Part shown: positions 1 through 62,791 of the stretch, piece by piece
Numbering within the stretch: position 1 is the stretch's first letter
How the letters are laid out: each line of letters opens with the position of its first letter
From: Rhodothermus sp.
Lineage (GTDB): Bacteria; Bacteroidota; Rhodothermia; Rhodothermales; Rhodothermaceae
DNA: 62,791 nucleotides
Assembly (NCBI GenBank): GCA_030950375.1
Contig: JAUZRN010000059.1
Span: 1-62,791 of the forward strand
Reading direction: 5' to 3'
Notes under the pieces: model-generated
Seen by the model: only the letters and a program-made list of their open reading frames with translations
Databases searched by the model: none
Told to the model about the DNA's origin: nothing
Translations under genes and position numbers: made by a program

Positions 1-32
1 AGATTACCTTACAATGAGTGTTGCAGGAGGCA

Positions 33-1343
33 TTACAGGGAGGCGGCGTCGGATGACTGGGTGTTGGGCACTCCGGCGTATGCAGGTGGCTCGAAAAGAA
101 GACGCGGCATGAGTTGGTCGCGCAGATGGAAGAAGGCGTCGCGCAGCGAGTCGGGCACCGGCTTGCCGGGCGGCAGCTTTTCGCGCAGGGGATCCACCTG
201 ACGGCCGTTCTTCCAGAAGCGGTAGCATACATGCGGCCCGGTGGCCAGGCCGGTGCTGCCCACGTAGCCGATCACCTGCCCCTGGCGCACGCGCACGCCC
301 CGCCGAATGCCTTTCGCAATGCGCGAAAAGTGCAGGTAGCCCGTGGTGTAGGTCGCGTTGTGCCGGATTTTGACATAGTAGCCGTTGTAGCGTGTGTAAC
401 CGGCCGCAACGACCACGCCATCGCCGGTAGCATAGACGGGCGTGCCGGCCGGCGCAGCATAGTCGGTGCCCAGATGGGGCTTGTAGCGCTTCTGAATCGG
501 ATGGAAGCGACGCAGGCTGTAGCGCGAAGTGATCCGACGGTAGCGCAGCGGCGCTTTCAGGAAAGCCTTGCGCAGATTGCGGCCGTTTTCATCGTAGTAA
601 TCCACGCGGCCGGCATGCTCGAAGCGAAACGCGTAGAAATCCTTGCCCCGGTGTTGAAAGCGCGCAGCCAGCACCCGCGCAATGTCTATCGGCTTTCCAT
701 CCAGGCGCGTTTCTTCGTAGAGGGCCACGAAGCGGTCGCCCCGCTGGATCCGGTAGAAGTCAATCTGCCAGGCAAAAATCTCCGACAGGCGAATGGCCAG
801 TTCGGGATCGGTCGCGTTCGCCTGTAGCGTCTCGTACAGGGAGCGCTCGATCACGCCCCGAGCGGTGCGCAGCACGCGCTCAACGGCGCGTCGGCCTGTA
901 TAGACCCGCATCGGCTCACGTCGGTCGAACACAACGTAGCGCACGGGGTCGGGCTGATAGATGAACACACGTGCGCTGATGGTGTCGCGGTAGATGTGCA
1001 GCGGACGACCGGCCTGCATCCGCCGTACGTCGAACACGCCCTGGGCTGCTTCGGCCAGGGCCAGCACTTCGGCGTAGGGCACGTCATAGCGCGTCAGGAT
1101 GTCGGCAAACGTCTCGCCTCGTCGGATGCGATGCGTGCTGCGCACGAACTGTCCCTCTTCGATGCCAAAAGTATCGTAGAGAATCCTGACAGGTCGAGTG
1201 ATGGCGTGAGGCGCTGCAGGAGCTGGCTCCGGGCTCTGAGCAGGAATTTGTTGAGCGTACCAGATGGTCCCCCATGCGACACCAATCACCAGCAGGGAAA
1301 AAAGAAACCGGTATTTTCTTTTCGGCGAACGACGCGTTGCCAT
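33..1343 (-). CDS. Membrane-anchored M23 family metallopeptidase
   Basis: Predicted cell-wall endopeptidase acting on peptidoglycan cross-links from the outer face of the inner membrane. From the ATG at 1343 the protein has 436 residues: a basic N-terminus, one membrane anchor at about residues 10-30, a LysM/OapA-like segment near 60-100 (HRIRRGETFADIL), and a C-terminal LytM domain. Zinc-site residues are H290 and D294 in KPHLGTDY, H338 in GYLHFS, and H371 in GPHVCYRF. The last motif has Cys where HxH normally has its second His; I recall this as a variant in Bacteroidetes-type M23 proteins. A TTG at 1373 would add ten residues, but the ATG sits directly before the basic anchor. It follows hutG on the same strand but has no obvious functional link to it. 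Confidence 0.88.
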   Translation of the reverse strand: MATRRSPKRKYRFLFSLLVIGVAWGTIWYAQQIPAQSPEPAPAAPHAITRPVRILYDTFGIEEGQFVRSTHRIRRGETFADILTRYDVPYAEVLALAEAAQGVFDVRRMQAGRPLHIYRDTISARVFIYQPDPVRYVVFDRREPMRVYTGRRAVERVLRTARGVIERSLYETLQANATDPELAIRLSEIFAWQIDFYRIQRGDRFVALYEETRLDGKPIDIARVLAARFQHRGKDFYAFRFEHAGRVDYYDENGRNLRKAFLKAPLRYRRITSRYSLRRFHPIQKRYKPHLGTDYAAPAGTPVYATGDGVVVAAGYTRYNGYYVKIRHNATYTTGYLHFSRIAKGIRRGVRVRQGQVIGYVGSTGLATGPHVCYRFWKNGRQVDPLREKLPPGKPVPDSLRDAFFHLRDQLMPRLLFEPPAYAGVPNTQSSDAASL

Positions 1344-1430
1344 ACCGTCCTGCGGCCCGTGAAAACGACGCAAATGGTTATCAGAATATACGGAGGGCCG
1401 AATTACCGCAAAATCGGCACCAAAGATTTT

Positions 1431-2381
1431 TCAGGATATTCGCTCGGTCAGTCCGCAGAAATACATCCAGAGGGTAAGGGCAGCCAGGCGGATGGTCTGT
1501 CGATCGCGGTCCAGGCGCGGGTTGCATTCGACCAGGTCGATGGAGCGGACGGTCGGGCAGCGGCCGGCTTCGTAGGCGGCCTGCAACCAGTGTTCGGGCG
1601 ACAGGCCATCGGTGGCCGGAGCGCTGACACCCGGCGCGAAGGCCTGATCGACCGCATCCAGATCAAAACTGACCATAAGCGGTGTGGGGGCCTGGTGGTA
1701 AAGGGCAGTGATGCGATCAGCGGTCAGCGCATCCCGCCATACATAGTGGGCGTGATGCTGCTGCAGGAAGTGCAGATGTTCGGGCGCAGTGCTATGCGGT
1801 AGCAGACCGGCGACCGTGTAGCTACGACAAATGCTGGAGGGATGCGTAAGGGCCTGTCGGAAAGGCGAACCCGAGTGGGCCCGGCCATTGCGCAGCGGAC
1901 GCACGTCGGCATGAGCATCCCAGTTCAGGATGTGGACGGGTTGGCCGGCGTGCACATAGGCCAGAAAGTGTGCATAGGCGGTCTCATGCCCGCCTCCCAG
2001 GATAACAAGGAGCTTTCCGTCGCGCAGCAGTGGGGCTATGAGCTGCCCGAAGTGCTCCTGCGAGGCTTCCAGCGTGCGTTTCAGGCGCAGATCGCCCAGA
2101 TCGAGCGTATGTTCCAGCAGCTCGATAAAGGGCGCGCTGGCACGCGGATCGGGCGTTAGCCGGTAGAAAGCTTCGCGAATGGCCTGAGGAGCCTGGCGGG
2201 CGCCGGGGCGGCCTCCATTGCGGCGCACGCCGGTGTCGGAGGGAAAACCCACCAGGACGACGGTGGCTTCTTCGATAGACCGGACGGCTCGTCCGAGCAG
2301 CTGGCCCACGCGCAGGTCTGTCGGATCCCAGGGTGTGGGCGGAGGAGGCGGGGGGCGAAAAGCGTCAGCCGGCAAAGTCAT
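1431..2381 (-). CDS. hutG: Formimidoylglutamase (arginase family), HutG-like
   Basis: Last step of histidine degradation: formimidoylglutamate to glutamate and formamide. The 316-residue product is a ureohydrolase. Metal-binding motifs are visible: GGGHE, the NWDAHADVR motif and SFDLDAVD, which together supply the His/Asp ligands of the binuclear Mn site. The ATG at 2381 is preferred over an in-frame codon 30 residues upstream because MTLPADAF starts the conserved part; it makes the gene overlap the end of hutI by 17 bases. It is the terminal gene of hutU-H-I-G. Arginase or agmatinase is the alternative from the fold alone, but the operon context favours HutG. Confidence 0.9.
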   Translation of the reverse strand: MTLPADAFRPPPPPPTPWDPTDLRVGQLLGRAVRSIEEATVVLVGFPSDTGVRRNGGRPGARQAPQAIREAFYRLTPDPRASAPFIELLEHTLDLGDLRLKRTLEASQEHFGQLIAPLLRDGKLLVILGGGHETAYAHFLAYVHAGQPVHILNWDAHADVRPLRNGRAHSGSPFRQALTHPSSICRSYTVAGLLPHSTAPEHLHFLQQHHAHYVWRDALTADRITALYHQAPTPLMVSFDLDAVDQAFAPGVSAPATDGLSPEHWLQAAYEAGRCPTVRSIDLVECNPRLDRDRQTIRLAALTLWMYFCGLTERIS

Positions 2382-3597
2382 CGTCACGGACGCGTTTTCC
2401 TCTGACAAACGTGGCCTGGACTGCGTTGGGGCGAAAATGATACAGCCAGTGGTCGACGTCTTCGGCTTCAATTAAAATGAAATCGGCTTTTTTGCCGGGC
2501 TCGAGCGACCCCAGCTCGTGAGCACGTCCGATAGCCCGGGCCGCATAGAGGGTGGCCCCTTTCAGTGCTTCGGCCGGCGTCAGACCGCAGAGGACGCAGG
2601 CCAGTGTCATGGCCAGAGGCAGGTGATAGGAGGGGGCACTGCCCGGGTTGAAGTCGGTCGCTACGGCTACTGGGACACCGGCGTCGATGAAGCGCCGGGC
2701 GTCCATGGGCCGCTGCCGCAGGTAGAGCGTGGCGATCGGCAATGCGACAGCCACTACGCCGGCGCGGGCCATGGCCTGGATCCCTTCGTCGGAGGCGTAC
2801 TCCAGGTGGTCGGCCGAAATGGCACCGACCTCGGCAGCCAGCCGAGCCCCGCCGCCATCGTGCAGCTGATCGGCGTGCAGCTTGGGGCGCAGCCCGAACG
2901 CTTTGCCCCGTTCCAGAATCTGACGGGCTTCCTCCACGGTGAAGGCTGTTTCTTCTACAAACACGTCACAGAAGTCGGCCAGTCGCTCGCGTCCCACGTA
3001 CGGAATCAGTTCATCCAGTAACCATTGCAGGTATGCTTCGCGGCGATTGGCATATTCCGGCGGCACTACGTGGGCGGCCAGCAGCGTGGCAACCAGCCGG
3101 AGCGGCTGGTGCGTTTGCAGGCGCCAATAGACCTGCAATAGCTTTAGCTCTTCTTCGAAGGACAGTCCGTAGCCGGTCTTGGCTTCAACGGTGGTGATGC
3201 CCAGGCGGGCCATTTCGCGCAGAAAATCCAGGCAGCGGCGGTAGAGGTCCTCCTCCGAAGCGGCCCGTGTCTGCGCTACTGTACGACGGATGCCGCCGCC
3301 CTGACGGGCAATTTCCAGATAAGAGACCCCCTGACAGCGTAGCCGAAACTCCTCGGCACGCCAGCCACCGAAGGCCAGGTGCGTATGGCAGTCGATCAAA
3401 CCGGGCGCTACCAGGCAGCCGCTCGCATCAAGACGTTGCTCTCTGCGAAAGCGGGTGGGCAGTTCGGCTTCCGGGCCCACCCACAGGATGGTGTCGTCTT
3501 TCCAGACCAGCGCAGCCCGTTCAATGGGATGCAGGGCGGCCTGTCCACCTTCTGCCCGGCAGGTCAGTAGCTGTCGGATGTTGGTCAGGACCGGCAT
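2365..3597 (-). CDS. hutI: Imidazolonepropionase
   Basis: Third enzyme of histidine degradation, hydrolysing 4-imidazolone-5-propionate to formimidoylglutamate. It is an amidohydrolase-superfamily protein of 410 residues, the usual length. The metal motif DCHTHLAFGG lies at about residues 69-78, KLHADQLHDGGG holds further ligand/catalytic His residues, SADHLEYAS follows, and ATDFNPGS carries the late catalytic Asp. The start codon overlaps the hutH stop by one base (TGATG), so translation is probably coupled. Its 3' end overlaps hutG. Confidence 0.96.
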   Translation of the reverse strand: MPVLTNIRQLLTCRAEGGQAALHPIERAALVWKDDTILWVGPEAELPTRFRREQRLDASGCLVAPGLIDCHTHLAFGGWRAEEFRLRCQGVSYLEIARQGGGIRRTVAQTRAASEEDLYRRCLDFLREMARLGITTVEAKTGYGLSFEEELKLLQVYWRLQTHQPLRLVATLLAAHVVPPEYANRREAYLQWLLDELIPYVGRERLADFCDVFVEETAFTVEEARQILERGKAFGLRPKLHADQLHDGGGARLAAEVGAISADHLEYASDEGIQAMARAGVVAVALPIATLYLRQRPMDARRFIDAGVPVAVATDFNPGSAPSYHLPLAMTLACVLCGLTPAEALKGATLYAARAIGRAHELGSLEPGKKADFILIEAEDVDHWLYHFRPNAVQATFVRGKRVRDDDFAG

Positions 3598-5123
3598 CAG
3601 TGCAGCGGACGCAGTTCACGGGCTACCAGATCGGGCAATTCCCGGCTTCGAATCATCGCCAGGCATCGGGCAATGTCCTGCTGGTAGAAGTGGTCGGCTT
3701 CTCGGTGCGGAACGTGTTGGCGAACATACCGGTGAACGATCTCCACGCCCCGACCGGGACGCAGGGGCAGCCGATAGTCGAGGGCCTGGGCCGCTGTGAA
3801 CAGTTCAATAGCCAGCACGTGCTCGACGTTCTCCAGGATGGTCAGCAGCTTTAGCGCACTGATACTGCCCATGCTCACATGGTCTTCCTGTCCCAGGCTG
3901 GTCGGGATCGAATCGACCGAAGCGGGATGGCAGAGCACTTTGTTCTCGGAGACCAGGGCAGCCGCCGTGTACTGAGGAATCATGAAGCCCGAGTTGATAC
4001 CGGTATCTTTCATCAGCAGACGTGGCAGTCCGTCGTGCCCTTCCAGCAGCAGATAGGTGCGGCGCTCCGAGATGCTGGCCAGCTCGGCCAGGGCCATGGC
4101 GGCCAGGTCAAGGGCCAGCGCCAGCGGCTGGCCGTGGAAATTGCCGCCGCTGAGGATATCGCCGTTTTCGAAGACGAGCGGATTGTCGGTAGCCGAATTG
4201 ATCTCGACCTCTACCACGCGACGGGCATAATCGAGCGCATCGCGGCTGGCGCCGTGCACCTGGGGCACACAGCGCAGGCAGTACGGATCCTGGACTTTGC
4301 CGCAGTGCCGATGGGACTCCAGAATTTCGCTGTCGATCAGCAACGTACGGATGTTTTCAGCAACACGGGCCTGACCGGGATGCGGACGTACGGCCTGAAT
4401 ACGGGGATCAAAGGGCTTGATGCTTCCCTGGAGCGCTTCCAGGCTCATGGCAGCCAGAATATCGGCCACCTTTACCAGATGGATCGCTTTTTCAAGCACG
4501 TAAGCGCCGCAGGCGCTCATGAGCTGGGTGCCGTTGATGAGCGACAGGCCGTCTTTGGGCTGGAGCCGGATGGGAGCCAGGCCGGCTTCAGCCAGCACCT
4601 CGGAGGCCGGACGTACCGCGGTGCCGTTGTCGTTCCAGAAGTAGCCCTGTCCGATCAAAGGCAGGGCCATGTGGGCCAGCGGAGCCAGGTCGCCCGAGGC
4701 TCCCACGCTTCCCCGGCTGGGCACGGCCGGGATCAGGTCGCGCTCGGCAAAGTCCAGCAAGCGCTCGAACGTCGGTACCGAGATGCCCGAGTAGCCCAGC
4801 CCCAGGGCGTGGATTTTCAGGAGTAGCATCAACCGGCATAGTTCTCGAGGAAGCCAGGGACCTACGCCAACCGCGTGACTGATGAGCAGGTTTTCCTGAA
4901 GTTGCGCCAGCCGGTCGGCCGGGATGCGGGTACGTGCCAGGGCCCCGAAGCCCGTGTTGATGCCGTAGTAAACGCCACCACTTTGCAGGGCGGCCTCAAC
5001 GCGGGCGCGCGACGTGGCTACTGCCGCATGATCCCGACGCAACTCCTCAATGCGCCGCTCCAGATCTTCATAGAGCGAGGCGATCCGTACTGTAAGCTCC
5101 AGCGTGGGCAACGGATATTCCAT
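3597..5123 (-). CDS. hutH: Histidine ammonia-lyase
   Basis: Converts L-histidine to urocanate and ammonia. The 508-residue protein has the Ala-Ser-Gly triad (residues 142-144, in SVGASGDLAPLAH) that cyclises autocatalytically into the MIO electrophile. YYGINTGFG near residue 52 and the later QDHVSMG-type and ENG-type active-site loops are present. Length and order match the MIO ammonia-lyase family, and the hut neighbours exclude phenylalanine or tyrosine lyase as the likelier role. It is separated from hutU by a 337-base gap but read in the same direction, and it overlaps hutI by one base. Confidence 0.97.
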   Translation of the reverse strand: MEYPLPTLELTVRIASLYEDLERRIEELRRDHAAVATSRARVEAALQSGGVYYGINTGFGALARTRIPADRLAQLQENLLISHAVGVGPWLPRELCRLMLLLKIHALGLGYSGISVPTFERLLDFAERDLIPAVPSRGSVGASGDLAPLAHMALPLIGQGYFWNDNGTAVRPASEVLAEAGLAPIRLQPKDGLSLINGTQLMSACGAYVLEKAIHLVKVADILAAMSLEALQGSIKPFDPRIQAVRPHPGQARVAENIRTLLIDSEILESHRHCGKVQDPYCLRCVPQVHGASRDALDYARRVVEVEINSATDNPLVFENGDILSGGNFHGQPLALALDLAAMALAELASISERRTYLLLEGHDGLPRLLMKDTGINSGFMIPQYTAAALVSENKVLCHPASVDSIPTSLGQEDHVSMGSISALKLLTILENVEHVLAIELFTAAQALDYRLPLRPGRGVEIVHRYVRQHVPHREADHFYQQDIARCLAMIRSRELPDLVARELRPLH

Positions 5124-5460
5124 GGTAGCTACAGAGTCCTGTCAACAAGTAGGTCCGGCTTCTCCTGCTCCCTTTCGCCCGCGGCAATGGTCACTCCCAA
5201 ACCGTACTATGTCACGGACAACGCCATTGTTCAGATCATACGGGAAACAAGCAGGTACCTGCTCAGCGCGGGCAATATTTCCGGCTGCTGAACTGAAGGT
5301 GCTTTGTTCTTCTGGCGCGGAAGATGCGTTCAGCATTTTTCCAGAATGCGGTGCATACCAGGCCATGTGTGTTCCGTTGTCGCGCAGCCGCCGTGCACAA
5401 CGGGGAGGCAACGATCAGACCCTGGCGGCGGTGGACGTCCAGCACTCCGGTGGAGCCGCT
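5124..5460. other. Intergenic stretch inside the hut operon, no convincing gene
   Basis: This gap lies between the hutU stop and the hutH start, both on the minus strand. Short open frames on either strand show no family features, and I do not call them. It holds a perfect 14-base palindrome (5250-5263) and an 8-base inverted repeat (5286-5293 with 5328-5335) separated by 34 bases. The gap may therefore carry a second promoter or control site for hutH-I-G. Confidence 0.5.
5250..5263. promoter_or_regulatory. Perfect 14-base palindrome upstream of hutH
   Basis: AGCAGGTACCTGCT reads identically on both strands. It lies about 130 bases upstream of the hutH start, in a gap long enough for a promoter. 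It resembles a dimeric repressor site, but I cannot assign a regulator; it does not look like the known HutC operator. Confidence 0.35.
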
Positions 5461-7125
5461 TCAGCCAGTGATCATGGGGAGGTCGAGGCCGCGTTCACGG
5501 GCGGTCTGGATCGCCAGCTCATAGCCGGCATCAGCATGGCGCATGACGCCGGTTCCAGGGTCGGCCGTCAGTACCCGTTCCAGGCGGAAGTCGGCCTGCT
5601 CGGTGCCGTCGGCCACGCAGACCATGCCGGCGTGGATGGCGTAGCCGATACCCACGCCACCGCCGTGGTGGATTGATACCCAGCTGGCGCCGCAGGCTGT
5701 GTTGAGCAGGGCGTTGAGCAGCGGCCAGTCGGCGATGGCATCGGAGCCATCTTTCATGCCTTCCGTTTCCCGGTTGGGCGAGGCGACCGAGCCGGCGTCC
5801 AGATGATCGCGCCCGATCACGATCGGGGCTTCGATTTTGCCTTTGCGAACGAGCCAGTTGAATTTCAGACCCATTTCAGCGCGTTCTCCATATTCGAGCC
5901 AGCAGATGCGGGCAGGCAGCCCCTGAAAGCGCACTTTTTCACGTGCTTTCTGAATCCAGCGTACCAGGCTTTCTTTGTGGGGGAACGTTTCGATGACGGC
6001 CTGGTCGGTGACGGCAATGTCGTTCGGGTTGCCCGAGAGAGCCGCCCAGCGGAACGGTCCAGCACCCCGGCAGAAAAGAGGACGAATGAAGGCCGGCACG
6101 AAGCCGGGAATGCGGAAGGCTTCTTTCATGCCCCGGTGGTCGGCCACCTGCCCGCGCAGGTTGTTGCCGTAGTCGAAGACGATGGCGCCCAGCTCCTGCA
6201 GTTTCAGCATTGCTTCGACATGCTGCTGCATCGAGTCGAGAACCGCCTCTTCGTAGCCTTTCGGGTCTTTTTCGCGGAAGGCAGCGGCCGATTCTACGGT
6301 ATGGCCGGCCGGAATGTAGCCGTAGCGCAGGTCATGGGCAGCCGTCTGGTCGGTAACCACGTCGGGCACAATGCCCCGGCGCACGAGTTCAGGAAGCACA
6401 TCGGCAATATTGCCCAAAAGACCCACCGAAAGAGCTTCGCCATTTTCACGAGCCCGCAGCACCCTGGCCAGCGCTTCGTCCAGGTCGGTGCACATTTCGT
6501 CCAGATAGCCGGTTTCCAGACGGCGACGAATGCGGGCTGGATCCACCTCGACCCCCAGGAAAGCGGCTTCATTCATTGTAGCGGCCAGTGGCTGAGCGCC
6601 GCCCATGCCGCCTAACCCGGCCGTTACCACCAGCCGGCCTTTCAGCGAACCACCGAAGTGCTGGCGGGCGCACTCGGCGAACGTCTCGTAGGTGCCCTGC
6701 AGAATGCCCTGCGTGCCGATGTAGATCCAGGAGCCGGCCGTCATCTGCCCGTACATGGTCAGGCCCAGTGCTTCCAGTCGACGGAATTCGTCCCACGTGG
6801 CCCAGCGGGGCACCAGGTTACTGTTGGCGATGAGCACGCGCGGGGCCATTTCATGCGTACGAAAGACACCGACTGGCTTGCCGCTCTGCACGAGCAGCGT
6901 CTCGTCGTTTTCCAAACGTTTGAGGGTTTCCACGATCTTGTGAAAGCAACTCCAGTTGCGAGCTGCCTTACCGGTACCTCCGTAGACAATCAGTTCTTCA
7001 GGTTTTTCAGCAACTTCGGGGTCCAGGTTGTTCATCAGCATGCGAAGAGCCGCCTCCTGGTGCCATCCCTTACAGTGGAGCTGCGTGCCGCGTGGAGCGC
7101 GTACGGTGATCGGCGTCGTTTCCAT
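5461..7125 (-). CDS. hutU: Urocanate hydratase
   Basis: Adds water to urocanate to give imidazolonepropionate, the second step of histidine catabolism, using tightly bound NAD+ as electrophile. The 554-residue product has normal family length. Visible landmarks are the N-terminal [11 protein letters not shown] motif, the [13 protein letters not shown]-binding loop near residue 170, and C-terminal [13 protein letters not shown] and [14 protein letters not shown] motifs. It is first in the hut operon. Its upstream region carries an AAGCGCTT palindrome that also occurs in front of phenylacetate genes. Confidence 0.97.
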
Positions 7126-7144
7126 GGCAATTGAAGGCTTGGTC

Positions 7145-7158
7145 CAAAAGCGCTTCCG
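7145..7158. promoter_or_regulatory. Putative LacI-type operator in front of hutU
   Basis: The 8-base palindrome AAGCGCTT occupies 7148-7155, inside AAAAGCGCTTCCGAA. The same 15 bases occur upstream of paaJ. On the minus strand it lies just after an AT-rich stretch (TTAAATTAAATT) that could be the -10 region of the hutU promoter, so a bound repressor would block initiation. A CG-centred palindrome of this kind is typical of LacI-family sites; the regulator itself is not in the window. Confidence 0.5.
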
Positions 7159-7201
7159 AATTTAATTTAACATAAAGTCGGCGTGGGATAAAAGTTCGAG
7201 G

Positions 7202-7759
7202 TCAGGTGCGTTTTTCCGGCAACCAGGGTGTCTCGGAGGTGCCGCGTCGGTGATTGATCCAGCGGGCCAGCACAAAAAGCAGGTCGGAGAGGCGGTTCAA
7301 AAAGCGTACTACTTCGGGATTGAGCTTTTCCTGTTGCATGGCGGCTACCGCATGGCGCTCGGCGCGACGGCAGACCGTACGTGCGACGTGTAGCATGGCC
7401 GCCGCCGGCGTTCCTCCCGGCAGGATGAACGTTTTCAGGGGAGGAAGCTGGGCCTCCAGACGGTCGATTTCCTGCTCGATTGCTTCGATGTGGGTCGATT
7501 CGATGCGAACGGTTCGGGCGCGGCTGTCGAGCGGAGTGGCCAGATCTGCGCCCGCTTCAAAGAGCATGCCCTGCAAACGCTGCAAAAGAAGATCGAGATC
7601 GGCTTCGTCGGGCAGCAGGTGGGGGCGTACCAGCCCGAGCCAGCTATTCAATTCGTCAACCGTTCCATAAGCCGCAATGCGCGGGTGGCTTTTAGGCACG
7701 CGTCCACCCCCAAACAGGGCTGTTGTGCCGTCGTCGCCGGTGCGGGTATAGATCTTCAT
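7202..7759 (-). CDS. Cob(I)alamin adenosyltransferase, PduO/MMAB type
   Basis: Transfers the adenosyl group of ATP to cob(I)alamin to make coenzyme B12. The 185-residue protein begins MKIYTRTGDDGTTALFGG, the N-terminal ATP-binding signature of PduO-type transferases, and continues with YGTVDELNSWLG and a C-terminal helical part with RxxERH and LNRLSDLLFVLAR motifs. It starts three bases after the stop of a downstream-oriented ABC ATPase gene on the same strand, so the two are co-transcribed. That context suggests corrinoid uptake and activation. Confidence 0.94.
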   Translation of the reverse strand: MKIYTRTGDDGTTALFGGGRVPKSHPRIAAYGTVDELNSWLGLVRPHLLPDEADLDLLLQRLQGMLFEAGADLATPLDSRARTVRIESTHIEAIEQEIDRLEAQLPPLKTFILPGGTPAAAMLHVARTVCRRAERHAVAAMQQEKLNPEVVRFLNRLSDLLFVLARWINHRRGTSETPWLPEKRT

Positions 7760-7762
7760 GGT

Positions 7763-8551
7763 TCATGGAGAGGGTGTGGTTTCAGTGATCGGATGAAGAT
7801 ACTGAAGGCAGGGTGTGCCGTCGGGCAGCCGGTGGATGCGGGCAGCCATGCGGAAGACGCGGGCGATCAGGTCTTCGGTGAGCACCGCGGAGGGCAATCC
7901 GTCGGCTACAAGCCGACCCTGGTGCAGGACGAGCAGGCGGTCGGAGTAGCGGGCAGCCAGCGACAGGTCATGAAAAACAGCCACGACCGTACGACCTTCG
8001 GCAACCAGGCCACGGATGCGCTCAAGCAATTCGAACTGGTAGTGCACGTCCAAATGAGCCGTGGGTTCATCAAGCAGCAGCAGATCAGCTTCCTGGGCCA
8101 GGGCCTGCGCCAGAAAAACGCGTTGCTGCTCTCCGCCGCTGAGCGTGTGAATCAGGCGGTGCGCGGCATCGGCCAGATCGACAGCCGCCAGCGCTGCGTG
8201 TACCCGTGCCCGGTCGGCCGCCGTAAACGGTTCAAGCCAGCCCTTGTGGGGCGCTCGGCCCAGCAGCACGATGTCTTCGACCGTAAAGTCGAAAGAGAGG
8301 GTGGACGTCTGACGCACGACGGCTACCTGCCGGGCCAGCGCCCGACGCGGCCAGCTCTGCAGAGGGCGTCCGCGCAGGTAGAGCTGACCGGCATAGGGTA
8401 GCATTCCGCTGATCGTGCGAATCAGCGTGGTTTTGCCGCTACCGTTTGGTCCCAGCAGGCCCACAAAGGAACCGGACGGGATCTCGAAGGTGAGTCCGTC
8501 CAGAATCGTGCGTCCTCCGAGCGCTACCCGCAACCCGCTGGCTTTGATCAT
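7763..8551 (-). CDS. ABC transporter ATPase, iron-siderophore/cobalamin type
   Basis: ATP-hydrolysing subunit of a FecE/BtuD/HmuV-type importer, 262 residues. Walker A is GPNGSGKTT near residue 36, the Q-loop VVRQTS follows, the signature is LSGGEQQRV, and Walker B with catalytic Glu is LLLLDEPTAHLD. The start used is the ATG at 8551 (MIKASGLRV); a GTG nine bases upstream is also possible. No permease or binding protein is adjacent. Because it precedes the cobalamin adenosyltransferase, corrinoid import (BtuD) is a reasonable guess, but heme or siderophore substrates cannot be excluded. The ATG shares the CATG at 8549-8552 with the divergent gene. Confidence 0.88.
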   Translation of the reverse strand: MIKASGLRVALGGRTILDGLTFEIPSGSFVGLLGPNGSGKTTLIRTISGMLPYAGQLYLRGRPLQSWPRRALARQVAVVRQTSTLSFDFTVEDIVLLGRAPHKGWLEPFTAADRARVHAALAAVDLADAAHRLIHTLSGGEQQRVFLAQALAQEADLLLLDEPTAHLDVHYQFELLERIRGLVAEGRTVVAVFHDLSLAARYSDRLLVLHQGRLVADGLPSAVLTEDLIARVFRMAARIHRLPDGTPCLQYLHPITETTPSP

Positions 8552-9089
8552 GTGCACCACAACGGCTGGTTCCGGAAAGCGATGTCCTTATGCTACGACG
8601 TGCAGACGTCTGACGCAAGCTGCCCTGTTGCTTCTCTGGATTTTGACCGGCTGTGATAGTCGCCAACAGGACGACTTTCTACGCGCGGCGTTTCAACCAC
8701 CGGCAGGCTTTACGCGCACAGACGCAAACGGACAGGTGCTGTCGGAAGACCCGGACGACTGGCGTGTAGCTCCTGCCTTTCGGGGCTATCTACGGTTTGA
8801 CCCGGCTTATCCGAACCCCTTTTCCGGGGGCGAAGTGCGGCTGCCGTTTCGTCTTTTTTCGCCGCTAAGTGGTACGCTGAGCGTCTGGGCAAAGGATGTA
8901 GAAGGACGCATGCGGCTGCTGGACGAACACCCGTCGCTTGCGCAGCCGGGCACCTACGTGTTTGTGTTTGATCCTACCGTTCTGGCGCCGGATCGTGATC
9001 TGACCCGCCTGCAGGGGCTTCATCGGCTTTACGTCTATCGGGGTAACGATCTGGTTTCGTACGGAGATCTGATGATTCAGGCGCCGTAG
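8550..9089 (+). CDS. Predicted lipoprotein with a YPNPF segment
   Basis: A 179-residue protein of unknown function. The N-terminus has basic residues and a hydrophobic run ending in the lipobox ILTGC, so it should be cleaved and lipidated at Cys. The second half contains FDPAYPNPFSGGEVRLPFRL, which resembles the opening strand of type IX secretion C-terminal sorting domains (YPNPF followed by a beta-rich tail). It is not followed by the rest of a canonical domain and sits on a lipoprotein. The start is uncertain: the ATG at 8550 overlaps the start of the divergent ABC ATPase, and a start closer to the signal peptide is possible. Confidence 0.7.
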   Translation: MCTTTAGSGKRCPYATTCRRLTQAALLLLWILTGCDSRQQDDFLRAAFQPPAGFTRTDANGQVLSEDPDDWRVAPAFRGYLRFDPAYPNPFSGGEVRLPFRLFSPLSGTLSVWAKDVEGRMRLLDEHPSLAQPGTYVFVFDPTVLAPDRDLTRLQGLHRLYVYRGNDLVSYGDLMIQAP

Positions 9090-9132
9090 CTATCGGTTTA
9101 AGTATCCGGCATGATACGCTGCAGGTGTACAG

Positions 9133-10116
9133 CTAAAATGCTTCAGGCAGGTTACCGGCTTCGGGGGTTGCTGCCCGTTCGAGTCGATCCATGAGGGCCC
9201 AGCCCAGTCCTGTACGGGGCACACGTTGCGCGTAGATGCGTGTGCATCCCTGTGCGTCGCAGCGACGGAAGAAATCGAACAGCTCATAAGCGTACGTTTC
9301 CACATCCGGACAGATGCAGCAGGCTCCGAATGCTTCAGGACAGGAAGGAGCGTCCAGTCCGATGTAGGCATGATGCGGACCGGGAATGGCTTCGTTTGGG
9401 TGATCAACGAGCACCACGCGGGCACAGGGGGCGTAGTGACGGTAGCGAGTACCGGGACTGCGTGCTTTGAGGGATTCCTCTGGGCCGACCGGACGTGTTT
9501 CGGGCACGACCTGACGGAGGGCTTCGAGAGGGACGGCACCGGCACGCAATACGACCGGTGTGGGGCCGGTACAATCCACGACGGTCGATTCCAGACCCAT
9601 ATCGCTGCGGTTGCCCTGTAGGATGCAGGCAATACGCCCGTTCAGATCGGCATAGACCGCTTCCCAGCGGGTCGGGCTGGGGCGTCCGGAGCGGTTGGCC
9701 GAGGGGGCCGCAACAGGCGTGTTGCAGGCTTCCAGGAAGGCTCGGGCGACCGGGTGCCGCGGCATGCGGACACCTACCGTGGGCAGACCGGCCGTCACTG
9801 CGTCGGGGACGTCCGGGTGCCGCGGCAGCACCAGCGTCAGGGGACCGGGAAAGAAGCGTGCCATGAAGCGGTGGGCAGCTTCTGGAATCACGGTCACCAG
9901 TCGATCGAGCTGATCGATGCGGGCGATATGCACGATGAGCGGGTTGTCCAAAGGTCTGCCTTTGGCTTCAAAAATTTTACGGACGGCCGTCGGGTTGAAA
10001 GCATCGGCCCCAAGGCCGTAAACCGTTTCGGTGGGAAAGGCCACCAGTTCCCCCTGACGAATCAGAGCGGCAGCCTGGTAGACGTCCTGCGTCAGCAATG
10101 TGTGGTAGGTGGACAT
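9133..10116 (-). CDS. Threonylcarbamoyl-AMP synthase, long Sua5 form
   Basis: Makes threonylcarbamoyl-adenylate from threonine, bicarbonate and ATP for the t6A modification at position 37 of ANN-decoding tRNAs. The 327-residue protein has the YrdC domain at about 10-200, with FPTETVYGLGADAF, the KGRPLDNPLIVH motif and SANRSGRPSPT, followed by the extra C-terminal Sua5 domain (about 220-327) that starts after the SPGTRYRHYAP linker motif. Full length supports the Sua5 form rather than short TsaC. The start is the ATG at 10116 rather than a TTG at 10125. Confidence 0.94.
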   Translation of the reverse strand: MSTYHTLLTQDVYQAAALIRQGELVAFPTETVYGLGADAFNPTAVRKIFEAKGRPLDNPLIVHIARIDQLDRLVTVIPEAAHRFMARFFPGPLTLVLPRHPDVPDAVTAGLPTVGVRMPRHPVARAFLEACNTPVAAPSANRSGRPSPTRWEAVYADLNGRIACILQGNRSDMGLESTVVDCTGPTPVVLRAGAVPLEALRQVVPETRPVGPEESLKARSPGTRYRHYAPCARVVLVDHPNEAIPGPHHAYIGLDAPSCPEAFGACCICPDVETYAYELFDFFRRCDAQGCTRIYAQRVPRTGLGWALMDRLERAATPEAGNLPEAF

Positions 10117-10154
10117 ACGCGTCAATCATCGGGGAGGGCTTGCGCCAAAGACGG

Positions 10155-10185
10155 TTGTTTAATTTCTCGTCAGCTGCTTTATGTT
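10155..10185 (+). promoter_or_regulatory. Possible promoter for the RiPP-like cassette
   Basis: TTGTTT at 10155-10160 and TATGTT at 10180-10185 are separated by 19 bases, in the 99-base gap between the divergent Sua5 gene and the nucleotidyltransferase. Spacing is long and the match only fair. It is the best sigma70-like pair I see in front of this operon. Confidence 0.3.
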
Positions 10186-10215
10186 AGCATCACGCATGTA
10201 CCTCAGGGTTGGTTG

Positions 10216-11283
10216 ATGCTGCGTGATACGCGGGCATATTTGCAGGCCTGTCTTCGGGCCTACTGGCAGGGCGATCCGCTGCCTGACCTGACGGGGCTGG
10301 AAGATCCCGTCGGACTGGCGCGCCTGGCCGTACAGCAGGGTGTAGGCGCCTTGCTGTACCGTGCGCTGAAGGCAGCAGGGCCCTTGGAAGTTCCCGGTCG
10401 GATCCTTGGCGTACTGCGGCCCTACTACCTGGCAGCGGTTGCACAGGCGGCCCTGCAGGTTCAGGAAGTGCAGCGGCTGCAGCAGGCGTTTGCGAGGGCT
10501 GGTGTGCCTGCCCTGTTTTACAAAGGGGTCGTACTCGGACAGCTGGCCTATGGCGATCCGGCCTTGCGTCCGGCTACGGACATTGACGTGCTGGTAATGC
10601 CGGCAGCGTTCAAATCGGCTGAATCCGTTCTGCTGACCCTGGGGTATCAGCGAGATGTGCCACATCAGGGGCTGGTTCGCCGGGTGTATCTGTGTTTTCA
10701 GCGGGAGCACCCGTACCGGTTGCCGGATCGGATGCAGATGGTTGATCTGCATCTGAGCATCGCGCCATGGCGTTTTGCACCGGTACAACCGGTATCGTTG
10801 CTATGGACCGACGCTATGCCGGTACTAATGGGCTCGCAGACGGTATGGACGCTGGCGCCGGAGGCGTTGCTGCCACTGCTGTGTTTGCATTGTGCCAAAC
10901 ATCAATGGCGCACTCTGAAATGGATCAACGACGTAGCCGCATTGTTGCGGGCATTCCCGGAGTTGGACTGGGAGCGATTGTGGGCATGGGCTCGCCAGTG
11001 GCAGGGAGTGCGCATGCTGCGGCTGGGGCTTCAGCTGGCACACGAAGGATTGGGCGCTCCACTTCCGTCAACGGTGCTTCGGAGCATAGGACGTGATCGG
11101 CAGGTGGAAAGACTGGTACGACGTGTAAGGGAGGGGTTGTATCGGCCGGATGTCTGGCGGCCTTTCTGGCAGCGGTTTATTTTTCACCTGCGTTCCCGGG
11201 AGCATCCGCTGGCCCGGTGGCGCTACGTGCTCCTGTCGAGCGTGTTTTACACCATGCGTCCGATACTCGGACTCCAGCATTGA
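10216..11283 (+). CDS. Nucleotidyltransferase family protein (NTP_transf_5 type)
   Basis: A 355-residue protein of the nucleotidyltransferase family often found beside lasso-peptide B1/B2 genes and HPr-kinase-like genes. Its core motif is LFYKGVVLGQLAYGDPALRP, then TDIDVLV, where the two Asp residues are the likely metal ligands. A C-terminal helical half contains LCLHCAKHQW and LKWINDVAALLR, typical of this family. The start at the ATG 10216 is supported by the start of the conserved helical region. It is first of four tightly packed genes (8-base gap, then overlaps). The substrate is unknown; possible roles are nucleotidylation of a peptide or of a phosphorylated intermediate. Confidence 0.85.
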   Translation: MLRDTRAYLQACLRAYWQGDPLPDLTGLEDPVGLARLAVQQGVGALLYRALKAAGPLEVPGRILGVLRPYYLAAVAQAALQVQEVQRLQQAFARAGVPALFYKGVVLGQLAYGDPALRPATDIDVLVMPAAFKSAESVLLTLGYQRDVPHQGLVRRVYLCFQREHPYRLPDRMQMVDLHLSIAPWRFAPVQPVSLLWTDAMPVLMGSQTVWTLAPEALLPLLCLHCAKHQWRTLKWINDVAALLRAFPELDWERLWAWARQWQGVRMLRLGLQLAHEGLGAPLPSTVLRSIGRDRQVERLVRRVREGLYRPDVWRPFWQRFIFHLRSREHPLARWRYVLLSSVFYTMRPILGLQH

Positions 11284-11291
11284 GGGTTGTA

Positions 11292-11840
11292 ATGCGGATG
11301 TCTGTACACAGAGGGCAAGTTCAGGGACATGTGCGTCGGGCGCCTGCGACGCCCGATATGGTGCAGCCGCCCTCCCTGTGGCGGTTGCTCCGGTTGAGCT
11401 GGCGCCATCGGGTCTGGCGTAAGTGGCAACGGGGCGATCTGGGACGACTCTGGACGATTTTTCGATTGATTGTCCGCGTTGAGTGGAACCAGCACCGGTT
11501 GCCCCTACCAGGTTTGCTGGCATTATTTGAACCATCGCCGAATACAGCTTTGCTGTCAGAAAAAGAGCTTCAGCGATTGGAACGGCTGGTGCTGGCGGTG
11601 CTCCGGCGGCTGTATGGGCAAGATTTCTGCATGAAGCAGGCGCTGTTGTTGTACTATTTTTACCGAAAGGCTGGAAAGCCCGTTTGCATTCGGTTTGGGG
11701 TCACCCGGGAGAACGGTCAGTTGCGCGGACATGCCTGGGTAGAGTGGAACGACCGGCCAGTGGCTGAGACGGTCGATCCTCGACAACTGTTTGCTATCAC
11801 CTATACGCATCCACCTGATACGACCCGAGCACGTGTATGA
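11292..11840 (+). CDS. Transglutaminase-like protein, lasso-peptide B2 type
   Basis: A 182-residue protein with the Transglut_core3 fold seen in the McjB C-terminal domain, the leader peptidase of lasso-peptide pathways. The Cys-His-Asp triad is visible: Cys in FCMKQALLLYYFYR, His in RGHAWVEWN, and Asp in ETVDPRQLF. A basic, tryptophan-rich N-terminus (about residues 25-75) precedes the domain. GAGGG-type spacing before ATG 11292 supports that start. It overlaps the next gene by four bases (ATGA). With PqqD as possible leader-binding partner this would be a split B1/B2 protease, but no precursor peptide is visible. Confidence 0.85.
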   Translation: MRMSVHRGQVQGHVRRAPATPDMVQPPSLWRLLRLSWRHRVWRKWQRGDLGRLWTIFRLIVRVEWNQHRLPLPGLLALFEPSPNTALLSEKELQRLERLVLAVLRRLYGQDFCMKQALLLYYFYRKAGKPVCIRFGVTRENGQLRGHAWVEWNDRPVAETVDPRQLFAITYTHPPDTTRARV

Positions 11841-12835
11841 CCTATTGTTTTGAGCGGTTTGTTTTGCATTTGGAAAGTGAGACAGGGGCCCTGAGGCGAC
11901 GTGCCGATCAGGTGTTGCAGTATCATCGATTTCAGCCGGTTCGGCATGGAGCATCTCCAGACTGGACCATACGCCTGGTTGTGAAAGTACCGGAGGAGCC
12001 TTCCTGGCCTATAGCCTTTGAGGCTGGGGCGTGTCGGTTGCGGATCGGGGAAGAGGGTTGCTGGCTACAGTACGGGGCCGTGGCGTTTGCGGGTAGTGGC
12101 TCAGAGTGGGAGGGCTATGTGCCGGCTGGTTGCGAAAGACTTCCTGACTTTGCGTATGGATTGGTGCTGGTGATGTGTCTGTTATTGCGCGAGCAAGGCT
12201 GGTTTGGATTGCACGGGGCCGGACTGGTTTATCAGGGGCAGGGGGTGTTGCTGGTTGGACGTAGCGGCGTGGGCAAATCGACGCTGGCCTACAGCCTGGT
12301 GCGTTGTGGCTGGCATTTTCTGACGGACGATGCGCTGATGATATATCGGGAGGGGGATGGCATAGAGGCCGTTTCCTTTCGGAAAGACTTCGGCTTGGAG
12401 GTAGGCAGCGCGCGGTATTTTCCCGAGCTGGCTGTCTTTGCAGACCGGCAGCCAACGGATCCGAATAAACGGCGTATTCAGGTAGAGTGTCTGTATCCCG
12501 ACAGGTTTTGCGTGCGCTGTCGGCCTGCACTTCTGGTGTTTCCGGAGCGTGCGCATGCGGTGCAAAGCCGACTGCAGCCGCTACGGCGCAGCGAAGCATT
12601 TGTGCGGTTGTTGCAGGCTGGGCTGATGCTCTGGCGTGCAGACGATCCGATGGAATGGCGTTTGCTTGAGGTTATGCGCCGGCTGGTTCAGCAGGCACCG
12701 GCTTATCTGTTGCAGCTCGGCCTGGATGTGTTCGACCAGCCAGAGCGTCTGGAGCGATTGCTCCATCCAATGCAACGATTGGTTCACCAGTCCGGAGGAG
12801 GATCATGGCCCGTTACGAACCGGATCCGCGTGTGA
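11837..12835 (+). CDS. HPr kinase-like P-loop protein
   Basis: A 332-residue protein whose C-terminal half matches the HprK/serine-kinase fold. Walker A is LLVGRSGVGKSTLAYSLV near residues 140-157, followed by HFLTDDALMI, the position of the HprK metal-binding acidic residues. HGAGLVYQGQGVLL just before is also HprK-like. The N-terminal half, about 1-120, is beta-rich and typical of the cassette rather than of true HprK, and there is no HPr gene nearby. In lasso-type clusters such kinases phosphorylate the precursor C-terminus; here the substrate is unknown. It overlaps the gene before by 4 bases and PqqD by 31 bases. Confidence 0.82.
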   Translation: MTYCFERFVLHLESETGALRRRADQVLQYHRFQPVRHGASPDWTIRLVVKVPEEPSWPIAFEAGACRLRIGEEGCWLQYGAVAFAGSGSEWEGYVPAGCERLPDFAYGLVLVMCLLLREQGWFGLHGAGLVYQGQGVLLVGRSGVGKSTLAYSLVRCGWHFLTDDALMIYREGDGIEAVSFRKDFGLEVGSARYFPELAVFADRQPTDPNKRRIQVECLYPDRFCVRCRPALLVFPERAHAVQSRLQPLRRSEAFVRLLQAGLMLWRADDPMEWRLLEVMRRLVQQAPAYLLQLGLDVFDQPERLERLLHPMQRLVHQSGGGSWPVTNRIRV

Positions 12836-13077
12836 ACTTTACGCGCTTTGACGAAGGGGAAGGGGTGTTATTGCATCTGGAAACCCGGTCGTATTACACG
12901 TTAAATGCGACGGGCGTATTTATCTGGGAGCAGTTGGAGGCTGGGCGGCAGACGGTTGAGGAAGTGGTGGAGGCCTTGGTGTCCAGCTATGAGGTAGGGC
13001 GGGAAGTGGCTGAGCGGCAGGTGCGGGCTTTTCTGGAAGCGCTGCAGCAGGAGGGGTTGATCACGCGTCGGGCATGA
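12805..13077 (+). CDS. PqqD family protein (RiPP recognition element)
   Basis: A 90-residue PqqD-like protein. The family pattern is clear: a three-stranded beta-wing (EGEGVLLHLETRSYYTLN), then ATGVFIWEQLEAGR and a helical bundle ending in FLEALQQEGLI. PqqD-type domains bind leader peptides and present them to modifying enzymes; the lasso B1 protein is the closest relative by context. It begins inside the end of the kinase gene, so it is probably translationally coupled, and it closes the cassette. Nothing resembling a substrate peptide follows within the next 220 bases on either strand. Confidence 0.87.
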   Translation: MARYEPDPRVNFTRFDEGEGVLLHLETRSYYTLNATGVFIWEQLEAGRQTVEEVVEALVSSYEVGREVAERQVRAFLEALQQEGLITRRA

Positions 13078-13327
13078 GTTGTCTGGAAGGGAACGAAAAG
13101 CAGGCGCAAGGGTAAGTGGGTTGTTCGTTATTGTTTTTGGGGGTGTCGCGATTTTGTTGTAAATTCTGGTTGGATACAGGGGTGTTCGGAATTATTCCGT
13201 TATTGCAACCCTAAAAAGCCTTCCCGTATTACCATACGCACATAGGATTACAGGCTACGGCACGCGCCTGCGGGTACAGCAAGGCGATTCTGGTTGTTCT
13301 ATGCATTTCAGCTTGTTGGTGGGTGCC

Positions 13328-13828
13328 ATGAAAGGGCGAGTACTGGTCCTGAATCAGGATTATAGCGTGCTAACCGTTTGTAGTGTAGAGCGCGCGGTTA
13401 TTCTGGTCCTGTTGCGCAAAGCTGAAGTGGTGGTAGCCCATCCCGATCGCTTTGTTCGTTCGCCCAGCCTGCAGATACCCTGGCCCAGCGTTGTGCGGCT
13501 CAAGTGGTATGTGCGGGTTCCCTACAAGCACATTATGTTGAATCGGAAGAACATTATGCGTCGGGATGGTTACCGCTGTCAGTATTGTGGGAGGCGGGAA
13601 GACCTTACGGTCGATCATGTTATTCCGCGTTCGCGAGGCGGACGTGATACCTGGGAAAACCTGGTGACCGCCTGTACGCGTTGCAACAACCGCAAAGGCA
13701 ATCGTACGCCTGAAGAGGCGGGGATGAAGCTACGGGCGCGGCCGTTTCGCCCTCACCACATTATGTTTATCCGGGAGTTTGTAGGCACGATCGACGATGC
13801 CTGGAAGCCCTATCTTTTCATGGCATAA
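13328..13828 (+). CDS. HNH endonuclease
   Basis: A 166-residue HNH protein of a widespread bacterial group that begins RVLVLNQDY and ends with an HNH domain. Zinc Cys pairs are CQYCGRR and CTRCNNRKGNR; the catalytic segment is LTVDHVIPRSRGG, with the DH of the motif, and TWENLVTAC supplies the Asn. Domain position is about residues 75-130. The ATG at 13328 fits the family start; an ATG 27 bases upstream is also open. The gene is not next to a phage or restriction system, so it is probably a housekeeping orphan of unknown role. Confidence 0.9.
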   Translation: MKGRVLVLNQDYSVLTVCSVERAVILVLLRKAEVVVAHPDRFVRSPSLQIPWPSVVRLKWYVRVPYKHIMLNRKNIMRRDGYRCQYCGRREDLTVDHVIPRSRGGRDTWENLVTACTRCNNRKGNRTPEEAGMKLRARPFRPHHIMFIREFVGTIDDAWKPYLFMA

Positions 13829-13925
13829 CGACGGTTTGCCTGCAAAGAATCCGTAAGGTCAAAAACCGGGAAAGCGTTGGGGCGTTTGGCTCTTGTCCCT
13901 GTGAATCCAAACGGAAAGGGCTGTC

Positions 13926-14411
13926 TTGGCAAAACAATCACTTTTGGTGTGGATTGCCCGGCTGCTCTGGCTGGCGCCCGGGCTATTGTTGGCGTTGGGG
14001 GTATATCTGGGATGGTCGGCCTATCGGTTATACCATGTCTGGCAGGAAGGTATTCCGGCCATCGCGGAGATCACAGCGTTGGAAATTTCGGCGCGGGTGG
14101 ACGTGACCTATGACTATGTCAATTTGCGGATCCGACTGCCCGACGGACGGGTGGTGGAGCGCAAGCAACTGAGTTTGCCGCATACGCTCGCTCCTTTGTT
14201 GCGTGGACGTGATTCTGTGGAGGTACGGATCCGACCAGAGAATCCCGAAGATGTGGTGATTGTAGAGCTGGTCCGAACGCAGTGGCGCATGGCTCTGATT
14301 CAGGCGATCATGAGCCTGGTAGGGGGGATCTTCTTTGCAGTGGGCGTGGCCTGGTGGAACCGACTGCTTCGCCAACGAGGCGATCCAGCCCTGTGGGCAC
14401 CGGAAGGCTGA
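13926..14411 (+). CDS. DUF3592-like two-TM membrane protein
   Basis: A 161-residue protein with a hydrophobic helix at about 8-35, an extracytoplasmic beta-rich segment (ITALEISARVDVTYDYVNLR and RDSVEVRIRPENPED), and a second helix at about 125-148. This layout and the RI-PENPED pattern resemble DUF3592 proteins, whose function is unknown. Translation appears to begin at the TTG 13926, preceded by a good Shine-Dalgarno sequence (GGAAAGGG). It stands alone upstream of the decarboxylase gene with an 18-base gap. Confidence 0.75.
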   Translation: MAKQSLLVWIARLLWLAPGLLLALGVYLGWSAYRLYHVWQEGIPAIAEITALEISARVDVTYDYVNLRIRLPDGRVVERKQLSLPHTLAPLLRGRDSVEVRIRPENPEDVVIVELVRTQWRMALIQAIMSLVGGIFFAVGVAWWNRLLRQRGDPALWAPEG

Positions 14412-14429
14412 ACCAACCGACAGCACATC

Positions 14430-15821
14430 ATGGATCTGAGCTTCTGGCTTGAACGTGTGGTTGGCGCTATCCGGGCCTGGGAAGCATCCTGGGGATCCTT
14501 TGAGCCCCATCCTGCTGGGCAGGTACCTCGGGACGAGCTGGAAGCTGCGCTGGCGCGTTATCTGGAACGCCTGCGTGGCAACTATCCTTTCTTCCATCCA
14601 CGCTATGCCGGCCAGATGTTGAAGCCGCCACATCCAGTGGCCGTCATTGGCTACCTGGCGGCGCAGTTGATCAATCCCAACAATCACGCTCTGGATGGGG
14701 GGCCGCCTACGGGCGAGATGGAAAAAGAGGTGATACGGATGCTGGCAGCTATGCTGCATCTGCCGGCAGCCACGCTTGGCCACCTTACCGGTGGGGGAAC
14801 CATGGCCAACTTGGAGGCTCTCTGGGTGGCGCGTTGTCTGCATCCAGATCGGGGTGTGGCGTTTTCGCACGAGGCGCACTATACACACAGTCGCATGAGC
14901 GCTGTGCTGCAGCTTGAGGCAGTGGAGGTCCCGGTGGATCCTGAAGGGCGCATGGACCTGCAGGCGCTTGAAGCGACGTTGCGGACCGGACGCATTGGGA
15001 CTGTTGTGTTGACTGCCGGCACGACAGGACGGGGTGTGGTCGATCCGATCGCTGATGCACTGCCGCTTTGCCGACAGTACGGCTGCCGGGTACATGTCGA
15101 TGCGGCCTACGGTGGTTTCTTTGCGTTGCTGGCCCATGCTGAAGCGCCGGAGCTGAGCGTGGAAACCCGACGCCATCTAAAGGCCATTGCCCAGTGCGAT
15201 TCCGTAGCCATTGATCCCCATAAACACGGGCTGCAGCCGTATGGGTGTGGGGCCATTCTTTTCCGGGATCCCTCCGTTGGACGGTTTTACCGCCACGACT
15301 CTCCATATACCTATTTCACCTCGGACGCGCTGCATCTGGGGGAGATCAGCCTGGAATGTTCACGAGCTGGAGCGGCGGCCGGTGCCCTCTGGCTCACGCT
15401 GCAGGTGCTGCCACTGGCGGCCGATCGCGGGCTGGGCCCCATGCTGGCAGCTTGCCTGCGAGCAGCTCGCCGGTGGGCAACGCTCATGCAGGAAACCGCA
15501 ACGCTCCGGCCGGTACAACCGCCTGAACTGGACATTCTGACGTTCTATCCCGTGCCGGAGATGCCCCGGGCTTCGGCCGTCGACGAGGCCAGCCAACGGC
15601 TGTTTCAGGAGGCCATGCAGGATGCCGAAGATCCGGTGTTTCTCAGCGTGTTGCGGTTGCGCACCGAAGCGCTACGTCACCGGTGGCCGGCACTGCAACC
15701 AGACCGACCGGAAGTTCGCGTGCTTCGAAGTGTCCTGATGAAGCCAGAGCATGAGACGTACCTCCCGCATCTACATCAGCGGTTGCAGCAGCTGGTCCAT
15801 CGTGTGCGAACGCTTGCATGA
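14430..15821 (+). CDS. PLP-dependent group II decarboxylase-like enzyme
   Basis: A 463-residue fold-type I PLP enzyme of the aromatic/acidic amino-acid decarboxylase group. The family signatures are HPRYAGQM, GYLAAQLINPNNHALDGG, TGGGTMANLEAL (phosphate cup), VHVDAAYGGFFALL (Asp contacting the pyridine N) and DSVAIDPHKHG, where the Lys forms the Schiff base. Length is normal. Substrate cannot be read from sequence; aspartate, glutamate, tyrosine and tryptophan are all used within the family. It overlaps rlmB by four bases, which indicates co-transcription but no obvious functional relation. Confidence 0.9.
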   Translation: MDLSFWLERVVGAIRAWEASWGSFEPHPAGQVPRDELEAALARYLERLRGNYPFFHPRYAGQMLKPPHPVAVIGYLAAQLINPNNHALDGGPPTGEMEKEVIRMLAAMLHLPAATLGHLTGGGTMANLEALWVARCLHPDRGVAFSHEAHYTHSRMSAVLQLEAVEVPVDPEGRMDLQALEATLRTGRIGTVVLTAGTTGRGVVDPIADALPLCRQYGCRVHVDAAYGGFFALLAHAEAPELSVETRRHLKAIAQCDSVAIDPHKHGLQPYGCGAILFRDPSVGRFYRHDSPYTYFTSDALHLGEISLECSRAGAAAGALWLTLQVLPLAADRGLGPMLAACLRAARRWATLMQETATLRPVQPPELDILTFYPVPEMPRASAVDEASQRLFQEAMQDAEDPVFLSVLRLRTEALRHRWPALQPDRPEVRVLRSVLMKPEHETYLPHLHQRLQQLVHRVRTLA

Positions 15822-16582
15822 ATATGCGTGACGCGGTCGATCGGCTGGTGGGACGCAACCCGGTGCGTGAAGCACTGGACAGGCCGGAAACACACGTAGA
15901 GAAAATTTTTCTGCAAGCGGGCACGCGGGGAACGGCGATCGAAGCCATACGGCAGGCAGCGCGTGCCCGCGGCATTCCAGTACATACAGTACCCAAGGCC
16001 CGGCTGGATCGGCTGGCTCAGGGGGCAGCCCATCAGGGCGTGGTGGCTTTTGTAGCGCCGGTCGCCTACCGAATGCTGGAGACGCTGTTGGAAGAGGTGG
16101 CCCCTTCGCCTGAAGTGGTTCGGGAGCAGCAGCCTCTTCTGGTGGCACTGGACCAGATCGAAGATCCTCACAACTACGGCGCTATCCTGCGAACAGCCGT
16201 GGCGGCTGGTGTGGCCGGTGTGCTGGTACCCCGGCACCACATGGCCCCTTTAAACGCAGTTGCCCTGAAGGCAAGCGCCGGTGCGGCTTTGCGCATACCT
16301 ATTGCCCGCGTAACCAACCTGACACAGGCACTGGAGACGCTCAAAGCGCATGGATTCTGGATAGCCGGTGCCAGCCCTTCCGGACAGGTATCCGTATGGG
16401 AAATGGACTGGCACCGACCTCTGGTGCTTGTCCTGGGCAACGAAGGACGCGGACTTCGCCCCCGTGTGGCGCGGACGTGCGACCTGCTCGTGTCGATCCC
16501 GCTACACGGACCTGTTCAATCGCTCAACGTTTCGGTAGCAGCGGGTATTCTTCTATTTGCCGCTACCCGCTCCCGTCACTGA
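15818..16582 (+). CDS. rlmB: 23S rRNA 2'-O-ribose methyltransferase, TrmH/RlmB family
   Basis: SpoU-type methyltransferase, 254 residues. An N-terminal substrate-binding domain (about 1-90, GRNPVREAL) is followed by the SPOUT knot with its three motifs: DQIEDPHNYGAILRTA, VLGNEGRGLRP and SIPLHGPVQSLNVSVAA. These match enzymes methylating G2251 of 23S rRNA; other TrmH-family targets are possible. It starts inside the decarboxylase stop (ATGA), and its 3' end overlaps the convergent small gene by seven bases. Confidence 0.92.
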   Translation: MNMRDAVDRLVGRNPVREALDRPETHVEKIFLQAGTRGTAIEAIRQAARARGIPVHTVPKARLDRLAQGAAHQGVVAFVAPVAYRMLETLLEEVAPSPEVVREQQPLLVALDQIEDPHNYGAILRTAVAAGVAGVLVPRHHMAPLNAVALKASAGAALRIPIARVTNLTQALETLKAHGFWIAGASPSGQVSVWEMDWHRPLVLVLGNEGRGLRPRVARTCDLLVSIPLHGPVQSLNVSVAAGILLFAATRSRH

Positions 16583-16830
16583 CGCGCGCCGTTGCCCCGG
16601 TAGACGATCTTCCGAATGGTGTCAAATTGCAGATAGGGATACTCCTCCTGAATGCGTTCAATGGCATCATAGGCTGGTACGTTCTGCGCACGTAATTGAC
16701 GGAATCGCCTGCGAATCTGATAGTCACGCACGCTTCTGGCATCCAGCAAATTATGCTCGACAAGTACCTGATACACTTCGTCACTGATCAAATCAGAGAG
16801 CGGATTGTGGTGTTTGACCAGGGCTTCCAT
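16576..16830 (-). CDS. Small protein of unknown function, 84 residues
   Basis: I do not recognise a family. From the ATG at 16830 the product is 84 residues, charged and largely helical: MEALVKHHNPL, then SDEVYQVLVEHNLLDARSV, a basic stretch RDYQIRRRFRQLRAQNV, and EYPYLQFDTIRKIVY at the C-terminus. The helix-turn-helix-like spacing and basic patch suggest a nucleic-acid-binding protein, but this is inference. Amino-acid usage is like a real gene rather than a shadow. The preceding 154-base gap (16831-16984) leaves room for its own promoter. Confidence 0.62.
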   Translation of the reverse strand: MEALVKHHNPLSDLISDEVYQVLVEHNLLDARSVRDYQIRRRFRQLRAQNVPAYDAIERIQEEYPYLQFDTIRKIVYRGNGARQ

Positions 16831-16984
16831 AGGTCCGGCTGTTAAATGGTTGAAGAAAACCCGGGCACGTATGGCTGCGCGACTATAACAAAGTGTATAT
16901 GAAAACGATGTACTCTGCAGAACCAACTGGCTGAACGGTCAAATTTCTGGAATCAATGGCAAAGAAACGCTCCTGATCCGTCGA

Positions 16985-18055
16985 TCAAGGAGACGTGGAA
17001 GGGGTTCGAAATGTAGCCGGAAGCGCTTCTAAATCAGTACCATGTGGCGGACGCCAGTGCCCTCCTTGAAGCAACAGACAGAGAAAGCCGACCGCCGTAT
17101 ATAGCACCATCTGGGCGGCATGGGTTAGTACCGCATACGTAGCGGCTGGCTCCTGAGGCACGGCAAACAGGTGTACCATGACCTGCACAGTAATGTAGTG
17201 ATAGGACCCCAGCCCACCAGGAGCAGGCAGTGCTACGCCAATGGCTCCCAGTACAAGTAAAATCCAGGCTGCTGTCCATCCCAGGCCATAGGGAGTCTCC
17301 AGGTGTAGCAGACGCAACGGCAGATAGGCCATGCCCCAGTAACAGGCCCATATCAGCAGTGTGCTGAAAAGCAGGGCGACGGGCCGATGGGTACGGTGTA
17401 CGGTAAATAGTCCGCGTTTGAATGCCTGGAGCGGTGCACGTATCCGCCTGATGAGCCGCTGCAACAGCCGACTCTGTCGTCTCAAATGAAAGCCCAGTCC
17501 GGCCAGTACCAGGAAGAGCAGGCCGCCCAGCCCCAGCCCTTTCAGCGTGCCATGCTGCAGCAGGGGCTTTACAAGCAGTCGGTGAAGCTCAACCCAGCGA
17601 TCCAGGAGGAGGACCAGTACGCTGAGCAGTGCCAGCCCCAGCACCAGCAGATCCAGGAGTCGTTCGGCTACGACCGTGCCCAGCACACTACTGAGGCGCA
17701 GGCCACTGGTACGGCTTAGACTGGCGGCACGGGCCAGTTCTCCCAATCGGGGGGCAGCATAGTTGACCATGTAGCCGATCATTAATGCGCGAAAGGCCTG
17801 GGCTACGGTAGGGCTATTGTGAACGGCTGTATCGGGAAGGGCCTCCAGCAACAGACGCCATCGCCAGGCACGGATCAGGTGGCTCAGCAACGTCAGGGCG
17901 ACAAGGGGGGCCAGCCATCGGTAATCGGCTTGCTCCAGCGTGTGCCACACTTCTCGCAGGTCAACGCCACGCAGGGCCAGATACAGTAAAAGGCCCCCGA
18001 GGGCAAAACTGCCCAGCCGAAAAAGTAGCGTTCGAATCCTGGCAGTGCGTTGCAT
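16985..18055 (-). CDS. Flippase-like integral membrane protein (LPG synthase TM family, UPF0104/YbhN-like)
   Basis: A 356-residue protein with about eight hydrophobic helices, of the lysylphosphatidylglycerol-synthase transmembrane family. Landmarks are ADYRWLAPLVALTLLSHLIR and AWRWRLLLEALP near the N-terminus, PRLGELARAASLSR, the motif seen in AglD/YbhN proteins, and PAPGGLGSYHYI toward the C-terminus. There is no catalytic aminoacyl-transfer domain, so it is not MprF. It is the third gene of a minus-strand run thpR-lolA-this gene, three bases after lolA. A role in lipid or glycan handling is likely but the substrate is unknown. Confidence 0.88.
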   Translation of the reverse strand: MQRTARIRTLLFRLGSFALGGLLLYLALRGVDLREVWHTLEQADYRWLAPLVALTLLSHLIRAWRWRLLLEALPDTAVHNSPTVAQAFRALMIGYMVNYAAPRLGELARAASLSRTSGLRLSSVLGTVVAERLLDLLVLGLALLSVLVLLLDRWVELHRLLVKPLLQHGTLKGLGLGGLLFLVLAGLGFHLRRQSRLLQRLIRRIRAPLQAFKRGLFTVHRTHRPVALLFSTLLIWACYWGMAYLPLRLLHLETPYGLGWTAAWILLVLGAIGVALPAPGGLGSYHYITVQVMVHLFAVPQEPAATYAVLTHAAQMVLYTAVGFLCLLLQGGHWRPPHGTDLEALPATFRTPSTSP

Positions 18056-18058
18056 GAA

Positions 18059-18724
18059 TTACTGACGGAGGTCCACCACTTCAGCTCCGGCAGGGGGATG
18101 GAATGTGAACATGTCGGCGGAGAGGGTGGGATTGACCACCAGATTGGATAATACAAAAGTCATGCGCGTATCGTTGACGTCGCGCACTTCGACACGGGTA
18201 ACCAGCAGGTCCTGCGTCCTCACCCAGAGCACCACCTCCTGGAACGGCACGTCAGGGCGGAGTGGTTGCAGGTGCAATCGATAATAGGTCGCGTCCGCCT
18301 GTTGTATGGTTTGGCCACCGCTTACTTCATAACGTTTGCGGTAGTGCAGCAGAAATTCGTTCAGTGAAAAGGCGGTTTCGTCGGGTACATAGTCATTGAT
18401 GAGCACCTGACGTGTGTCGTGCAGGTACACCCAGATTGTATGTCCGTCGGTAACAATGGTCTGCTGTGGGGTTTCGATGCGGTAGCGGTCGCCCTGTAGC
18501 CAGATCCTACCCTGCAGCGTGTCGGGTTGTTTGGCGTAGGGTGCCTGCAGGAGCTGTACGAACGAGGCCTGTAGCGCTTCGATCTGTTGATACCGTGTGC
18601 GCAGTTGCTCCATGAGCTGGTGCGCTGTATCCTGGGCCTGTGCCAGTGAGCTCCAGAAGCTGAAGCAGACCCACAGCCATGCCCGTCGCTTAGCGTTGCA
18701 GAGGAAACCGGTGAAGTATTTCAT
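18059..18724 (-). CDS. lolA: Outer-membrane lipoprotein carrier LolA
   Basis: Periplasmic chaperone that ferries lipoproteins from the LolCDE complex to the outer membrane. From the ATG at 18724 the 221-residue precursor has a signal peptide (basic KRR then WLWVCFSFWSSLAQA, cleavage about residue 30). The mature part has the LolA beta-fold features: SFVQ near the start, GRIWLQGDRYRIETP, DGHTIWVYLHDTRQVLI, and late VEVRDVNDTRMTFVLSN with FTFHPPAG at the end. It overlaps thpR by 35 bases. LolA supports a diderm organism, in keeping with the lipoprotein at 8.5 kb. Confidence 0.88.
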   Translation of the reverse strand: MKYFTGFLCNAKRRAWLWVCFSFWSSLAQAQDTAHQLMEQLRTRYQQIEALQASFVQLLQAPYAKQPDTLQGRIWLQGDRYRIETPQQTIVTDGHTIWVYLHDTRQVLINDYVPDETAFSLNEFLLHYRKRYEVSGGQTIQQADATYYRLHLQPLRPDVPFQEVVLWVRTQDLLVTRVEVRDVNDTRMTFVLSNLVVNPTLSADMFTFHPPAGAEVVDLRQ

Positions 18725-19229
18725 AGCGTGCTCCATCAGGATACAGATGGCTTTCGTACAGATAGAAGGCCTGGACCGGAAACGGCGCCAGCGCAAAATT
18801 GCGATGTTGTTGAAGAAATGCGCGTACCACAGGAGCCGGGACATGCTTCAGGCGAGCCAGGGTAATATGTGGGCGAAAAGGGCGGGTTTCGGGAGTAAAG
18901 CCCAGAGCGACCACGTGCTGCTCAACGGCGGTGTGAAGCCCATGCAAGGCCGGGACTGGATCGACCGCTGCGGCCAGCACGCGTGGACGCGCTGGCGAAG
19001 GCAATACAATCAGGCCCCGGGGAGTCAACTCAAACGCGGGTGCTTCGATTCGGGCCAGTGTCTGGATCAGTTCGGGTAACCGTGCTTCTTCGACGGGACC
19101 TAAAAAACGCAGGGTCAGGTGAAACTGTTCGGGGGTTGCCCAGCGTGCCTTCCAGGAAGGCTTACGCAGGGCATAGAGCCGACGTTTATGCTCTTCAGGC
19201 AGATTCAGGGCAATAAACAGACGCACCAT
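18690..19229 (-). CDS. thpR: RNA 2',3'-cyclic phosphodiesterase
   Basis: A 179-residue member of the 2H phosphoesterase superfamily (LigT/ThpR), which opens 2',3'-cyclic phosphates on RNA. Both catalytic tetrapeptides are present: HLTL after RWATPEQF near residue 41 and HITL in FRPHITLARL near residue 129. The start MVRLFIALNLPEE at ATG 19229 matches the family opening; upstream in-frame codons lack similarity. The ATG lies on the same CATG as the divergent gene at 19228, so there is no intergenic space for promoters. Confidence 0.93.
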   Translation of the reverse strand: MVRLFIALNLPEEHKRRLYALRKPSWKARWATPEQFHLTLRFLGPVEEARLPELIQTLARIEAPAFELTPRGLIVLPSPARPRVLAAAVDPVPALHGLHTAVEQHVVALGFTPETRPFRPHITLARLKHVPAPVVRAFLQQHRNFALAPFPVQAFYLYESHLYPDGARYEILHRFPLQR

Positions 19230-19722
19230 GGAAAGCTGGAAGCTTGAACGCGTCGTTTCCGGTGGGCAAACCGGGGTCGATCGTGCGGCGCTCGACGCTG
19301 CGCGGGCATCCGGGGTTCCCATCGGCGGCTGGTGTCCCCGAGGACGATGGGCCGAAGATGGCCCGATCCCCGATAGCTATCCATTGCAGGAGACTCCCTC
19401 GCCAGATCCCATCGTTCGCACGCAGTGGAACGTGCGCGACAGCGATGGTACGCTCATCCTGCATCTAAGCAGCCCACTTCGAGGTGGCACGGCCCAGACC
19501 GAACAGGTTGCGCGGCAACTGGGAAAGCCCTGTCTGGTGTTGAATCTGGAGCGTCCCGTTGCGGAGCTGGTCGAGCAGATTCGTTGCTGGCTTGCGGCAG
19601 AGAAAATTCGGGTGCTTAACGTGGCCGGACCGCGCGAGAGCCAGGAGCCGGGTATTTATCATCGAGCCTATGCAGTACTGGCTGTCCTGTTTCGCTCGTT
19701 GGGGGCACGTGCGGAACGGTGA
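19228..19722 (+). CDS. Putative molybdenum-carrier/SLOG-fold protein
   Basis: A 164-residue protein with the signature of the putative molybdenum carrier family: VVSGGQTGVDRAALDAA at about residues 9-25, GGWCPRGRWAEDGPIP, and NVRDSDGTLIL, ending in LNVAGPRESQEPGIY. The fold is a SLOG/Rossmann type that binds nucleotides or Moco-like ligands; I would not claim molybdenum binding from sequence. Its start codon overlaps that of thpR on the other strand. Its end overlaps the end of the convergent small membrane protein by 55 bases. Confidence 0.85.
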   Translation: MESWKLERVVSGGQTGVDRAALDAARASGVPIGGWCPRGRWAEDGPIPDSYPLQETPSPDPIVRTQWNVRDSDGTLILHLSSPLRGGTAQTEQVARQLGKPCLVLNLERPVAELVEQIRCWLAAEKIRVLNVAGPRESQEPGIYHRAYAVLAVLFRSLGARAER

Positions 19723-19994
19723 CGACAGGGCCACCGGGTGTCAAGCGTTTCGCCACGGGCCACCCGCCGGGCTGCCCGTAAGAACAGGAAAATGCTGGCT
19801 CCTGTGCACAGCAATACGAACACCAGCATGGGAATCCAGAGCGGTGCCTGTGCATCGCCCTGACGCGCCAGGATGTGGGGATAGCGGATCGCCTTGTCGG
19901 CCAGCCAGAGGGCAATGCCCAGTCCGAGTACCCCGAATAGCAGGGCCGCGCCGCGAAGCAGGCGAACGGTCTGGCGTACTTCAGGCAAGGACAT
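19668..19994 (-). CDS. Two-TM membrane protein downstream of hisF
   Basis: A 108-residue protein of no recognised family. Two helices are visible: [19 protein letters not shown] at about 12-31 and [20 protein letters not shown] at about 53-72, with a basic, soluble C-terminal tail. It begins 14 bases before the hisF stop, so it is likely the last gene of the his operon. Its 3' part is antisense to the carrier-protein gene. The tail beyond residue 80 may be poorly constrained because of that overlap. Confidence 0.6.
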
Positions 19995-20772
19995 CGCTGG
20001 GTTCGGTCAGGCGCACAGGGATACCGGCACGATGCAGGTAAGCTTTAGCCTCCTGGATCGTATAGAGGCGAAAGTGGAAGATGGAGGCGGCCAGAACAGC
20101 ATCGGCCTGGCCTTCGACGAACGCCTGGCGCAGGTGCTCCAGCGTACCGGCGCCGCCGGAAGCAATGACCGGAATCGAGACGCGTGTGCTGATGGCCCGC
20201 AGCAGCTCTAAATCATAGCCATCTCTGGTACCGTCCCGATCCATCGAAGTAACCAGGAGTTCACCGGCACCACGCGCTTCGGCTTCCTGCGCCCACACAA
20301 TGGCGTCGATCCCGGTAGGACGACGCCCACCGTGCGTATAGACTTCCCAGCGCGGAGGATTATCCGAGACGCGTCGGGCATCGATGGCCACCACAATGCA
20401 CTGGCTCCCAAAAGCCTCGGCACCTGCTGTAATCAGTTCAGGGGAGCGAATGGCGGCCGAGTTGATCGACACCTTATCGGCACCTGCCTGGAGCATAGCC
20501 CGCATGTCTTCAAGCGTCCGTAGGCCACCGCCTACCGTCAGCGGAATGAACACCTGGTCGGCGGTGCGCCGCACGACCTCGTGCATGATTGCCCGGCCTT
20601 CATGGGTGGCTGTAATGTCCAGAAACACCAGCTCATCGGCACCGGCTCGATCATAAAAGCGGGCCTGTTCGACCGGGTCGCCCGCATCGACTAGATCCAC
20701 AAAGTTTACCCCTTTGACCACACGACCACGGTCAACGTCCAGACAGGGGATGAGGCGGCGCGCCAGCGGCAT
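19981..20772 (-). CDS. hisF: Imidazole glycerol phosphate synthase subunit HisF
   Basis: Cyclase subunit of the HisFH complex; uses ammonia from HisH to convert PRFAR to imidazole glycerol phosphate and AICAR. The (beta/alpha)8 protein of 263 residues starts [21 protein letters not shown], with the catalytic Asp in IPCLDV and the second one in [25 protein letters not shown] and [12 protein letters not shown] are the two phosphate-binding loops. The ATG at 20772 is used because an open frame upstream overlaps hisA and has no similarity. Five bases separate it from hisA. Confidence 0.96.
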
Positions 20773-20777
20773 GTCCG

Positions 20778-21578
20778 CTACTCCGTACTTGGCAGCTTGA
20801 TTTTGCGTTTCAGAGGAGCCGTTGAAAAACGACTCAGGTCTACTTGTTCCTTCTCGTGCCAGCACCAGAATTGCTGGCAAGGGAATCGATTTTCATAAAG
20901 AGCCCGGCCAATAATGACTGAATCGACCCGGTAGGGCTCCAGCTCCTGCAACCGCATCAGATCGCGGTAGCCTCCCACTCCTCCCGATGCGGTGATCCGT
21001 GCTTTCTGCAGGTGCAGGCCCAGGGTGCGGTACATGTCGACGTTCGGGCCTTCAAGGGTGCCATCGCGGCTGATGTCTGTATAGACGAATCGTCGCACAC
21101 CACGTCGCTCCATGTCGAGTGCCAGCTCAACGGCATCGACACCCGTGCCCTCGGTCCAGCCCTGCACGCGTACTTCACCATTGCGCGCATCGATACCTAC
21201 CACAACGCGGCTGCATCCGTAGCGCGCAATCGCCTCTGAGACTATATCCGGCTCACGGACGGCCACCGTGCCCAGCACTACCCGGTAGACACCCTGCTGC
21301 AACAAGCTTTCGATGTCGTCGAGCGTTCGGATACCGCCTCCCACCTGGATCGGAATGTCCAGCGCACGACAGATCGCACCGATGACTTCCCGATTATGGC
21401 CCTGGCCGCGCGCCGCATCCAGATCCACCACATGAAGCACCCGCGCGTTCTGTACCCGCCACAGACGGGCCATTTTGACCGGGTCGTCGAAATAGACCAT
21501 CTCCCGCTCATACGATCCCTGATAAAGTCGCACGCAACGCCCGCCGCGGATGTCGATGGCCGGAATGACCAGAAGCAT
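20778..21578 (-). CDS. hisA: ProFAR isomerase HisA
   Basis: 1-(5-phosphoribosyl)-5-[(5-phosphoribosylamino)methylideneamino] imidazole-4-carboxamide isomerase, the fourth step of histidine synthesis. The 266-residue barrel has [17 protein letters not shown] (catalytic Asp), [36 protein letters not shown] (second Asp) and [11 protein letters not shown]. About 20 residues beyond the usual end (after NRFPCQQF) run into the hisF upstream region. It is downstream of hisH with a 46-base gap. Confidence 0.96.
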
Positions 21579-21624
21579 GGTCCGGGTTCTGAGTGCGTTT
21601 CGGGTTATGGTGTGTAAAGCCTGT

Positions 21625-22251
21625 TCATTCAGATAGATCCAGGAAGTTTTTCAAGATCTGAAGGCCATGCTGTTGGCTTTTTTCAGGGTGAAACTGTACG
21701 CCGAAGACATGGCCGCGCCCGACAATAGCGGGAAAGGAGATGCCGCCGTAGGTGGTGGTGGCCAGCACGTCGTCGGAGTTGGCGGCGACGGCATAGTATG
21801 AGTGGACAAAGTAGAAATAGGCCCCATCCGGGATGTCTTTAAGCAGGGGAGCGGGGTGATCATAGGTGATCGTGTTCCAGCCCATATGGGGCACCTTCAG
21901 GCGCTGGCCATCCGAGGTGGTGTCTGGAAAGCGTACAATGCGTCCTGGCAACAGCCCCAGCCCTTCGTGGCGGCCGTGTTCTTCGCTTTCCTCGAAGAGC
22001 AGCTGGAGCCCGGCGCATACGCCCAGCAGGGGGATGCCCTGGCGGACCGCCTCGTGGATCGGGGCGACAAGCCCACGGTGGCGTAGTTCGTGCATGCAGG
22101 CCCCGAAAGCCCCAACCCCGGGCAGGACCAGACGGCGAGCCTGCAGCAGGTCCTCAGGCCGATCGGTGCGTAGCACCTCGGCGCCGATCGCCTGAAATGC
22201 CTTCTCCAGCGATCGCAGATTGCCGATACCGTAGTCGATGAGGGTGACCAT
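21625..22251 (-). CDS. hisH: Imidazole glycerol phosphate synthase subunit HisH
   Basis: Glutamine amidotransferase partner of HisF. The 208-residue class I glutaminase has IDYGIGNLRSLEKAF at the start, the nucleophile Cys in GVCAGLQLLFEES, and the His-Glu pair in VQFHPEKSQQHG. The frame YFVHSYYAV is also typical. It lies between proC (7-base gap) and hisA. Confidence 0.96.
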   Translation of the reverse strand: MVTLIDYGIGNLRSLEKAFQAIGAEVLRTDRPEDLLQARRLVLPGVGAFGACMHELRHRGLVAPIHEAVRQGIPLLGVCAGLQLLFEESEEHGRHEGLGLLPGRIVRFPDTTSDGQRLKVPHMGWNTITYDHPAPLLKDIPDGAYFYFVHSYYAVAANSDDVLATTTYGGISFPAIVGRGHVFGVQFHPEKSQQHGLQILKNFLDLSE

Positions 22252-22258
22252 GGGCCGC

Positions 22259-23104
22259 TCAGTCGTGATGGTTAAGCTGACTTAACTCCTGAGAGCGGCG
22301 TGTGGCCGTAGCGACCGCGTTGATCAGCATGGTCCGCAGGCCATGTGCTTCAAGCTCGGCAACAGCTGCAATGGCGGTACCGCCCGGTGTGGTCACTTCG
22401 TCGCGCAGGATAGCTGGATGACGGCCCGTCTCCAACACCAGCTTGGCTGCGCCATAGACGGTCTGAGCGGCCAGCCGGAAGGCCACGGGGCGGGGCAGTC
22501 CTTGCTTCACGCCAGCATCGGTCAACGCTTCAATAAACATGTACACGTAGGCCGGACCGCTTCCGGAAAGTCCTGTAACTGCGTCCATCAGGTACTCAGG
22601 TACAATCTCGACGGTCCCGACCGCTTCAAAGATCTGCCGGCACAGTTCCAGATGGTCTGGCCGGGCATGGACCCCGGCAGCCAGCGCCGTGGCCCCTTCG
22701 TCGACCAGGGCCGGTGTGTTAGGCATGGCCCGTACCACCGGTAGGGGCCGCCCAAAAAGCCGTTCGAGGGTGGCCATGGTCACGCCTGCCAGCACCGATA
22801 GGATCAGCACTTCGGGCTGCACATGCGCCCGGATTTCTTCAATCACTTCCCGGGCATTCTGAGGCTTGACGGCCAGCACTACCAGCGTGGCATCGCGCAC
22901 AGCCAGCAGGTTATTCGTGGTGGTCTGGATGCCCGGAAACTCTTCCTGGAGCGCTTCAAGAGCGGCCGGGTTGCGCCGCGTAGCCCGGATCTGTTCAGGG
23001 GCCAGCTCATGACCACGCAGCAGTCCCCCGATCAGGGCACGTCCGATATTGCCGGCACCAATGATGGCAATGGTCTGATGGGCCAGCTGCAGGGTGGTAC
23101 TCAT
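22259..23104 (-). CDS. proC: Pyrroline-5-carboxylate reductase
   Basis: Reduces pyrroline-5-carboxylate to proline with NAD(P)H. The 281-residue protein has the N-terminal dinucleotide motif IIGAGNIGRALIGGLL, AVKPQNAREVIEEI, RAMPNTPALVDEGA and the C-terminal family signature GLSGSGPAYVYMFIEAL with VTTPGGTAIAAV. It overlaps hisB by four bases (ATGA) and is followed seven bases later by hisH, so proline and histidine synthesis genes share a transcript here. Confidence 0.96.
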   Translation of the reverse strand: MSTTLQLAHQTIAIIGAGNIGRALIGGLLRGHELAPEQIRATRRNPAALEALQEEFPGIQTTTNNLLAVRDATLVVLAVKPQNAREVIEEIRAHVQPEVLILSVLAGVTMATLERLFGRPLPVVRAMPNTPALVDEGATALAAGVHARPDHLELCRQIFEAVGTVEIVPEYLMDAVTGLSGSGPAYVYMFIEALTDAGVKQGLPRPVAFRLAAQTVYGAAKLVLETGRHPAILRDEVTTPGGTAIAAVAELEAHGLRTMLINAVATATRRSQELSQLNHHD

Positions 23105-23709
23105 AGGATGCCTTTGGTTGAAAGTATCGGACCGAAGCGCACGTCGCGTTGCACAGCTTCACGCAACGCCCGCGCAACAGCTTTGAAGATAGCCTCAATC
23201 TTGTGATGCGTGTTTTGACCGTAAAGCACCTGAATATGGAGGTTGCAGCGTACCTGCTCTGCGAAGGTATACCAGAAATGCGGCACCAGCTCGGTGGCCA
23301 GGTCACCGACCATGGGCCGATCAAAGTCGGCTATCAACACACAGTAGAAGCGACCGGAAAGGTCTACAACGGCCCGGGCCAGCGTCTCGTCCATCGGCAC
23401 GTAGGCGTAGCCGTAGCGGGCGATGTAAGCCTTGTCGCCCAGGGCCTCGGCGAACGTCTGGCCCAGCGTGATCGCAACATCTTCAACCGAGTGGTGTTCG
23501 TCCACATGCAGATCCCCCTGGCATCGAACCATCAGATCAAAGCCGCCGTGGCGTGCCCACAGCGTCAGCATGTGGTCTAAAAAGCCAACGCCGCTCTGAC
23601 AGTCCGCACGGCCCCTACCGTCAAGCGTTAGGGTGACTTCAACGTCGGTTTCGCTGGTCGTGCGGCGTCGGGAAGCCGTACGGGGCGGAAAAGTGGGTGC
23701 GGCATCCAT
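23101..23709 (-). CDS. hisB: Imidazoleglycerol-phosphate dehydratase
   Basis: Dehydrates imidazole glycerol phosphate to imidazole acetol phosphate. The 202-residue protein is the monofunctional form, without a fused histidinol phosphatase. Mn-binding and catalytic motifs are GFLDHMLTLWARHGG, DEHHSVEDVAITLG and NTHHKIEAIFKA. It is first in the minus-strand run hisB-proC-hisH-hisA-hisF; hisG, D, C and I(E) are not in the window. Confidence 0.95.
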   Translation of the reverse strand: MDAAPTFPPRTASRRRTTSETDVEVTLTLDGRGRADCQSGVGFLDHMLTLWARHGGFDLMVRCQGDLHVDEHHSVEDVAITLGQTFAEALGDKAYIARYGYAYVPMDETLARAVVDLSGRFYCVLIADFDRPMVGDLATELVPHFWYTFAEQVRCNLHIQVLYGQNTHHKIEAIFKAVARALREAVQRDVRFGPILSTKGIL

Positions 23710-23851
23710 CGAACCGAAGGGCTAATTCGAGCGTTCCGCTACGCACTGTTTGCCCGCCATCGAACGGGCTCTGCAAATTTCTTAAAGTTTGGAGTGCTGC
23801 GCTACCGTATATCCGGGAATTCGGCGATTTTCTCAAAAAACGAAATTTCAT

Positions 23852-25951
23852 ATGGACGAAACCCAATTCGACCGTATTCTGGTAACGGCGGCCCTGCCGT
23901 ATGCCAACGGCCCCATTCACATCGGACACCTGGCCGGAGCTTACCTGCCGGCCGATCTGTACTGCCGCTACCAGCGGCTTAAAGGACGTGATGTGCTGTT
24001 CATCTGTGGATCGGATGAGCTGGGCGTGGCCATCCTGATGCGGGCCCTCGAAGAACACACGACGCCGCAGGCCATCGTGGATCGCTACCATCCGATGATC
24101 CGCGACAGCTTCGCCCGCTTTGGGATGAGCTTCGATTACTACGGGCGAACAACCTCGCCTGTGCATTTCGAGACCAGCCAGGACTTCTTCCGGCGATTGG
24201 ACGAAAAAGGTGTATTCAAACTGAAAACCGAACAGCAGCTTTACGATCCAGAAGCCGGCATTTTTCTGGCTGACCGGTTTGTGCGTGGCACCTGCCCCAT
24301 CTGTGGCTACGAAGAAGCCTACGGTGATCAGTGCGAACGCTGTGGGTCGTCGCTGAGCCCGACCGACCTGCTCAATCCACGTAGCGTGCTCTCCAATGCC
24401 ACGCCCGAGCTCCGGGAGACCACGCACTGGTACCTGCCACTGGGTGACTTTCAGCCCCGACTCGAAGCCTGGATCGCCACGCATCCCGAATGGAAGCCAA
24501 ACGTGCTGGGGCAGGTGCGAAGCTGGCTCCAGCAGGGTTTGCACGATCGGGCCGTTACACGCGACATTCCCTGGGGCGTACCCGTGCCAGAAGACGTAGC
24601 ACGCCGACATGGCATTTCAGCCGAAGGCAAGGTGCTTTATGTCTGGTTCGACGCGCCCATCGGCTACATCTCAGCCACGCGCGAATGGGCTCAGCAACAG
24701 GGCGATCCAGAAGCCTGGCGGCGCTACTGGCAGGACGCACGCACGCGCCTGATACATTTCATCGGGAAGGACAACATCGTCTTCCACTGTCTGATGTTTC
24801 CCGCCATGCTCATGGCACATGGCACATTCGTACTGCCCGACAATGTGCCGGCCAATGAATTTCTAAACCTGGAAGGCCGCAAACTATCGACCAGCCGTGG
24901 CTGGGCCGTATGGCTCCACGAATACCTCGAAGAATTCCCGCCCGATCTGCTTCGCTATGCGCTGGCAACGATGCTGCCTGAAACACGCGATGCCGACTTC
25001 AGCTGGAAGGAATTTCAGCAACGTGTCAATGCAGAGCTGGCCGACATTCTGGGTAACTTCGTGCATCGTACACTGACCTTTGCCCGGCGTTTTGCTGATG
25101 GACGGGTACCGCCCCTGCGTGATCCCCGACCGGTGGATGAAGCGGTGCTGCGTGAGCTGGCTACTTTTCCAGAGCGCATCGGCAGGGCCTATGAACAGTT
25201 TCGTTTCCGCGAAGCCGTACAGGAAACAATGAATCTGGCACGGCTGGGCAACAAATACTTCAATGACACCGAGCCCTGGCATACACGCAAAACCAACCCC
25301 CAGGCTTGCGCCAACACGATCCATGTTTCACTTCAGATCTGCGCGGCCCTGAGCATTCTAATGGAACCCGTACTGCCATTTGCCGCTGTCCAATTGCGTG
25401 AAATGCTGCGGCTTGAGGGGGTGCGTCCCAGCACGCCTGGTGGGGAGGGGACCCTGGGATGGGATGACGCCAACCGGCCGCTGCTGCCCGAGGGTCACCA
25501 GATCGGCCAGCCAGAAATCCTGTTTACCAAGATTGAGGACACAGTGATTGCGCAGCAGATAGCCCGCCTTGAAACGCGAGCGCAGCAGGCAACCGTGCAG
25601 ACCGACGGTCCACCCTACGCCCCGCTCAAACCGGAGATTCTCTACGATGACTTTGATCGGCTGGACCTCCGGATCGGGCTGGTGCGAAAGGCCGAGCGAG
25701 TACCAAAGTCTAAAAAACTATTGCGGCTGGAAGTAGACCTGGGCTTCGAAAAGCGCCAGATTCTGGCCGGCGTGGCCGAGCAGCTGGCCCCTGAAGAGCT
25801 GGAAGGGCGACGGGTTGTGGTGGTGGCCAACCTGAAGCCGCGCAAGATGATGGGACTTGAGAGCCAGGGCATGCTGCTCATGGCTGAGGACCGGGAAGGC
25901 CGGCTGGTACCTGTCACCGCTGAAAGTGAACCCGGCGCCGTGGTACGCTGA
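23852..25951 (+). CDS. metG: Methionyl-tRNA synthetase
   Basis: Class I aminoacyl-tRNA synthetase of 699 residues. The HIGH motif is in YANGPIHIGHLAG near residue 21. A zinc knuckle with CPICGYEEAYGDQCERC follows, and the second signature is KLSTSRGWAVWLHEYL, a KMSKS variant seen in Bacteroidetes-type MetRS. An anticodon-binding helical domain and a C-terminal EMAP/Trbp111-like tRNA-binding domain (DFDRLDLRIGLVRKAERV to the end) complete it. The ATG at 23852 begins MDETQFDRILVT, directly before the catalytic fold. It is divergent from hisB across 142 bases. Confidence 0.97.
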   Translation: MDETQFDRILVTAALPYANGPIHIGHLAGAYLPADLYCRYQRLKGRDVLFICGSDELGVAILMRALEEHTTPQAIVDRYHPMIRDSFARFGMSFDYYGRTTSPVHFETSQDFFRRLDEKGVFKLKTEQQLYDPEAGIFLADRFVRGTCPICGYEEAYGDQCERCGSSLSPTDLLNPRSVLSNATPELRETTHWYLPLGDFQPRLEAWIATHPEWKPNVLGQVRSWLQQGLHDRAVTRDIPWGVPVPEDVARRHGISAEGKVLYVWFDAPIGYISATREWAQQQGDPEAWRRYWQDARTRLIHFIGKDNIVFHCLMFPAMLMAHGTFVLPDNVPANEFLNLEGRKLSTSRGWAVWLHEYLEEFPPDLLRYALATMLPETRDADFSWKEFQQRVNAELADILGNFVHRTLTFARRFADGRVPPLRDPRPVDEAVLRELATFPERIGRAYEQFRFREAVQETMNLARLGNKYFNDTEPWHTRKTNPQACANTIHVSLQICAALSILMEPVLPFAAVQLREMLRLEGVRPSTPGGEGTLGWDDANRPLLPEGHQIGQPEILFTKIEDTVIAQQIARLETRAQQATVQTDGPPYAPLKPEILYDDFDRLDLRIGLVRKAERVPKSKKLLRLEVDLGFEKRQILAGVAEQLAPEELEGRRVVVVANLKPRKMMGLESQGMLLMAEDREGRLVPVTAESEPGAVVR

Positions 25952-26044
25952 ATTCATCGAAGTGAAAACCCGGCTACTTTGCCGAACCAGGTGCTTGTAA
26001 GTCGGTAGCTGCATAGCATGTTGCTGCTCAATCAGCCACCTTGG

Positions 26045-26063
26045 GCTCCCGCGTAGCGGGAGC
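26045..26063. repeat. Perfect 8-bp hairpin in an intergenic region
   Basis: GCTCCCGC, a 3-base loop GTA, then GCGGGAGC. No T-run follows on either strand, so it is not a standard terminator for metG. It looks like a REP-type intergenic palindrome; other copies in the genome would confirm this. Confidence 0.45.
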
Positions 26064-26535
26064 TGACCGAAGGGCTTGAGAGGGCATTTGGCAAAAAGCC
26101 GGCGGATGGACCGAGCACAATGATTAGGTTTTGCCCCTTCCTCTGTCCCTCTCCCCGGAGGAGGAGGGGAAACTTGGGAAAAGCGGCTCGGACCGGGATG
26201 AGCAATGGCGCTGGAGAAAGCGTTATGCTGCCCATCAAAAGCTTTGCGCTTTTTTGAGGGGACGCTGTCATGAAGCGACGAAAGGAGGCTCTTCCAGTAA
26301 GGGGCCGATGTAGGTGGGACCGTGGCAACCTCGGTCGACGTCTCTGCTTGGAGGCGTACATCAGGGTAAAAGCCTGCTGGAGATGACTTTCGACTGGCTC
26401 CAGCAAGGCCGGTTTTCAGAGGAGCAGGGAGTTGTTTGCGTAGGCCGGGCCTTCAGGGCAGGTGGAGGTGTGGAAACCAAGGTGCAGGACAAAAAGACAA
26501 ATGCTTCCTGTGTTTCAAAAAAAATAAGTTCTGTT

Positions 26536-26564
26536 TTGTCATAATTAGTATAAAGTAATACTAT
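26536..26564 (+). promoter_or_regulatory. Sigma70-type promoter for the ba3 oxidase operon
   Basis: TTGTCA at 26536-26541 and TACTAT at 26559-26564 are separated by 17 bases, inside the most AT-rich part of the window and 116 bases upstream of the first gene. The inverted repeat AGTAT (26547-26551) and ATACT (26558-26562) overlaps the -10 element and could be an operator. A long 5' leader would result. Confidence 0.6.
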
Positions 26565-26679
26565 ATCTCTTATTCTTTATTCATGCAAATGTTACAATTT
26601 TACCAGAGCGTGTTGTTGATTTAAAGATACAGAACGTTTTTTTTGATAACCGCATGTTGCAGGTAATCTGGGGAGTACG

Positions 26680-26913
26680 ATGCCGCATACGCGAACTTCG
26701 TTATCGGTTATGCGCGTGATGCTCCAGATGGGGCTGGTTGTGTTACTGGGAATGCCTGTGGTCGCCTATCTGTGGGAGACGCTAAACCAGCTCTTGTCGC
26801 TGCATGTGAATCCGATGCGCCTGCTGATTTCGTTACCGTTGCTGGTTGTCTTCATTGTGTGGTTGCGCTGGGTAGCCCGGCAGGCACAGCGCTGGATGGA
26901 GGGGGGAGCTTGA
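26680..26913 (+). CDS. Small two-TM protein at the head of the ba3 oxidase operon
   Basis: A 77-residue protein with two hydrophobic helices, about 10-32 (VMLQMGLVVLLGMPVVAYLW) and 46-66 (LLISLPLLVVFIVWLRWV), and a short basic C-terminus. I do not recognise a family. GGGAG five bases before the ATG supports the start. Position directly before subunit IIa and subunit II suggests an accessory or assembly subunit of the oxidase. Confidence 0.7.
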   Translation: MPHTRTSLSVMRVMLQMGLVVLLGMPVVAYLWETLNQLLSLHVNPMRLLISLPLLVVFIVWLRWVARQAQRWMEGGA

Positions 26914-26947
26914 AATCCATTGCACCAACTTTAACCTGGAAGGGGCT

Positions 26948-27091
26948 ATGGCAGAACTGCAACAGAAAAACCCTGAGTCTGCTTCGCCAGAAGAACCGGA
27001 TGTGCGAGGCACCCTCTTTCTGACCATGCTGTTTCTGGCAATGGTCGTGGGATTCTGGGTCATTGTCTACTATTTGCTGTTAAACCGTTGA
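26948..27091 (+). CDS. Cytochrome c oxidase subunit IIa (ba3 type)
   Basis: A 47-residue protein: a 20-residue polar N-terminus (MAELQQKNPESASPEEP) and one membrane helix, TLFLTMLFLAMVVGFWVIVY. This is the layout of ba3-type subunit IIa, the single helix that replaces the first helix missing from subunit II. GGAAGGGG lies just before the ATG. It ends four bases before the subunit II gene. Short length means gene finders may miss it. Confidence 0.78.
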   Translation: MAELQQKNPESASPEEPDVRGTLFLTMLFLAMVVGFWVIVYYLLLNR

Positions 27092-27095
27092 AGCC

Positions 27096-27563
27096 ATGAA
27101 AGTACACACTTACGAACGGGCTTTCATGACGCTGGGCGGTGTGCTGTTGGTGTTGTGTATGGCCGCGCTCGTCTATGCTACGGTAGCTCGGGGCATTCAT
27201 CTGCCCGGGCGTGCCGGCGAGATTGAGCCAGGCAAGGTTTTTACCACACCGCCCTTTGACAATCCGGGCGTCCATCAGACGGGTCCCAATCAATATGATG
27301 TGGTCATTATCGGACAGGCCTGGCGTTTCCATCCAATGGAGATTCGCGTGCCGGTTGGTGCTGAGCTCAACTTCATTGCGACAACCTTTGATGTGATTCA
27401 CGGTTTTCATATTGAAGGAACGCGCGTCAACATGATGCTCATCCCCGGTCAGATTTCGCGGCTGACCTATCGGTTTCGGAAACCGGGGGAATATTTGATT
27501 ATCTGCCACGAGTACTGTGGCGCCGGACATCACAATATGTATGGGAAAATCATTGTTGAATAA
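27096..27563 (+). CDS. cbaB: ba3-type cytochrome c oxidase subunit II
   Basis: CuA-bearing electron-entry subunit, 155 residues, with one N-terminal membrane helix (about 10-28). The periplasmic cupredoxin domain includes WRFHPMEIRVPVG and FDVIHGFHIEGT, the latter with the CuA His, and the CuA loop CHEYCGAGHHNMYG, which provides Cys, Glu, Cys, His and Met ligands. It lacks the second helix of A-type subunit II, as in Thermus ba3, consistent with the adjacent subunit IIa gene. Three bases separate its stop from subunit I. Confidence 0.94.
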   Translation: MKVHTYERAFMTLGGVLLVLCMAALVYATVARGIHLPGRAGEIEPGKVFTTPPFDNPGVHQTGPNQYDVVIIGQAWRFHPMEIRVPVGAELNFIATTFDVIHGFHIEGTRVNMMLIPGQISRLTYRFRKPGEYLIICHEYCGAGHHNMYGKIIVE

Positions 27564-27566
27564 GCC

Positions 27567-29252
27567 ATGGCAGAGCATATTGCAGCTTCCACGCCGGTCG
27601 TAGCCGATCCAACGCCGTTTACGCTACCGGAGACGCAGCGACGTGTGCTACGCTGGACGCTTTATGTGGGCTATGCTGCTTTAACGGCCGGGATCTTTCA
27701 CGGACTGGCACAGGCGCTTTCATACGCCGGTATTGACATTCTGGGCTTCTTTCCGGCCCTGCGGAGTTACTACCAGGGGCTGACGGCTCATGGTGTGGCC
27801 AACGCCATCATCTTTACGTTTGCTTTTTCCAACGCTTTCTTGCCGCTCATGGTGGCGCGGGCCCTTTCGCGTCGCTTGGATGAGCAACTGTTGTGGGCCA
27901 GTTTCGGCGCGTTGGTGCTGGGGAATCTGCTCGTGATCTACGCGGTCGTTACGAACAAGGCCAGCGTGCTCTACACCTCATATGCACCGCTGCAGGCACA
28001 CTGGACCTACTATGTGGGACTGGTCCTTGTGGTGATCAGTACCTGGCTGGCGCTGCTGAATATGCTGCTGACCTGGCGCGCCTGGAAGCGTGACCATCCG
28101 GGCGTGCGCATGCCATTGCTGGCGCACATCTCAATTGTTTCCTACGTAATGTGGTTCCTGGCCTCCCTGCCTATTGCGGTCGAGTTCCTTTTCTTTCTGA
28201 TTCCCTGGTCTTTTGGATGGGTGGAACGGACCGATCCGCTTTTAACGCGCACGCTCTTCTGGTTCACTGGTCACGCTATCGTATATGCCTGGCTGCTGCC
28301 GGCCTATGTATCGTGGTATGCGCTGGTACCGCGCCAGGCAGGCGGTAAGGTGATTAGCGATTCCCTGACGCGTCTGGTGTTCATTCTCTTTCTGCTCCTG
28401 TCGATTCCGACGGGTTTCCACCACCAGTACACCGATCCCGGCATCCATGAGGGATTCAAGTTCGTCCATGCCATTTTGACCTTTGGGGTCTTCTTCCCGA
28501 GCCTGATCACGGCTTTCAGCGTGATGGCCTCGTTGGAGATGGGGGGACGGGCGCATGGCGGACGGGGATTACTGGGATGGATTCCGAAGCTACCCTGGGG
28601 CGATCCGTCGCTATCGGCGCAGCTCCTGGCTATGATTACGTTTGTTTTTGGCGGGATTACCGGGTTGATCAACGCTTCTTTCACGATGAACCAGGTCATC
28701 CACAACACGACCTGGGTGCCGGGACACTTCCACATGACCGTCGGAAGTGCCGTGGCCATGACGTTCATGGGCGTGGCTTACTGGATGGTGCCCTACCTGA
28801 CCGGCAAGAAGCTCTGGGGACGTAAGGTGGCACTGGCTTCCAACTGGATCTACACAATCGGTCTGTTGATCTTTGCCCGCGGGATGATTTCGGCCGGACT
28901 GGAAGGTATGCCACGTCGGACGTTTCTGGTGCAGGCACCCTACATGGATCCCGACTGGCTGGTCGGGCGCGTGCTGACCGGTGTGGGCGGTACGCTCATG
29001 TTTGTGGGCATCGCGCTATTCTTCGTGGTGATCATCATGACCATCTGGAAAGGTAAAGCAGGCGAAGCACCAGAAGATATTCCCTGGTCCGAAACGTTGA
29101 TCGAACCTGCTAAAAATGGCTGGGCAACGCGTCTGGACCGGATCGGCTTCTGGGTGATCGTGGCAATCCTTCTGATCGTGATCGCCTACGGGCCGTTCTT
29201 TCTCAGTTACCTGCCACCCAACTACGTCTCACCGGGCTTCCGGATTTACTGA
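27567..29252 (+). CDS. cbaA: ba3-type cytochrome c oxidase subunit I
   Basis: Catalytic subunit of a B-type haem-copper oxidase, 561 residues with about 13 helices. Ligands can be placed: low-spin haem His in GLTAHGVANAI, the CuB His with cross-linked Tyr in GHAIVYAWLLPAY, the CuB His pair in GFHHQY, and the haem His residues in WVPGHFHMTVGSA. The YAWLLPAY motif rather than the A-type K-channel sequence marks the B family, adapted to low oxygen and high temperature. The complex reduces O2 to water and pumps protons. The operon is closed by the terminator downstream. Confidence 0.95.
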   Translation: MAEHIAASTPVVADPTPFTLPETQRRVLRWTLYVGYAALTAGIFHGLAQALSYAGIDILGFFPALRSYYQGLTAHGVANAIIFTFAFSNAFLPLMVARALSRRLDEQLLWASFGALVLGNLLVIYAVVTNKASVLYTSYAPLQAHWTYYVGLVLVVISTWLALLNMLLTWRAWKRDHPGVRMPLLAHISIVSYVMWFLASLPIAVEFLFFLIPWSFGWVERTDPLLTRTLFWFTGHAIVYAWLLPAYVSWYALVPRQAGGKVISDSLTRLVFILFLLLSIPTGFHHQYTDPGIHEGFKFVHAILTFGVFFPSLITAFSVMASLEMGGRAHGGRGLLGWIPKLPWGDPSLSAQLLAMITFVFGGITGLINASFTMNQVIHNTTWVPGHFHMTVGSAVAMTFMGVAYWMVPYLTGKKLWGRKVALASNWIYTIGLLIFARGMISAGLEGMPRRTFLVQAPYMDPDWLVGRVLTGVGGTLMFVGIALFFVVIIMTIWKGKAGEAPEDIPWSETLIEPAKNGWATRLDRIGFWVIVAILLIVIAYGPFFLSYLPPNYVSPGFRIY

Positions 29253-29271
29253 GGTAGATCTGGTAGTACGG

Positions 29272-29309
29272 AAGCGGGGTGGGCTATGGGCTCGCCCCGC
29301 TTTGTTTTA
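29272..29309 (+). terminator. Rho-independent terminator of the ba3 operon
   Basis: AAGCGGGG (29272-29279) pairs with CCCCGCTT (29295-29302), followed by TTGTTTT. It lies 20 bases after the subunit I stop and faces the operon's direction of transcription. Confidence 0.8.
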
Positions 29310-29357
29310 GACATACGGGTGAAAACTTGAGGATATACAGACATTCGGCGTGTTAGC

Positions 29358-29771
29358 ATGGTATTCAATGGTATATTGCTTCGCAAAGTGCGCGTTATTG
29401 AACAGGTGGTTGCCGAGTTGCAATCGCTGGTGCCGCTTTCGGTCGAGCAATTGCAGACCGACTGGAAAATTCGGCGTGCGGTGGAGCGAAATTTCCAGAT
29501 TGCCATTGAAGCCATGATCGATATTTGCCAGCGCATTCTGAGCGTGAAAGGCCAGACACCTGCATCGACTGCGGCCGAGGCGATAAAGCGCTGCGTGCAG
29601 CTGGAGGGACTTTCGAATGAACATCCTTACCGGCACATGGTGCAATTTCGAAATTTTATGGTGCATCAGTATGGGGAGGTAAGCCCCAACCTGCTAATTG
29701 ATCTGGTCAATCAGCAGGTTGGCGATTTTCATCAGTTCGTTCGCAAAGTACAGGCCTATGTCACCGGTTGA
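29358..29771 (+). CDS. HEPN-domain toxin, HepT family
   Basis: A 137-residue HEPN (DUF86) protein. The catalytic RNase motif R-x4-H is in QFRNFMVHQYG near residues 97-105, and AVERNFQIAIEAMIDICQRIL is the characteristic second helix. In HepT/MntA systems the HEPN toxin is neutralised by polyadenylation from the partner nucleotidyltransferase, targeting the Tyr of the RX4HXY motif, which is present here (HQY). It overlaps the next gene by 14 bases. Confidence 0.9.
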   Translation: MVFNGILLRKVRVIEQVVAELQSLVPLSVEQLQTDWKIRRAVERNFQIAIEAMIDICQRILSVKGQTPASTAAEAIKRCVQLEGLSNEHPYRHMVQFRNFMVHQYGEVSPNLLIDLVNQQVGDFHQFVRKVQAYVTG

Positions 29772-30144
29772 TTTCAAAGCCATCGAACAGGTGCTGGCAC
29801 GTGATCCAAATGTGCTGGCTGGTTGGGTATTTGGTTCGGCACGGGAAGGCACGGTGCGTTCGGGCAGTGACCTGGACATCGGAGTGTTGGTGAAGAATCC
29901 ACAGGCCTGGAATACGTTGGCCGAGCTGCGCGCCAGCCTACAGGAAGCCACCGGCATCGAGGCTATTGATCTGGTCGTGCTCAACGGGGCACACCCATTG
30001 CTGCAGTTTGAGGCGATTTCAGGCAGAGAGGTCTGGTGCCAAGACCGTGACCGCGTGGCTACTTTTGTCATGCACGTGGCTCGTGCCTGCGAGGATGCGC
30101 TGATCCTGCTGCAGCGGGGGCTCCGAATGAAGAAGGATGCGTAA
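29758..30144 (+). CDS. MntA-type minimal nucleotidyltransferase antitoxin
   Basis: A 128-residue minimal nucleotidyltransferase, the antitoxin partner of HepT. The active-site pattern is WVFGSAREGTVRSGSDLDIGVLV, with GS and DxD near residues 24-40, and a third acidic residue in AIDLVVLNG. The ATG at 29758 begins MSPVDFKAI, within the end of the toxin gene. The gene order toxin-antitoxin is the common one for this family. Confidence 0.9.
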   Translation: MSPVDFKAIEQVLARDPNVLAGWVFGSAREGTVRSGSDLDIGVLVKNPQAWNTLAELRASLQEATGIEAIDLVVLNGAHPLLQFEAISGREVWCQDRDRVATFVMHVARACEDALILLQRGLRMKKDA

Positions 30145-30298
30145 TGCCTCAGAGGCAGCAGGTACCCGTCATCGGGCAGGTGGGACGGGCTGATGTGGTG
30201 CAGATGGCCGCAGACAGTTGCAGCGGGCACTTCGTCGAAGGATATAGCGTTTTCTTTCGGCTTGCATAACTACGATCCGAGGAGCTGCGTACGAACCC

Positions 30299-33160
<2,862 letters not shown>

Positions 33161-33173
33161 GCATCCGCCCGGT

Positions 33174-34610
33174 ATGTCCGGCCCCGCACCCGTCGATCTT
33201 ATGCCGACGCTTGGCTATCTACCCTGCTGTGTGGAGGGGCCGGTCACTTGGCTGCCCAAAGCCGCTTATGCCCTTCGGATGTTGTTGCTGCCACTGGGGT
33301 GGGCACCGCGTTGGGTCGATCGCCTCACGCTGAAAGCTCTGGGTACAGGGATCTATTACGGTCCAGAAGCCCAGGGATGGCCGGCAGGCGTGCTATCTCT
33401 ACCACTGCACGAAACAACGCTTACTTATTTTGCGGACAGGCGTCCCTATACCGCCGGACGTGTACGCTGGCGGTGGAACGGTACGGAGTTCTGGCCGGTC
33501 CTTTTTGGGAGTCCGGACGGGAGCACGGACGACCCGGTTGCTTCCGTGTTTTTCTGGCTCTCCGGCTGGCAGGAACACACGCAGCGCACGCGGGACGAGC
33601 ATGGCCGCGTCCGCTATGCCGATACACTCCAGGCTGCGCTGGGGATTGCAACGCGGCCACCCGTCGAAGCAACACGCATGACCCTGGCCCGGGCGCTGGA
33701 GCAGTGCGATGTACGGGTGCGCCCTCGCCGATGGCACGACCGAACCTGGGCCTTCTGCCCGACGGTTGACATCGACTACACCCGTAAGTGGCGGCCAGGT
33801 ATTCTCTATCGAGAGTTTTTCCAGTATCCGCTTCAAAACCTTTCCCGGCAACCGCTGGGTACGCGTCTGAAGCGGTTGATCGGCGTAGCAGGCGAAATAC
33901 TGAGCCGCAGCGATCCGTTTCGTGCCGCTTTCTGGCGCATTGTGGAGCAGATCCGGGCATCAGGATCTGGCACCTTCTTCTTTAAAACAGGGGCAACCAG
34001 TCCACATGACGTGCGCTATCGGCCGGGGCGCCTGCTTCGCCGATGGCTTCGCGGGCTACAGGCAGCCGCTATGGAAATCGGTCTGCATCCAAGCTATCAT
34101 GCGGCCACGCATCCAGAGCATCTGCGGCGTGAACGCGACCGGCTGACGGCGCTGCTGGGACGACCACCGCTTTCGGTGCGCACACACTATCTTCGCTGGA
34201 TGGAACCGGCCACGCCGCGACTACTGGCAGCGGCTGGCTTTCGGATCGACAGTTCACTGGGGTGGTCTGATCACGAAGGATTCCGACGGGGTACCTGTCT
34301 GCCATTTCAGCTGTTTGATGTGCAGGCCAACACCCCGTTGCCGCTCTGGGAGCTGCCGCTGGCCATGATGGAGTCGGTGCTGTTTGTGCGGCGAGGGTTG
34401 ACGCTTGAAGCAGCCTGTCACGCCACAGAGGTGTTACTTGACACATGCCGACGGTACGGTGGCCTGTGCGTAGCCCTCTGGCACAACACGCTCTGGGATG
34501 AGCGCGACTTTCCCGGTTGGGGCGCCCACTTTGAACATACACTGCAGTGGGCTGAGCATCAAGGAGCTTTGATCGTAGATCTGCAATCGGCGATAAATTC
34601 CTGGCGCTGA
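33174..34610 (+). CDS. Polysaccharide deacetylase-like protein
   Basis: A 478-residue protein whose central and C-terminal part resembles the divergent deacetylase group with an extra N-terminal domain. CPTVDIDYTRKW holds the Asp expected in the first NodB motif (family TFDDG is changed to TVDID), GLHPSYHAATHPEHL has the His pair of the second motif, and FRIDSSLGWSDHEGFRRGTC with the late LWHNTLWDE fits the fold. These residues suggest a metal-dependent carbohydrate esterase, but the substrate is unknown. ATG 33174 lies 13 bases after the alaS stop; an ATG at 33201 is also possible. Confidence 0.72.
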   Translation: MSGPAPVDLMPTLGYLPCCVEGPVTWLPKAAYALRMLLLPLGWAPRWVDRLTLKALGTGIYYGPEAQGWPAGVLSLPLHETTLTYFADRRPYTAGRVRWRWNGTEFWPVLFGSPDGSTDDPVASVFFWLSGWQEHTQRTRDEHGRVRYADTLQAALGIATRPPVEATRMTLARALEQCDVRVRPRRWHDRTWAFCPTVDIDYTRKWRPGILYREFFQYPLQNLSRQPLGTRLKRLIGVAGEILSRSDPFRAAFWRIVEQIRASGSGTFFFKTGATSPHDVRYRPGRLLRRWLRGLQAAAMEIGLHPSYHAATHPEHLRRERDRLTALLGRPPLSVRTHYLRWMEPATPRLLAAAGFRIDSSLGWSDHEGFRRGTCLPFQLFDVQANTPLPLWELPLAMMESVLFVRRGLTLEAACHATEVLLDTCRRYGGLCVALWHNTLWDERDFPGWGAHFEHTLQWAEHQGALIVDLQSAINSWR

Positions 34611-34620
34611 ACGATAAGGC

Positions 34621-35109
34621 TCACGTCAGCTTGTCTGGTGAACGCCGGGCCAACACGTCTTCACGGGTGGGAATACGCCGGTGCACATACCAGAGGCCGA
34701 TAGCGCCCAGGGCAATCACCAGCACCTTGGCGGACAGTGCGGGCAGGCGCCAGACGCTCAGCAGGATTGAGAGCACGATAATCAGCGTGGCCCACCACTT
34801 GGTACGACGCGGGATGCCCAGGCCGGCCTGATAGGCACGGATCGATGGCCCGATGCGGGGCAGGTCCAGCAGCCACTGTTCCAGGCGCGGACTGCTGCGG
34901 GCAAAGAGGTAAGTCGCCAGCAGAAAAAAGGGGGTAGCCGGCAACACGGGCAGCACGATACCCAGAAATCCCAGAGCGGTGCAGAGTAATCCACTGCCGA
35001 GTCGTAGCAGTCGCATCGCGTTGCCAGAAACTGGTGGCGGAGCGTCCGGGATCATGCCTACGCAGCGACGTAGCCTGCGTTTCGCCAATTGGAGGCGGAG
35101 AGGATTCAC
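34621..35109 (-). CDS. DUF454 (YbaN-type) inner-membrane protein
   Basis: A 162-residue protein of the DUF454 family. The pattern LRLGSGLLCTALGFLGIVLPVLPATPFFLLATYLFARSSPR is split by my reading into a helix (about 32-58) and the PLLPTTPF-like turn that typifies the family, then IGPSIRAYQAGLGIPRRTKWW and two further helices near 105-140. A GTG at 35109 overlaps the upstream stop (GTGA), so the long N-terminus is probably real and translation coupled; internal ATGs at 35055 and 35016 are alternatives. Function is unknown. Confidence 0.8.
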   Translation of the reverse strand: MNPLRLQLAKRRLRRCVGMIPDAPPPVSGNAMRLLRLGSGLLCTALGFLGIVLPVLPATPFFLLATYLFARSSPRLEQWLLDLPRIGPSIRAYQAGLGIPRRTKWWATLIIVLSILLSVWRLPALSAKVLVIALGAIGLWYVHRRIPTREDVLARRSPDKLT

Positions 35110-35663
35110 GCGGAAGGTTGACCGGAAGAATCGGCCGGTAGTGTGATATCGGGAGGCAAAGGCAGGAGCGTCCGAATGTCGAGGGCTTCGAAAGGTCTAC
35201 CATTTACATAGAGGGGGCATCCAAGGCGTTCGGCCTTGTCGACCAGGGCATGTCCGAGCTCCGGGAAGTCTGCGTGACATCCGGGAATGACAAATCGGCG
35301 CCCATCACGCGTGGTTATGCGCAGGTCCTGGTCGGTCAGCTCTACATGATCGAGCAGACTCCAGTCGATCCGCCAGGCATGGCGGCCATAATCGTAGCCG
35401 GTCAACGCCGTTGCAGAAAGCTGGAGCCGCCAGATATGCTGTTGCAGGCGATAGAGTCGAAGGGCAGCCCAGGCTGTCAGGCCGCCCCATCCCAGGCAGA
35501 GCATGCCCGCCGTCGGCAGGTCAGCTATCTGATAACGACGCATAAGGCTCAGCAGTACCAGACCGCCTATAAAGCCGACGGCGGCCACGGCCACGGTCCA
35601 GGCTGCCTGTCGGCGAAGTTGCCGGAGCACCCGCTCGTCTTCGAAGACCAGAGATTCAGGCAT
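35106..35663 (-). CDS. Membrane protein with a PH-like C-terminal domain
   Basis: A 185-residue protein of no certain family. Two helices at about 20-43 (WTVAVAAVGFIGGLVLLSLM) and 49-68 form a hairpin, followed by a beta-rich cytoplasmic segment (SATALTGYDYGRHAWRIDW, VELTDQDLRITTRDGRRFVI) that looks like a bacterial PH-type domain. It is translationally coupled to the DUF454 gene. The pair is flanked by convergent genes and forms its own unit. Confidence 0.65.
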   Translation of the reverse strand: MPESLVFEDERVLRQLRRQAAWTVAVAAVGFIGGLVLLSLMRRYQIADLPTAGMLCLGWGGLTAWAALRLYRLQQHIWRLQLSATALTGYDYGRHAWRIDWSLLDHVELTDQDLRITTRDGRRFVIPGCHADFPELGHALVDKAERLGCPLYVNGRPFEALDIRTLLPLPPDITLPADSSGQPSA

Positions 35664-35827
35664 CGCGACCGGAGGCTTTCACAGAAATTTACGACAGGAA
35701 AGGCAAGGAGTTCGGCCTCGGAGCAGGCCATTGGGACCGATGCAGGACGGCCAGGATGCAATGGATAGGCTTTTGATTTATGTAGGCTTGGCTGTTTTGA
35801 AAAAGTTCATAGCCAAACAGCATGATT

Positions 35828-35868
35828 GTATACAAAAGGCGCTCGTCCCTGTCAGAAAGACGAGCGCC
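35828..35868 (-). terminator. Rho-independent terminator of the paaG-Z operon
   Basis: On the minus strand a 10-base stem (arms 35859-35868 and 35838-35847, GGCGCTCGTC type) with an 11-base loop is followed by TTTTGTATAC. It lies 33 bases after the paaZ stop and points the right way to end the operon. Confidence 0.85.
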
Positions 35869-35900
35869 CAGGTTGCCCGCGATGTCTCCGAGCAGCGCGG

Positions 35901-37976
35901 TCAGGCTTCCGGTTCGGGACGGCGCGCTACCAGCGTCAGGATGTCGTAGGTAGCCACCAGCTCGTCATCTTGATTGGTTACATCCACATGCCATTTGACA
36001 ACGCCGCTGGGGCGTTCGCCTTTGCGTGCTTCGCGTGGAATCTTTTGCTTTACGGTCAATTTGGCCTGGATGGTGTCGCCCGGTTTAACCGGCTTTGTGA
36101 AGCGCAGGTTTTCCAGGCCGTAGTTGGCCAGTACCGGACCTGGACGGGGATCGACGAACAGACCGGCTGCGGCTGAGAGTACAAAGTAGCCGTGCGCGAC
36201 GCGTCCCTGGAAGACTTCGCTTTCGCGGGCAGCCAGATCGTCCATGTGGGCATAGAAGAAGTCGCCACTGATGCCGGCAAAGTTGACAATGTCGGCTTCA
36301 GTGACGGTGCGGCGGGCAGTTGTGTACGTCTCGCCGATGCGCAGGTCGTCGAAGTATTTCCGGAAGGGGTGTACGTCAGCTTCGGGGCGGGCAGCGCCGG
36401 GCATCCACTCGTTGCCGATCGCTGTCAGCATGTCGGGTGAGCCCTGCAGGGCGGTGCGTTGCATGTAGCGATAGAGGCCACGGATGCCGCCCATTTCTTC
36501 ACCGCCGCCGGCCCGTCCGGGGCCACCATGCACCAGATGGGGGAGCGGGGAGCCATGGCCGGTGTTCTCGCGGGCGCAGGTGCGATCCAGCACCAGCAGG
36601 CGGCCATGATAGGCGGCGGTACCCAGCACGACGGTGCGGGCCACGTCAGGATCAGCCGTCACCAGGGAGCCCACCAGGCTGCCACGCCCCATGCGAGCCA
36701 GCCGGATGGCTTCATCCAGGTCACGGTAGGGCATTACCGTATTGACAGGTCCGAACGCTTCCACAGTGTGCGGTGCTGTATGCTCGAAGGGATGGGCGCA
36801 ATAGAGCAACGTCGGTGCAAAGAAAGCGCCGCGTTCAAGATCGGCTTCCACGAGCTGCAGGTCGCTGTCGCCGCCGCAGACAATTTCGCCGGCGGCAGCC
36901 AGTTCCTGCAGGCGGCTGCGCACTTCGGCCACCTGGTCGCGGCTTACCAGCGGTCCCATCTGTACGCGTTCGTTGGCCGGGTCGCCTACTACCACCTCGC
37001 GCAGGCGCTTAGAGAGTGCCTCGAGTACGGCATCGACACGGTCGGCCGGTACCAGCGTGCGCCGAATCGCCGTGCAGCGCTGCCCCGTCTTGATCGTCAT
37101 TTCCCGGACCACTTCGTTCAGGAAGAGATCGAACTCGGGCATGTCGGGGGTGACGTCGGGGCCGAGCATGGAAAAGTTGAGCGAGTCGGCCTCCATGTTG
37201 AAGCGTACGGCTTCGCGTAGTACGGTGGGGTGCGACTTTAGCCGCAGCCCGGTTTCGGCCGAGCCTGTGAACGTGACCACGTCCTGGCCGGTCAGGTGGT
37301 CGAACAGGTCTCCCACGCCGCCGCAGATAAGTTGCAGCGCCCCTTCGGGCAGGAGGCCTGATTCGAGCAGGAGGCGGACGACACGTTCAGCGACGTAGGC
37401 TGTTACCGAAGCGGGCTTGACGATGGCGGGCATGCCGGCCAGGAAGGTGGGGGCCAGTTTTTCCAGCATGCCCCAGCAGGGGAAGTTGAAGGCGTTGATA
37501 TGGACGGCCACGCCTTCAAGTGGCACCAGCAGATGGTGCCCCAGGAAAGTGCCGCCCCGGGAGATGCGTTCGGGTTCGCCTTCGAGCAGGAAGCGTTCAT
37601 CAGGTAGTTCGCGGCGGCCTTTACTGGCATAAACGAAGAATGTCCCGATGCCGCCGTCAATGTCGAGCCAGGCATCCTGTTTGGTAGCGCCAGTGGCTCG
37701 CGAGAGCTCGTACAGTTCGGCCTTGTGTTCGTTGAGATAGAGGGCCAGGGCTTTGAGCATGCGAGCCCGTTCGTGGAAGGTCATCTGACGAAGCTTCGGA
37801 CCGCCCACGCTCCGGGCGTATTCCAGCATGCCTTTGAAGTCCAGGCCTTCACTGGAAATTTCGGCAATGGGTTCACCGGTAACCGCATGGTACACCGGGC
37901 GGCCTTTGCCCTGAGGTGTGTGCCAGCGGCCCTGAGCAAAGCTCTGCACCTTACCGAGATAGACGGTCGTCTCCAT
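35901..37976 (-). CDS. paaZ: Bifunctional oxepin-CoA hydrolase / dehydrosuberyl-CoA semialdehyde dehydrogenase
   Basis: Opens the oxepin ring of 2-oxepin-2(3H)-ylideneacetyl-CoA and oxidises the resulting aldehyde. The 691-residue protein has an N-terminal ALDH (about 1-520): INAFNFPCWGMLEKLAPTFL, VTFTGSAETG and the catalytic Cys in KTGQRCTAIRR. The C-terminal MaoC-like hydratase (about 535-691) carries the Asp/His pair in FAGISGDFFYAHMD and FQGRVAHGYF. Both halves are complete. It is the last gene of the operon and is followed by a strong terminator. Confidence 0.95.
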   Translation of the reverse strand: METTVYLGKVQSFAQGRWHTPQGKGRPVYHAVTGEPIAEISSEGLDFKGMLEYARSVGGPKLRQMTFHERARMLKALALYLNEHKAELYELSRATGATKQDAWLDIDGGIGTFFVYASKGRRELPDERFLLEGEPERISRGGTFLGHHLLVPLEGVAVHINAFNFPCWGMLEKLAPTFLAGMPAIVKPASVTAYVAERVVRLLLESGLLPEGALQLICGGVGDLFDHLTGQDVVTFTGSAETGLRLKSHPTVLREAVRFNMEADSLNFSMLGPDVTPDMPEFDLFLNEVVREMTIKTGQRCTAIRRTLVPADRVDAVLEALSKRLREVVVGDPANERVQMGPLVSRDQVAEVRSRLQELAAAGEIVCGGDSDLQLVEADLERGAFFAPTLLYCAHPFEHTAPHTVEAFGPVNTVMPYRDLDEAIRLARMGRGSLVGSLVTADPDVARTVVLGTAAYHGRLLVLDRTCARENTGHGSPLPHLVHGGPGRAGGGEEMGGIRGLYRYMQRTALQGSPDMLTAIGNEWMPGAARPEADVHPFRKYFDDLRIGETYTTARRTVTEADIVNFAGISGDFFYAHMDDLAARESEVFQGRVAHGYFVLSAAAGLFVDPRPGPVLANYGLENLRFTKPVKPGDTIQAKLTVKQKIPREARKGERPSGVVKWHVDVTNQDDELVATYDILTLVARRPEPEA

Positions 37977-38012
37977 GGTATCTGGCGGTTGGTTGTGGGG
38001 CTAACGGGGGCC

Positions 38013-38630
38013 TTATGTATCTTGCTGGAGTTCGGTAATGGTTTCGCGGAAGGTTTTGTAGATAGCTTCCATTTTGGGACGATCGGGAGGTACCTCACGC
38101 AGGGGCTCACAGGGGCGAAGGCTCCGGCGTAGCTGTTCTGGAAGCTGCTGGTAGAGTCGGGTGCCGGCCGTTTTCCAGGCCAGCCGTTCATCGCTGACCT
38201 CTCCCACAAGGCGGGCCGGTACACCCACGGCAATCTTGCGGTCGGGGATCTTCATGCGTTCCGGGACCAGCGTCAGCGCTCCGACGATGCTACCGGCACC
38301 TACCACGGCATGGTCCATCACCACGGCGTTCATGCCCACCAGCGCATTGCGGCCGATTCGGGCACCATGGATGATGGCGCCGTGCCCGATGTGGGCCGCT
38401 TCTTCCAGGACGACGGTGAGCCCGGGAAACATGTGGATGACGCAGTTTTCCTGCACGTTGCAGCCGTCTTCAATGATGATTTCGCCCCAGTCACCCCGGA
38501 TGACGGCACCGGCGGCTACGTACACATTGCGACCGATTACGACGTTGCCGATCACCGTCGCGTTGGGGTGGATGAAGGCACTTTCGTGAACAACCGGGCG
38601 AAAGCCTTCGAATTCAAAGATGTTGGCCAT
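38013..38630 (-). CDS. paaY: PaaY-type hexapeptide-repeat protein
   Basis: A 205-residue left-handed beta-helix protein like gamma-carbonic anhydrase. In phenylacetate catabolism PaaY acts as a thioesterase against dead-end CoA products. Hexapeptide turns run from about residue 10 to 130 (NATVIGNVVIGRNVYVAAGAV). Metal-type His residues lie in QENCVIHMF and HIGHGAIIHG. The C-terminal helix YKTFRETITELQQ is present. It sits between paaJ and paaZ, 15 and 36 bases away. Confidence 0.9.
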   Translation of the reverse strand: MANIFEFEGFRPVVHESAFIHPNATVIGNVVIGRNVYVAAGAVIRGDWGEIIIEDGCNVQENCVIHMFPGLTVVLEEAAHIGHGAIIHGARIGRNALVGMNAVVMDHAVVGAGSIVGALTLVPERMKIPDRKIAVGVPARLVGEVSDERLAWKTAGTRLYQQLPEQLRRSLRPCEPLREVPPDRPKMEAIYKTFRETITELQQDT

Positions 38631-38645
38631 GGTCTGCGTAGGTTG

Positions 38646-39851
38646 CTATATCCGTTCGATGACGGTAGCCATGCCCTGGCCAACGCCCACGCAGAGCGTG
38701 CAGAGGGCGTAGCGGGCCTGGCGTTGTTCCAGCTCAATGGTGGCGGTCAGGATCAACCGGGCACCCGACATACCCAGGGGGTGGCCAAGTGCAATAGCGC
38801 CCCCGTTGGGGTTCAGGCGTGGATCGTCGTCGGCCAACCCCCATTGCCGCACGCAGGCCAGTACCTGTGCGGCAAAGGCTTCGTTGAGTTCGATCACGTC
38901 CAGGTCGTCGAACGTCAGGTGCGCCCGTTGTAGCGCTCGACGAGCTGCTTCTACCGGCCCGATGCCCATGATGCGAGGCTCTACACCGACGACAGCGGAG
39001 CTGACGATGCGCGCCTTTGGCTTTAGATTGAAACGACGGACCGCGTCTTCCGAGGCCAGCAGCAACGCACAGGCACCGTCGTTGAGGCCCGAGGAATTGC
39101 CGGCTGTCACGGTGCCATCTTTCCGAAAAACCGGAGGCAGCTTGGCAAGTGCTTCGAGTGTGGTCTCCGGCCGGATGTGTTCATCGTCCTGCACCAGTCG
39201 GGGAGGCGCTTTGGGCTGGGGGGCTTCTACCGGAACGATCTCCAGCGCCAGACGCCCCTGCTCACGAGCTGCCGCAGCCTTCTTGTGGGAACGATAGGCG
39301 AACCGATCCTGATCTTCACGAGCAATGCCGTACAGTTCCACAAGGTTCTCGGCGGTGCAGCCCATCGGTTCAGCGCCGTAGCGGGCTTCCATTTTCGGAT
39401 TGACGAAACGCCAGCCCAGGCTGGTGTCGTAGAGTTCGACGTCACGCCCAAAGGGGCGGCTGGCTTTAGAGAGTACGAAGGGGGCGCGCGTCATGTGCTC
39501 GATACCGCCGGCCAGGTACAGGTCGCCGTCGCCAGCCCGGATGGCACGGGCTGCTTCCACGACGGCGCTCATGCCGGAGGCACAGAGGCGGTTGATCGTG
39601 ACACCCGGCACGCTGGGGGGCAGACCGGCCAGCAACAACGCCATGCGGGCTACGTTGCGGTTATCTTCGCCGGCCTGGTTGGCACAGCCCATATACACGT
39701 CGTCGATGGCGGCCGGGTCGATTTCTGGATGTCGGTCCAGCAGGGCATGGAGTACGTGGGCGGCCAGATCGTCGGCCCGTACGGTGGCCAACGCGCCCCC
39801 CAGGCGTCCGATGGGGGTTCGTACCCCGTCGATGATATAGGCGTCCCGCAT
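38646..39851 (-). CDS. paaJ: 3-oxoadipyl-CoA / 3-oxo-5,6-dehydrosuberyl-CoA thiolase
   Basis: Thiolase that releases acetyl-CoA at two points of the phenylacetate pathway. The 401-residue protein has nucleophile Cys in TINRLCASGMSAV near residue 90, the His in NPNGGAIALGHPLGMSGAR and the second Cys in ALCTLCVGVGQG. The ATG at 39851 begins MRDAYIIDGVRTPIGR, the standard thiolase start. A 47-base gap to paaI carries the AAGCGCTT operator-like site, so transcription may also begin here. Confidence 0.94.
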   Translation of the reverse strand: MRDAYIIDGVRTPIGRLGGALATVRADDLAAHVLHALLDRHPEIDPAAIDDVYMGCANQAGEDNRNVARMALLLAGLPPSVPGVTINRLCASGMSAVVEAARAIRAGDGDLYLAGGIEHMTRAPFVLSKASRPFGRDVELYDTSLGWRFVNPKMEARYGAEPMGCTAENLVELYGIAREDQDRFAYRSHKKAAAAREQGRLALEIVPVEAPQPKAPPRLVQDDEHIRPETTLEALAKLPPVFRKDGTVTAGNSSGLNDGACALLLASEDAVRRFNLKPKARIVSSAVVGVEPRIMGIGPVEAARRALQRAHLTFDDLDVIELNEAFAAQVLACVRQWGLADDDPRLNPNGGAIALGHPLGMSGARLILTATIELEQRQARYALCTLCVGVGQGMATVIERI

Positions 39852-39873
39852 ACGACTCGGGTTGGTTGCGAAC

Positions 39874-39890
39874 TGAAAAGCGCTTCCGAA
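39874..39890. promoter_or_regulatory. Putative LacI-type operator in front of paaJ
   Basis: Palindrome AAGCGCTT at 39878-39885 within AAAAGCGCTTCCGAA, identical over 15 bases to the site upstream of hutU. It occupies the only sizeable gap in the paaG-Z operon, 27 bases before the paaJ start. Confidence 0.5.
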
Positions 39891-39898
39891 CAAACGGA

Positions 39899-40357
39899 TC
39901 AGGCGTGGGGCTGTTTCGTGCGGTACACCGTACCGCGCACAAAGGCTACACGGGTCCCATCGGCCCGTGTCACCACCACGTCGTAGAGGGCCACACGGTT
40001 GCCAGCTGATACTTCTTCAGCCGTGGCCGTAAGCACATCGCCGGCCCGGACAGGCGTGGCAAAGAACACGGAGCTTTCGAGCGTCATGGTTACCGAGCCG
40101 CAGGTGTTCGAAGCAAAAGCCAGGGCGCTATCGGCCAGGGCAAAGGCGATCCCCCCATGGGCGACGGCAAAGCCGTTCAGCATTTCCGGGCGTACGGTCA
40201 TGCGTACGACGGCCCGGCCAGGCGTAACCGCCAGCACTTCGATCCCCAGCCACTGGCTGAACGCATCCCGGGCCATCATCTGGTCCACGATCCGACGGGC
40301 CCGCTGCTCGGGCGTTTCGTTTTTTGTTTCCGCAGGCATAAAGTCGTGACTGCTCAT
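39899..40357 (-). CDS. paaI: Hydroxyphenylacetyl-CoA thioesterase PaaI
   Basis: Hotdog-fold thioesterase of 152 residues that hydrolyses aryl-CoA intermediates and so protects the CoA pool. The family motif is MLNGFAVAHGGIAFALADSALAFASN, with the catalytic Asn, Gly and Asp; the last half has TPVRAGDVLTATAEE and GNRVALYDVVV. It is eight bases downstream of paaH. Confidence 0.94.
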   Translation of the reverse strand: MSSHDFMPAETKNETPEQRARRIVDQMMARDAFSQWLGIEVLAVTPGRAVVRMTVRPEMLNGFAVAHGGIAFALADSALAFASNTCGSVTMTLESSVFFATPVRAGDVLTATAEEVSAGNRVALYDVVVTRADGTRVAFVRGTVYRTKQPHA

Positions 40358-40365
40358 GGCAGGAC

Positions 40366-41562
40366 TCAGGTGTCGGCTTCTTCAAAGAAGCGCATATTTC
40401 GATGGATCATCTGGCGGAAAAGCGGGCTGGGACGGTAGCGATCTTCACGGTAGGTATCGTAGAGCGATTCCATCCAGCCCAGCACAGTTTGCAGTCCCAG
40501 CTCATCAGCCCAGTGAAGCAAACCCTTCGGGTAGTTTACGCCCAGTTGCATGGCCCGGTCAATGTCTTCGGGTGAAGCAATGCGCCAGAAGACGGCATCA
40601 ACAGCTTCGTTGATCAGCATGGCCAGAATTCGCTGAAAAATTTGCTGGCCGAGCGTCGGATCCGTAACCGGGGAGGGGTTAGTAGCGCCTTCCCGGTAGT
40701 CGTAAAAGCCGATACCGGTTTTGCGCCCCAGTCGGCCCGCTTCGACCATGCGTTGCTGCGTGAACGAAGGACGATAGCGGGGTTCGTAGAAGCATGCTTT
40801 CCAGAGCGTTTCGGTCACGCGAAAGTTGATGTCGTTGCCGATCAGGTCCATCAATTCGAAGGGACCCATGCGGAAGCCTCCGAACGTGCGCATGGCCCAG
40901 TCGATGGTAGGCACGTCGGCGATGCCTTCCTCCAGAATGCGCAGGGCTTCGCCATAAAAGGGACGGGCCACCCGGTTGACGATGAAGCCTGGCGTGTCGC
41001 GGGCAACGACGGGCGTTTTGCCCCAGGCTTCCACTAATGAGCGCGTACAGGCTACTACTTCGGAGGCTGTGGCCACGCCCGGGACTATTTCGACCAGTGG
41101 CATCAGGGGGGCTGGATTGAAAAAATGCAATCCAAGCACCCGTTCCGGTCGCTGGCAGGCCGAAGCAATGGCCGTCACCGACAGCGACGATGTATTGGTG
41201 GCCAGGATGGCCTCTGGCGCAACCAGGCGTTCCAGCTGGGCAAAAAGGGTCTGCTTGGCCGCCAGATCCTCGACAATAGCTTCGATGATCAGCCCGCAGG
41301 TTGCCAATGGTTCCGGTCCGTCGCGCAGAAACGTGATGCGCTTCAGGATTTCGGCATCCTGGCCCGGTGCCAGCTTGCCTTTTGCGACCAATCGGCTCAG
41401 GATGCGTTCGAGAAAAGCACGGGCATCTTCCAGTGCTCGGGGATTGCTGTCATGGAGCAGGACCGGATGGCCGAAGGTGGCGGCCACCTGGGCAATGCCG
41501 CGTCCCATCGTGCCGGCACCAACGATGCCCACGAGGGTGGCAGCGGTGAGGGTTGGTGTCAT
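40366..41562 (-). CDS. paaH: 3-hydroxyadipyl-CoA dehydrogenase
   Basis: NAD-dependent 3-hydroxyacyl-CoA dehydrogenase, 398 residues. The Rossmann start is VGIVGAGTMGRGIAQVAA, NTSSLSVTAIASA follows, and GLHFFNPAPLMPLVEIVPG contains the catalytic His. DTPGFIVNRVARPFY and FRMGPFELMDLIGND are the C-terminal domain motifs. A second, shorter repeat of the C-terminal domain reaches the end. It is 12 bases after paaG. Confidence 0.95.
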   Translation of the reverse strand: MTPTLTAATLVGIVGAGTMGRGIAQVAATFGHPVLLHDSNPRALEDARAFLERILSRLVAKGKLAPGQDAEILKRITFLRDGPEPLATCGLIIEAIVEDLAAKQTLFAQLERLVAPEAILATNTSSLSVTAIASACQRPERVLGLHFFNPAPLMPLVEIVPGVATASEVVACTRSLVEAWGKTPVVARDTPGFIVNRVARPFYGEALRILEEGIADVPTIDWAMRTFGGFRMGPFELMDLIGNDINFRVTETLWKACFYEPRYRPSFTQQRMVEAGRLGRKTGIGFYDYREGATNPSPVTDPTLGQQIFQRILAMLINEAVDAVFWRIASPEDIDRAMQLGVNYPKGLLHWADELGLQTVLGWMESLYDTYREDRYRPSPLFRQMIHRNMRFFEEADT

Positions 41563-41574
41563 GGTAGTGCGTGG

Positions 41575-42366
41575 CTAACGTCCCTGGAAAACCGGTGGGC
41601 GCTTTTCGAGGAAGGCGGCAACGCCCTCCTGATAGTCGTGTGTGCGACCAGCTTCAGCCTGCAGTTCGGCTTCCAGTTCAAGCTGGGCATCCAGGTCGCT
41701 GGTGAAGGAGCGATTCAGGGCACGCTTGATCATGCCCAGGGCACGGGTAGGCATGGCCGCCAGGCGGCGTGCCAGTGCCATGGCTTCATCCATCAGGCGG
41801 TCGGCCGGACACACCTGATAGATCAGTCCCATTGCGTGGGCCTCGGAAGCTGAAAGCTTGTCGGCCAGCATCATCAGGGCCGTTGCCCGGGCCTGTCCAA
41901 CCAGACGAGGCAGTAGGAAGGTGCCACCGCTGTCAGGGATCAGGCCGATGCGCGAAAAAGCCTGAATGAAGGTGGCCTGATCAGCAGCTACCACGAAATC
42001 GCAGGCCAGCGCAATGTTGGCACCGGCGCCGGCGGCGGCGCCGTTGACGGCCGCCACAAAGGGCTTTTCGGTATGCCGGATAAGCCGGATGATCGGATTG
42101 TACTGGGCACGTACAATCTCGCCGAGGTCCGGAGCTGGTTCGCCTTCGCGCGGCAGCACGGCCTGCAGGTCCTGGCCGGCACAGAAGGCGCGTCCAGCCC
42201 CGGTCAACACAATGGCACGCACCGTCGGATCGTCGGCCGCCCGCTGCAGGGCGTCAATGGTTTCGTCGGCCATCGGCCGATGGAAGCTGTTCAGTACCTC
42301 TGGCCGGTTCAGCGTGAGCGTCGCCACGCCGCTGTCGCATTCATAACGAATGAAACGGTAATGCAT
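41575..42366 (-). CDS. paaG: 1,2-epoxyphenylacetyl-CoA isomerase
   Basis: Crotonase-family enzyme that converts ring-1,2-epoxyphenylacetyl-CoA to oxepin-CoA. The 263-residue protein has the oxyanion-hole segments AFCAGQDLQAVLP and NGAAAGAGANIALACDFV, and SRIGLIPDSGGTFLLPRLVG, where the PaaG-type Asp replaces the hydratase Glu. The position at the head of paaG-H-I-J-Y-Z supports the role. The start lies 190 bases from the divergent hydratase gene; both probably use promoters in that gap. Confidence 0.93.
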   Translation of the reverse strand: MHYRFIRYECDSGVATLTLNRPEVLNSFHRPMADETIDALQRAADDPTVRAIVLTGAGRAFCAGQDLQAVLPREGEPAPDLGEIVRAQYNPIIRLIRHTEKPFVAAVNGAAAGAGANIALACDFVVAADQATFIQAFSRIGLIPDSGGTFLLPRLVGQARATALMMLADKLSASEAHAMGLIYQVCPADRLMDEAMALARRLAAMPTRALGMIKRALNRSFTSDLDAQLELEAELQAEAGRTHDYQEGVAAFLEKRPPVFQGR

Positions 42367-42494
42367 GGTGCTTCTCAGGTTGAGCGCAGTTCCAGGAAAA
42401 GAAACTTATGAAAAGAAAACCTAAAACGGAAAGACTCCGAGCGTCGGAGGCGATGCGAAGTCTGTCCGAAAATCGGCCCGGGGAGACGGGCGGC

Positions 42495-42540
42495 TTGAAG
42501 AGAGGGGGAAAGGTTTGGTATAATAGAAGCGCTTCCATCC
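42495..42540 (+). promoter_or_regulatory. Promoter with overlapping palindromic operator in front of the hydratase operon
   Basis: TTGAAG (42495-42500), 18 bases, then a perfect TATAAT (42519-42524). Two bases later is the palindrome AAGCGCTT (42527-42534), within AGAAGCGCTTCC, covering the expected transcription start. This is the arrangement of a repressor-controlled promoter. The same core occurs upstream of hutU and paaJ. Confidence 0.65.
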
Positions 42541-42556
42541 AAATGTTACGAGGCAG

Positions 42557-43333
42557 GTGTTTTCGTTTGCTACATTGCAGGTCGAAGCGGACGACCAGGG
42601 CATTGTGTGCTGTACCTTTAACCGCCCAGAGGTGCGCAATGCCCTTAATCTGGAGATGGTTCAAGAGATACGTCAGTTGCTGGAGCAGCTGGCTGTCCGT
42701 AACGAAGTGCGCGTACTGATCTTTACCGGAGCCGGCAACCAGGCATTTGTCAGCGGCGCTGATATTGCTGAGCTCCGAAAGCGGGGACGGGCCGAAGCGC
42801 TACAGCGGATCAATAACAGCCTGTTTCGAGAAATTGAGCAGTTTCCGGTGCCGACCATCGCGGCTGTGCGCGGTTGGGCCCTGGGGGGAGGGTGTGAGCT
42901 GGCTATGGCCTGCGACTTGCGCGTTGCTGGAGAGAGCGCTCGCTTCGGACAGCCCGAAGTCCGGCTGGGTATTATTCCCGGTGCCGGGGCTACGTATCGA
43001 CTTCCACGTCTGGTAGGTACGGGTAAAGCTCGTGAGCTGATCTTTACCGGTCGTATTATTGAAGCCGCCGAGGCGCTGGCGATCGGACTGGTCAACTATG
43101 TGGTGCCTGACGATCAAGTGCTGGAAAAAGCCCGGGCGCTGGCCGAAGAGATCGCAGCAGGTAGTCCGCTGGCTGTTCGTTTCGCCAAGATGGCGCTGAA
43201 CGCAGCCGCCGAGATGAGCACCGACGCCGGATTGACGCTGGAGACCATCATGCAGGCTGTGCTCTTTGAAGACGAAGAAAAGTACCGGCGCATGACCGAT
43301 TTTCTGGAGCGCAGACGTGCGCGTAAATCCTGA
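42557..43333 (+). CDS. Enoyl-CoA hydratase/isomerase, PaaF-like
   Basis: A 258-residue crotonase. Oxyanion-hole motifs are AFVSGADIAEL and RGWALGGGCELAMACDLR; both hydratase Glu residues are present (GGGCE and GQPEVRLGIIPGAGATYRL). It would hydrate 2,3-dehydroadipyl-CoA (PaaF) in this setting, though general short-chain activity is possible. Start at GTG 42557 is uncertain; no ATG is available upstream in frame. It is followed by the E1 gene after seven bases. Confidence 0.88.
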   Translation: MFSFATLQVEADDQGIVCCTFNRPEVRNALNLEMVQEIRQLLEQLAVRNEVRVLIFTGAGNQAFVSGADIAELRKRGRAEALQRINNSLFREIEQFPVPTIAAVRGWALGGGCELAMACDLRVAGESARFGQPEVRLGIIPGAGATYRLPRLVGTGKARELIFTGRIIEAAEALAIGLVNYVVPDDQVLEKARALAEEIAAGSPLAVRFAKMALNAAAEMSTDAGLTLETIMQAVLFEDEEKYRRMTDFLERRRARKS

Positions 43334-43340
43334 CAAGGCG

Positions 43341-45473
43341 ATGGGGGGCAAACAGAACCGCACAACAGGCACGCAACGCAAAAAGCGCCGGGCTGCGCCG
43401 GCGATGGGGCCGGATGCTGCCTTCGACTGGCAGCGTGTGGCCCGACTGGTGCTGATGGCTCGTTATCTTGATGAACTGGAAGAAACGCGCCTGCTCCCCG
43501 AGCGCAAGGTGCGTTACCAGTTTTCGGCGAAGGGGCACGAGCTGGCACAGGTGCTGCTTGGTCAGCTGCTGACGCACCCGAAAGACGGTGTCAGCACGTA
43601 CTATCGATCGCGCCCGCTGATGCTGGCCCTGGGCGTTTCGCCTGAAGAAGCGCTGGCAGCTTCGATGGGTAAGGCGGGGGGTTACAGTGATGGACGGGAT
43701 GTGGGCGTGGTGTGCAACCTGCCTGGCCGCAATGGACCAACGGTCTTGCCTATGGCCGGGGACGTCGGCTCACAGTACACACCGGGCGTCGGCTGGGCAC
43801 AGGCCATCTGCTATCGACGCGATGTGCTGCAGGAGGCAGACTACCAGGGGGCGTTGGCGGTGGTGCATGGGGGCGAGGGATCAGTGGCCACGAACGGCTT
43901 CTGGGCTGCCCTGAACATTGCCACTACGCTGCGGTTGCCTGTTCTCTTCTACATCGAAGACAATGGCTACGCGATTTCGGTGCCGGGCCATCTGCAGACG
44001 CCAGGCGGTAATATTGCCCGCAACCTTGCCGCTTTTGGCAACTTGCACGTGCTGGACGGCGACGGTACGCAACCGGAAACGGCCGCCCGCCTGTTGCACG
44101 AGGCAATAGCCCGGGTGCGCGTCGGTGAGGGACCGGTCCTGTTGCGACTGACAATGCCTCGGCTTTCGGGCCACTCCGGCCATGACAACCAGGCCTACAA
44201 ACCCCCCGAAGTGCTGGAAGCAGAACGGGCCCGTGATCCACTGCGTGCGCTGCATCGGTTTCTGGTACCTTCGGTGCTGTCGGACGACGCCTGGGCACAA
44301 CTGGAGGCCGCTGTGGCTCGGGAGGTGGAAGAGGCCCTGGCTGCTGCGCTCAAGCGGCCAGATCCGGATCCCGCACGGGTGACCCGTTATGTTTTTGCCG
44401 AGGTAGGAGAGGATGGGGCCCCGGAAATCCAGCAGGCCGGGGGCATGGCACCGGAAGGCCTCAGGCTCTCGGAGGGTACCGATCGGCCCCGACCGGAGCC
44501 GCCGCGGATCAACATGGTGGAGGCGATTCGTCGGACGCTGGCCCACGAGCTGCGCATCAACCCGCGGGTGATCGTCTTTGGCGAAGACGTGGGGCCAAAA
44601 GGCGGTGTGCATACGGCCACGCTGGGCCTGCAGGAGGAATTCGGCGAAGCCCGCGTGTTCGACACCAGCCTGTCCGAAGAGGGTATCATCGGACGGGCTG
44701 TCGGTATGGCGCTGGCCGGTCTGATGCCGGTGGCCGAGCTTCAGTTTCGAAAGTACGCGGATCCAGCTACCGAACAGCTCAACAACTGTGGGACGATCCG
44801 CTGGCGTACGGCCAATCGCTTCGCCGCACCGATTGTGGTGCGCATGCCGGGTGGATTTGCACGGGTAGGCGATCCCTGGCACAGCGTATCCGATGAGGTG
44901 CGCTGGGTACACGCGATTGGCTGGCAGGTGGCCTATCCGTCCAATGCCGAAGACGCTGTGGGTTTGCTGCGAGCGGCTATGCGCTCGCTCAATCCCACAA
45001 TCTTTTTCGAGCACCGGCTGTTGCTGGATCATCCGACGGCTCGCCGCCCCTATCCCGGCGATGACTTCGTGTTGCCCTTCGGGCGGGCTCGAATTGTGCG
45101 GTCCGGCGAGGCGCTCACCGTGGTTACCTGGGGGGCTATGGTCCATCGGTGTGAAGCGGCCTGTGAGGAGGCCGGCATCGATGCTGAAATCATCGACCTG
45201 CGTACGCTACAGCCCTGGGACCGGGACGCTGTGCTGGCTTCGGTGCAACGAACCAATCGATGCCTGATCGTGCATGAGGATACGCTGACGGCCGGCTTCG
45301 GGGCAGAGATTGCCGCCGTGCTGGCCCGTGATGCCTTCACCTACCTGGATGCACCGGTCGAGCGGCTGGCCGTCCCCGATATTCCGATTCCCTACCATCC
45401 ACAGCTACTCGAAGCAACCGTCCCCGACGTGGCCCGGATTGCAACAGCCATGCGTGCGCTGCTTGCTTTTTAA
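43341..45473 (+). CDS. 2-oxoacid dehydrogenase E1 component, alpha-beta fusion
   Basis: Thiamine-diphosphate enzyme that decarboxylates a 2-oxoacid and acylates the lipoyl group of E2. The 710-residue protein fuses both halves of a heterotetrameric E1. The alpha part (about 20-350) has the ThDP region VVHGGEGSVATNGFWAALN followed by IEDNGYAIS. The beta part (from about 390) has FGEDVGPKGGVH, EEGIIGRAVGMAL, HSVSDEVRW and LIVHEDTLTAGFGAEI. It most resembles branched-chain-type E1. No E2 or E3 gene is in the window. GTG 43317 is an alternative start. Confidence 0.88.
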   Translation: MGGKQNRTTGTQRKKRRAAPAMGPDAAFDWQRVARLVLMARYLDELEETRLLPERKVRYQFSAKGHELAQVLLGQLLTHPKDGVSTYYRSRPLMLALGVSPEEALAASMGKAGGYSDGRDVGVVCNLPGRNGPTVLPMAGDVGSQYTPGVGWAQAICYRRDVLQEADYQGALAVVHGGEGSVATNGFWAALNIATTLRLPVLFYIEDNGYAISVPGHLQTPGGNIARNLAAFGNLHVLDGDGTQPETAARLLHEAIARVRVGEGPVLLRLTMPRLSGHSGHDNQAYKPPEVLEAERARDPLRALHRFLVPSVLSDDAWAQLEAAVAREVEEALAAALKRPDPDPARVTRYVFAEVGEDGAPEIQQAGGMAPEGLRLSEGTDRPRPEPPRINMVEAIRRTLAHELRINPRVIVFGEDVGPKGGVHTATLGLQEEFGEARVFDTSLSEEGIIGRAVGMALAGLMPVAELQFRKYADPATEQLNNCGTIRWRTANRFAAPIVVRMPGGFARVGDPWHSVSDEVRWVHAIGWQVAYPSNAEDAVGLLRAAMRSLNPTIFFEHRLLLDHPTARRPYPGDDFVLPFGRARIVRSGEALTVVTWGAMVHRCEAACEEAGIDAEIIDLRTLQPWDRDAVLASVQRTNRCLIVHEDTLTAGFGAEIAAVLARDAFTYLDAPVERLAVPDIPIPYHPQLLEATVPDVARIATAMRALLAF

Positions 45474-45500
45474 GCAACCGAAAACAAGCCCTGATGCCTT

Positions 45501-47183
45501 ATGGCGCATGATGAGTGCTTTCTGATTCTGGGAGGAGCTGGCCTGGTTGGCTCGCAGATCGTGCGGGAAGTAAGCCGCCAGCTACATCCCCGAAAAGTGA
45601 TCGTGGCGAGTCTGTTACGCCAGGAGGTCGAAGCACTGCTCGCAGAAGTGCGACAGGAATTTCCCCAGGTGGAATTTGTGGGCGAATGGGGCAATGTGTT
45701 TGTGCGTGAGGATTTTCGGGAATTGCCGCGCGAGCAGCTGCTGGGGAATCCTGATTATCGGGAAGCCCTGTATGAAGATCTCTTTGGCAATATCGATGCC
45801 GCCTACGAACGCTCGGTACTGGTGCGACTTGTTCGAGAGCACCGGCCCGATGTGATTGTGGACTGCATCAATACGGCCACAGCGCTCAGCTACCAGGAGG
45901 TGGAACCCCTAAGCCTCCGGACGCACGATGCCCTGCGGCAACTCGAGCAGGCGCCCGATGATCCGGCCGCCCGGGAGACGTTGAAGACCGATGTCGAAGT
46001 CCTGCTTATTTCACAGGCGGCTTTGCAGCTTATCCGGCATATCCGGATGCTCCACCGCGCCATGTGTGAGGTGGGCACGCGTGTCTATGTAAAGATCGGC
46101 ACGACGGGCACTGGCGGCATGGGACTCAACATTCCCTATACGCATAGCGAAGACCGGCCCAGCGTGCCGCTGATGATGAAGACGGCTATGGCGTTTGCCC
46201 ATACGGGGTTATTGTTTCTGATGGCTCGCACGCCGGGAGGACCACTGGTCAAGGAGGTGAAGCCCGCAGCCATGATCGGCTACCGGCGCGTGGCGCTTCA
46301 GCCGGTGCGGCGACGGGGACGACCACAGTTTGTCTATGAAGCTCGTCGCGAACCCCTCCAGGATCGTCTGGTGCTGCGTGAAGATGAATGCCGTTACCAG
46401 AAGCAGGGAGAGCTGGTAATGGCCGGGGTCGATACCGGTGAGAACGGCTTTTTTGCACGGGGTGAATTTGAAACCATCACGCACATCGGACAGATGGAAT
46501 TTCTCACGCCCGAGGAGATTGCCGAGCAGGTCGTCCTGGAAATCAAAGGCAGTAATACCGGTCACGACATCATCGCCGGTATCGACAGTAACGTGATGGT
46601 GCCCAGCTACCGGGCCGGGGTACTGCGCCATACCGCCCTGCGGCGATTGCGCCAGCTGGAACGAGAATCCAACGGACACAGCGTAGCCCTGGGACAACTG
46701 GGCCCCCCCGAGCTGTCCAAACTGCTCTACGAGGCGCATCTACTCAAGCTCAACTATAAAACGCTGACGGCCGTCTGCCAGACACCCGCTGAAGAGGTGG
46801 CGGAGACGCTCTTTCGCTTCCTGGAAGCTGAGACGACGTTGCGCAATCAGATCATTTCGATCGGGGTGCCTATTCTGGCGCCCGACGGCCAGCAGCTTAT
46901 CCGGGGACCTTTCATTAATATCCCCGAAAGCATCTACGATGAGGTGCCGGTTACGCCTGAAGACATTGACCGCTGGGCTCGTAAAGGATGGGTCGATCTG
47001 CGACCGGTTAACATACGCCGCTGGCAGGAACGTTTTACGCGGATGATGGCGGCCAAGCCATTCCTGCACACACAGGGGACGGCTTCCATTACCCGCACTA
47101 CCTACCTGCACGACACCATTGAGATCGGAGAGGTCGTGGCCTGGATTTTTGCCAACGAAGAGGGTGGATATCGCATCAAGTAA
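45501..47183 (+). CDS. Rossmann-fold NAD-dependent epimerase/dehydratase-like protein of unknown function
   Basis: A 560-residue protein that opens with a dinucleotide-binding motif LILGGAGLVGSQIVREV (residues 7-23), then RPDVIVDCINTATALSY, typical of extended SDR folds. Later sections (YVKIGTTGTGGMGLNIPYTHSED and VMAGVDTGENGFFARGEFE) look enzyme-like but match no family I can name. It is twice the usual SDR length, so a large C-terminal domain of unknown role is present. It is last in a three-gene operon with the hydratase and E1. Confidence 0.72.
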   Translation: MAHDECFLILGGAGLVGSQIVREVSRQLHPRKVIVASLLRQEVEALLAEVRQEFPQVEFVGEWGNVFVREDFRELPREQLLGNPDYREALYEDLFGNIDAAYERSVLVRLVREHRPDVIVDCINTATALSYQEVEPLSLRTHDALRQLEQAPDDPAARETLKTDVEVLLISQAALQLIRHIRMLHRAMCEVGTRVYVKIGTTGTGGMGLNIPYTHSEDRPSVPLMMKTAMAFAHTGLLFLMARTPGGPLVKEVKPAAMIGYRRVALQPVRRRGRPQFVYEARREPLQDRLVLREDECRYQKQGELVMAGVDTGENGFFARGEFETITHIGQMEFLTPEEIAEQVVLEIKGSNTGHDIIAGIDSNVMVPSYRAGVLRHTALRRLRQLERESNGHSVALGQLGPPELSKLLYEAHLLKLNYKTLTAVCQTPAEEVAETLFRFLEAETTLRNQIISIGVPILAPDGQQLIRGPFINIPESIYDEVPVTPEDIDRWARKGWVDLRPVNIRRWQERFTRMMAAKPFLHTQGTASITRTTYLHDTIEIGEVVAWIFANEEGGYRIK

Positions 47184-47196
47184 GGAGCGCCGCGTG

Positions 47197-47700
47197 TCAG
47201 AGCGGCTTGAAGTACTCAAAGGGTTGACGACAGGCTTCGCAGAAGAAGAGGGCCTTGCAGGCGGTCGAGCCGAAGGCGCTTGTCTGACGCGTCTGCTCTG
47301 AGCCACAGAAAGGACAGGGCACCGATGGCCTGTTGGATTCCACAAAAAATGGCAGGGGGATCAGGTCTGGGGCTTCTTCGGCACGTGGGGGAGGAGGCGC
47401 AATTCCATAGGCTCGAAGTTTTTCGCGGGCTTCGTCGGTCATCCAGTCCGTCGTCCAGGGCTCGCGAAACACTTTGTGCACGACCACCTGCTGGAATCCA
47501 CGAGCCTGCAAGGTGCGCACGATCTCACTTTCAATCGTGCGCATGGCGGGGCAGCCCGTATAGGTGGGCGTGATGTCGACATGTACGGTATCCTGCTCCA
47601 GACGCACATCCCGCACAATCCCCATCTCTACGATGTTCAGGACTGGAATCTCTGGATCCCGAACTTCCGTCAGTGCTTCCAGAATGTCGGCAGGCGTCAT
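47197..47700 (-). CDS. paaD: Phenylacetyl-CoA epoxidase maturation protein PaaD
   Basis: A 167-residue MIP18/DUF59-type Fe-S assembly protein needed for the PaaABC epoxidase. The N-terminal domain starts LTEVRDPEIPVLNIVEMGIVRDV, with PTYTGCPAMRTIE in the conserved Cys loop. The C-terminus adds a zinc-finger-like CPFCGS and CEACRQ pair. It is the last gene of paaA-B-C-D; 24 bases separate it from paaC. It is convergent with the 560-residue gene, 13 bases apart. Confidence 0.93.
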   Translation of the reverse strand: MTPADILEALTEVRDPEIPVLNIVEMGIVRDVRLEQDTVHVDITPTYTGCPAMRTIESEIVRTLQARGFQQVVVHKVFREPWTTDWMTDEAREKLRAYGIAPPPPRAEEAPDLIPLPFFVESNRPSVPCPFCGSEQTRQTSAFGSTACKALFFCEACRQPFEYFKPL

Positions 47701-47724
47701 GGTCGGTAGGGAAGGGTTTGACAG

Positions 47725-48507
47725 CTACCACTTGGCACCTGGGTAGGCCCGCTGGAGAAATTGCATCTCAGCGAGCAGGTAGCCCAGGTGCTCCGTATGA
47801 TGACCGCGTCGTCCTCCCGTCGCCATGTAGGGTGGATTTTCCGGAACCGTCAGGGTGGCCTCCTGGAGGGTGGTCGTGACCTGTGTATTCCATTTGGGAT
47901 AGAGGGCGGTCATGTCGGGCGCAATGTGGGCCTGCGTAAGGGTTTGCAGGGTATCATCCACTTCAAACAGCTCGCCTGTGTACATCCAGAGCTCGTCCAG
48001 CGCGGCCTGCGTCCGTCGATGACTTTCTTCGGTGCCGTCGCCCAGGCATCGGATCCATTCGCTGCTATGCCGCAGATGGTAGCGCATCTCTTTGAGCGCC
48101 TTTGCCGCAATGCCGGCCAGTGGTTCAAAAACGCTCTGTTGCAGCGCTTCGTAGAGCAGACAGGCGTAGGTTGCAAAGAGAAACTGACGCGTGATGGTAA
48201 AGGCAAAATCCCCACGGGGAAGCTCAACCAGCTGCACGTTGCGAAATTCGTAAGCATCCCGAAGGAAGGCCAGATCATCGGCTGTGCGGCCTTTGCCTTC
48301 GACCTGACCGGCCAGTGTCAGCAACGCCTCGGCATGTCCCAGACAGTCAAGTGCCAGGTTGGCCAGCGCAATGTCCTCTTCCAGGTACGGACCGTGCCCG
48401 CACCATTCCGAAAGGCGGTGGCCCAGAATCAGCGCATCGTCGCCCAGGCGCAGCAGGTATTCAAAAAGCGCCGGACGAATAGCGGCATCAAGGGTTTCGA
48501 GGTTCAT
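47725..48507 (-). CDS. paaC: Phenylacetyl-CoA epoxidase subunit PaaC
   Basis: Structural, ferritin-like partner of PaaA. The 260-residue protein starts MNLETLDAAIRPALFEYLLRLGDDALILGHRLSEWCGHGP, which I split here for length, and contains LEEDIALANLALDCLGHA and KEMRYHLRHSSEW. These lack a full diiron site as expected for PaaC. The start ATG 48507 is preferred over an upstream codon because it opens the conserved helix. Confidence 0.93.
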   Translation of the reverse strand: MNLETLDAAIRPALFEYLLRLGDDALILGHRLSEWCGHGPYLEEDIALANLALDCLGHAEALLTLAGQVEGKGRTADDLAFLRDAYEFRNVQLVELPRGDFAFTITRQFLFATYACLLYEALQQSVFEPLAGIAAKALKEMRYHLRHSSEWIRCLGDGTEESHRRTQAALDELWMYTGELFEVDDTLQTLTQAHIAPDMTALYPKWNTQVTTTLQEATLTVPENPPYMATGGRRGHHTEHLGYLLAEMQFLQRAYPGAKW

Positions 48508-48735
48508 GTTCGCAGCAGCACACATCCTGTTTTTGGACAATGGGCAGACCTCAACATCAACAACATGCAAACGCTACCATGCCCTCTTTCATGTTGCAAC
48601 AGCTTCCGGTAGACGGGTTAGCACCTGCTTGCACGACCCGCTGGCAGGGGCTCTGCCCTCCTGAAGGGGAAGGAAAGACATTCTTCCCCACGCCCCTTGC
48701 TGATCGCCGCATGAACGGAGAGGAGCCCCATGCTT

Positions 48736-49020
48736 TCAGATATTCTTTACCCCGTGCGGCACCTTGTAGAAAAGGGGGTGCCGATAGGGCTTGGTATCAG
48801 CCGGGTCGAAGAACGGCCCCTCATCGCCGGGCTGGGTAGCGTAGATAGCTTCGGTGGGAACTACCCAGATGCTGACCACGGGGCCCCGACGTGCATAGAC
48901 GTCGCGCGCGTGTTGCAGGGCCATCTCGGCGTGCGGGGCCCGTACACTCCCTACATGTTCGTGGGGGGCACCGGTGCGGGATTGCACGAATACCTCCCAC
49001 AGACGCAATCCGTTTTCCAT
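48736..49020 (-). CDS. paaB: Phenylacetyl-CoA epoxidase subunit PaaB
   Basis: A 94-residue small subunit: ENGLRLWEVFVQSRTGAPHEH, SVRAPHAEMALQHARDVY and SIWVVPTEAIYAT are typical, with DPADTKPYRHPLFYKVPHG at the C-terminus. The start is the ATG at 49020, one base after the paaA stop. An upstream frame extends into paaA and is not real. A 228-base gap to paaC is unusually long for this operon. Confidence 0.94.
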   Translation of the reverse strand: MENGLRLWEVFVQSRTGAPHEHVGSVRAPHAEMALQHARDVYARRGPVVSIWVVPTEAIYATQPGDEGPFFDPADTKPYRHPLFYKVPHGVKNI

Positions 49021-49021
49021 A

Positions 49022-49987
49022 TCATTCCTGACTGATTGCTGCAACAGGTTGGGCAGCACGTTGCTGACGTTTACGGGCGTAGGCCTGTACCGCTTCGCGC
49101 ACCCAGGCGCCTTCTTCATGGGCTTTGCGACGGGCGCGTAGCCGTTCACGATTGCAGGGACCGTGACCCCGAATGACCCGCCAGAATTCTTCCCAGTCGA
49201 TGGGGCCGATCAGCCAGTTACCGGTTTTTTCGTCGTAGCGCAGTTCCGGATCTGGAATTGTCATGCCCAGGGCCAGCACCTGCGGCACCGTAATGTTAAT
49301 GAAATGCTGACGCAGCTCGTCGTTTGTTTTACGTTTGACTTTCCAGCGCAGTAGTTCGGCACTGTTGGGCGACTGATCGTCCGGCGGGCCAAACATCATG
49401 AGCGTAGGCCACCACCAGCGGTTGATGGCGTCCTGCAACATCTGGCGCTGCTCCGGGGTACCCCGCGCCAGCGTTACGCAGATCTCGTAGCCCTGGCGTT
49501 TATGGAAGGCTTCTTCCTTACAGATGCGAATCATGGCGCGGGCATAAGGACCATAGGATGTCTTGGCCAGCATTGTCTGGTTGACAATGGCCGCACCGTC
49601 CACGAACCAGCCGATGACACCTACGTCGGCCCAGGTGAGTGTGGGGTAGTTGAAAATGTTCGAGTACTTGGCCCGCCCTTCAAGCAGATCCTGAATGAGC
49701 TGGTAGCGATCAACACCCAGCGTTTCAGTGGCGCTGTAGAGATAAAGCCCGTGACCGGCTTCGTCCTGCACTTTGGCCAGCAGCGCCATCTTACGGCGCA
49801 GGTTGGGCGCGCGCGTAATCCAGTTCCCTTCGGGCAACATGCCCACAATCTCCGAATGGGCATGCTGCGACATCATACGAATAAGCTGGCGTCGGTAGCG
49901 CTCAGGCATCCAGTCGCGCGGCTCAATCTTTTCGCCCGCGTTGATGCGTTCTTGGAACGTTTCCAGCAGTCTGGCTTCGTTGTCCAT
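49022..49987 (-). CDS. paaA: Phenylacetyl-CoA epoxidase catalytic subunit PaaA
   Basis: Diiron oxygenase subunit that, with PaaB, C and a reductase, adds oxygen to phenylacetyl-CoA to give the 1,2-epoxide. The 321-residue ferritin-like protein has iron-ligand motifs in [17 protein letters not shown] (ExxH) and [13 protein letters not shown] (second ExxH). Ending [19 protein letters not shown] is typical. It is first in paaA-B-C-D, and a cre-like palindrome lies 33 bases upstream. Confidence 0.96.
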
Positions 49988-50019
49988 AGGGCACCGAATT
50001 TTTGTGGCGGCAATTCTTT

Positions 50020-50033
50020 TGAAACCGCTTCCA
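50020..50033. promoter_or_regulatory. cre-like palindrome upstream of paaA
   Basis: On the minus strand TGGAAGCGGTTTCA, a near-perfect LacI/CcpA-type half-site pair centred on CG. It is related to, but not identical with, the AAGCGCTT sites before hutU, paaJ and the hydratase, with one base changed in the core. It lies 33-46 bases before the paaA start. Confidence 0.45.
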
Positions 50034-50242
50034 GCACAAATTAAAACAACTTTCTTTCCACCTTCAAGCAGCTTTCAAGTCAACGGTAAGGCTTGTATAG
50101 AGGTTCCGTTCTCGTAAAACAAAGGGGGCGTTGCGTGAGGGACGCTGCGGTGGTACTTTTACAGGCCGGATCAGGTCATCCTGAGCTGCGTTTGCCGTTA
50201 GCAAGCAACTTACCATCCATCTGGACGACACCCGAACAGACG

Positions 50243-52939
50243 ATGGCAGCCAATCGGCCGGAAAGGCAGGTGGGGCAGACGCCGCTCATGCGGCAGTATT
50301 ACAGGATCAAGTCCCGCTATCCGAACGCCATCTTACTGTTTCGGATGGGGGACTTTTACGAGACGTTCGATGAGGATGCGCATATCGTCAGCCGCGTACT
50401 GGGTATTACGCTGACGAAGCGGGCCAACGGTCAGGCTGCCGACGTGCCGCTGGCCGGTTTTCCACATCATGCGCTGGATAATTACTTGCCCAAGCTGGTC
50501 CGGGCAGGCTATCGGGTAGCGATCTGCGAGCAACTTGAGGATCCCAAGTATGCTCGGAAAGTCGTCAAGCGCGATGTGGTCGAAGTGGTCACGCCGGGGG
50601 TCTCGTTTCATGAGCAGCTACTTGATCCTAAGCGGGCCAACTATCTGGCGGCGGTTGTCTGGGGCACCGAGCGAAGCGAACGGGATCGTATTGGCTTTGC
50701 CTTTCTGGATGCTTCAACCGGGGAGTTTTCCGTAACAGAGGTATCGGCGCACCGTTTGGAGGACCTGTTGCAGACGATTCAGCCAGCTGAGGTGCTGGTC
50801 GACAAAAACCAGCGCAATCGGTTGCAGCAGATTCGGGGCCTTTCGTTTGTGATTACCCCTCAGGAAGACTGGGTGTTTAGCTTTGATTATGCCTATGAGG
50901 TGCTACTCCGGCACTTTAAGACGCATTCGCTCAAAGGCTTTGGGGTCGACGACCTGCGACTGGGTATCCGGGCAGCCGGGGCGGCCCTGCACTATCTGGG
51001 CGAGACGCAGAAAGGCCGGTTGCCGCATGTGCGCCGGCTTACGCGCTACGCTACCGACGAATACATGGTGCTTGATCCGCAGACGAGGCGTAATCTGGAG
51101 CTGGTTGCCTCTCTGCAGGATGGTACACGGGAAGGTTCGCTCGTACAGATCCTTGACGAGACGCTCACGCCGATGGGGGGGCGTCTGCTTCGACGTTGGC
51201 TACTACGGCCCCTCAAAAACGTGCGGCAGATCGAAAAACGCCTGGATGCGGTCGAGGCCCTCGTGCGGGACCGACGGTTGCGTGAGCGCCTGCGCGAAGA
51301 ACTCCGTCAGGTAGGTGATCTGGAACGGCTGGCTGCCCGCGTTTGCACCGGCCGCGCTTCCCCGCGCGACCTGATGCACCTGCGGTTGACGCTCGAACAG
51401 ATCCCACCTGTCAAGCAGGCCCTGGCGGGTGTGTCCTGCGACACGCTGCGTCGGTTGGCCGAACAGCTTATGCTCTGCACTCAGGTTGTCGAACGCATCC
51501 GTCAGGCGCTGGTCGACGATCCGCCTGCCGCGTTAAGCGACGGAGGCGTCATTCGCGAGGGCTTCAGCTCCGAACTGGACGAGCTACGTGAGATTGCGCG
51601 TTCGGGCAAGGATTTCATTGCCCGCTTGCAGCAGAAAGAAATCGAGCGGACGGGGATTCCATCGCTCAAGGTGGGCTTCAACAAGGTGTTCGGGTACTAC
51701 ATTGAGGTTACCAATGCACACCGCGATAAAATCCCACCCCACTACATTCGCAAGCAAACGCTGGTCAACGCCGAACGCTACATCACACCAGAGCTGAAAG
51801 AGTACGAGGAAAAAATTCTTTCGGCCGAGGAAAAGATCGCCAGTCTGGAGGCTGAGCTGTTTAACCGGCTACGCCTGGAAGTGGCCGAGACTACGGCTGA
51901 GCTGCAGCTCAATGCCTCGCTCCTGGCCATGCTGGATGTCTTCTGCAGCCTGGCCGAGGTGGCCGAGCGCTACAACTACACGCGGCCGGAGCTGCACGAG
52001 GGCATGGAGCTACTTATCGAAGAAGGACGCCATCCGGTTGTCGAGCGCACGCTACCACCTGGTGAGCCTTTTATCCCGAACGACATCTACTTGGACACGC
52101 ACACGCAGCAGATCCTGATCATCACGGGACCGAACATGGCGGGCAAGAGCGTGGTGCTGCGTCAGACTGGCCTGATTGTATTGCTGGCGCAGATCGGCTC
52201 GTTCGTGCCGGCTCGCCGCGCGCGCATCGGCATTGTCGATCGCATCTTCACCCGGGTAGGTGCTTCGGACAATCTGGCTGCTGGTGAGAGCACGTTTCTC
52301 GTCGAAATGAACGAGACGGCCAACATCCTCAACAATGCTACGCCACGCTCCCTGATTCTACTCGACGAGGTCGGACGGGGTACTTCGACCTTCGATGGGC
52401 TGTCGATTGCCTGGGCACTTGTCGAGTATTTGCACGAGACGCCTTCGGTGGCTGCCCGCACGCTCTTTGCCACGCATTATCATGAGCTGAACGAGCTGGC
52501 CGAGCGCTTCCCGCGCGTGAAGAACTTCCGTGTGCAGGTGGAAGAACACGATGGAAAAATCATCTTTCTGCACAAGCTGGTCCCGGGCGGCGCAGACCAT
52601 TCCTACGGCATTGAGGTTGCTCGCATGGCCGGCTTGCCCGAACCGGTCATTAGCCGGGCCCGTGAGATTCTGCACCATCTGGAGGCGCAGCATCTGGTTG
52701 TGGAGGCACCGGCCGGTGATGGAGAGCCGGTCCGGACGATACGTTCGGCCCGCGCTGCGCATATTCCGGCCGATACGTCAGCCTTCCAGCTTTCGCTGTT
52801 TGCGCAGCCTACGCCCGATCCAGTGGCCGAAGAACTCAAGGAACGGCTGTGCCAGCTCGATCCCAACCGGATAACACCCATCGAAGCATTACTGCTGCTT
52901 GACGAACTCAAACGGATCGTAGAGCGTCATGATTCGTGA
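50243..52939 (+). CDS. mutS: DNA mismatch repair protein MutS
   Basis: Recognises mispairs and small loops. The 898-residue protein has mismatch-binding domain I with LLFRMGDFYETFDEDA (Phe-x-Glu), connector and lever domains, and the ATPase domain: GPNMAGKSVVLRQTG (Walker A), STFLVEMNETANILNNAT, LILLDEVGRGTSTFDG (Walker B) and FATHYHELNEL. MutS1-type length. ATG 50243 (MAANRPERQVGQTPLMRQYY) opens domain I; an upstream frame is not similar. It overlaps the next gene by 11 bases. Confidence 0.97.
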   Translation: MAANRPERQVGQTPLMRQYYRIKSRYPNAILLFRMGDFYETFDEDAHIVSRVLGITLTKRANGQAADVPLAGFPHHALDNYLPKLVRAGYRVAICEQLEDPKYARKVVKRDVVEVVTPGVSFHEQLLDPKRANYLAAVVWGTERSERDRIGFAFLDASTGEFSVTEVSAHRLEDLLQTIQPAEVLVDKNQRNRLQQIRGLSFVITPQEDWVFSFDYAYEVLLRHFKTHSLKGFGVDDLRLGIRAAGAALHYLGETQKGRLPHVRRLTRYATDEYMVLDPQTRRNLELVASLQDGTREGSLVQILDETLTPMGGRLLRRWLLRPLKNVRQIEKRLDAVEALVRDRRLRERLREELRQVGDLERLAARVCTGRASPRDLMHLRLTLEQIPPVKQALAGVSCDTLRRLAEQLMLCTQVVERIRQALVDDPPAALSDGGVIREGFSSELDELREIARSGKDFIARLQQKEIERTGIPSLKVGFNKVFGYYIEVTNAHRDKIPPHYIRKQTLVNAERYITPELKEYEEKILSAEEKIASLEAELFNRLRLEVAETTAELQLNASLLAMLDVFCSLAEVAERYNYTRPELHEGMELLIEEGRHPVVERTLPPGEPFIPNDIYLDTHTQQILIITGPNMAGKSVVLRQTGLIVLLAQIGSFVPARRARIGIVDRIFTRVGASDNLAAGESTFLVEMNETANILNNATPRSLILLDEVGRGTSTFDGLSIAWALVEYLHETPSVAARTLFATHYHELNELAERFPRVKNFRVQVEEHDGKIIFLHKLVPGGADHSYGIEVARMAGLPEPVISRAREILHHLEAQHLVVEAPAGDGEPVRTIRSARAAHIPADTSAFQLSLFAQPTPDPVAEELKERLCQLDPNRITPIEALLLLDELKRIVERHDS

Positions 52940-53498
52940 TTTTCTGGGGGCCTATCCACGCTTTGATACCACTAATTTTATTGCGCCGAATGCTGTGGTT
53001 ATTGGGGATGTAACGCTGGAGCCTTATGCCAGCATCTGGTACGGCGCCGTCGTACGAGCCGACGTGAACTGGATTCGCATCGGCGAGGCTTCCAACATCC
53101 AGGATGGGGCGATCATTCACGTTACGCGCGGCACTGCTCCCACGCTGATAGGTCCCCGGGTAACCGTAGGCCATGGGGCCGTGCTGCATGGCTGTACCGT
53201 CGAAGCAAATGTGCTGATCGGGATCGGCGCGGTGGTGCTCGACGGTGCTATCATTGGACGCGATAGTCTGATCGGCGCACGGGCTCTCGTACCGCCTGGC
53301 ATGCAGGTGCCTCCGCGTTCGCTGGTGCTGGGGGTGCCCGGGCGTGTGGTGCGCACGCTTTCCGAGGAAGAAGTGGCGAGTATTGCCCGCTACGCGCAGA
53401 ACTACCTGGAGTATAGCGCCATCTATCGAGGTGAGGTTCGGCCCGAGCGTAATCCATTCTATGATCCACCGGAAACCGACGCTGGATCGCCGGGTTAG
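52929..53498 (+). CDS. Gamma-carbonic-anhydrase-like hexapeptide protein
   Basis: A 189-residue left-handed beta-helix protein. Repeats such as NAVVIGDVTLEPYASIWYGAVVR show the family and include the Arg-Asp pair. His ligands are in IIHVTRG and VGHGAVLHGC. It is a paralogue of PaaY at 38 kb but lies outside the paa operons. Enzymatic activity as a carbonic anhydrase is possible, not demonstrable. It begins within the mutS stop region. Confidence 0.88.
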   Translation: MIRDFLGAYPRFDTTNFIAPNAVVIGDVTLEPYASIWYGAVVRADVNWIRIGEASNIQDGAIIHVTRGTAPTLIGPRVTVGHGAVLHGCTVEANVLIGIGAVVLDGAIIGRDSLIGARALVPPGMQVPPRSLVLGVPGRVVRTLSEEEVASIARYAQNYLEYSAIYRGEVRPERNPFYDPPETDAGSPG

Positions 53499-53540
53499 CG
53501 CCGGGCCCTGCCATCAGACCAACCCGACCAAAGGAAGACC

Positions 53541-54842
53541 ATGCGCATCTTGGTGCTCGGAAGTGGCGGACGAGAACATGCGATCACCTGGGCCCTGGCG
53601 CAGAGTCCACAGCGCCCGCAGCTGTTTATTGCGCCGGGTAATCCCGGTACGGCCATGCTGGGCACGAACGTGCCGATAGCGGCTACCGACGCGGCCAATT
53701 TACGCAAGCTGGTGCGCGAGCAGGGGATCGAACTGGTCGTTGTCGGACCGGAACAGCCCCTGGTCGAGGGCGTGGCCGATGCGTTGCGGGCTGAGGGGGT
53801 ACGCGTTGTGGGACCGTCGGTAGCGGCTGCCCGCTTGGAAGGCAGCAAGGCGTTTGCCAAAGCTTTTATGCAGCGCCACGGTATTCCTACGGCGGCCTAC
53901 CGCACCTTTTCGGCTGAGCAACTGGGGGAAGCGCTGGCCTATGTTGACCGACACCCAGAGCCGCTTGTGGTCAAGGCCAGTGGTCTGGCTGCTGGCAAGG
54001 GGGCAATTGTGTGTGCAACGCGGGAAGAGGCGCGGCGAGCGTTGCGCTGGATGATGGAAGAGGGGGGGCTGGGTAAGGCCGGTAGCGAGGTGGTGATCGA
54101 AGCCTTTATGGAAGGTGAAGAAGCCAGCGTTTTTGCGCTGACTGACGGTCGCGACTATGTGCTGCTGGCTCCGGCTCAGGATCATAAGCGTATCGGTGAT
54201 GGGGACACCGGCCCCAACACGGGCGGCATGGGTGCCTATGCTCCGGCACCGGTAGTGACTGCAAGGGTGCTGGAGCAGGTGGCCCGTGAGATCGTGGAGC
54301 CCGTGCTGACCGGGATGGCTGATGAAGGACATCCGTACCAGGGAATACTGTACTGCGGGTTAATGATTACCGAGGAGGGGCCGAAAGTGGTTGAGTTCAA
54401 CTGTCGTCTGGGTGATCCTGAAGCCCAGGTAGTGCTGCCAGTGGCCGAAGTCGACTGGGTGGAGGTGTTCGATCGCGTGGCTTCGGGACAGGTGGCCGAC
54501 CTGGAGGTACCTCCGCCGCGGCGGGCTGCGGCCTGTGTGGTGCTGGCCGCTGAGGGCTATCCGGGGAGCTACCGTAAGGGAATGCCGATTGAGGGGCTGG
54601 AAGCAGTCGAAGCGTTGTCGGATGTGATCGTCTTTCAGGCTGGCACACGCCGCACCGAAGACGGACGGCTGGTTACGGCCGGCGGCCGGGTGCTGGGTAT
54701 AACCGCCGTGGCTGATACGCTGGCATCGGCTATCCATCGCGCCTACGAGGCCGTCGAAGCAATCCACTTCGAGGGCAAATACTTTCGCCGTGACATCGGC
54801 CAAAAAGGGCTGGCACGTCTGGCAGCGGCCGGCGCGCTATAG
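53541..54842 (+). CDS. purD: Phosphoribosylamine-glycine ligase
   Basis: ATP-grasp enzyme making GAR from phosphoribosylamine and glycine, the second step of purine synthesis. The 433-residue protein starts ILVLGSGGREHAITWAL; the ATP-grasp part has VKASGLAAGKGAIVC, EAFMEGEEASVFALTDG and APAQDHKRIGDGDTGPNTGG, and VVEFNCRLGDPEAQVVLP. Complete at both ends. The next gene appears to begin inside its last 53 bases. Confidence 0.96.
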   Translation: MRILVLGSGGREHAITWALAQSPQRPQLFIAPGNPGTAMLGTNVPIAATDAANLRKLVREQGIELVVVGPEQPLVEGVADALRAEGVRVVGPSVAAARLEGSKAFAKAFMQRHGIPTAAYRTFSAEQLGEALAYVDRHPEPLVVKASGLAAGKGAIVCATREEARRALRWMMEEGGLGKAGSEVVIEAFMEGEEASVFALTDGRDYVLLAPAQDHKRIGDGDTGPNTGGMGAYAPAPVVTARVLEQVAREIVEPVLTGMADEGHPYQGILYCGLMITEEGPKVVEFNCRLGDPEAQVVLPVAEVDWVEVFDRVASGQVADLEVPPPRRAAACVVLAAEGYPGSYRKGMPIEGLEAVEALSDVIVFQAGTRRTEDGRLVTAGGRVLGITAVADTLASAIHRAYEAVEAIHFEGKYFRRDIGQKGLARLAAAGAL

Positions 54843-55659
54843 CTGGTGGCTTTGCTGGCTGCTCGGTGCGTCACCGGTCACAGGGCAGACGCTGGACACG
54901 CTGCAGCTGGAGCCACGGGTTGCGTTCATTGAAGCGCAGGCGCTGGCAGCCGATCCGACCGGACGTCTCTATGTGGCTGATGCGGGCCGACATGCGGTGA
55001 TCCGACTGACTCCCGATGGCCGGGTCGAAGATATACTGGGCGGTCCGGGCAGCGGTCCGGGCCGCTTCGACACACCGGTAGCTGTCGATGCACAAACGGG
55101 CCTCTCGTTCTGGGTGGCTGAAGCCGGTAACCAACGGCTGCAACGACTTTCCTGGCGAGGGCTACCGCTGGAGACGGTGCCACTACCGACGGGACTTGTC
55201 CCAGCCGCTGTACGACAGCTTGGCCGATGGCTGTTTGTGCTGGATGCAGCAGCCGCACGACTCTGGCGGCGTGGACCAGATGGGCGTTGGCAGGTTTCGG
55301 ACGCACTCGACCGGGGTGCGTTGCAGCAGCCGGTAGCACTTACGATCGGCCCAGGTAGCCGGTTGCTCATTGCTGATGCAGCCCGGCGTGTGGTGCTTGC
55401 CTACGACTACCGGGGCACGTTCGAAAGACCATGGATTGCTTCGCTACCCGGTACGCCCCAGGCCATGGATGCCCAGGGCGACACCCTCTGGCTGGTGATC
55501 GATTCCCAGTTGATGCGCTACCTGCCCGATGGACAGCTGCAGGTTATGGGATGGCTTCCGTTCGACGTGGTGGGGATGATATGGCAGGGCAGGCGCGGAT
55601 GGATCCTATCGCGCCAGCACCTTTATTATGCTCAGTTGTCAGTACCCGGACGCAGGTAG
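54790..55659 (+). CDS. Exported beta-propeller (NHL-like) protein
   Basis: A 289-residue protein with a probable signal peptide (WWLCWLLGASPVTGQ, cleavage near residue 33) and repeated propeller blades: ALAADPTGRLYVADAGRHAVIRL, FDTPVAVDAQTGLSFWVAEAG and LTIGPGSRLLIADAARRVVLAY. NHL-type blades recur about every 45-50 residues. The start is a GTG at 54790 inside purD; no ATG is available. It may act with the large outer-membrane protein downstream, but the two are separated by 0.4 kb. Confidence 0.72.
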   Translation: MTSAKKGWHVWQRPARYSWWLCWLLGASPVTGQTLDTLQLEPRVAFIEAQALAADPTGRLYVADAGRHAVIRLTPDGRVEDILGGPGSGPGRFDTPVAVDAQTGLSFWVAEAGNQRLQRLSWRGLPLETVPLPTGLVPAAVRQLGRWLFVLDAAAARLWRRGPDGRWQVSDALDRGALQQPVALTIGPGSRLLIADAARRVVLAYDYRGTFERPWIASLPGTPQAMDAQGDTLWLVIDSQLMRYLPDGQLQVMGWLPFDVVGMIWQGRRGWILSRQHLYYAQLSVPGRR

Positions 55660-55841
55660 GCCGTGGTGCTCAGAATTTCGGCCACAATTTTGTATTTGCG
55701 CTGTGGCGTCAGCATGTTGGCCTTGCGCAACGCCCGCATGCGGTCTTTAAGGCTACGAACGTGCGCCTGGAGAAACAGCAGGTTTTCCTGAATGTACCGC
55801 TCGGCCGCCTTCAGGGCCTGCTCGCCTACATCAGTCTTCAT
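55632..55841 (-). CDS. Small helical protein of unknown function, 69 residues
   Basis: A 69-residue charged, helical protein: MKTDVGEQALKAAERYIQE, then FLQAHVRSLKDRMRALRKANML and TPQRKYKIVAEILSTTAYL. The heptad-like pattern of residues 10-45 suggests a coiled coil. No family is recognised. The ATG at 55841 is preferred over a TTG at 55853. Its 3' end is antisense to the propeller gene by 28 bases. Confidence 0.5.
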   Translation of the reverse strand: MKTDVGEQALKAAERYIQENLLFLQAHVRSLKDRMRALRKANMLTPQRKYKIVAEILSTTAYLRPGTDN

Positions 55842-56056
55842 CACCGAATACAACGTTTGCAGGTTGAATGGTTAAGCGTGTAAAGACTACGCCTGACAAT
55901 ATGCATGCCGACGAGCTGACGTCCGGCGGCTTCTTGATGCATGCGCTCGCAAATTACGATATTATGCGTAAGCAGCAACCAAGCCGGCCTGCATGCCCAT
56001 GACAGCTGTGTTACGAGAAGGGTAGGGAGTTATTCCGAAACGAACCCGCAGGAACG

Positions 56057-59000
56057 GTGCGGCCGCCTTCAGGGCTGGTCGGCTGGGTGTTGCTACTGGG
56101 AACCATCGGGCCGGCCTACGGGCAAACTTTTCCGGGAACGCTCACCTGGCAGGATACGCTGCAGGTAGGCACGGCGCGTGTCTTTGTGCTTCGTCCGTTT
56201 ATGCTGCGCCAGACGGTGCAGGTCTGGCTCGACGATCAGCCACTGGACACCAGCGCGTACCGTCTGGATGCCGTACAGGGCGTGCTTGTACTGGTAGCCG
56301 ACAGTCTGCGGGGTGAACGGCTCGTGGTGGCCTATCGCACGCTTCCTTTTGCGGTGCCTCCTGTGTATCAGCGTTACCAGGCGCGCCTGTTGCCGTTGGT
56401 TGACGTAGTATCGAACGAGCCACCGCAGACCAAGCCCCCAGCTCCAACCCTACGGTTTGCTGCTGGGCTACGGCCACGTGGACGTATCACGCGGGGTATC
56501 GTAACAGGCAACCGGCAGGACGTATCCGTTGCTTCGGCCCTGCAGCTTGAGCTCAGTGGAGAAGTAGCTGAAGGCGTTACCCTGGAGGCGTTGCTCAGCG
56601 ATGCCGATGTGCCGCTCAGCCCCGAAGGGACCACACAACGCCTGCGCGAATTTGACCGCATCTCCGTACGTCTGCAAGCGCGGCATACGCAGGTGCAACT
56701 GGGCGACTATGCGCTTACGCTGGGCGAAGGAACGCTCTATGGCGTGCAGCGCAAACTGCAGGGAGCCATGCTGAGCGCCCAACTACCGGGCACCGGGCCT
56801 GTCCGACGCATAACCTTCCAGGTGTCGGGAGCCGTTTCCAGAGGAACCTACCGTCGCCAGGTTATCCTTCCCATTGAAGGAGTACAGGGCCCCTATCGTC
56901 TTACCGGAGCCGCGGGCGAACCTTTTGTGCTGGTGCTGCCCGGTACCGAGCGTGTTTATCTGGATGGCCGCCTGCTCGAGCGTGGTACCGATTATGTGAT
57001 CGACTATGCAACAGGCGAGCTGACCTTCACCCCCCGCCATCTGATCACGGCAGAGCGGCGCATCAGCGTCGAATTTTCGTATACCACAGGCAACAGCGCG
57101 CGCTCACTGGTCGCCGCTCAGACGCATCTGGAGCTGGGTCGTACACGTACCGTAGCTTTTCTGGAGGTAGGCGCATTGCGCGAGGCTGACGGGCGGCGCT
57201 TTGGCGAGACGTTTGGTCTGACGCGCGCCGATTCGCTGGCGCTGCGGCAGGCTGGTGATGGGCTGGCCGTTCGTTCTGGCGCCGAGCAAGTGCCGTTCGA
57301 CCCAGAAGCCCCTTATGTACTCTACACGCGCGAGGTGCGGACGCTGCCTGACGGCACGATCGACACCATCTACGTCGCCCTGACAGGCCCACCGCCGCCT
57401 GGCACGCCTGTTTACCGCGTGACCTTCAGCCGGGTGGGACCTGGGCGTGGACGGTACGTTCGCGCCGGACAGGCGGTCAATGGTATCGTGTACGTTTACC
57501 GGGGTCCCGGTCAGGGCGACTACGAGCCCGTACGTCTGCTGCCTACGCCCCTGTTGCACCAGCTGATCGGCGTGCGGGTCGGGGTACATCCACAGCCGGG
57601 TTGGACAGTCGGAGGTGAATGGGCCCGTTCGCGCTACGATGCCAACCGCCTTTCGCCCTATGATGCGGCTGATGATGTGGCCGACGCCTATCGGCTCTTT
57701 CTCCGGGTTGATTCGCTGCCGTTGCCGCTTGGACGCCTGACAGCGGCGCTGCAACGCCAGCACCTCAATGCGCATTTCGCGGCCTTCAGCCGCATCCAAC
57801 CGGTCGAGTTTGCGCGCCGGTGGAACCTGGATGTGCGGGACCTGACCGAAATCAGCGGGGCCTTTGTCCAACCCACCATGGAGACGGCCGACGAAGTCCG
57901 CCTGGACTGGCTGGCCGGGCAGGACATGGCGTTTGCGCTGGAGCTGGGACGGCTCCAGCGGCCGGGACAGTTTCAAGGCGAACGACAGGCCCTGAGCCTG
58001 GTGCTGGGCCGCGAAACAACTCCGCAGCTTCGCTACCGGCTGGAGCAGATTCGAAGTCGACACGAGGTGGCTGCCGAGCAAGGACGCTGGCTCCGACAGG
58101 AAGGACGGCTGGCCCTTCCCCGGCTCGCCGGGCTGATGCCTTACGTGGAAGCACTTCATGAAGACCGCCGCCAGCGTGCGTTGACTTCCGATAGCCTGCA
58201 TACCGGCTCACTTGCCTATCTGGAGGTGCGGCCTGGGCTTACCTGGCAGCGACCACTGTTGCAGGCTGAGCTGTCGGTGAGCTGGCGAAAAGAAGCCGAT
58301 GTCTGGCAGGGACAGCGCTTTCCTTCGGGACGAATCTGGACGCTGCAGGGACGGCTGCAGTACCGAACCGGTGCTCGTTGGGGCACTACCGTCGAGCTGG
58401 GCTATCGCCGCCGACGTACCCCCCCGCGCTTCGCTGCCCGATATCCCCAGGATCAGACCCTGGCCATTCGATGGGATGGATTCGTACGCAGTCGTCAGCA
58501 GCTGGTGGGCCTCAACTGGCACTATAGTGTCCAGAGCGAGCGAGCGCCGGTCTTGCAGGAAGTGTATGTGCGCACCGGACCGGAATTCGGGCAGTACGTC
58601 TGGGAAGATTTCAACGGCGACGGCTTACCGCAGGTGGATGAGTTTGTGCCGGAAACGCTACCAGACGAAGGCGTTTACGAACGAGTGCTGGTTCCCTCCG
58701 ACTCACTCACGGCAGCAACGGCCATCGCGTCGCGACTGCAGCTGGAGCTGGCACCTGGCCGCCGCTGGGAGGCACTCCGACTGCTTACATTGCGAACGAT
58801 TGTCGAGCTACGCGATCGTACAAGGGATCCAGCACTCGGCCGCCTGCTTCTGCTCGATCCGGCCCATCTGCTACGTACCCGTACCACACTGGATGGCCGA
58901 CTGCGGTTGGTACAGGATGTTTACCTGGGGCGGGGTCATCCAGATGGGCGCCTAACGCTGTCGGTGGCGGGGGTGCGCACGCTGGCGCAGCGAGCAACGG

Positions 59001-59530
59001 GAAAGGAGCAGCGATTCATACTGCGAGGCTATCTGGAGGCACGCTACCGGGTGGCTAAGCACTGGATGCTGGGGCTGGAGGCCGAAGCGCAGCGCGATCG
59101 CCAGATGAGTGAGGGACTGCGCGGTCGCACCTATCGGCTTCGGCAGTATCGGTTGCAGCTCAGGCTGGATCGCCTGCGGGATCACGGACGGGTCGGCAGT
59201 GCAGTGGTGATCGGGCGCGGGCTGGCCGACCTACCGCTACGCCTGTGGTTGGTGCGCTTGCCGCTTGAAGTCGAACAGGCACGGCCCGGGAATGGCCGAG
59301 TACGTCTGCGCTTCGAGCCGGCCTACGTATGGCAGCAGGGAATGCTGGAGGGACCTGCAGGCTACCTGCTTGCCAACGGACTGGCAGCCGGTTGGAACGT
59401 GACCTGGGGAGCGGAACTGGAGCGCACGCTTTCGGACAATCTTGAGCTGACGGTGGGCTATCATGGCCGATGGCGTACGGCCGCGCCCTTTCGTCACACG
59501 CTACGCGTGGAGTTGAGCGCGGTGTTGTGA
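56057..59530 (+). CDS. Large outer-membrane beta-barrel protein, SprA-like segment
   Basis: A 1157-residue protein with a signal peptide (LVGWVLLLGTIGPAYG, cleavage near residue 22). Residues about 290-350 contain LVLPGTERVYLDGRLLERG then TDYVIDYATGELTFTPRH, a segment that also recurs in SprA-type outer-membrane proteins and in related ushers. The C-terminal 500 residues alternate hydrophobic and polar strands rich in Arg and aromatic residues, as in a large barrel, and the protein ends in a hydrophobic strand LRVELSAVL. No catalytic motif is visible. A conserved but uncharacterised envelope protein is the best description. It starts at GTG 56057 with a GCAGGA Shine-Dalgarno sequence. Confidence 0.7.
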   Translation: MRPPSGLVGWVLLLGTIGPAYGQTFPGTLTWQDTLQVGTARVFVLRPFMLRQTVQVWLDDQPLDTSAYRLDAVQGVLVLVADSLRGERLVVAYRTLPFAVPPVYQRYQARLLPLVDVVSNEPPQTKPPAPTLRFAAGLRPRGRITRGIVTGNRQDVSVASALQLELSGEVAEGVTLEALLSDADVPLSPEGTTQRLREFDRISVRLQARHTQVQLGDYALTLGEGTLYGVQRKLQGAMLSAQLPGTGPVRRITFQVSGAVSRGTYRRQVILPIEGVQGPYRLTGAAGEPFVLVLPGTERVYLDGRLLERGTDYVIDYATGELTFTPRHLITAERRISVEFSYTTGNSARSLVAAQTHLELGRTRTVAFLEVGALREADGRRFGETFGLTRADSLALRQAGDGLAVRSGAEQVPFDPEAPYVLYTREVRTLPDGTIDTIYVALTGPPPPGTPVYRVTFSRVGPGRGRYVRAGQAVNGIVYVYRGPGQGDYEPVRLLPTPLLHQLIGVRVGVHPQPGWTVGGEWARSRYDANRLSPYDAADDVADAYRLFLRVDSLPLPLGRLTAALQRQHLNAHFAAFSRIQPVEFARRWNLDVRDLTEISGAFVQPTMETADEVRLDWLAGQDMAFALELGRLQRPGQFQGERQALSLVLGRETTPQLRYRLEQIRSRHEVAAEQGRWLRQEGRLALPRLAGLMPYVEALHEDRRQRALTSDSLHTGSLAYLEVRPGLTWQRPLLQAELSVSWRKEADVWQGQRFPSGRIWTLQGRLQYRTGARWGTTVELGYRRRRTPPRFAARYPQDQTLAIRWDGFVRSRQQLVGLNWHYSVQSERAPVLQEVYVRTGPEFGQYVWEDFNGDGLPQVDEFVPETLPDEGVYERVLVPSDSLTAATAIASRLQLELAPGRRWEALRLLTLRTIVELRDRTRDPALGRLLLLDPAHLLRTRTTLDGRLRLVQDVYLGRGHPDGRLTLSVAGVRTLAQRATGKEQRFILRGYLEARYRVAKHWMLGLEAEAQRDRQMSEGLRGRTYRLRQYRLQLRLDRLRDHGRVGSAVVIGRGLADLPLRLWLVRLPLEVEQARPGNGRVRLRFEPAYVWQQGMLEGPAGYLLANGLAAGWNVTWGAELERTLSDNLELTVGYHGRWRTAAPFRHTLRVELSAVL

Positions 59531-59533
59531 GTG

Positions 59534-61204
59534 TTACAGGCGTCCTGAATGTAGAATAACCCAGATCAGATAAGCGGCCAGGAGGACAGTCAGCAGGAAC
59601 CCGAAGCCCAGGGCTGGACCGATCAGGTGCTCCATGCCGGGTAAGCGTACGGCTGTCAGCAGCACGGCCAGTCCGATGATCAAGGCCGCCGTCAGCATAC
59701 CCAGCACCAGCCGGTTTGTCAGTCGCTCCAGCCGAGCGATGAAGGGGTCGAAGCCTTCCGGTCGCATGCCCACCTGAATTCTTCCCTGCTCCAGCGCATG
59801 AAGTAAGCGTCGAAGCTGGCGAGGAAGGGTCAGGCCAAACTCGGCAGCCTCCAGGGTGGCCCATCCCAGCCGTCGCATCCATGATAGTGGTAGGTAGCGA
59901 TGCAGCAGTAAACGCTGAACATAACCTGGTAGGAGGGTGGTGACCCGAAAGTCTGGCGCCAGTTGTCCGGCCAGCCCTTCGGCCATCATGATGGTCTTCA
60001 GGAGCAGGACCAGGTTAGCGGGTAGGTGTAGACGGTGGCGGCGGACGATGGTCAACACTTCCTTCAGGATTGGCGCAATCTGTAGTTCCTGGAGGGGGCG
60101 GTCGTAGTAGCTCAGCATGAAGTGACGCAGATCCTCGCGAAGCACGGAGCGATCCACGTGTCGTCGGGCTACGCCCAGTTCCAGAAAGGCATCGACCATC
60201 CAATCTGGATCTTGTTGGGCGAGTGCCAGCAAGAGCTGGGCCAGGCGGTCTTGCGTGGAGGTGTCCACCACACCCACCATGCCAAAGTCGATCAGGCCAA
60301 TGGTGCCGCTGGCTTCTACGAAAAAGTTTCCCGGATGCGGGTCGGCATGGAAGAAGCCATCTTCGAAGACCATCTGCATCAGGATGTGGGCGATGCGTTC
60401 GGCCAGTTCGGTGCGATTGTAGCCAGCAGCGTCGAGGGCGGTCAGATTATCAATTTTGATACCCCGGATGCGCTCCAGCGTGAGCACGCGTGAGGTGGAA
60501 TAGTCCCAGAATATGCGGGGGATGTGGACGATCGGATTGTTGGCGAAATTCTGGGCAAAGCGTTCGGCATTACGTCCTTCACGCAGGTAATCCAGTTCGG
60601 CCCGGAGCGTCAGGGCAAATTCCTGAACGATGCCGACAATGTCGTAGGTTTCAGCCAGCTCCCAGTGGCGGCTGGCTGTATGAGCCAGGTTCAGCAGTAG
60701 TTCCAGGTCTTGTTCGACCTGTTCAACGACGCCAGGGCGTCGCACCTTAACGACCACCTCGGTGCCGTCGGGCAGGGTGGCTGCGTGTGCCTGGCCGATG
60801 GAAGCAGCGGCCAGCGGATTGGGATCGAAGTGGGTGAACAGTTCGGAAAGCGGATGTCCCAGTTCGGTTTCGATGATGGACTGGATGACATCACCGGGGA
60901 CGGGAGCAGCTGCGTCCTGCAGTCTGGCCAGTTCACGCTGATAGGAGGGAGGGAGCAGGTCGGCGCGGGTAGCCAGAAACTGGCCAAGCTTGATCCAGGC
61001 CGCCCCCAGTTCTTCGAGCGCCATGCGCAGATGCTCGGGGGCGGCATAGGGTTCGGCGCGGCGTGGGTGGCCCAGCAGGCCGCGGTGTATCGGTACGAAG
61101 CGTTCCATACCGAAGATGCTTACCAGGTATCCCAGGCCGTGGCGGAGGAGCACCTCGGCGATCTGGCGGGCTCGATGCGTTCGCGTGGCAAGTGCAGGTG
61201 GCAT
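59534..61204 (-). CDS. ABC1/UbiB-family protein kinase-like protein
   Basis: A 556-residue atypical kinase (AarF/UbiB/COQ8 group), linked to isoprenoid-quinone synthesis. Signature regions are KLGQFLATRADLLPPSYQ (KxGQ motif), AAASIGQAHAATLPDG (Ala-rich nucleotide loop), FFHADPHPGNFFV and GLIDFGMVG (metal-binding DFG-like). Two C-terminal membrane helices are at about 497-520 and 530-553. It is convergent with the outer-membrane gene, three bases apart, and its start is 98 bases from the CRISPR array. Confidence 0.92.
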   Translation of the reverse strand: MPPALATRTHRARQIAEVLLRHGLGYLVSIFGMERFVPIHRGLLGHPRRAEPYAAPEHLRMALEELGAAWIKLGQFLATRADLLPPSYQRELARLQDAAAPVPGDVIQSIIETELGHPLSELFTHFDPNPLAAASIGQAHAATLPDGTEVVVKVRRPGVVEQVEQDLELLLNLAHTASRHWELAETYDIVGIVQEFALTLRAELDYLREGRNAERFAQNFANNPIVHIPRIFWDYSTSRVLTLERIRGIKIDNLTALDAAGYNRTELAERIAHILMQMVFEDGFFHADPHPGNFFVEASGTIGLIDFGMVGVVDTSTQDRLAQLLLALAQQDPDWMVDAFLELGVARRHVDRSVLREDLRHFMLSYYDRPLQELQIAPILKEVLTIVRRHRLHLPANLVLLLKTIMMAEGLAGQLAPDFRVTTLLPGYVQRLLLHRYLPLSWMRRLGWATLEAAEFGLTLPRQLRRLLHALEQGRIQVGMRPEGFDPFIARLERLTNRLVLGMLTAALIIGLAVLLTAVRLPGMEHLIGPALGFGFLLTVLLAAYLIWVILHSGRL

Positions 61205-61302
61205 AATTGTCCGGAGTTTGACGCCACCTGCATACTACAACACCCGAGAATAGGATGGCAAGCCCACGCTGGAAAGTGGTCGAGAATTAATTGAAATAAA
61301 CA

Positions 61303-61330
61303 AATATATACCAAAAGGTGCGATTAAAAC
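61303..61330 (-). repeat. Degenerate terminal CRISPR repeat
   Basis: The first repeat lacks one A of the A5 run (ACCAAAAGG) and has AATATATACC instead of TTTCAATACC. Loss of repeat identity at this end marks it as the leader-distal end of the array. Confidence 0.85.
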
Positions 61331-62100
61331 CGTGCATGCGCCCTTGTGCAGTGGCGCTCGCCCCGAAATTTCAATACCAAAAAGGTGCGATTAAAACTTG
61401 GCGGAAATAAAATGGGGAAGCGGCACGGCGCAAGCGTTTCAATACCAAAAAGGTGCGATTAAAACAGCGCAGCGATCCAGCGCTTGCTCGTCCACATCAA
61501 TCTTTTCAATACCAAAAAGGTGCGATTAAAACCCAGGAACACCCGGCCGTCGTGGCGCTCTACGACGTTTTCAATACCAAAAAGGTGCGATTAAAACTGG
61601 GTCAGGTCACAGAGGAGGAGCGAGTTGGAGAGGGTTTTCAATACCAAAAAGGTGCGATTAAAACCAAAGTTTCGTTATATTAAAGCAGTCAATCGCACCG
61701 GTTTTCAATACCAAAAAGGTGCGATTAAAACAGTCGTTGACGAGAAAGGAAACGTGATAAAAGCCTTGTTTTCAATACCAAAAAGGTGCGATTAAAACGG
61801 CGCACTGTTGTGCTGGTGGACGTCAGCGGTAGCATTTTCAATACCAAAAAGGTGCGATTAAAACCAGATTCAACAGATCGCCAGCGCTATCGCGACCACG
61901 CTTTTCAATACCAAAAAGGTGCGATTAAAACTTGGTGGTGCTGAAATTTTTACAGATGGTGCAGCTCCTTTTCAATACCAAAAAGGTGCGATTAAAACCT
62001 TAGACGAGAGCAAGCCGGCCGTTTGTTGGCGAAATTTTCAATACCAAAAAGGTGCGATTAAAACTCGACCAGGCCACCATCGGCCATACGCCTGACCTGC

Positions 62101-62125
62101 TTTACCAAAAAGGTGCGATTAAAAC
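62101..62125 (-). repeat. CRISPR repeat with a 4-base internal deletion
   Basis: This repeat reads TTTACCAAAAAGGTGCG, lacking CAAT, so it is 25 bases. On the transcribed strand the missing bases lie inside ATTGAAA, the region that should form the crRNA 5' handle, so the crRNA after this repeat may be badly processed. Confidence 0.85.
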
Positions 62126-62791
62126 ACGTGCGAAGAAAGCTTCTGGCTGTCAAATACCAGCTTTTTCAATACCAAAAAGGTGCGATTAAAACCCCGCTCC
62201 CGTCGCCAGGCTCGGGCGATCAACACGTTTTTCAATACCAAAAAGGTGCGATTAAAACGCTGCTGGCTGACAAGCTGCAGCACTTCACTTACGCCTTTCA
62301 ATACCAAAAAGGTGCGATTAAAACAACAGTTGAAGGAATTGGCGATTTGGGCCGGATTTTCCTTTCAATACCAAAAAGGTGCGATTAAAACAGCATTCTA
62401 TTTTGTAGAAGAGAAGTAAACGCCGGCTTTCAATACCAAAAAGGTGCGATTAAAACCTGCGACAAATGCCACACTTCCAGAATCTTCCAGCCTTTCAATA
62501 CCAAAAAGGTGCGATTAAAACACGGAGACGTGTTATGACAACGTACGTTTATCTAAAGCTTTCAATACCAAAAAGGTGCGATTAAAACTAACGAAAGTAT
62601 TTTATAGAATTTAATTTCTTCCCCCTTTCAATACCAAAAAGGTGCGATTAAAACGTTTTAGAGTACGGATACACAACTGCCCCGTCTTGGCTTTCAATAC
62701 CAAAAAGGTGCGATTAAAACCGCTTACGATAGTACCTCCAGCAGTTGCAGGCTCAACTTTCAATACCAAAAAGGTGCGATTAAAACCTACG

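Follow-up and report, generated by a model that had tools for sequence, protein, structure and literature searches.

The window analysed here, a stretch of 62,791 nucleotides, is contig C59 of the genome of a thermophilic Rhodothermus sp. (G000); NCBI places Rhodothermus in Rhodothermota. Between positions 10216 and 13077 it carries one tight operon of four genes:

10216..11283, + strand: NTP_transf_5 protein (NT), PsmN/LppN-like, 355 aa; PF14907, 191.7 bits (cut-off 31.2)
11292..11840, + strand: B2-type cysteine protease (transglutaminase-like leader peptidase); PF13471, 66.6 bits, and NF033537, 63.8 bits
11837..12835, + strand: HprK-like kinase, a predicted peptide Ser kinase of a cyclase-free clade; PF07475, 38.6 bits (cut-off 33.3)
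12805..13077, + strand: PqqD-type RiPP recognition element (RRE); PF05402, 81.6 bits (cut-off 23.4)

All four genes that a sequence-only reading had named at this place are present and match the families it gave them above cut-off, the B2 protein passing both Transglut_core3 (PF13471; cut-off 26 bits) and the lasso_biosyn_B2 model NF033537 (cut-off 33 bits), and the PqqD protein staying under the lasso_PqqD_Bac cut-off (60.4 vs. 80). The genes had been described as overlapping, which is correct for B2 and kinase (4 nt) and for kinase and PqqD (31 nt) but not for NT and B2, as the NT stop ends at 11283 and the first in-frame ATG of B2 lies at 11292, leaving a gap of about 8 nt. Likewise, of the Cys-His-Asp set ascribed to the protease, Cys and His do not vary among 22 aligned B2 sequences, but one Rhodothermus orthologue has Asn in place of the Asp and most others lack it. 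Residues His126, Lys147, Asp164 and Asp165 of the kinase are invariant among 12 relatives and correspond to the catalytic His-Lys-Asp-Asp reported for lasso kinases (PMC9266682). Among solved structures, HPr kinases match the window kinase by sequence, and the RRE matches the lasso B1 structure TbiB1 (1.1e-12) and, weakly, structure 9x8z, deposited as 'PqqD family protein' (4.7e-06); no sequence match was found there for NT or B2. The HPr-rel-A system (TIGR04352/TIGR04353) is similar in having a kinase and PqqD pair and no cyclase, but membership was rejected, the window proteins scoring under its cut-offs (kinase 47.3 vs. 200 bits, PqqD 23.7 vs. 35 bits).

The operon sits between Sua5 and HNH genes in all seven Rhodothermus genomes. 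It is complete in five of them and reduced to B2 and PqqD in the other two (G001 and G004); NT orthologues occur in four Rhodothermus genomes besides our own, while the NT is absent in G001 and a pseudogene with stops in G004. The flanks contain no convincing precursor peptide, whether searched with lasso-leader or with looser motifs in the window and its six syntenic loci, and within the window no cyclase lies in the cassette flanks and no exporter gene adjoins the cassette, all of which agrees with the sequence-only reading. An ABC ATPase ORF at 7763-8560 is one of the flanking genes and has no recognisable membrane exporter next to it. An all-against-all comparison of short ORFs gave output dominated by compositional noise.

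The lasso cluster of Rhodothermus and a probably shared protease

A genome-wide search for asparagine-synthetase-like cyclases, as had been suggested, recovers a lasso cyclase on contig C66 (739.7 bits, NF033535, cut-off 525) and none at the cassette. On one strand, C66 encodes a glycosyltransferase, an NTP_transf_5 protein, a GMC oxidoreductase, a SAF-domain oxidoreductase, an Exo_endo_phos protein, a second HprK-like kinase and the cyclase, this run of genes stopping near the contig edge. Contig C30 starts with a leader-bearing peptide, an ABC exporter and a second PqqD, and an assembly gap lies between the two contigs. The single-contig genome G003 has kinase, cyclase, precursors, ABC exporter and PqqD contiguous with no B2 among them, and its B2-bearing cassette is located about 880 kb from this lasso cluster. 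Precursors of same-genus relatives match the NCBIfam 'rhodolasso' family; the lasso leaders of Rhodothermus carry WxxP, and the rhodolasso precursors of G002-G005 end in Arg, not Ser. Compared with the cassette, the rhodolasso cluster (NF033534/NF033535, C66/C30) likewise has an HprK-like kinase, a PqqD protein and, in several Rhodothermus genomes, an NTP_transf_5 protein, but differs in having a cyclase, precursors, an ABC exporter, WxxP leaders and a lasso-clade kinase and RRE, and in lacking a B2. An Asn-synthase-like protein on C32 was also considered as a cyclase for the cassette and rejected, as its match to Asn_synthase is only partial, its locus is a separate radical-SAM one, and the lasso cyclase model does not recover it.

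Each of the seven Rhodothermus genomes has a lasso cluster without B2 and a single B2, located in a window-type cassette; in our genome the window B2 is the only Transglut_core3 protein. In the order as a whole, a B2 is encoded somewhere in each of the 24 genomes whose lasso cyclase passes the cut-off, whereas four with a strong window-type kinase and no over-cut-off cyclase (G030, G052, G075 and G077) have none. Because the lasso cluster lacks a B2 of its own where the window B2 is the only one, and because of this distribution across the order, the window B2 is probably shared with the lasso pathway and would remove the leaders of lasso precursors as well. The sole B2 of the complete genome G041 is of the window type and unlinked from the cyclase.

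Phylogeny sets most of the cassette apart from the lasso homologues. One clade (support 100/100, branch length 2.0) unites the window kinase and its four orthologues in the genus with twelve kinases from cyclase-free neighbourhoods; all 32 lasso-cluster kinases fall outside it, even those encoded in the same Rhodothermus genomes. The PqqD tree gives the same split (SH-aLRT 99), save for one very long-branched lasso row. In the B2 tree, the window B2s and the second B2 of G025, which adjoins a window-clade kinase, are separated from the lasso-cluster B2s (100/99), a split at which long branches meet and which is to be read with some care. The NT tree is uninformative, the window NT not being joined to the cyclase-free clade. 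Window-type B2s are also found in G024, G041, G055 and G056, and since an additional B2 lies in the cyclase locus of G024, G025 and G055, the window-type B2 appears to have its own work in those three genomes.

Judged by these trees, the cassette is not merely a lasso satellite but belongs to a cyclase-free kinase/RRE/B2 clade, and on the strength of the kinase, RRE and B2 trees an ordinary lasso satellite is rejected as the sole explanation. The label 'lasso-type', under which the cassette was first described, is misleading for these three of its four genes because of their position in that clade. It had also been argued that a precursor and cyclase next to a second copy elsewhere would make the cassette only a satellite of a standard lasso cluster. 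A cyclase, a precursor and further kinase, RRE and transferase copies do lie elsewhere in the genome, but a mere satellite does not follow, because these copies belong to a different clade. A phylum-wide kinase search gave matches inside the order only; its first look scored only five candidates per genome, so the restriction to the order is provisional. A kinase scan of genome contigs found no relative.

A candidate precursor and its secreted neighbour

In relatives of the cyclase-free clade a short peptide with a leader is encoded, as a rule immediately behind a secreted T9SS-type protein. Genomes G055 and G056 have the whole module in one locus, in the order secreted T9SS-type protein, peptide, kinase, PqqD, B2 and NT, and the lasso cluster of G055, equipped with a B2 of its own, lies apart from this locus. 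A homologous pair of peptides is carried by G024 and G025 (..FVPPMLKTHGTLSIQAGSINLWDKK and ..YEPPAITQSGTLKIQAGSICLWTKC), and others by G040, G051, G052, G061 and G062; in G030, G041, G075, G076 and G077 none was seen next to the kinase. The fifth gene for which a neighbourhood analysis had been suggested may be this leader-bearing peptide, which lies beside the cassette genes in relatives but is unlinked in Rhodothermus.

A profile of eight relatives' peptides, none of them from Rhodothermus, was searched in the seven Rhodothermus genomes. Its best matches in five of them are one orthologous gene, unlinked to the cassette and present in our own genome (..RPFEPPRLEYQGRLTEQTTGVFSFS), with per-genome E-values of 0.005-0.125 that are individually weak; the profile did not find the peptide in G001 and G004. 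The candidate in our genome is:

G000:C19:118861-119010: candidate precursor, 49 residues, MRTNTTTQKASASTTHQTPATERRRPFEPPRLEYQGRLTEQTTGVFSFS

This short leader-bearing ORF, on another contig than the cassette, supports the suggestion that the substrate is encoded elsewhere. Leave-one-group-out scores, with the model built from other genera, range from 22.7 to 29.0 bits. Control loci of about 1.07 Mb, searched with the full model, give at best 16.0 bits, for a G095 peptide that is itself leader-bearing, and 8.9 bits for the best match other than a leader-bearing peptide.

The leader motif is FxPPxLxxxGxL, with a conserved Thr (..EQT) before the core; the five Rhodothermus genomes have FEPPRL, and the relatives Y or F in the aromatic place. 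Their C-terminal part is conserved, and Ser is the last residue in each of the five Rhodothermus peptides, but not in the peptides of G024, G025, G040, G055 and G056. Candidate cores of Rhodothermus (e.g. GVFSFS, GGSFNFS and GGGFRFS) have no Asp or Glu in any of the five, and a lasso ring is therefore impossible.

Gene order around the peptide is constant in the five genomes: dnaG, a secreted protein of about 850-900 aa and the peptide, which in our genome starts 15 bp behind the gene of the secreted protein. The latter, of LTD/beta-helix type, has an LTD-like start and a T9SS-type (type-IX) C-terminal end. A T9SS-type C-terminal domain lies within 1.5 kb of 14 of 15 peptides compared with 1 of 25 lasso-type precursors, a count that favours the peptide group in that the profile was seeded partly from the same proteins; the domain is mostly directly upstream of the peptide on the same strand. 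The sole exception, G095, is a cassette too, and its genome gave no lasso cyclase hit. Locus L172 (Rhodothermales bacterium 356-308), fetched through the secreted protein alone, also carries the peptide.

Peptide, kinase and NT appear to have been lost together. Both G001 and G004 lack the peptide, the kinase and a functional NT and keep B2, PqqD and the lasso cluster, so that the peptide is present in 5/5 genomes with kinase and NT and in 0/2 without. The two absences are probably separate events, because a flanking-gene tree places G004 among the kinase-bearing genomes (support 0.80) and has G001 branching apart. This pattern of loss would tie kinase and NT to the peptide, and B2 and RRE to the lasso cluster, which with seven genomes is suggestive, not conclusive.

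Proposed pathway, rival readings and known systems

We propose, with a probability of about 0.7, that the cassette supplies the enzymes of a split RiPP pathway that has no cyclase and makes a short linear phosphorylated peptide, with a B2 that also serves the lasso pathway. The genes, clades, peptide family, T9SS pairing and co-occurrence are read from sequence; from them we infer the enzyme-peptide pairs, where and in what order the modifications are made, and that B2 is shared. In keeping with RRE biology, the RRE would bind the F-x-P-P-x-L leader of the C19 precursor. The kinase would phosphorylate the conserved C-terminal Ser, by analogy with PadeK and PsmK, which target a C-terminal Ser (PMC9266682), and the NT may add a further group, hexose or nucleotide, to the phosphoserine, its closest characterised homologue PsmN having been linked to hexose addition on phosphoserine (PMC9266682). 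The B2 is predicted to cut close to the conserved Thr, so that some 6-8 residues would remain as the core, and, probably with its RRE, to remove lasso precursor leaders as well. The earlier suggestion of a distinct, peptide-phosphorylating system looks right too, given the place of the cassette in the cyclase-free clade. Against the proposed pathway stand the separation of precursor and enzymes in Rhodothermus, where the co-loss amounts to two of seven genomes, the weak individual E-values, the five relatives without a peptide by the kinase and the peptides without a final Ser, the NT tree, the missing exporter, and the retention of RRE as well as B2 in G001 and G004 though the peptide is gone.

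Retention of B2 and PqqD together with the lasso cluster in these two genomes would also fit a cassette that is the displaced leader-processing and tailoring part of the rhodolasso pathway, with B2 and RRE cutting, kinase and NT decorating and the C19 peptide unrelated. The B2-less lasso cluster, for which the window B2 is the only one, and the unlinked window-type B2 of G041 point in the same direction. We nevertheless consider this unlikely, as a kinase, an RRE and, in several genomes, an NT are part of the lasso cluster itself, and the window copies fall in another clade; moreover, the window-type B2 coexists with a cyclase-side B2 in three genomes, kinase and NT are missing in two genomes that retain the lasso cluster, and the precursors of G002-G005 offer a terminal Arg instead of Ser.

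Less likely still is that the true substrate is another, unrecognised peptide and the C19 peptide acts in a different pathway. The assignment is by profile similarity and co-occurrence only, and the gap between C66 and C30 may hide further precursors, but the C19 family adjoins the same kinase clade in other genera and follows kinase and NT through two absences. That the secreted T9SS-type protein is the real target, the peptide being a targeting tag or regulator and the RRE bringing the kinase to the nascent secreted protein, fits the 14 of 15 peptides beside such a protein but is very improbable, as PadeK, PsmK and LppK all phosphorylate the leader-bearing peptide itself (PMC9266682, PMC13381572) and leader motif, Thr and terminal Ser follow one another along the peptide as would be expected.

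The split pathway that we favour is best described as working like that of the linear polyphosphorylated peptides (LPP) of Bacillota (lppA-K-B-S-D-N), described in 2026 and stated to be restricted to that phylum (PMC13381572). The LPP set comprises precursor, RRE, HprK-like kinase, NTP-transferase, an MsbA-like exporter and an SpI-like (signal-peptidase-like) leader peptidase, and no cyclase (PMC13381572). Both systems have a leader-bearing precursor, a discrete RRE, the kinase and the NTP-transferase without a macrolactam cyclase, both coexist with a lasso pathway, and both have an aromatic-xxP leader motif and a conserved Thr before the core, FEPPRL conforming to [Y/W]xxPx[L/V] with Phe in the aromatic place. 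A W/Y leader rule keeps LPP and paeninodin pathways apart (PMC13381572), and the FxPP leaders found here as opposed to the WxxP of lasso leaders parallel it. The system of Rhodothermota differs from LPP in its B2 cysteine protease, in the lack of an exporter beside the genes, in a precursor that Rhodothermus encodes away from the cassette and that is accompanied by a secreted T9SS-type protein, and in its motif (FxPPxLxxxGxL compared with YxxPxVLxHQxIxFETxxS); it is not filed as LPP because an SpI peptidase is lacking. LppK, furthermore, phosphorylates Ser3 (PMC13381572), unlike the terminal-Ser kinases PadeK and PsmK (PMC9266682).

With the lasso pathways of paeninodin and pseudomycoidin (PadeK, PsmK and PsmN; PMC9266682) the cassette shares the B1, B2, HprK-like kinase and NTP_transf_5 families, and the C-terminal Ser phosphorylation followed by a further transfer described there is what we propose here. 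It differs in having no cyclase at the cassette, candidate cores without an acidic ring residue, and a kinase, RRE and B2 in a clade separate from the lasso homologues of the order. Of the marks of a lasso cluster, a B2 above the NF033537 cut-off is present, whereas a clustered cyclase, a core Asp or Glu at about position 7-9 and grouping with the order's lasso homologues are not. A search of open-access literature, a scope that leaves out most subscription papers, yielded no description of such a system in Rhodothermota.

More tentatively, and at somewhat less than even odds, these genes may represent a distinct RiPP class of Rhodothermota. In such a class the precursor would be co-transcribed with a secreted T9SS-type surface protein, and the product, a linear peptide with a terminal phosphate and perhaps a sugar, would act together with this protein on the cell surface; Rhodothermus would have the pathway split over its genome and its B2 shared with a peptidase-less lasso pathway.

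Judged from sequence, this seems to be a non-lasso system related to peptides of which all descriptions to date come from Bacillota. If so, lasso enzymes would have been turned to cyclase-free products more than once, and the role of the peptides would be testable via a defined secreted partner. It would also mean that a lasso cluster can borrow its protease from another pathway, an arrangement missed by cluster-based genome mining.

Lasso precursors of Rhodothermus

Two kinds of precursor were recorded for rhodolasso, the lasso family of Rhodothermus, and its surroundings:

L063, 11850-12200, and L066, 7578-7804: rhodolasso precursors (..GKQGGQYDADLGPGTLSDCR)
Contig C30 of the genome studied (locus L010), 18-209: precursor with a lasso leader and a His/Gly/Pro-rich core

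Because the rhodolasso precursors of L063 and L066 have no Asp or Glu at positions 7-9 past the usual Thr cleavage site, the ring position in this named lasso family is not evident. The C30 precursor, which is kept across the genus and adjoins the rhodolasso precursors, has an extreme His/Gly/Pro content (GSGWGRPPHIPRGWGHHWGHHHPHHGPCP..) and no acidic residue for a ring in its core.

Further cyclase and Asn-synthase-like loci

The single draft genome G006 carries two differing lasso cyclase loci (contigs C60 and C74; L068, L069), with 87% and about 55-67% identity to the cyclase of the genome studied. The latter genome also holds the following:

Contig C32 (L009), 1228-6422: Asn-synthase-like locus, Asn-synthase-like protein of 472 aa

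This protein neighbours one radical-SAM-like protein, one FAD-dependent oxidoreductase-like protein and one more ORF, with a TonB-dependent receptor downstream of the group, and the locus is possibly a further biosynthetic one of uncharacterised kind.

Cyclase-less cassettes and the leader glycine

Cyclase-less cassettes of a second type were observed in two genomes:

L130 (G091), 8110-10623: peptide, kinase, nucleotidyltransferase, PqqD, lasso-type B2 protease
L131 (G095), 3844-6859: the same components

Both peptides have the core ..AEYGGLD..LFAMASP.. and both B2 proteases are of the lasso type; a search for lasso cyclase gave 0 matches across the G095 genome, where a T9SS-type domain precedes the peptide too.

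Among the linear peptides, the candidate substrates of cyclase-free cassettes, the leader motif (F.PP.L...G.L) carries Gly at position 10 in genomes with a window-type, non-lasso B2 (L073, L124, L125, L126, Rhodothermus); in genomes lacking a B2 of this type (L070, L072, L074, L081, L082), this Gly is absent. This Gly may be a mark of B2 processing.
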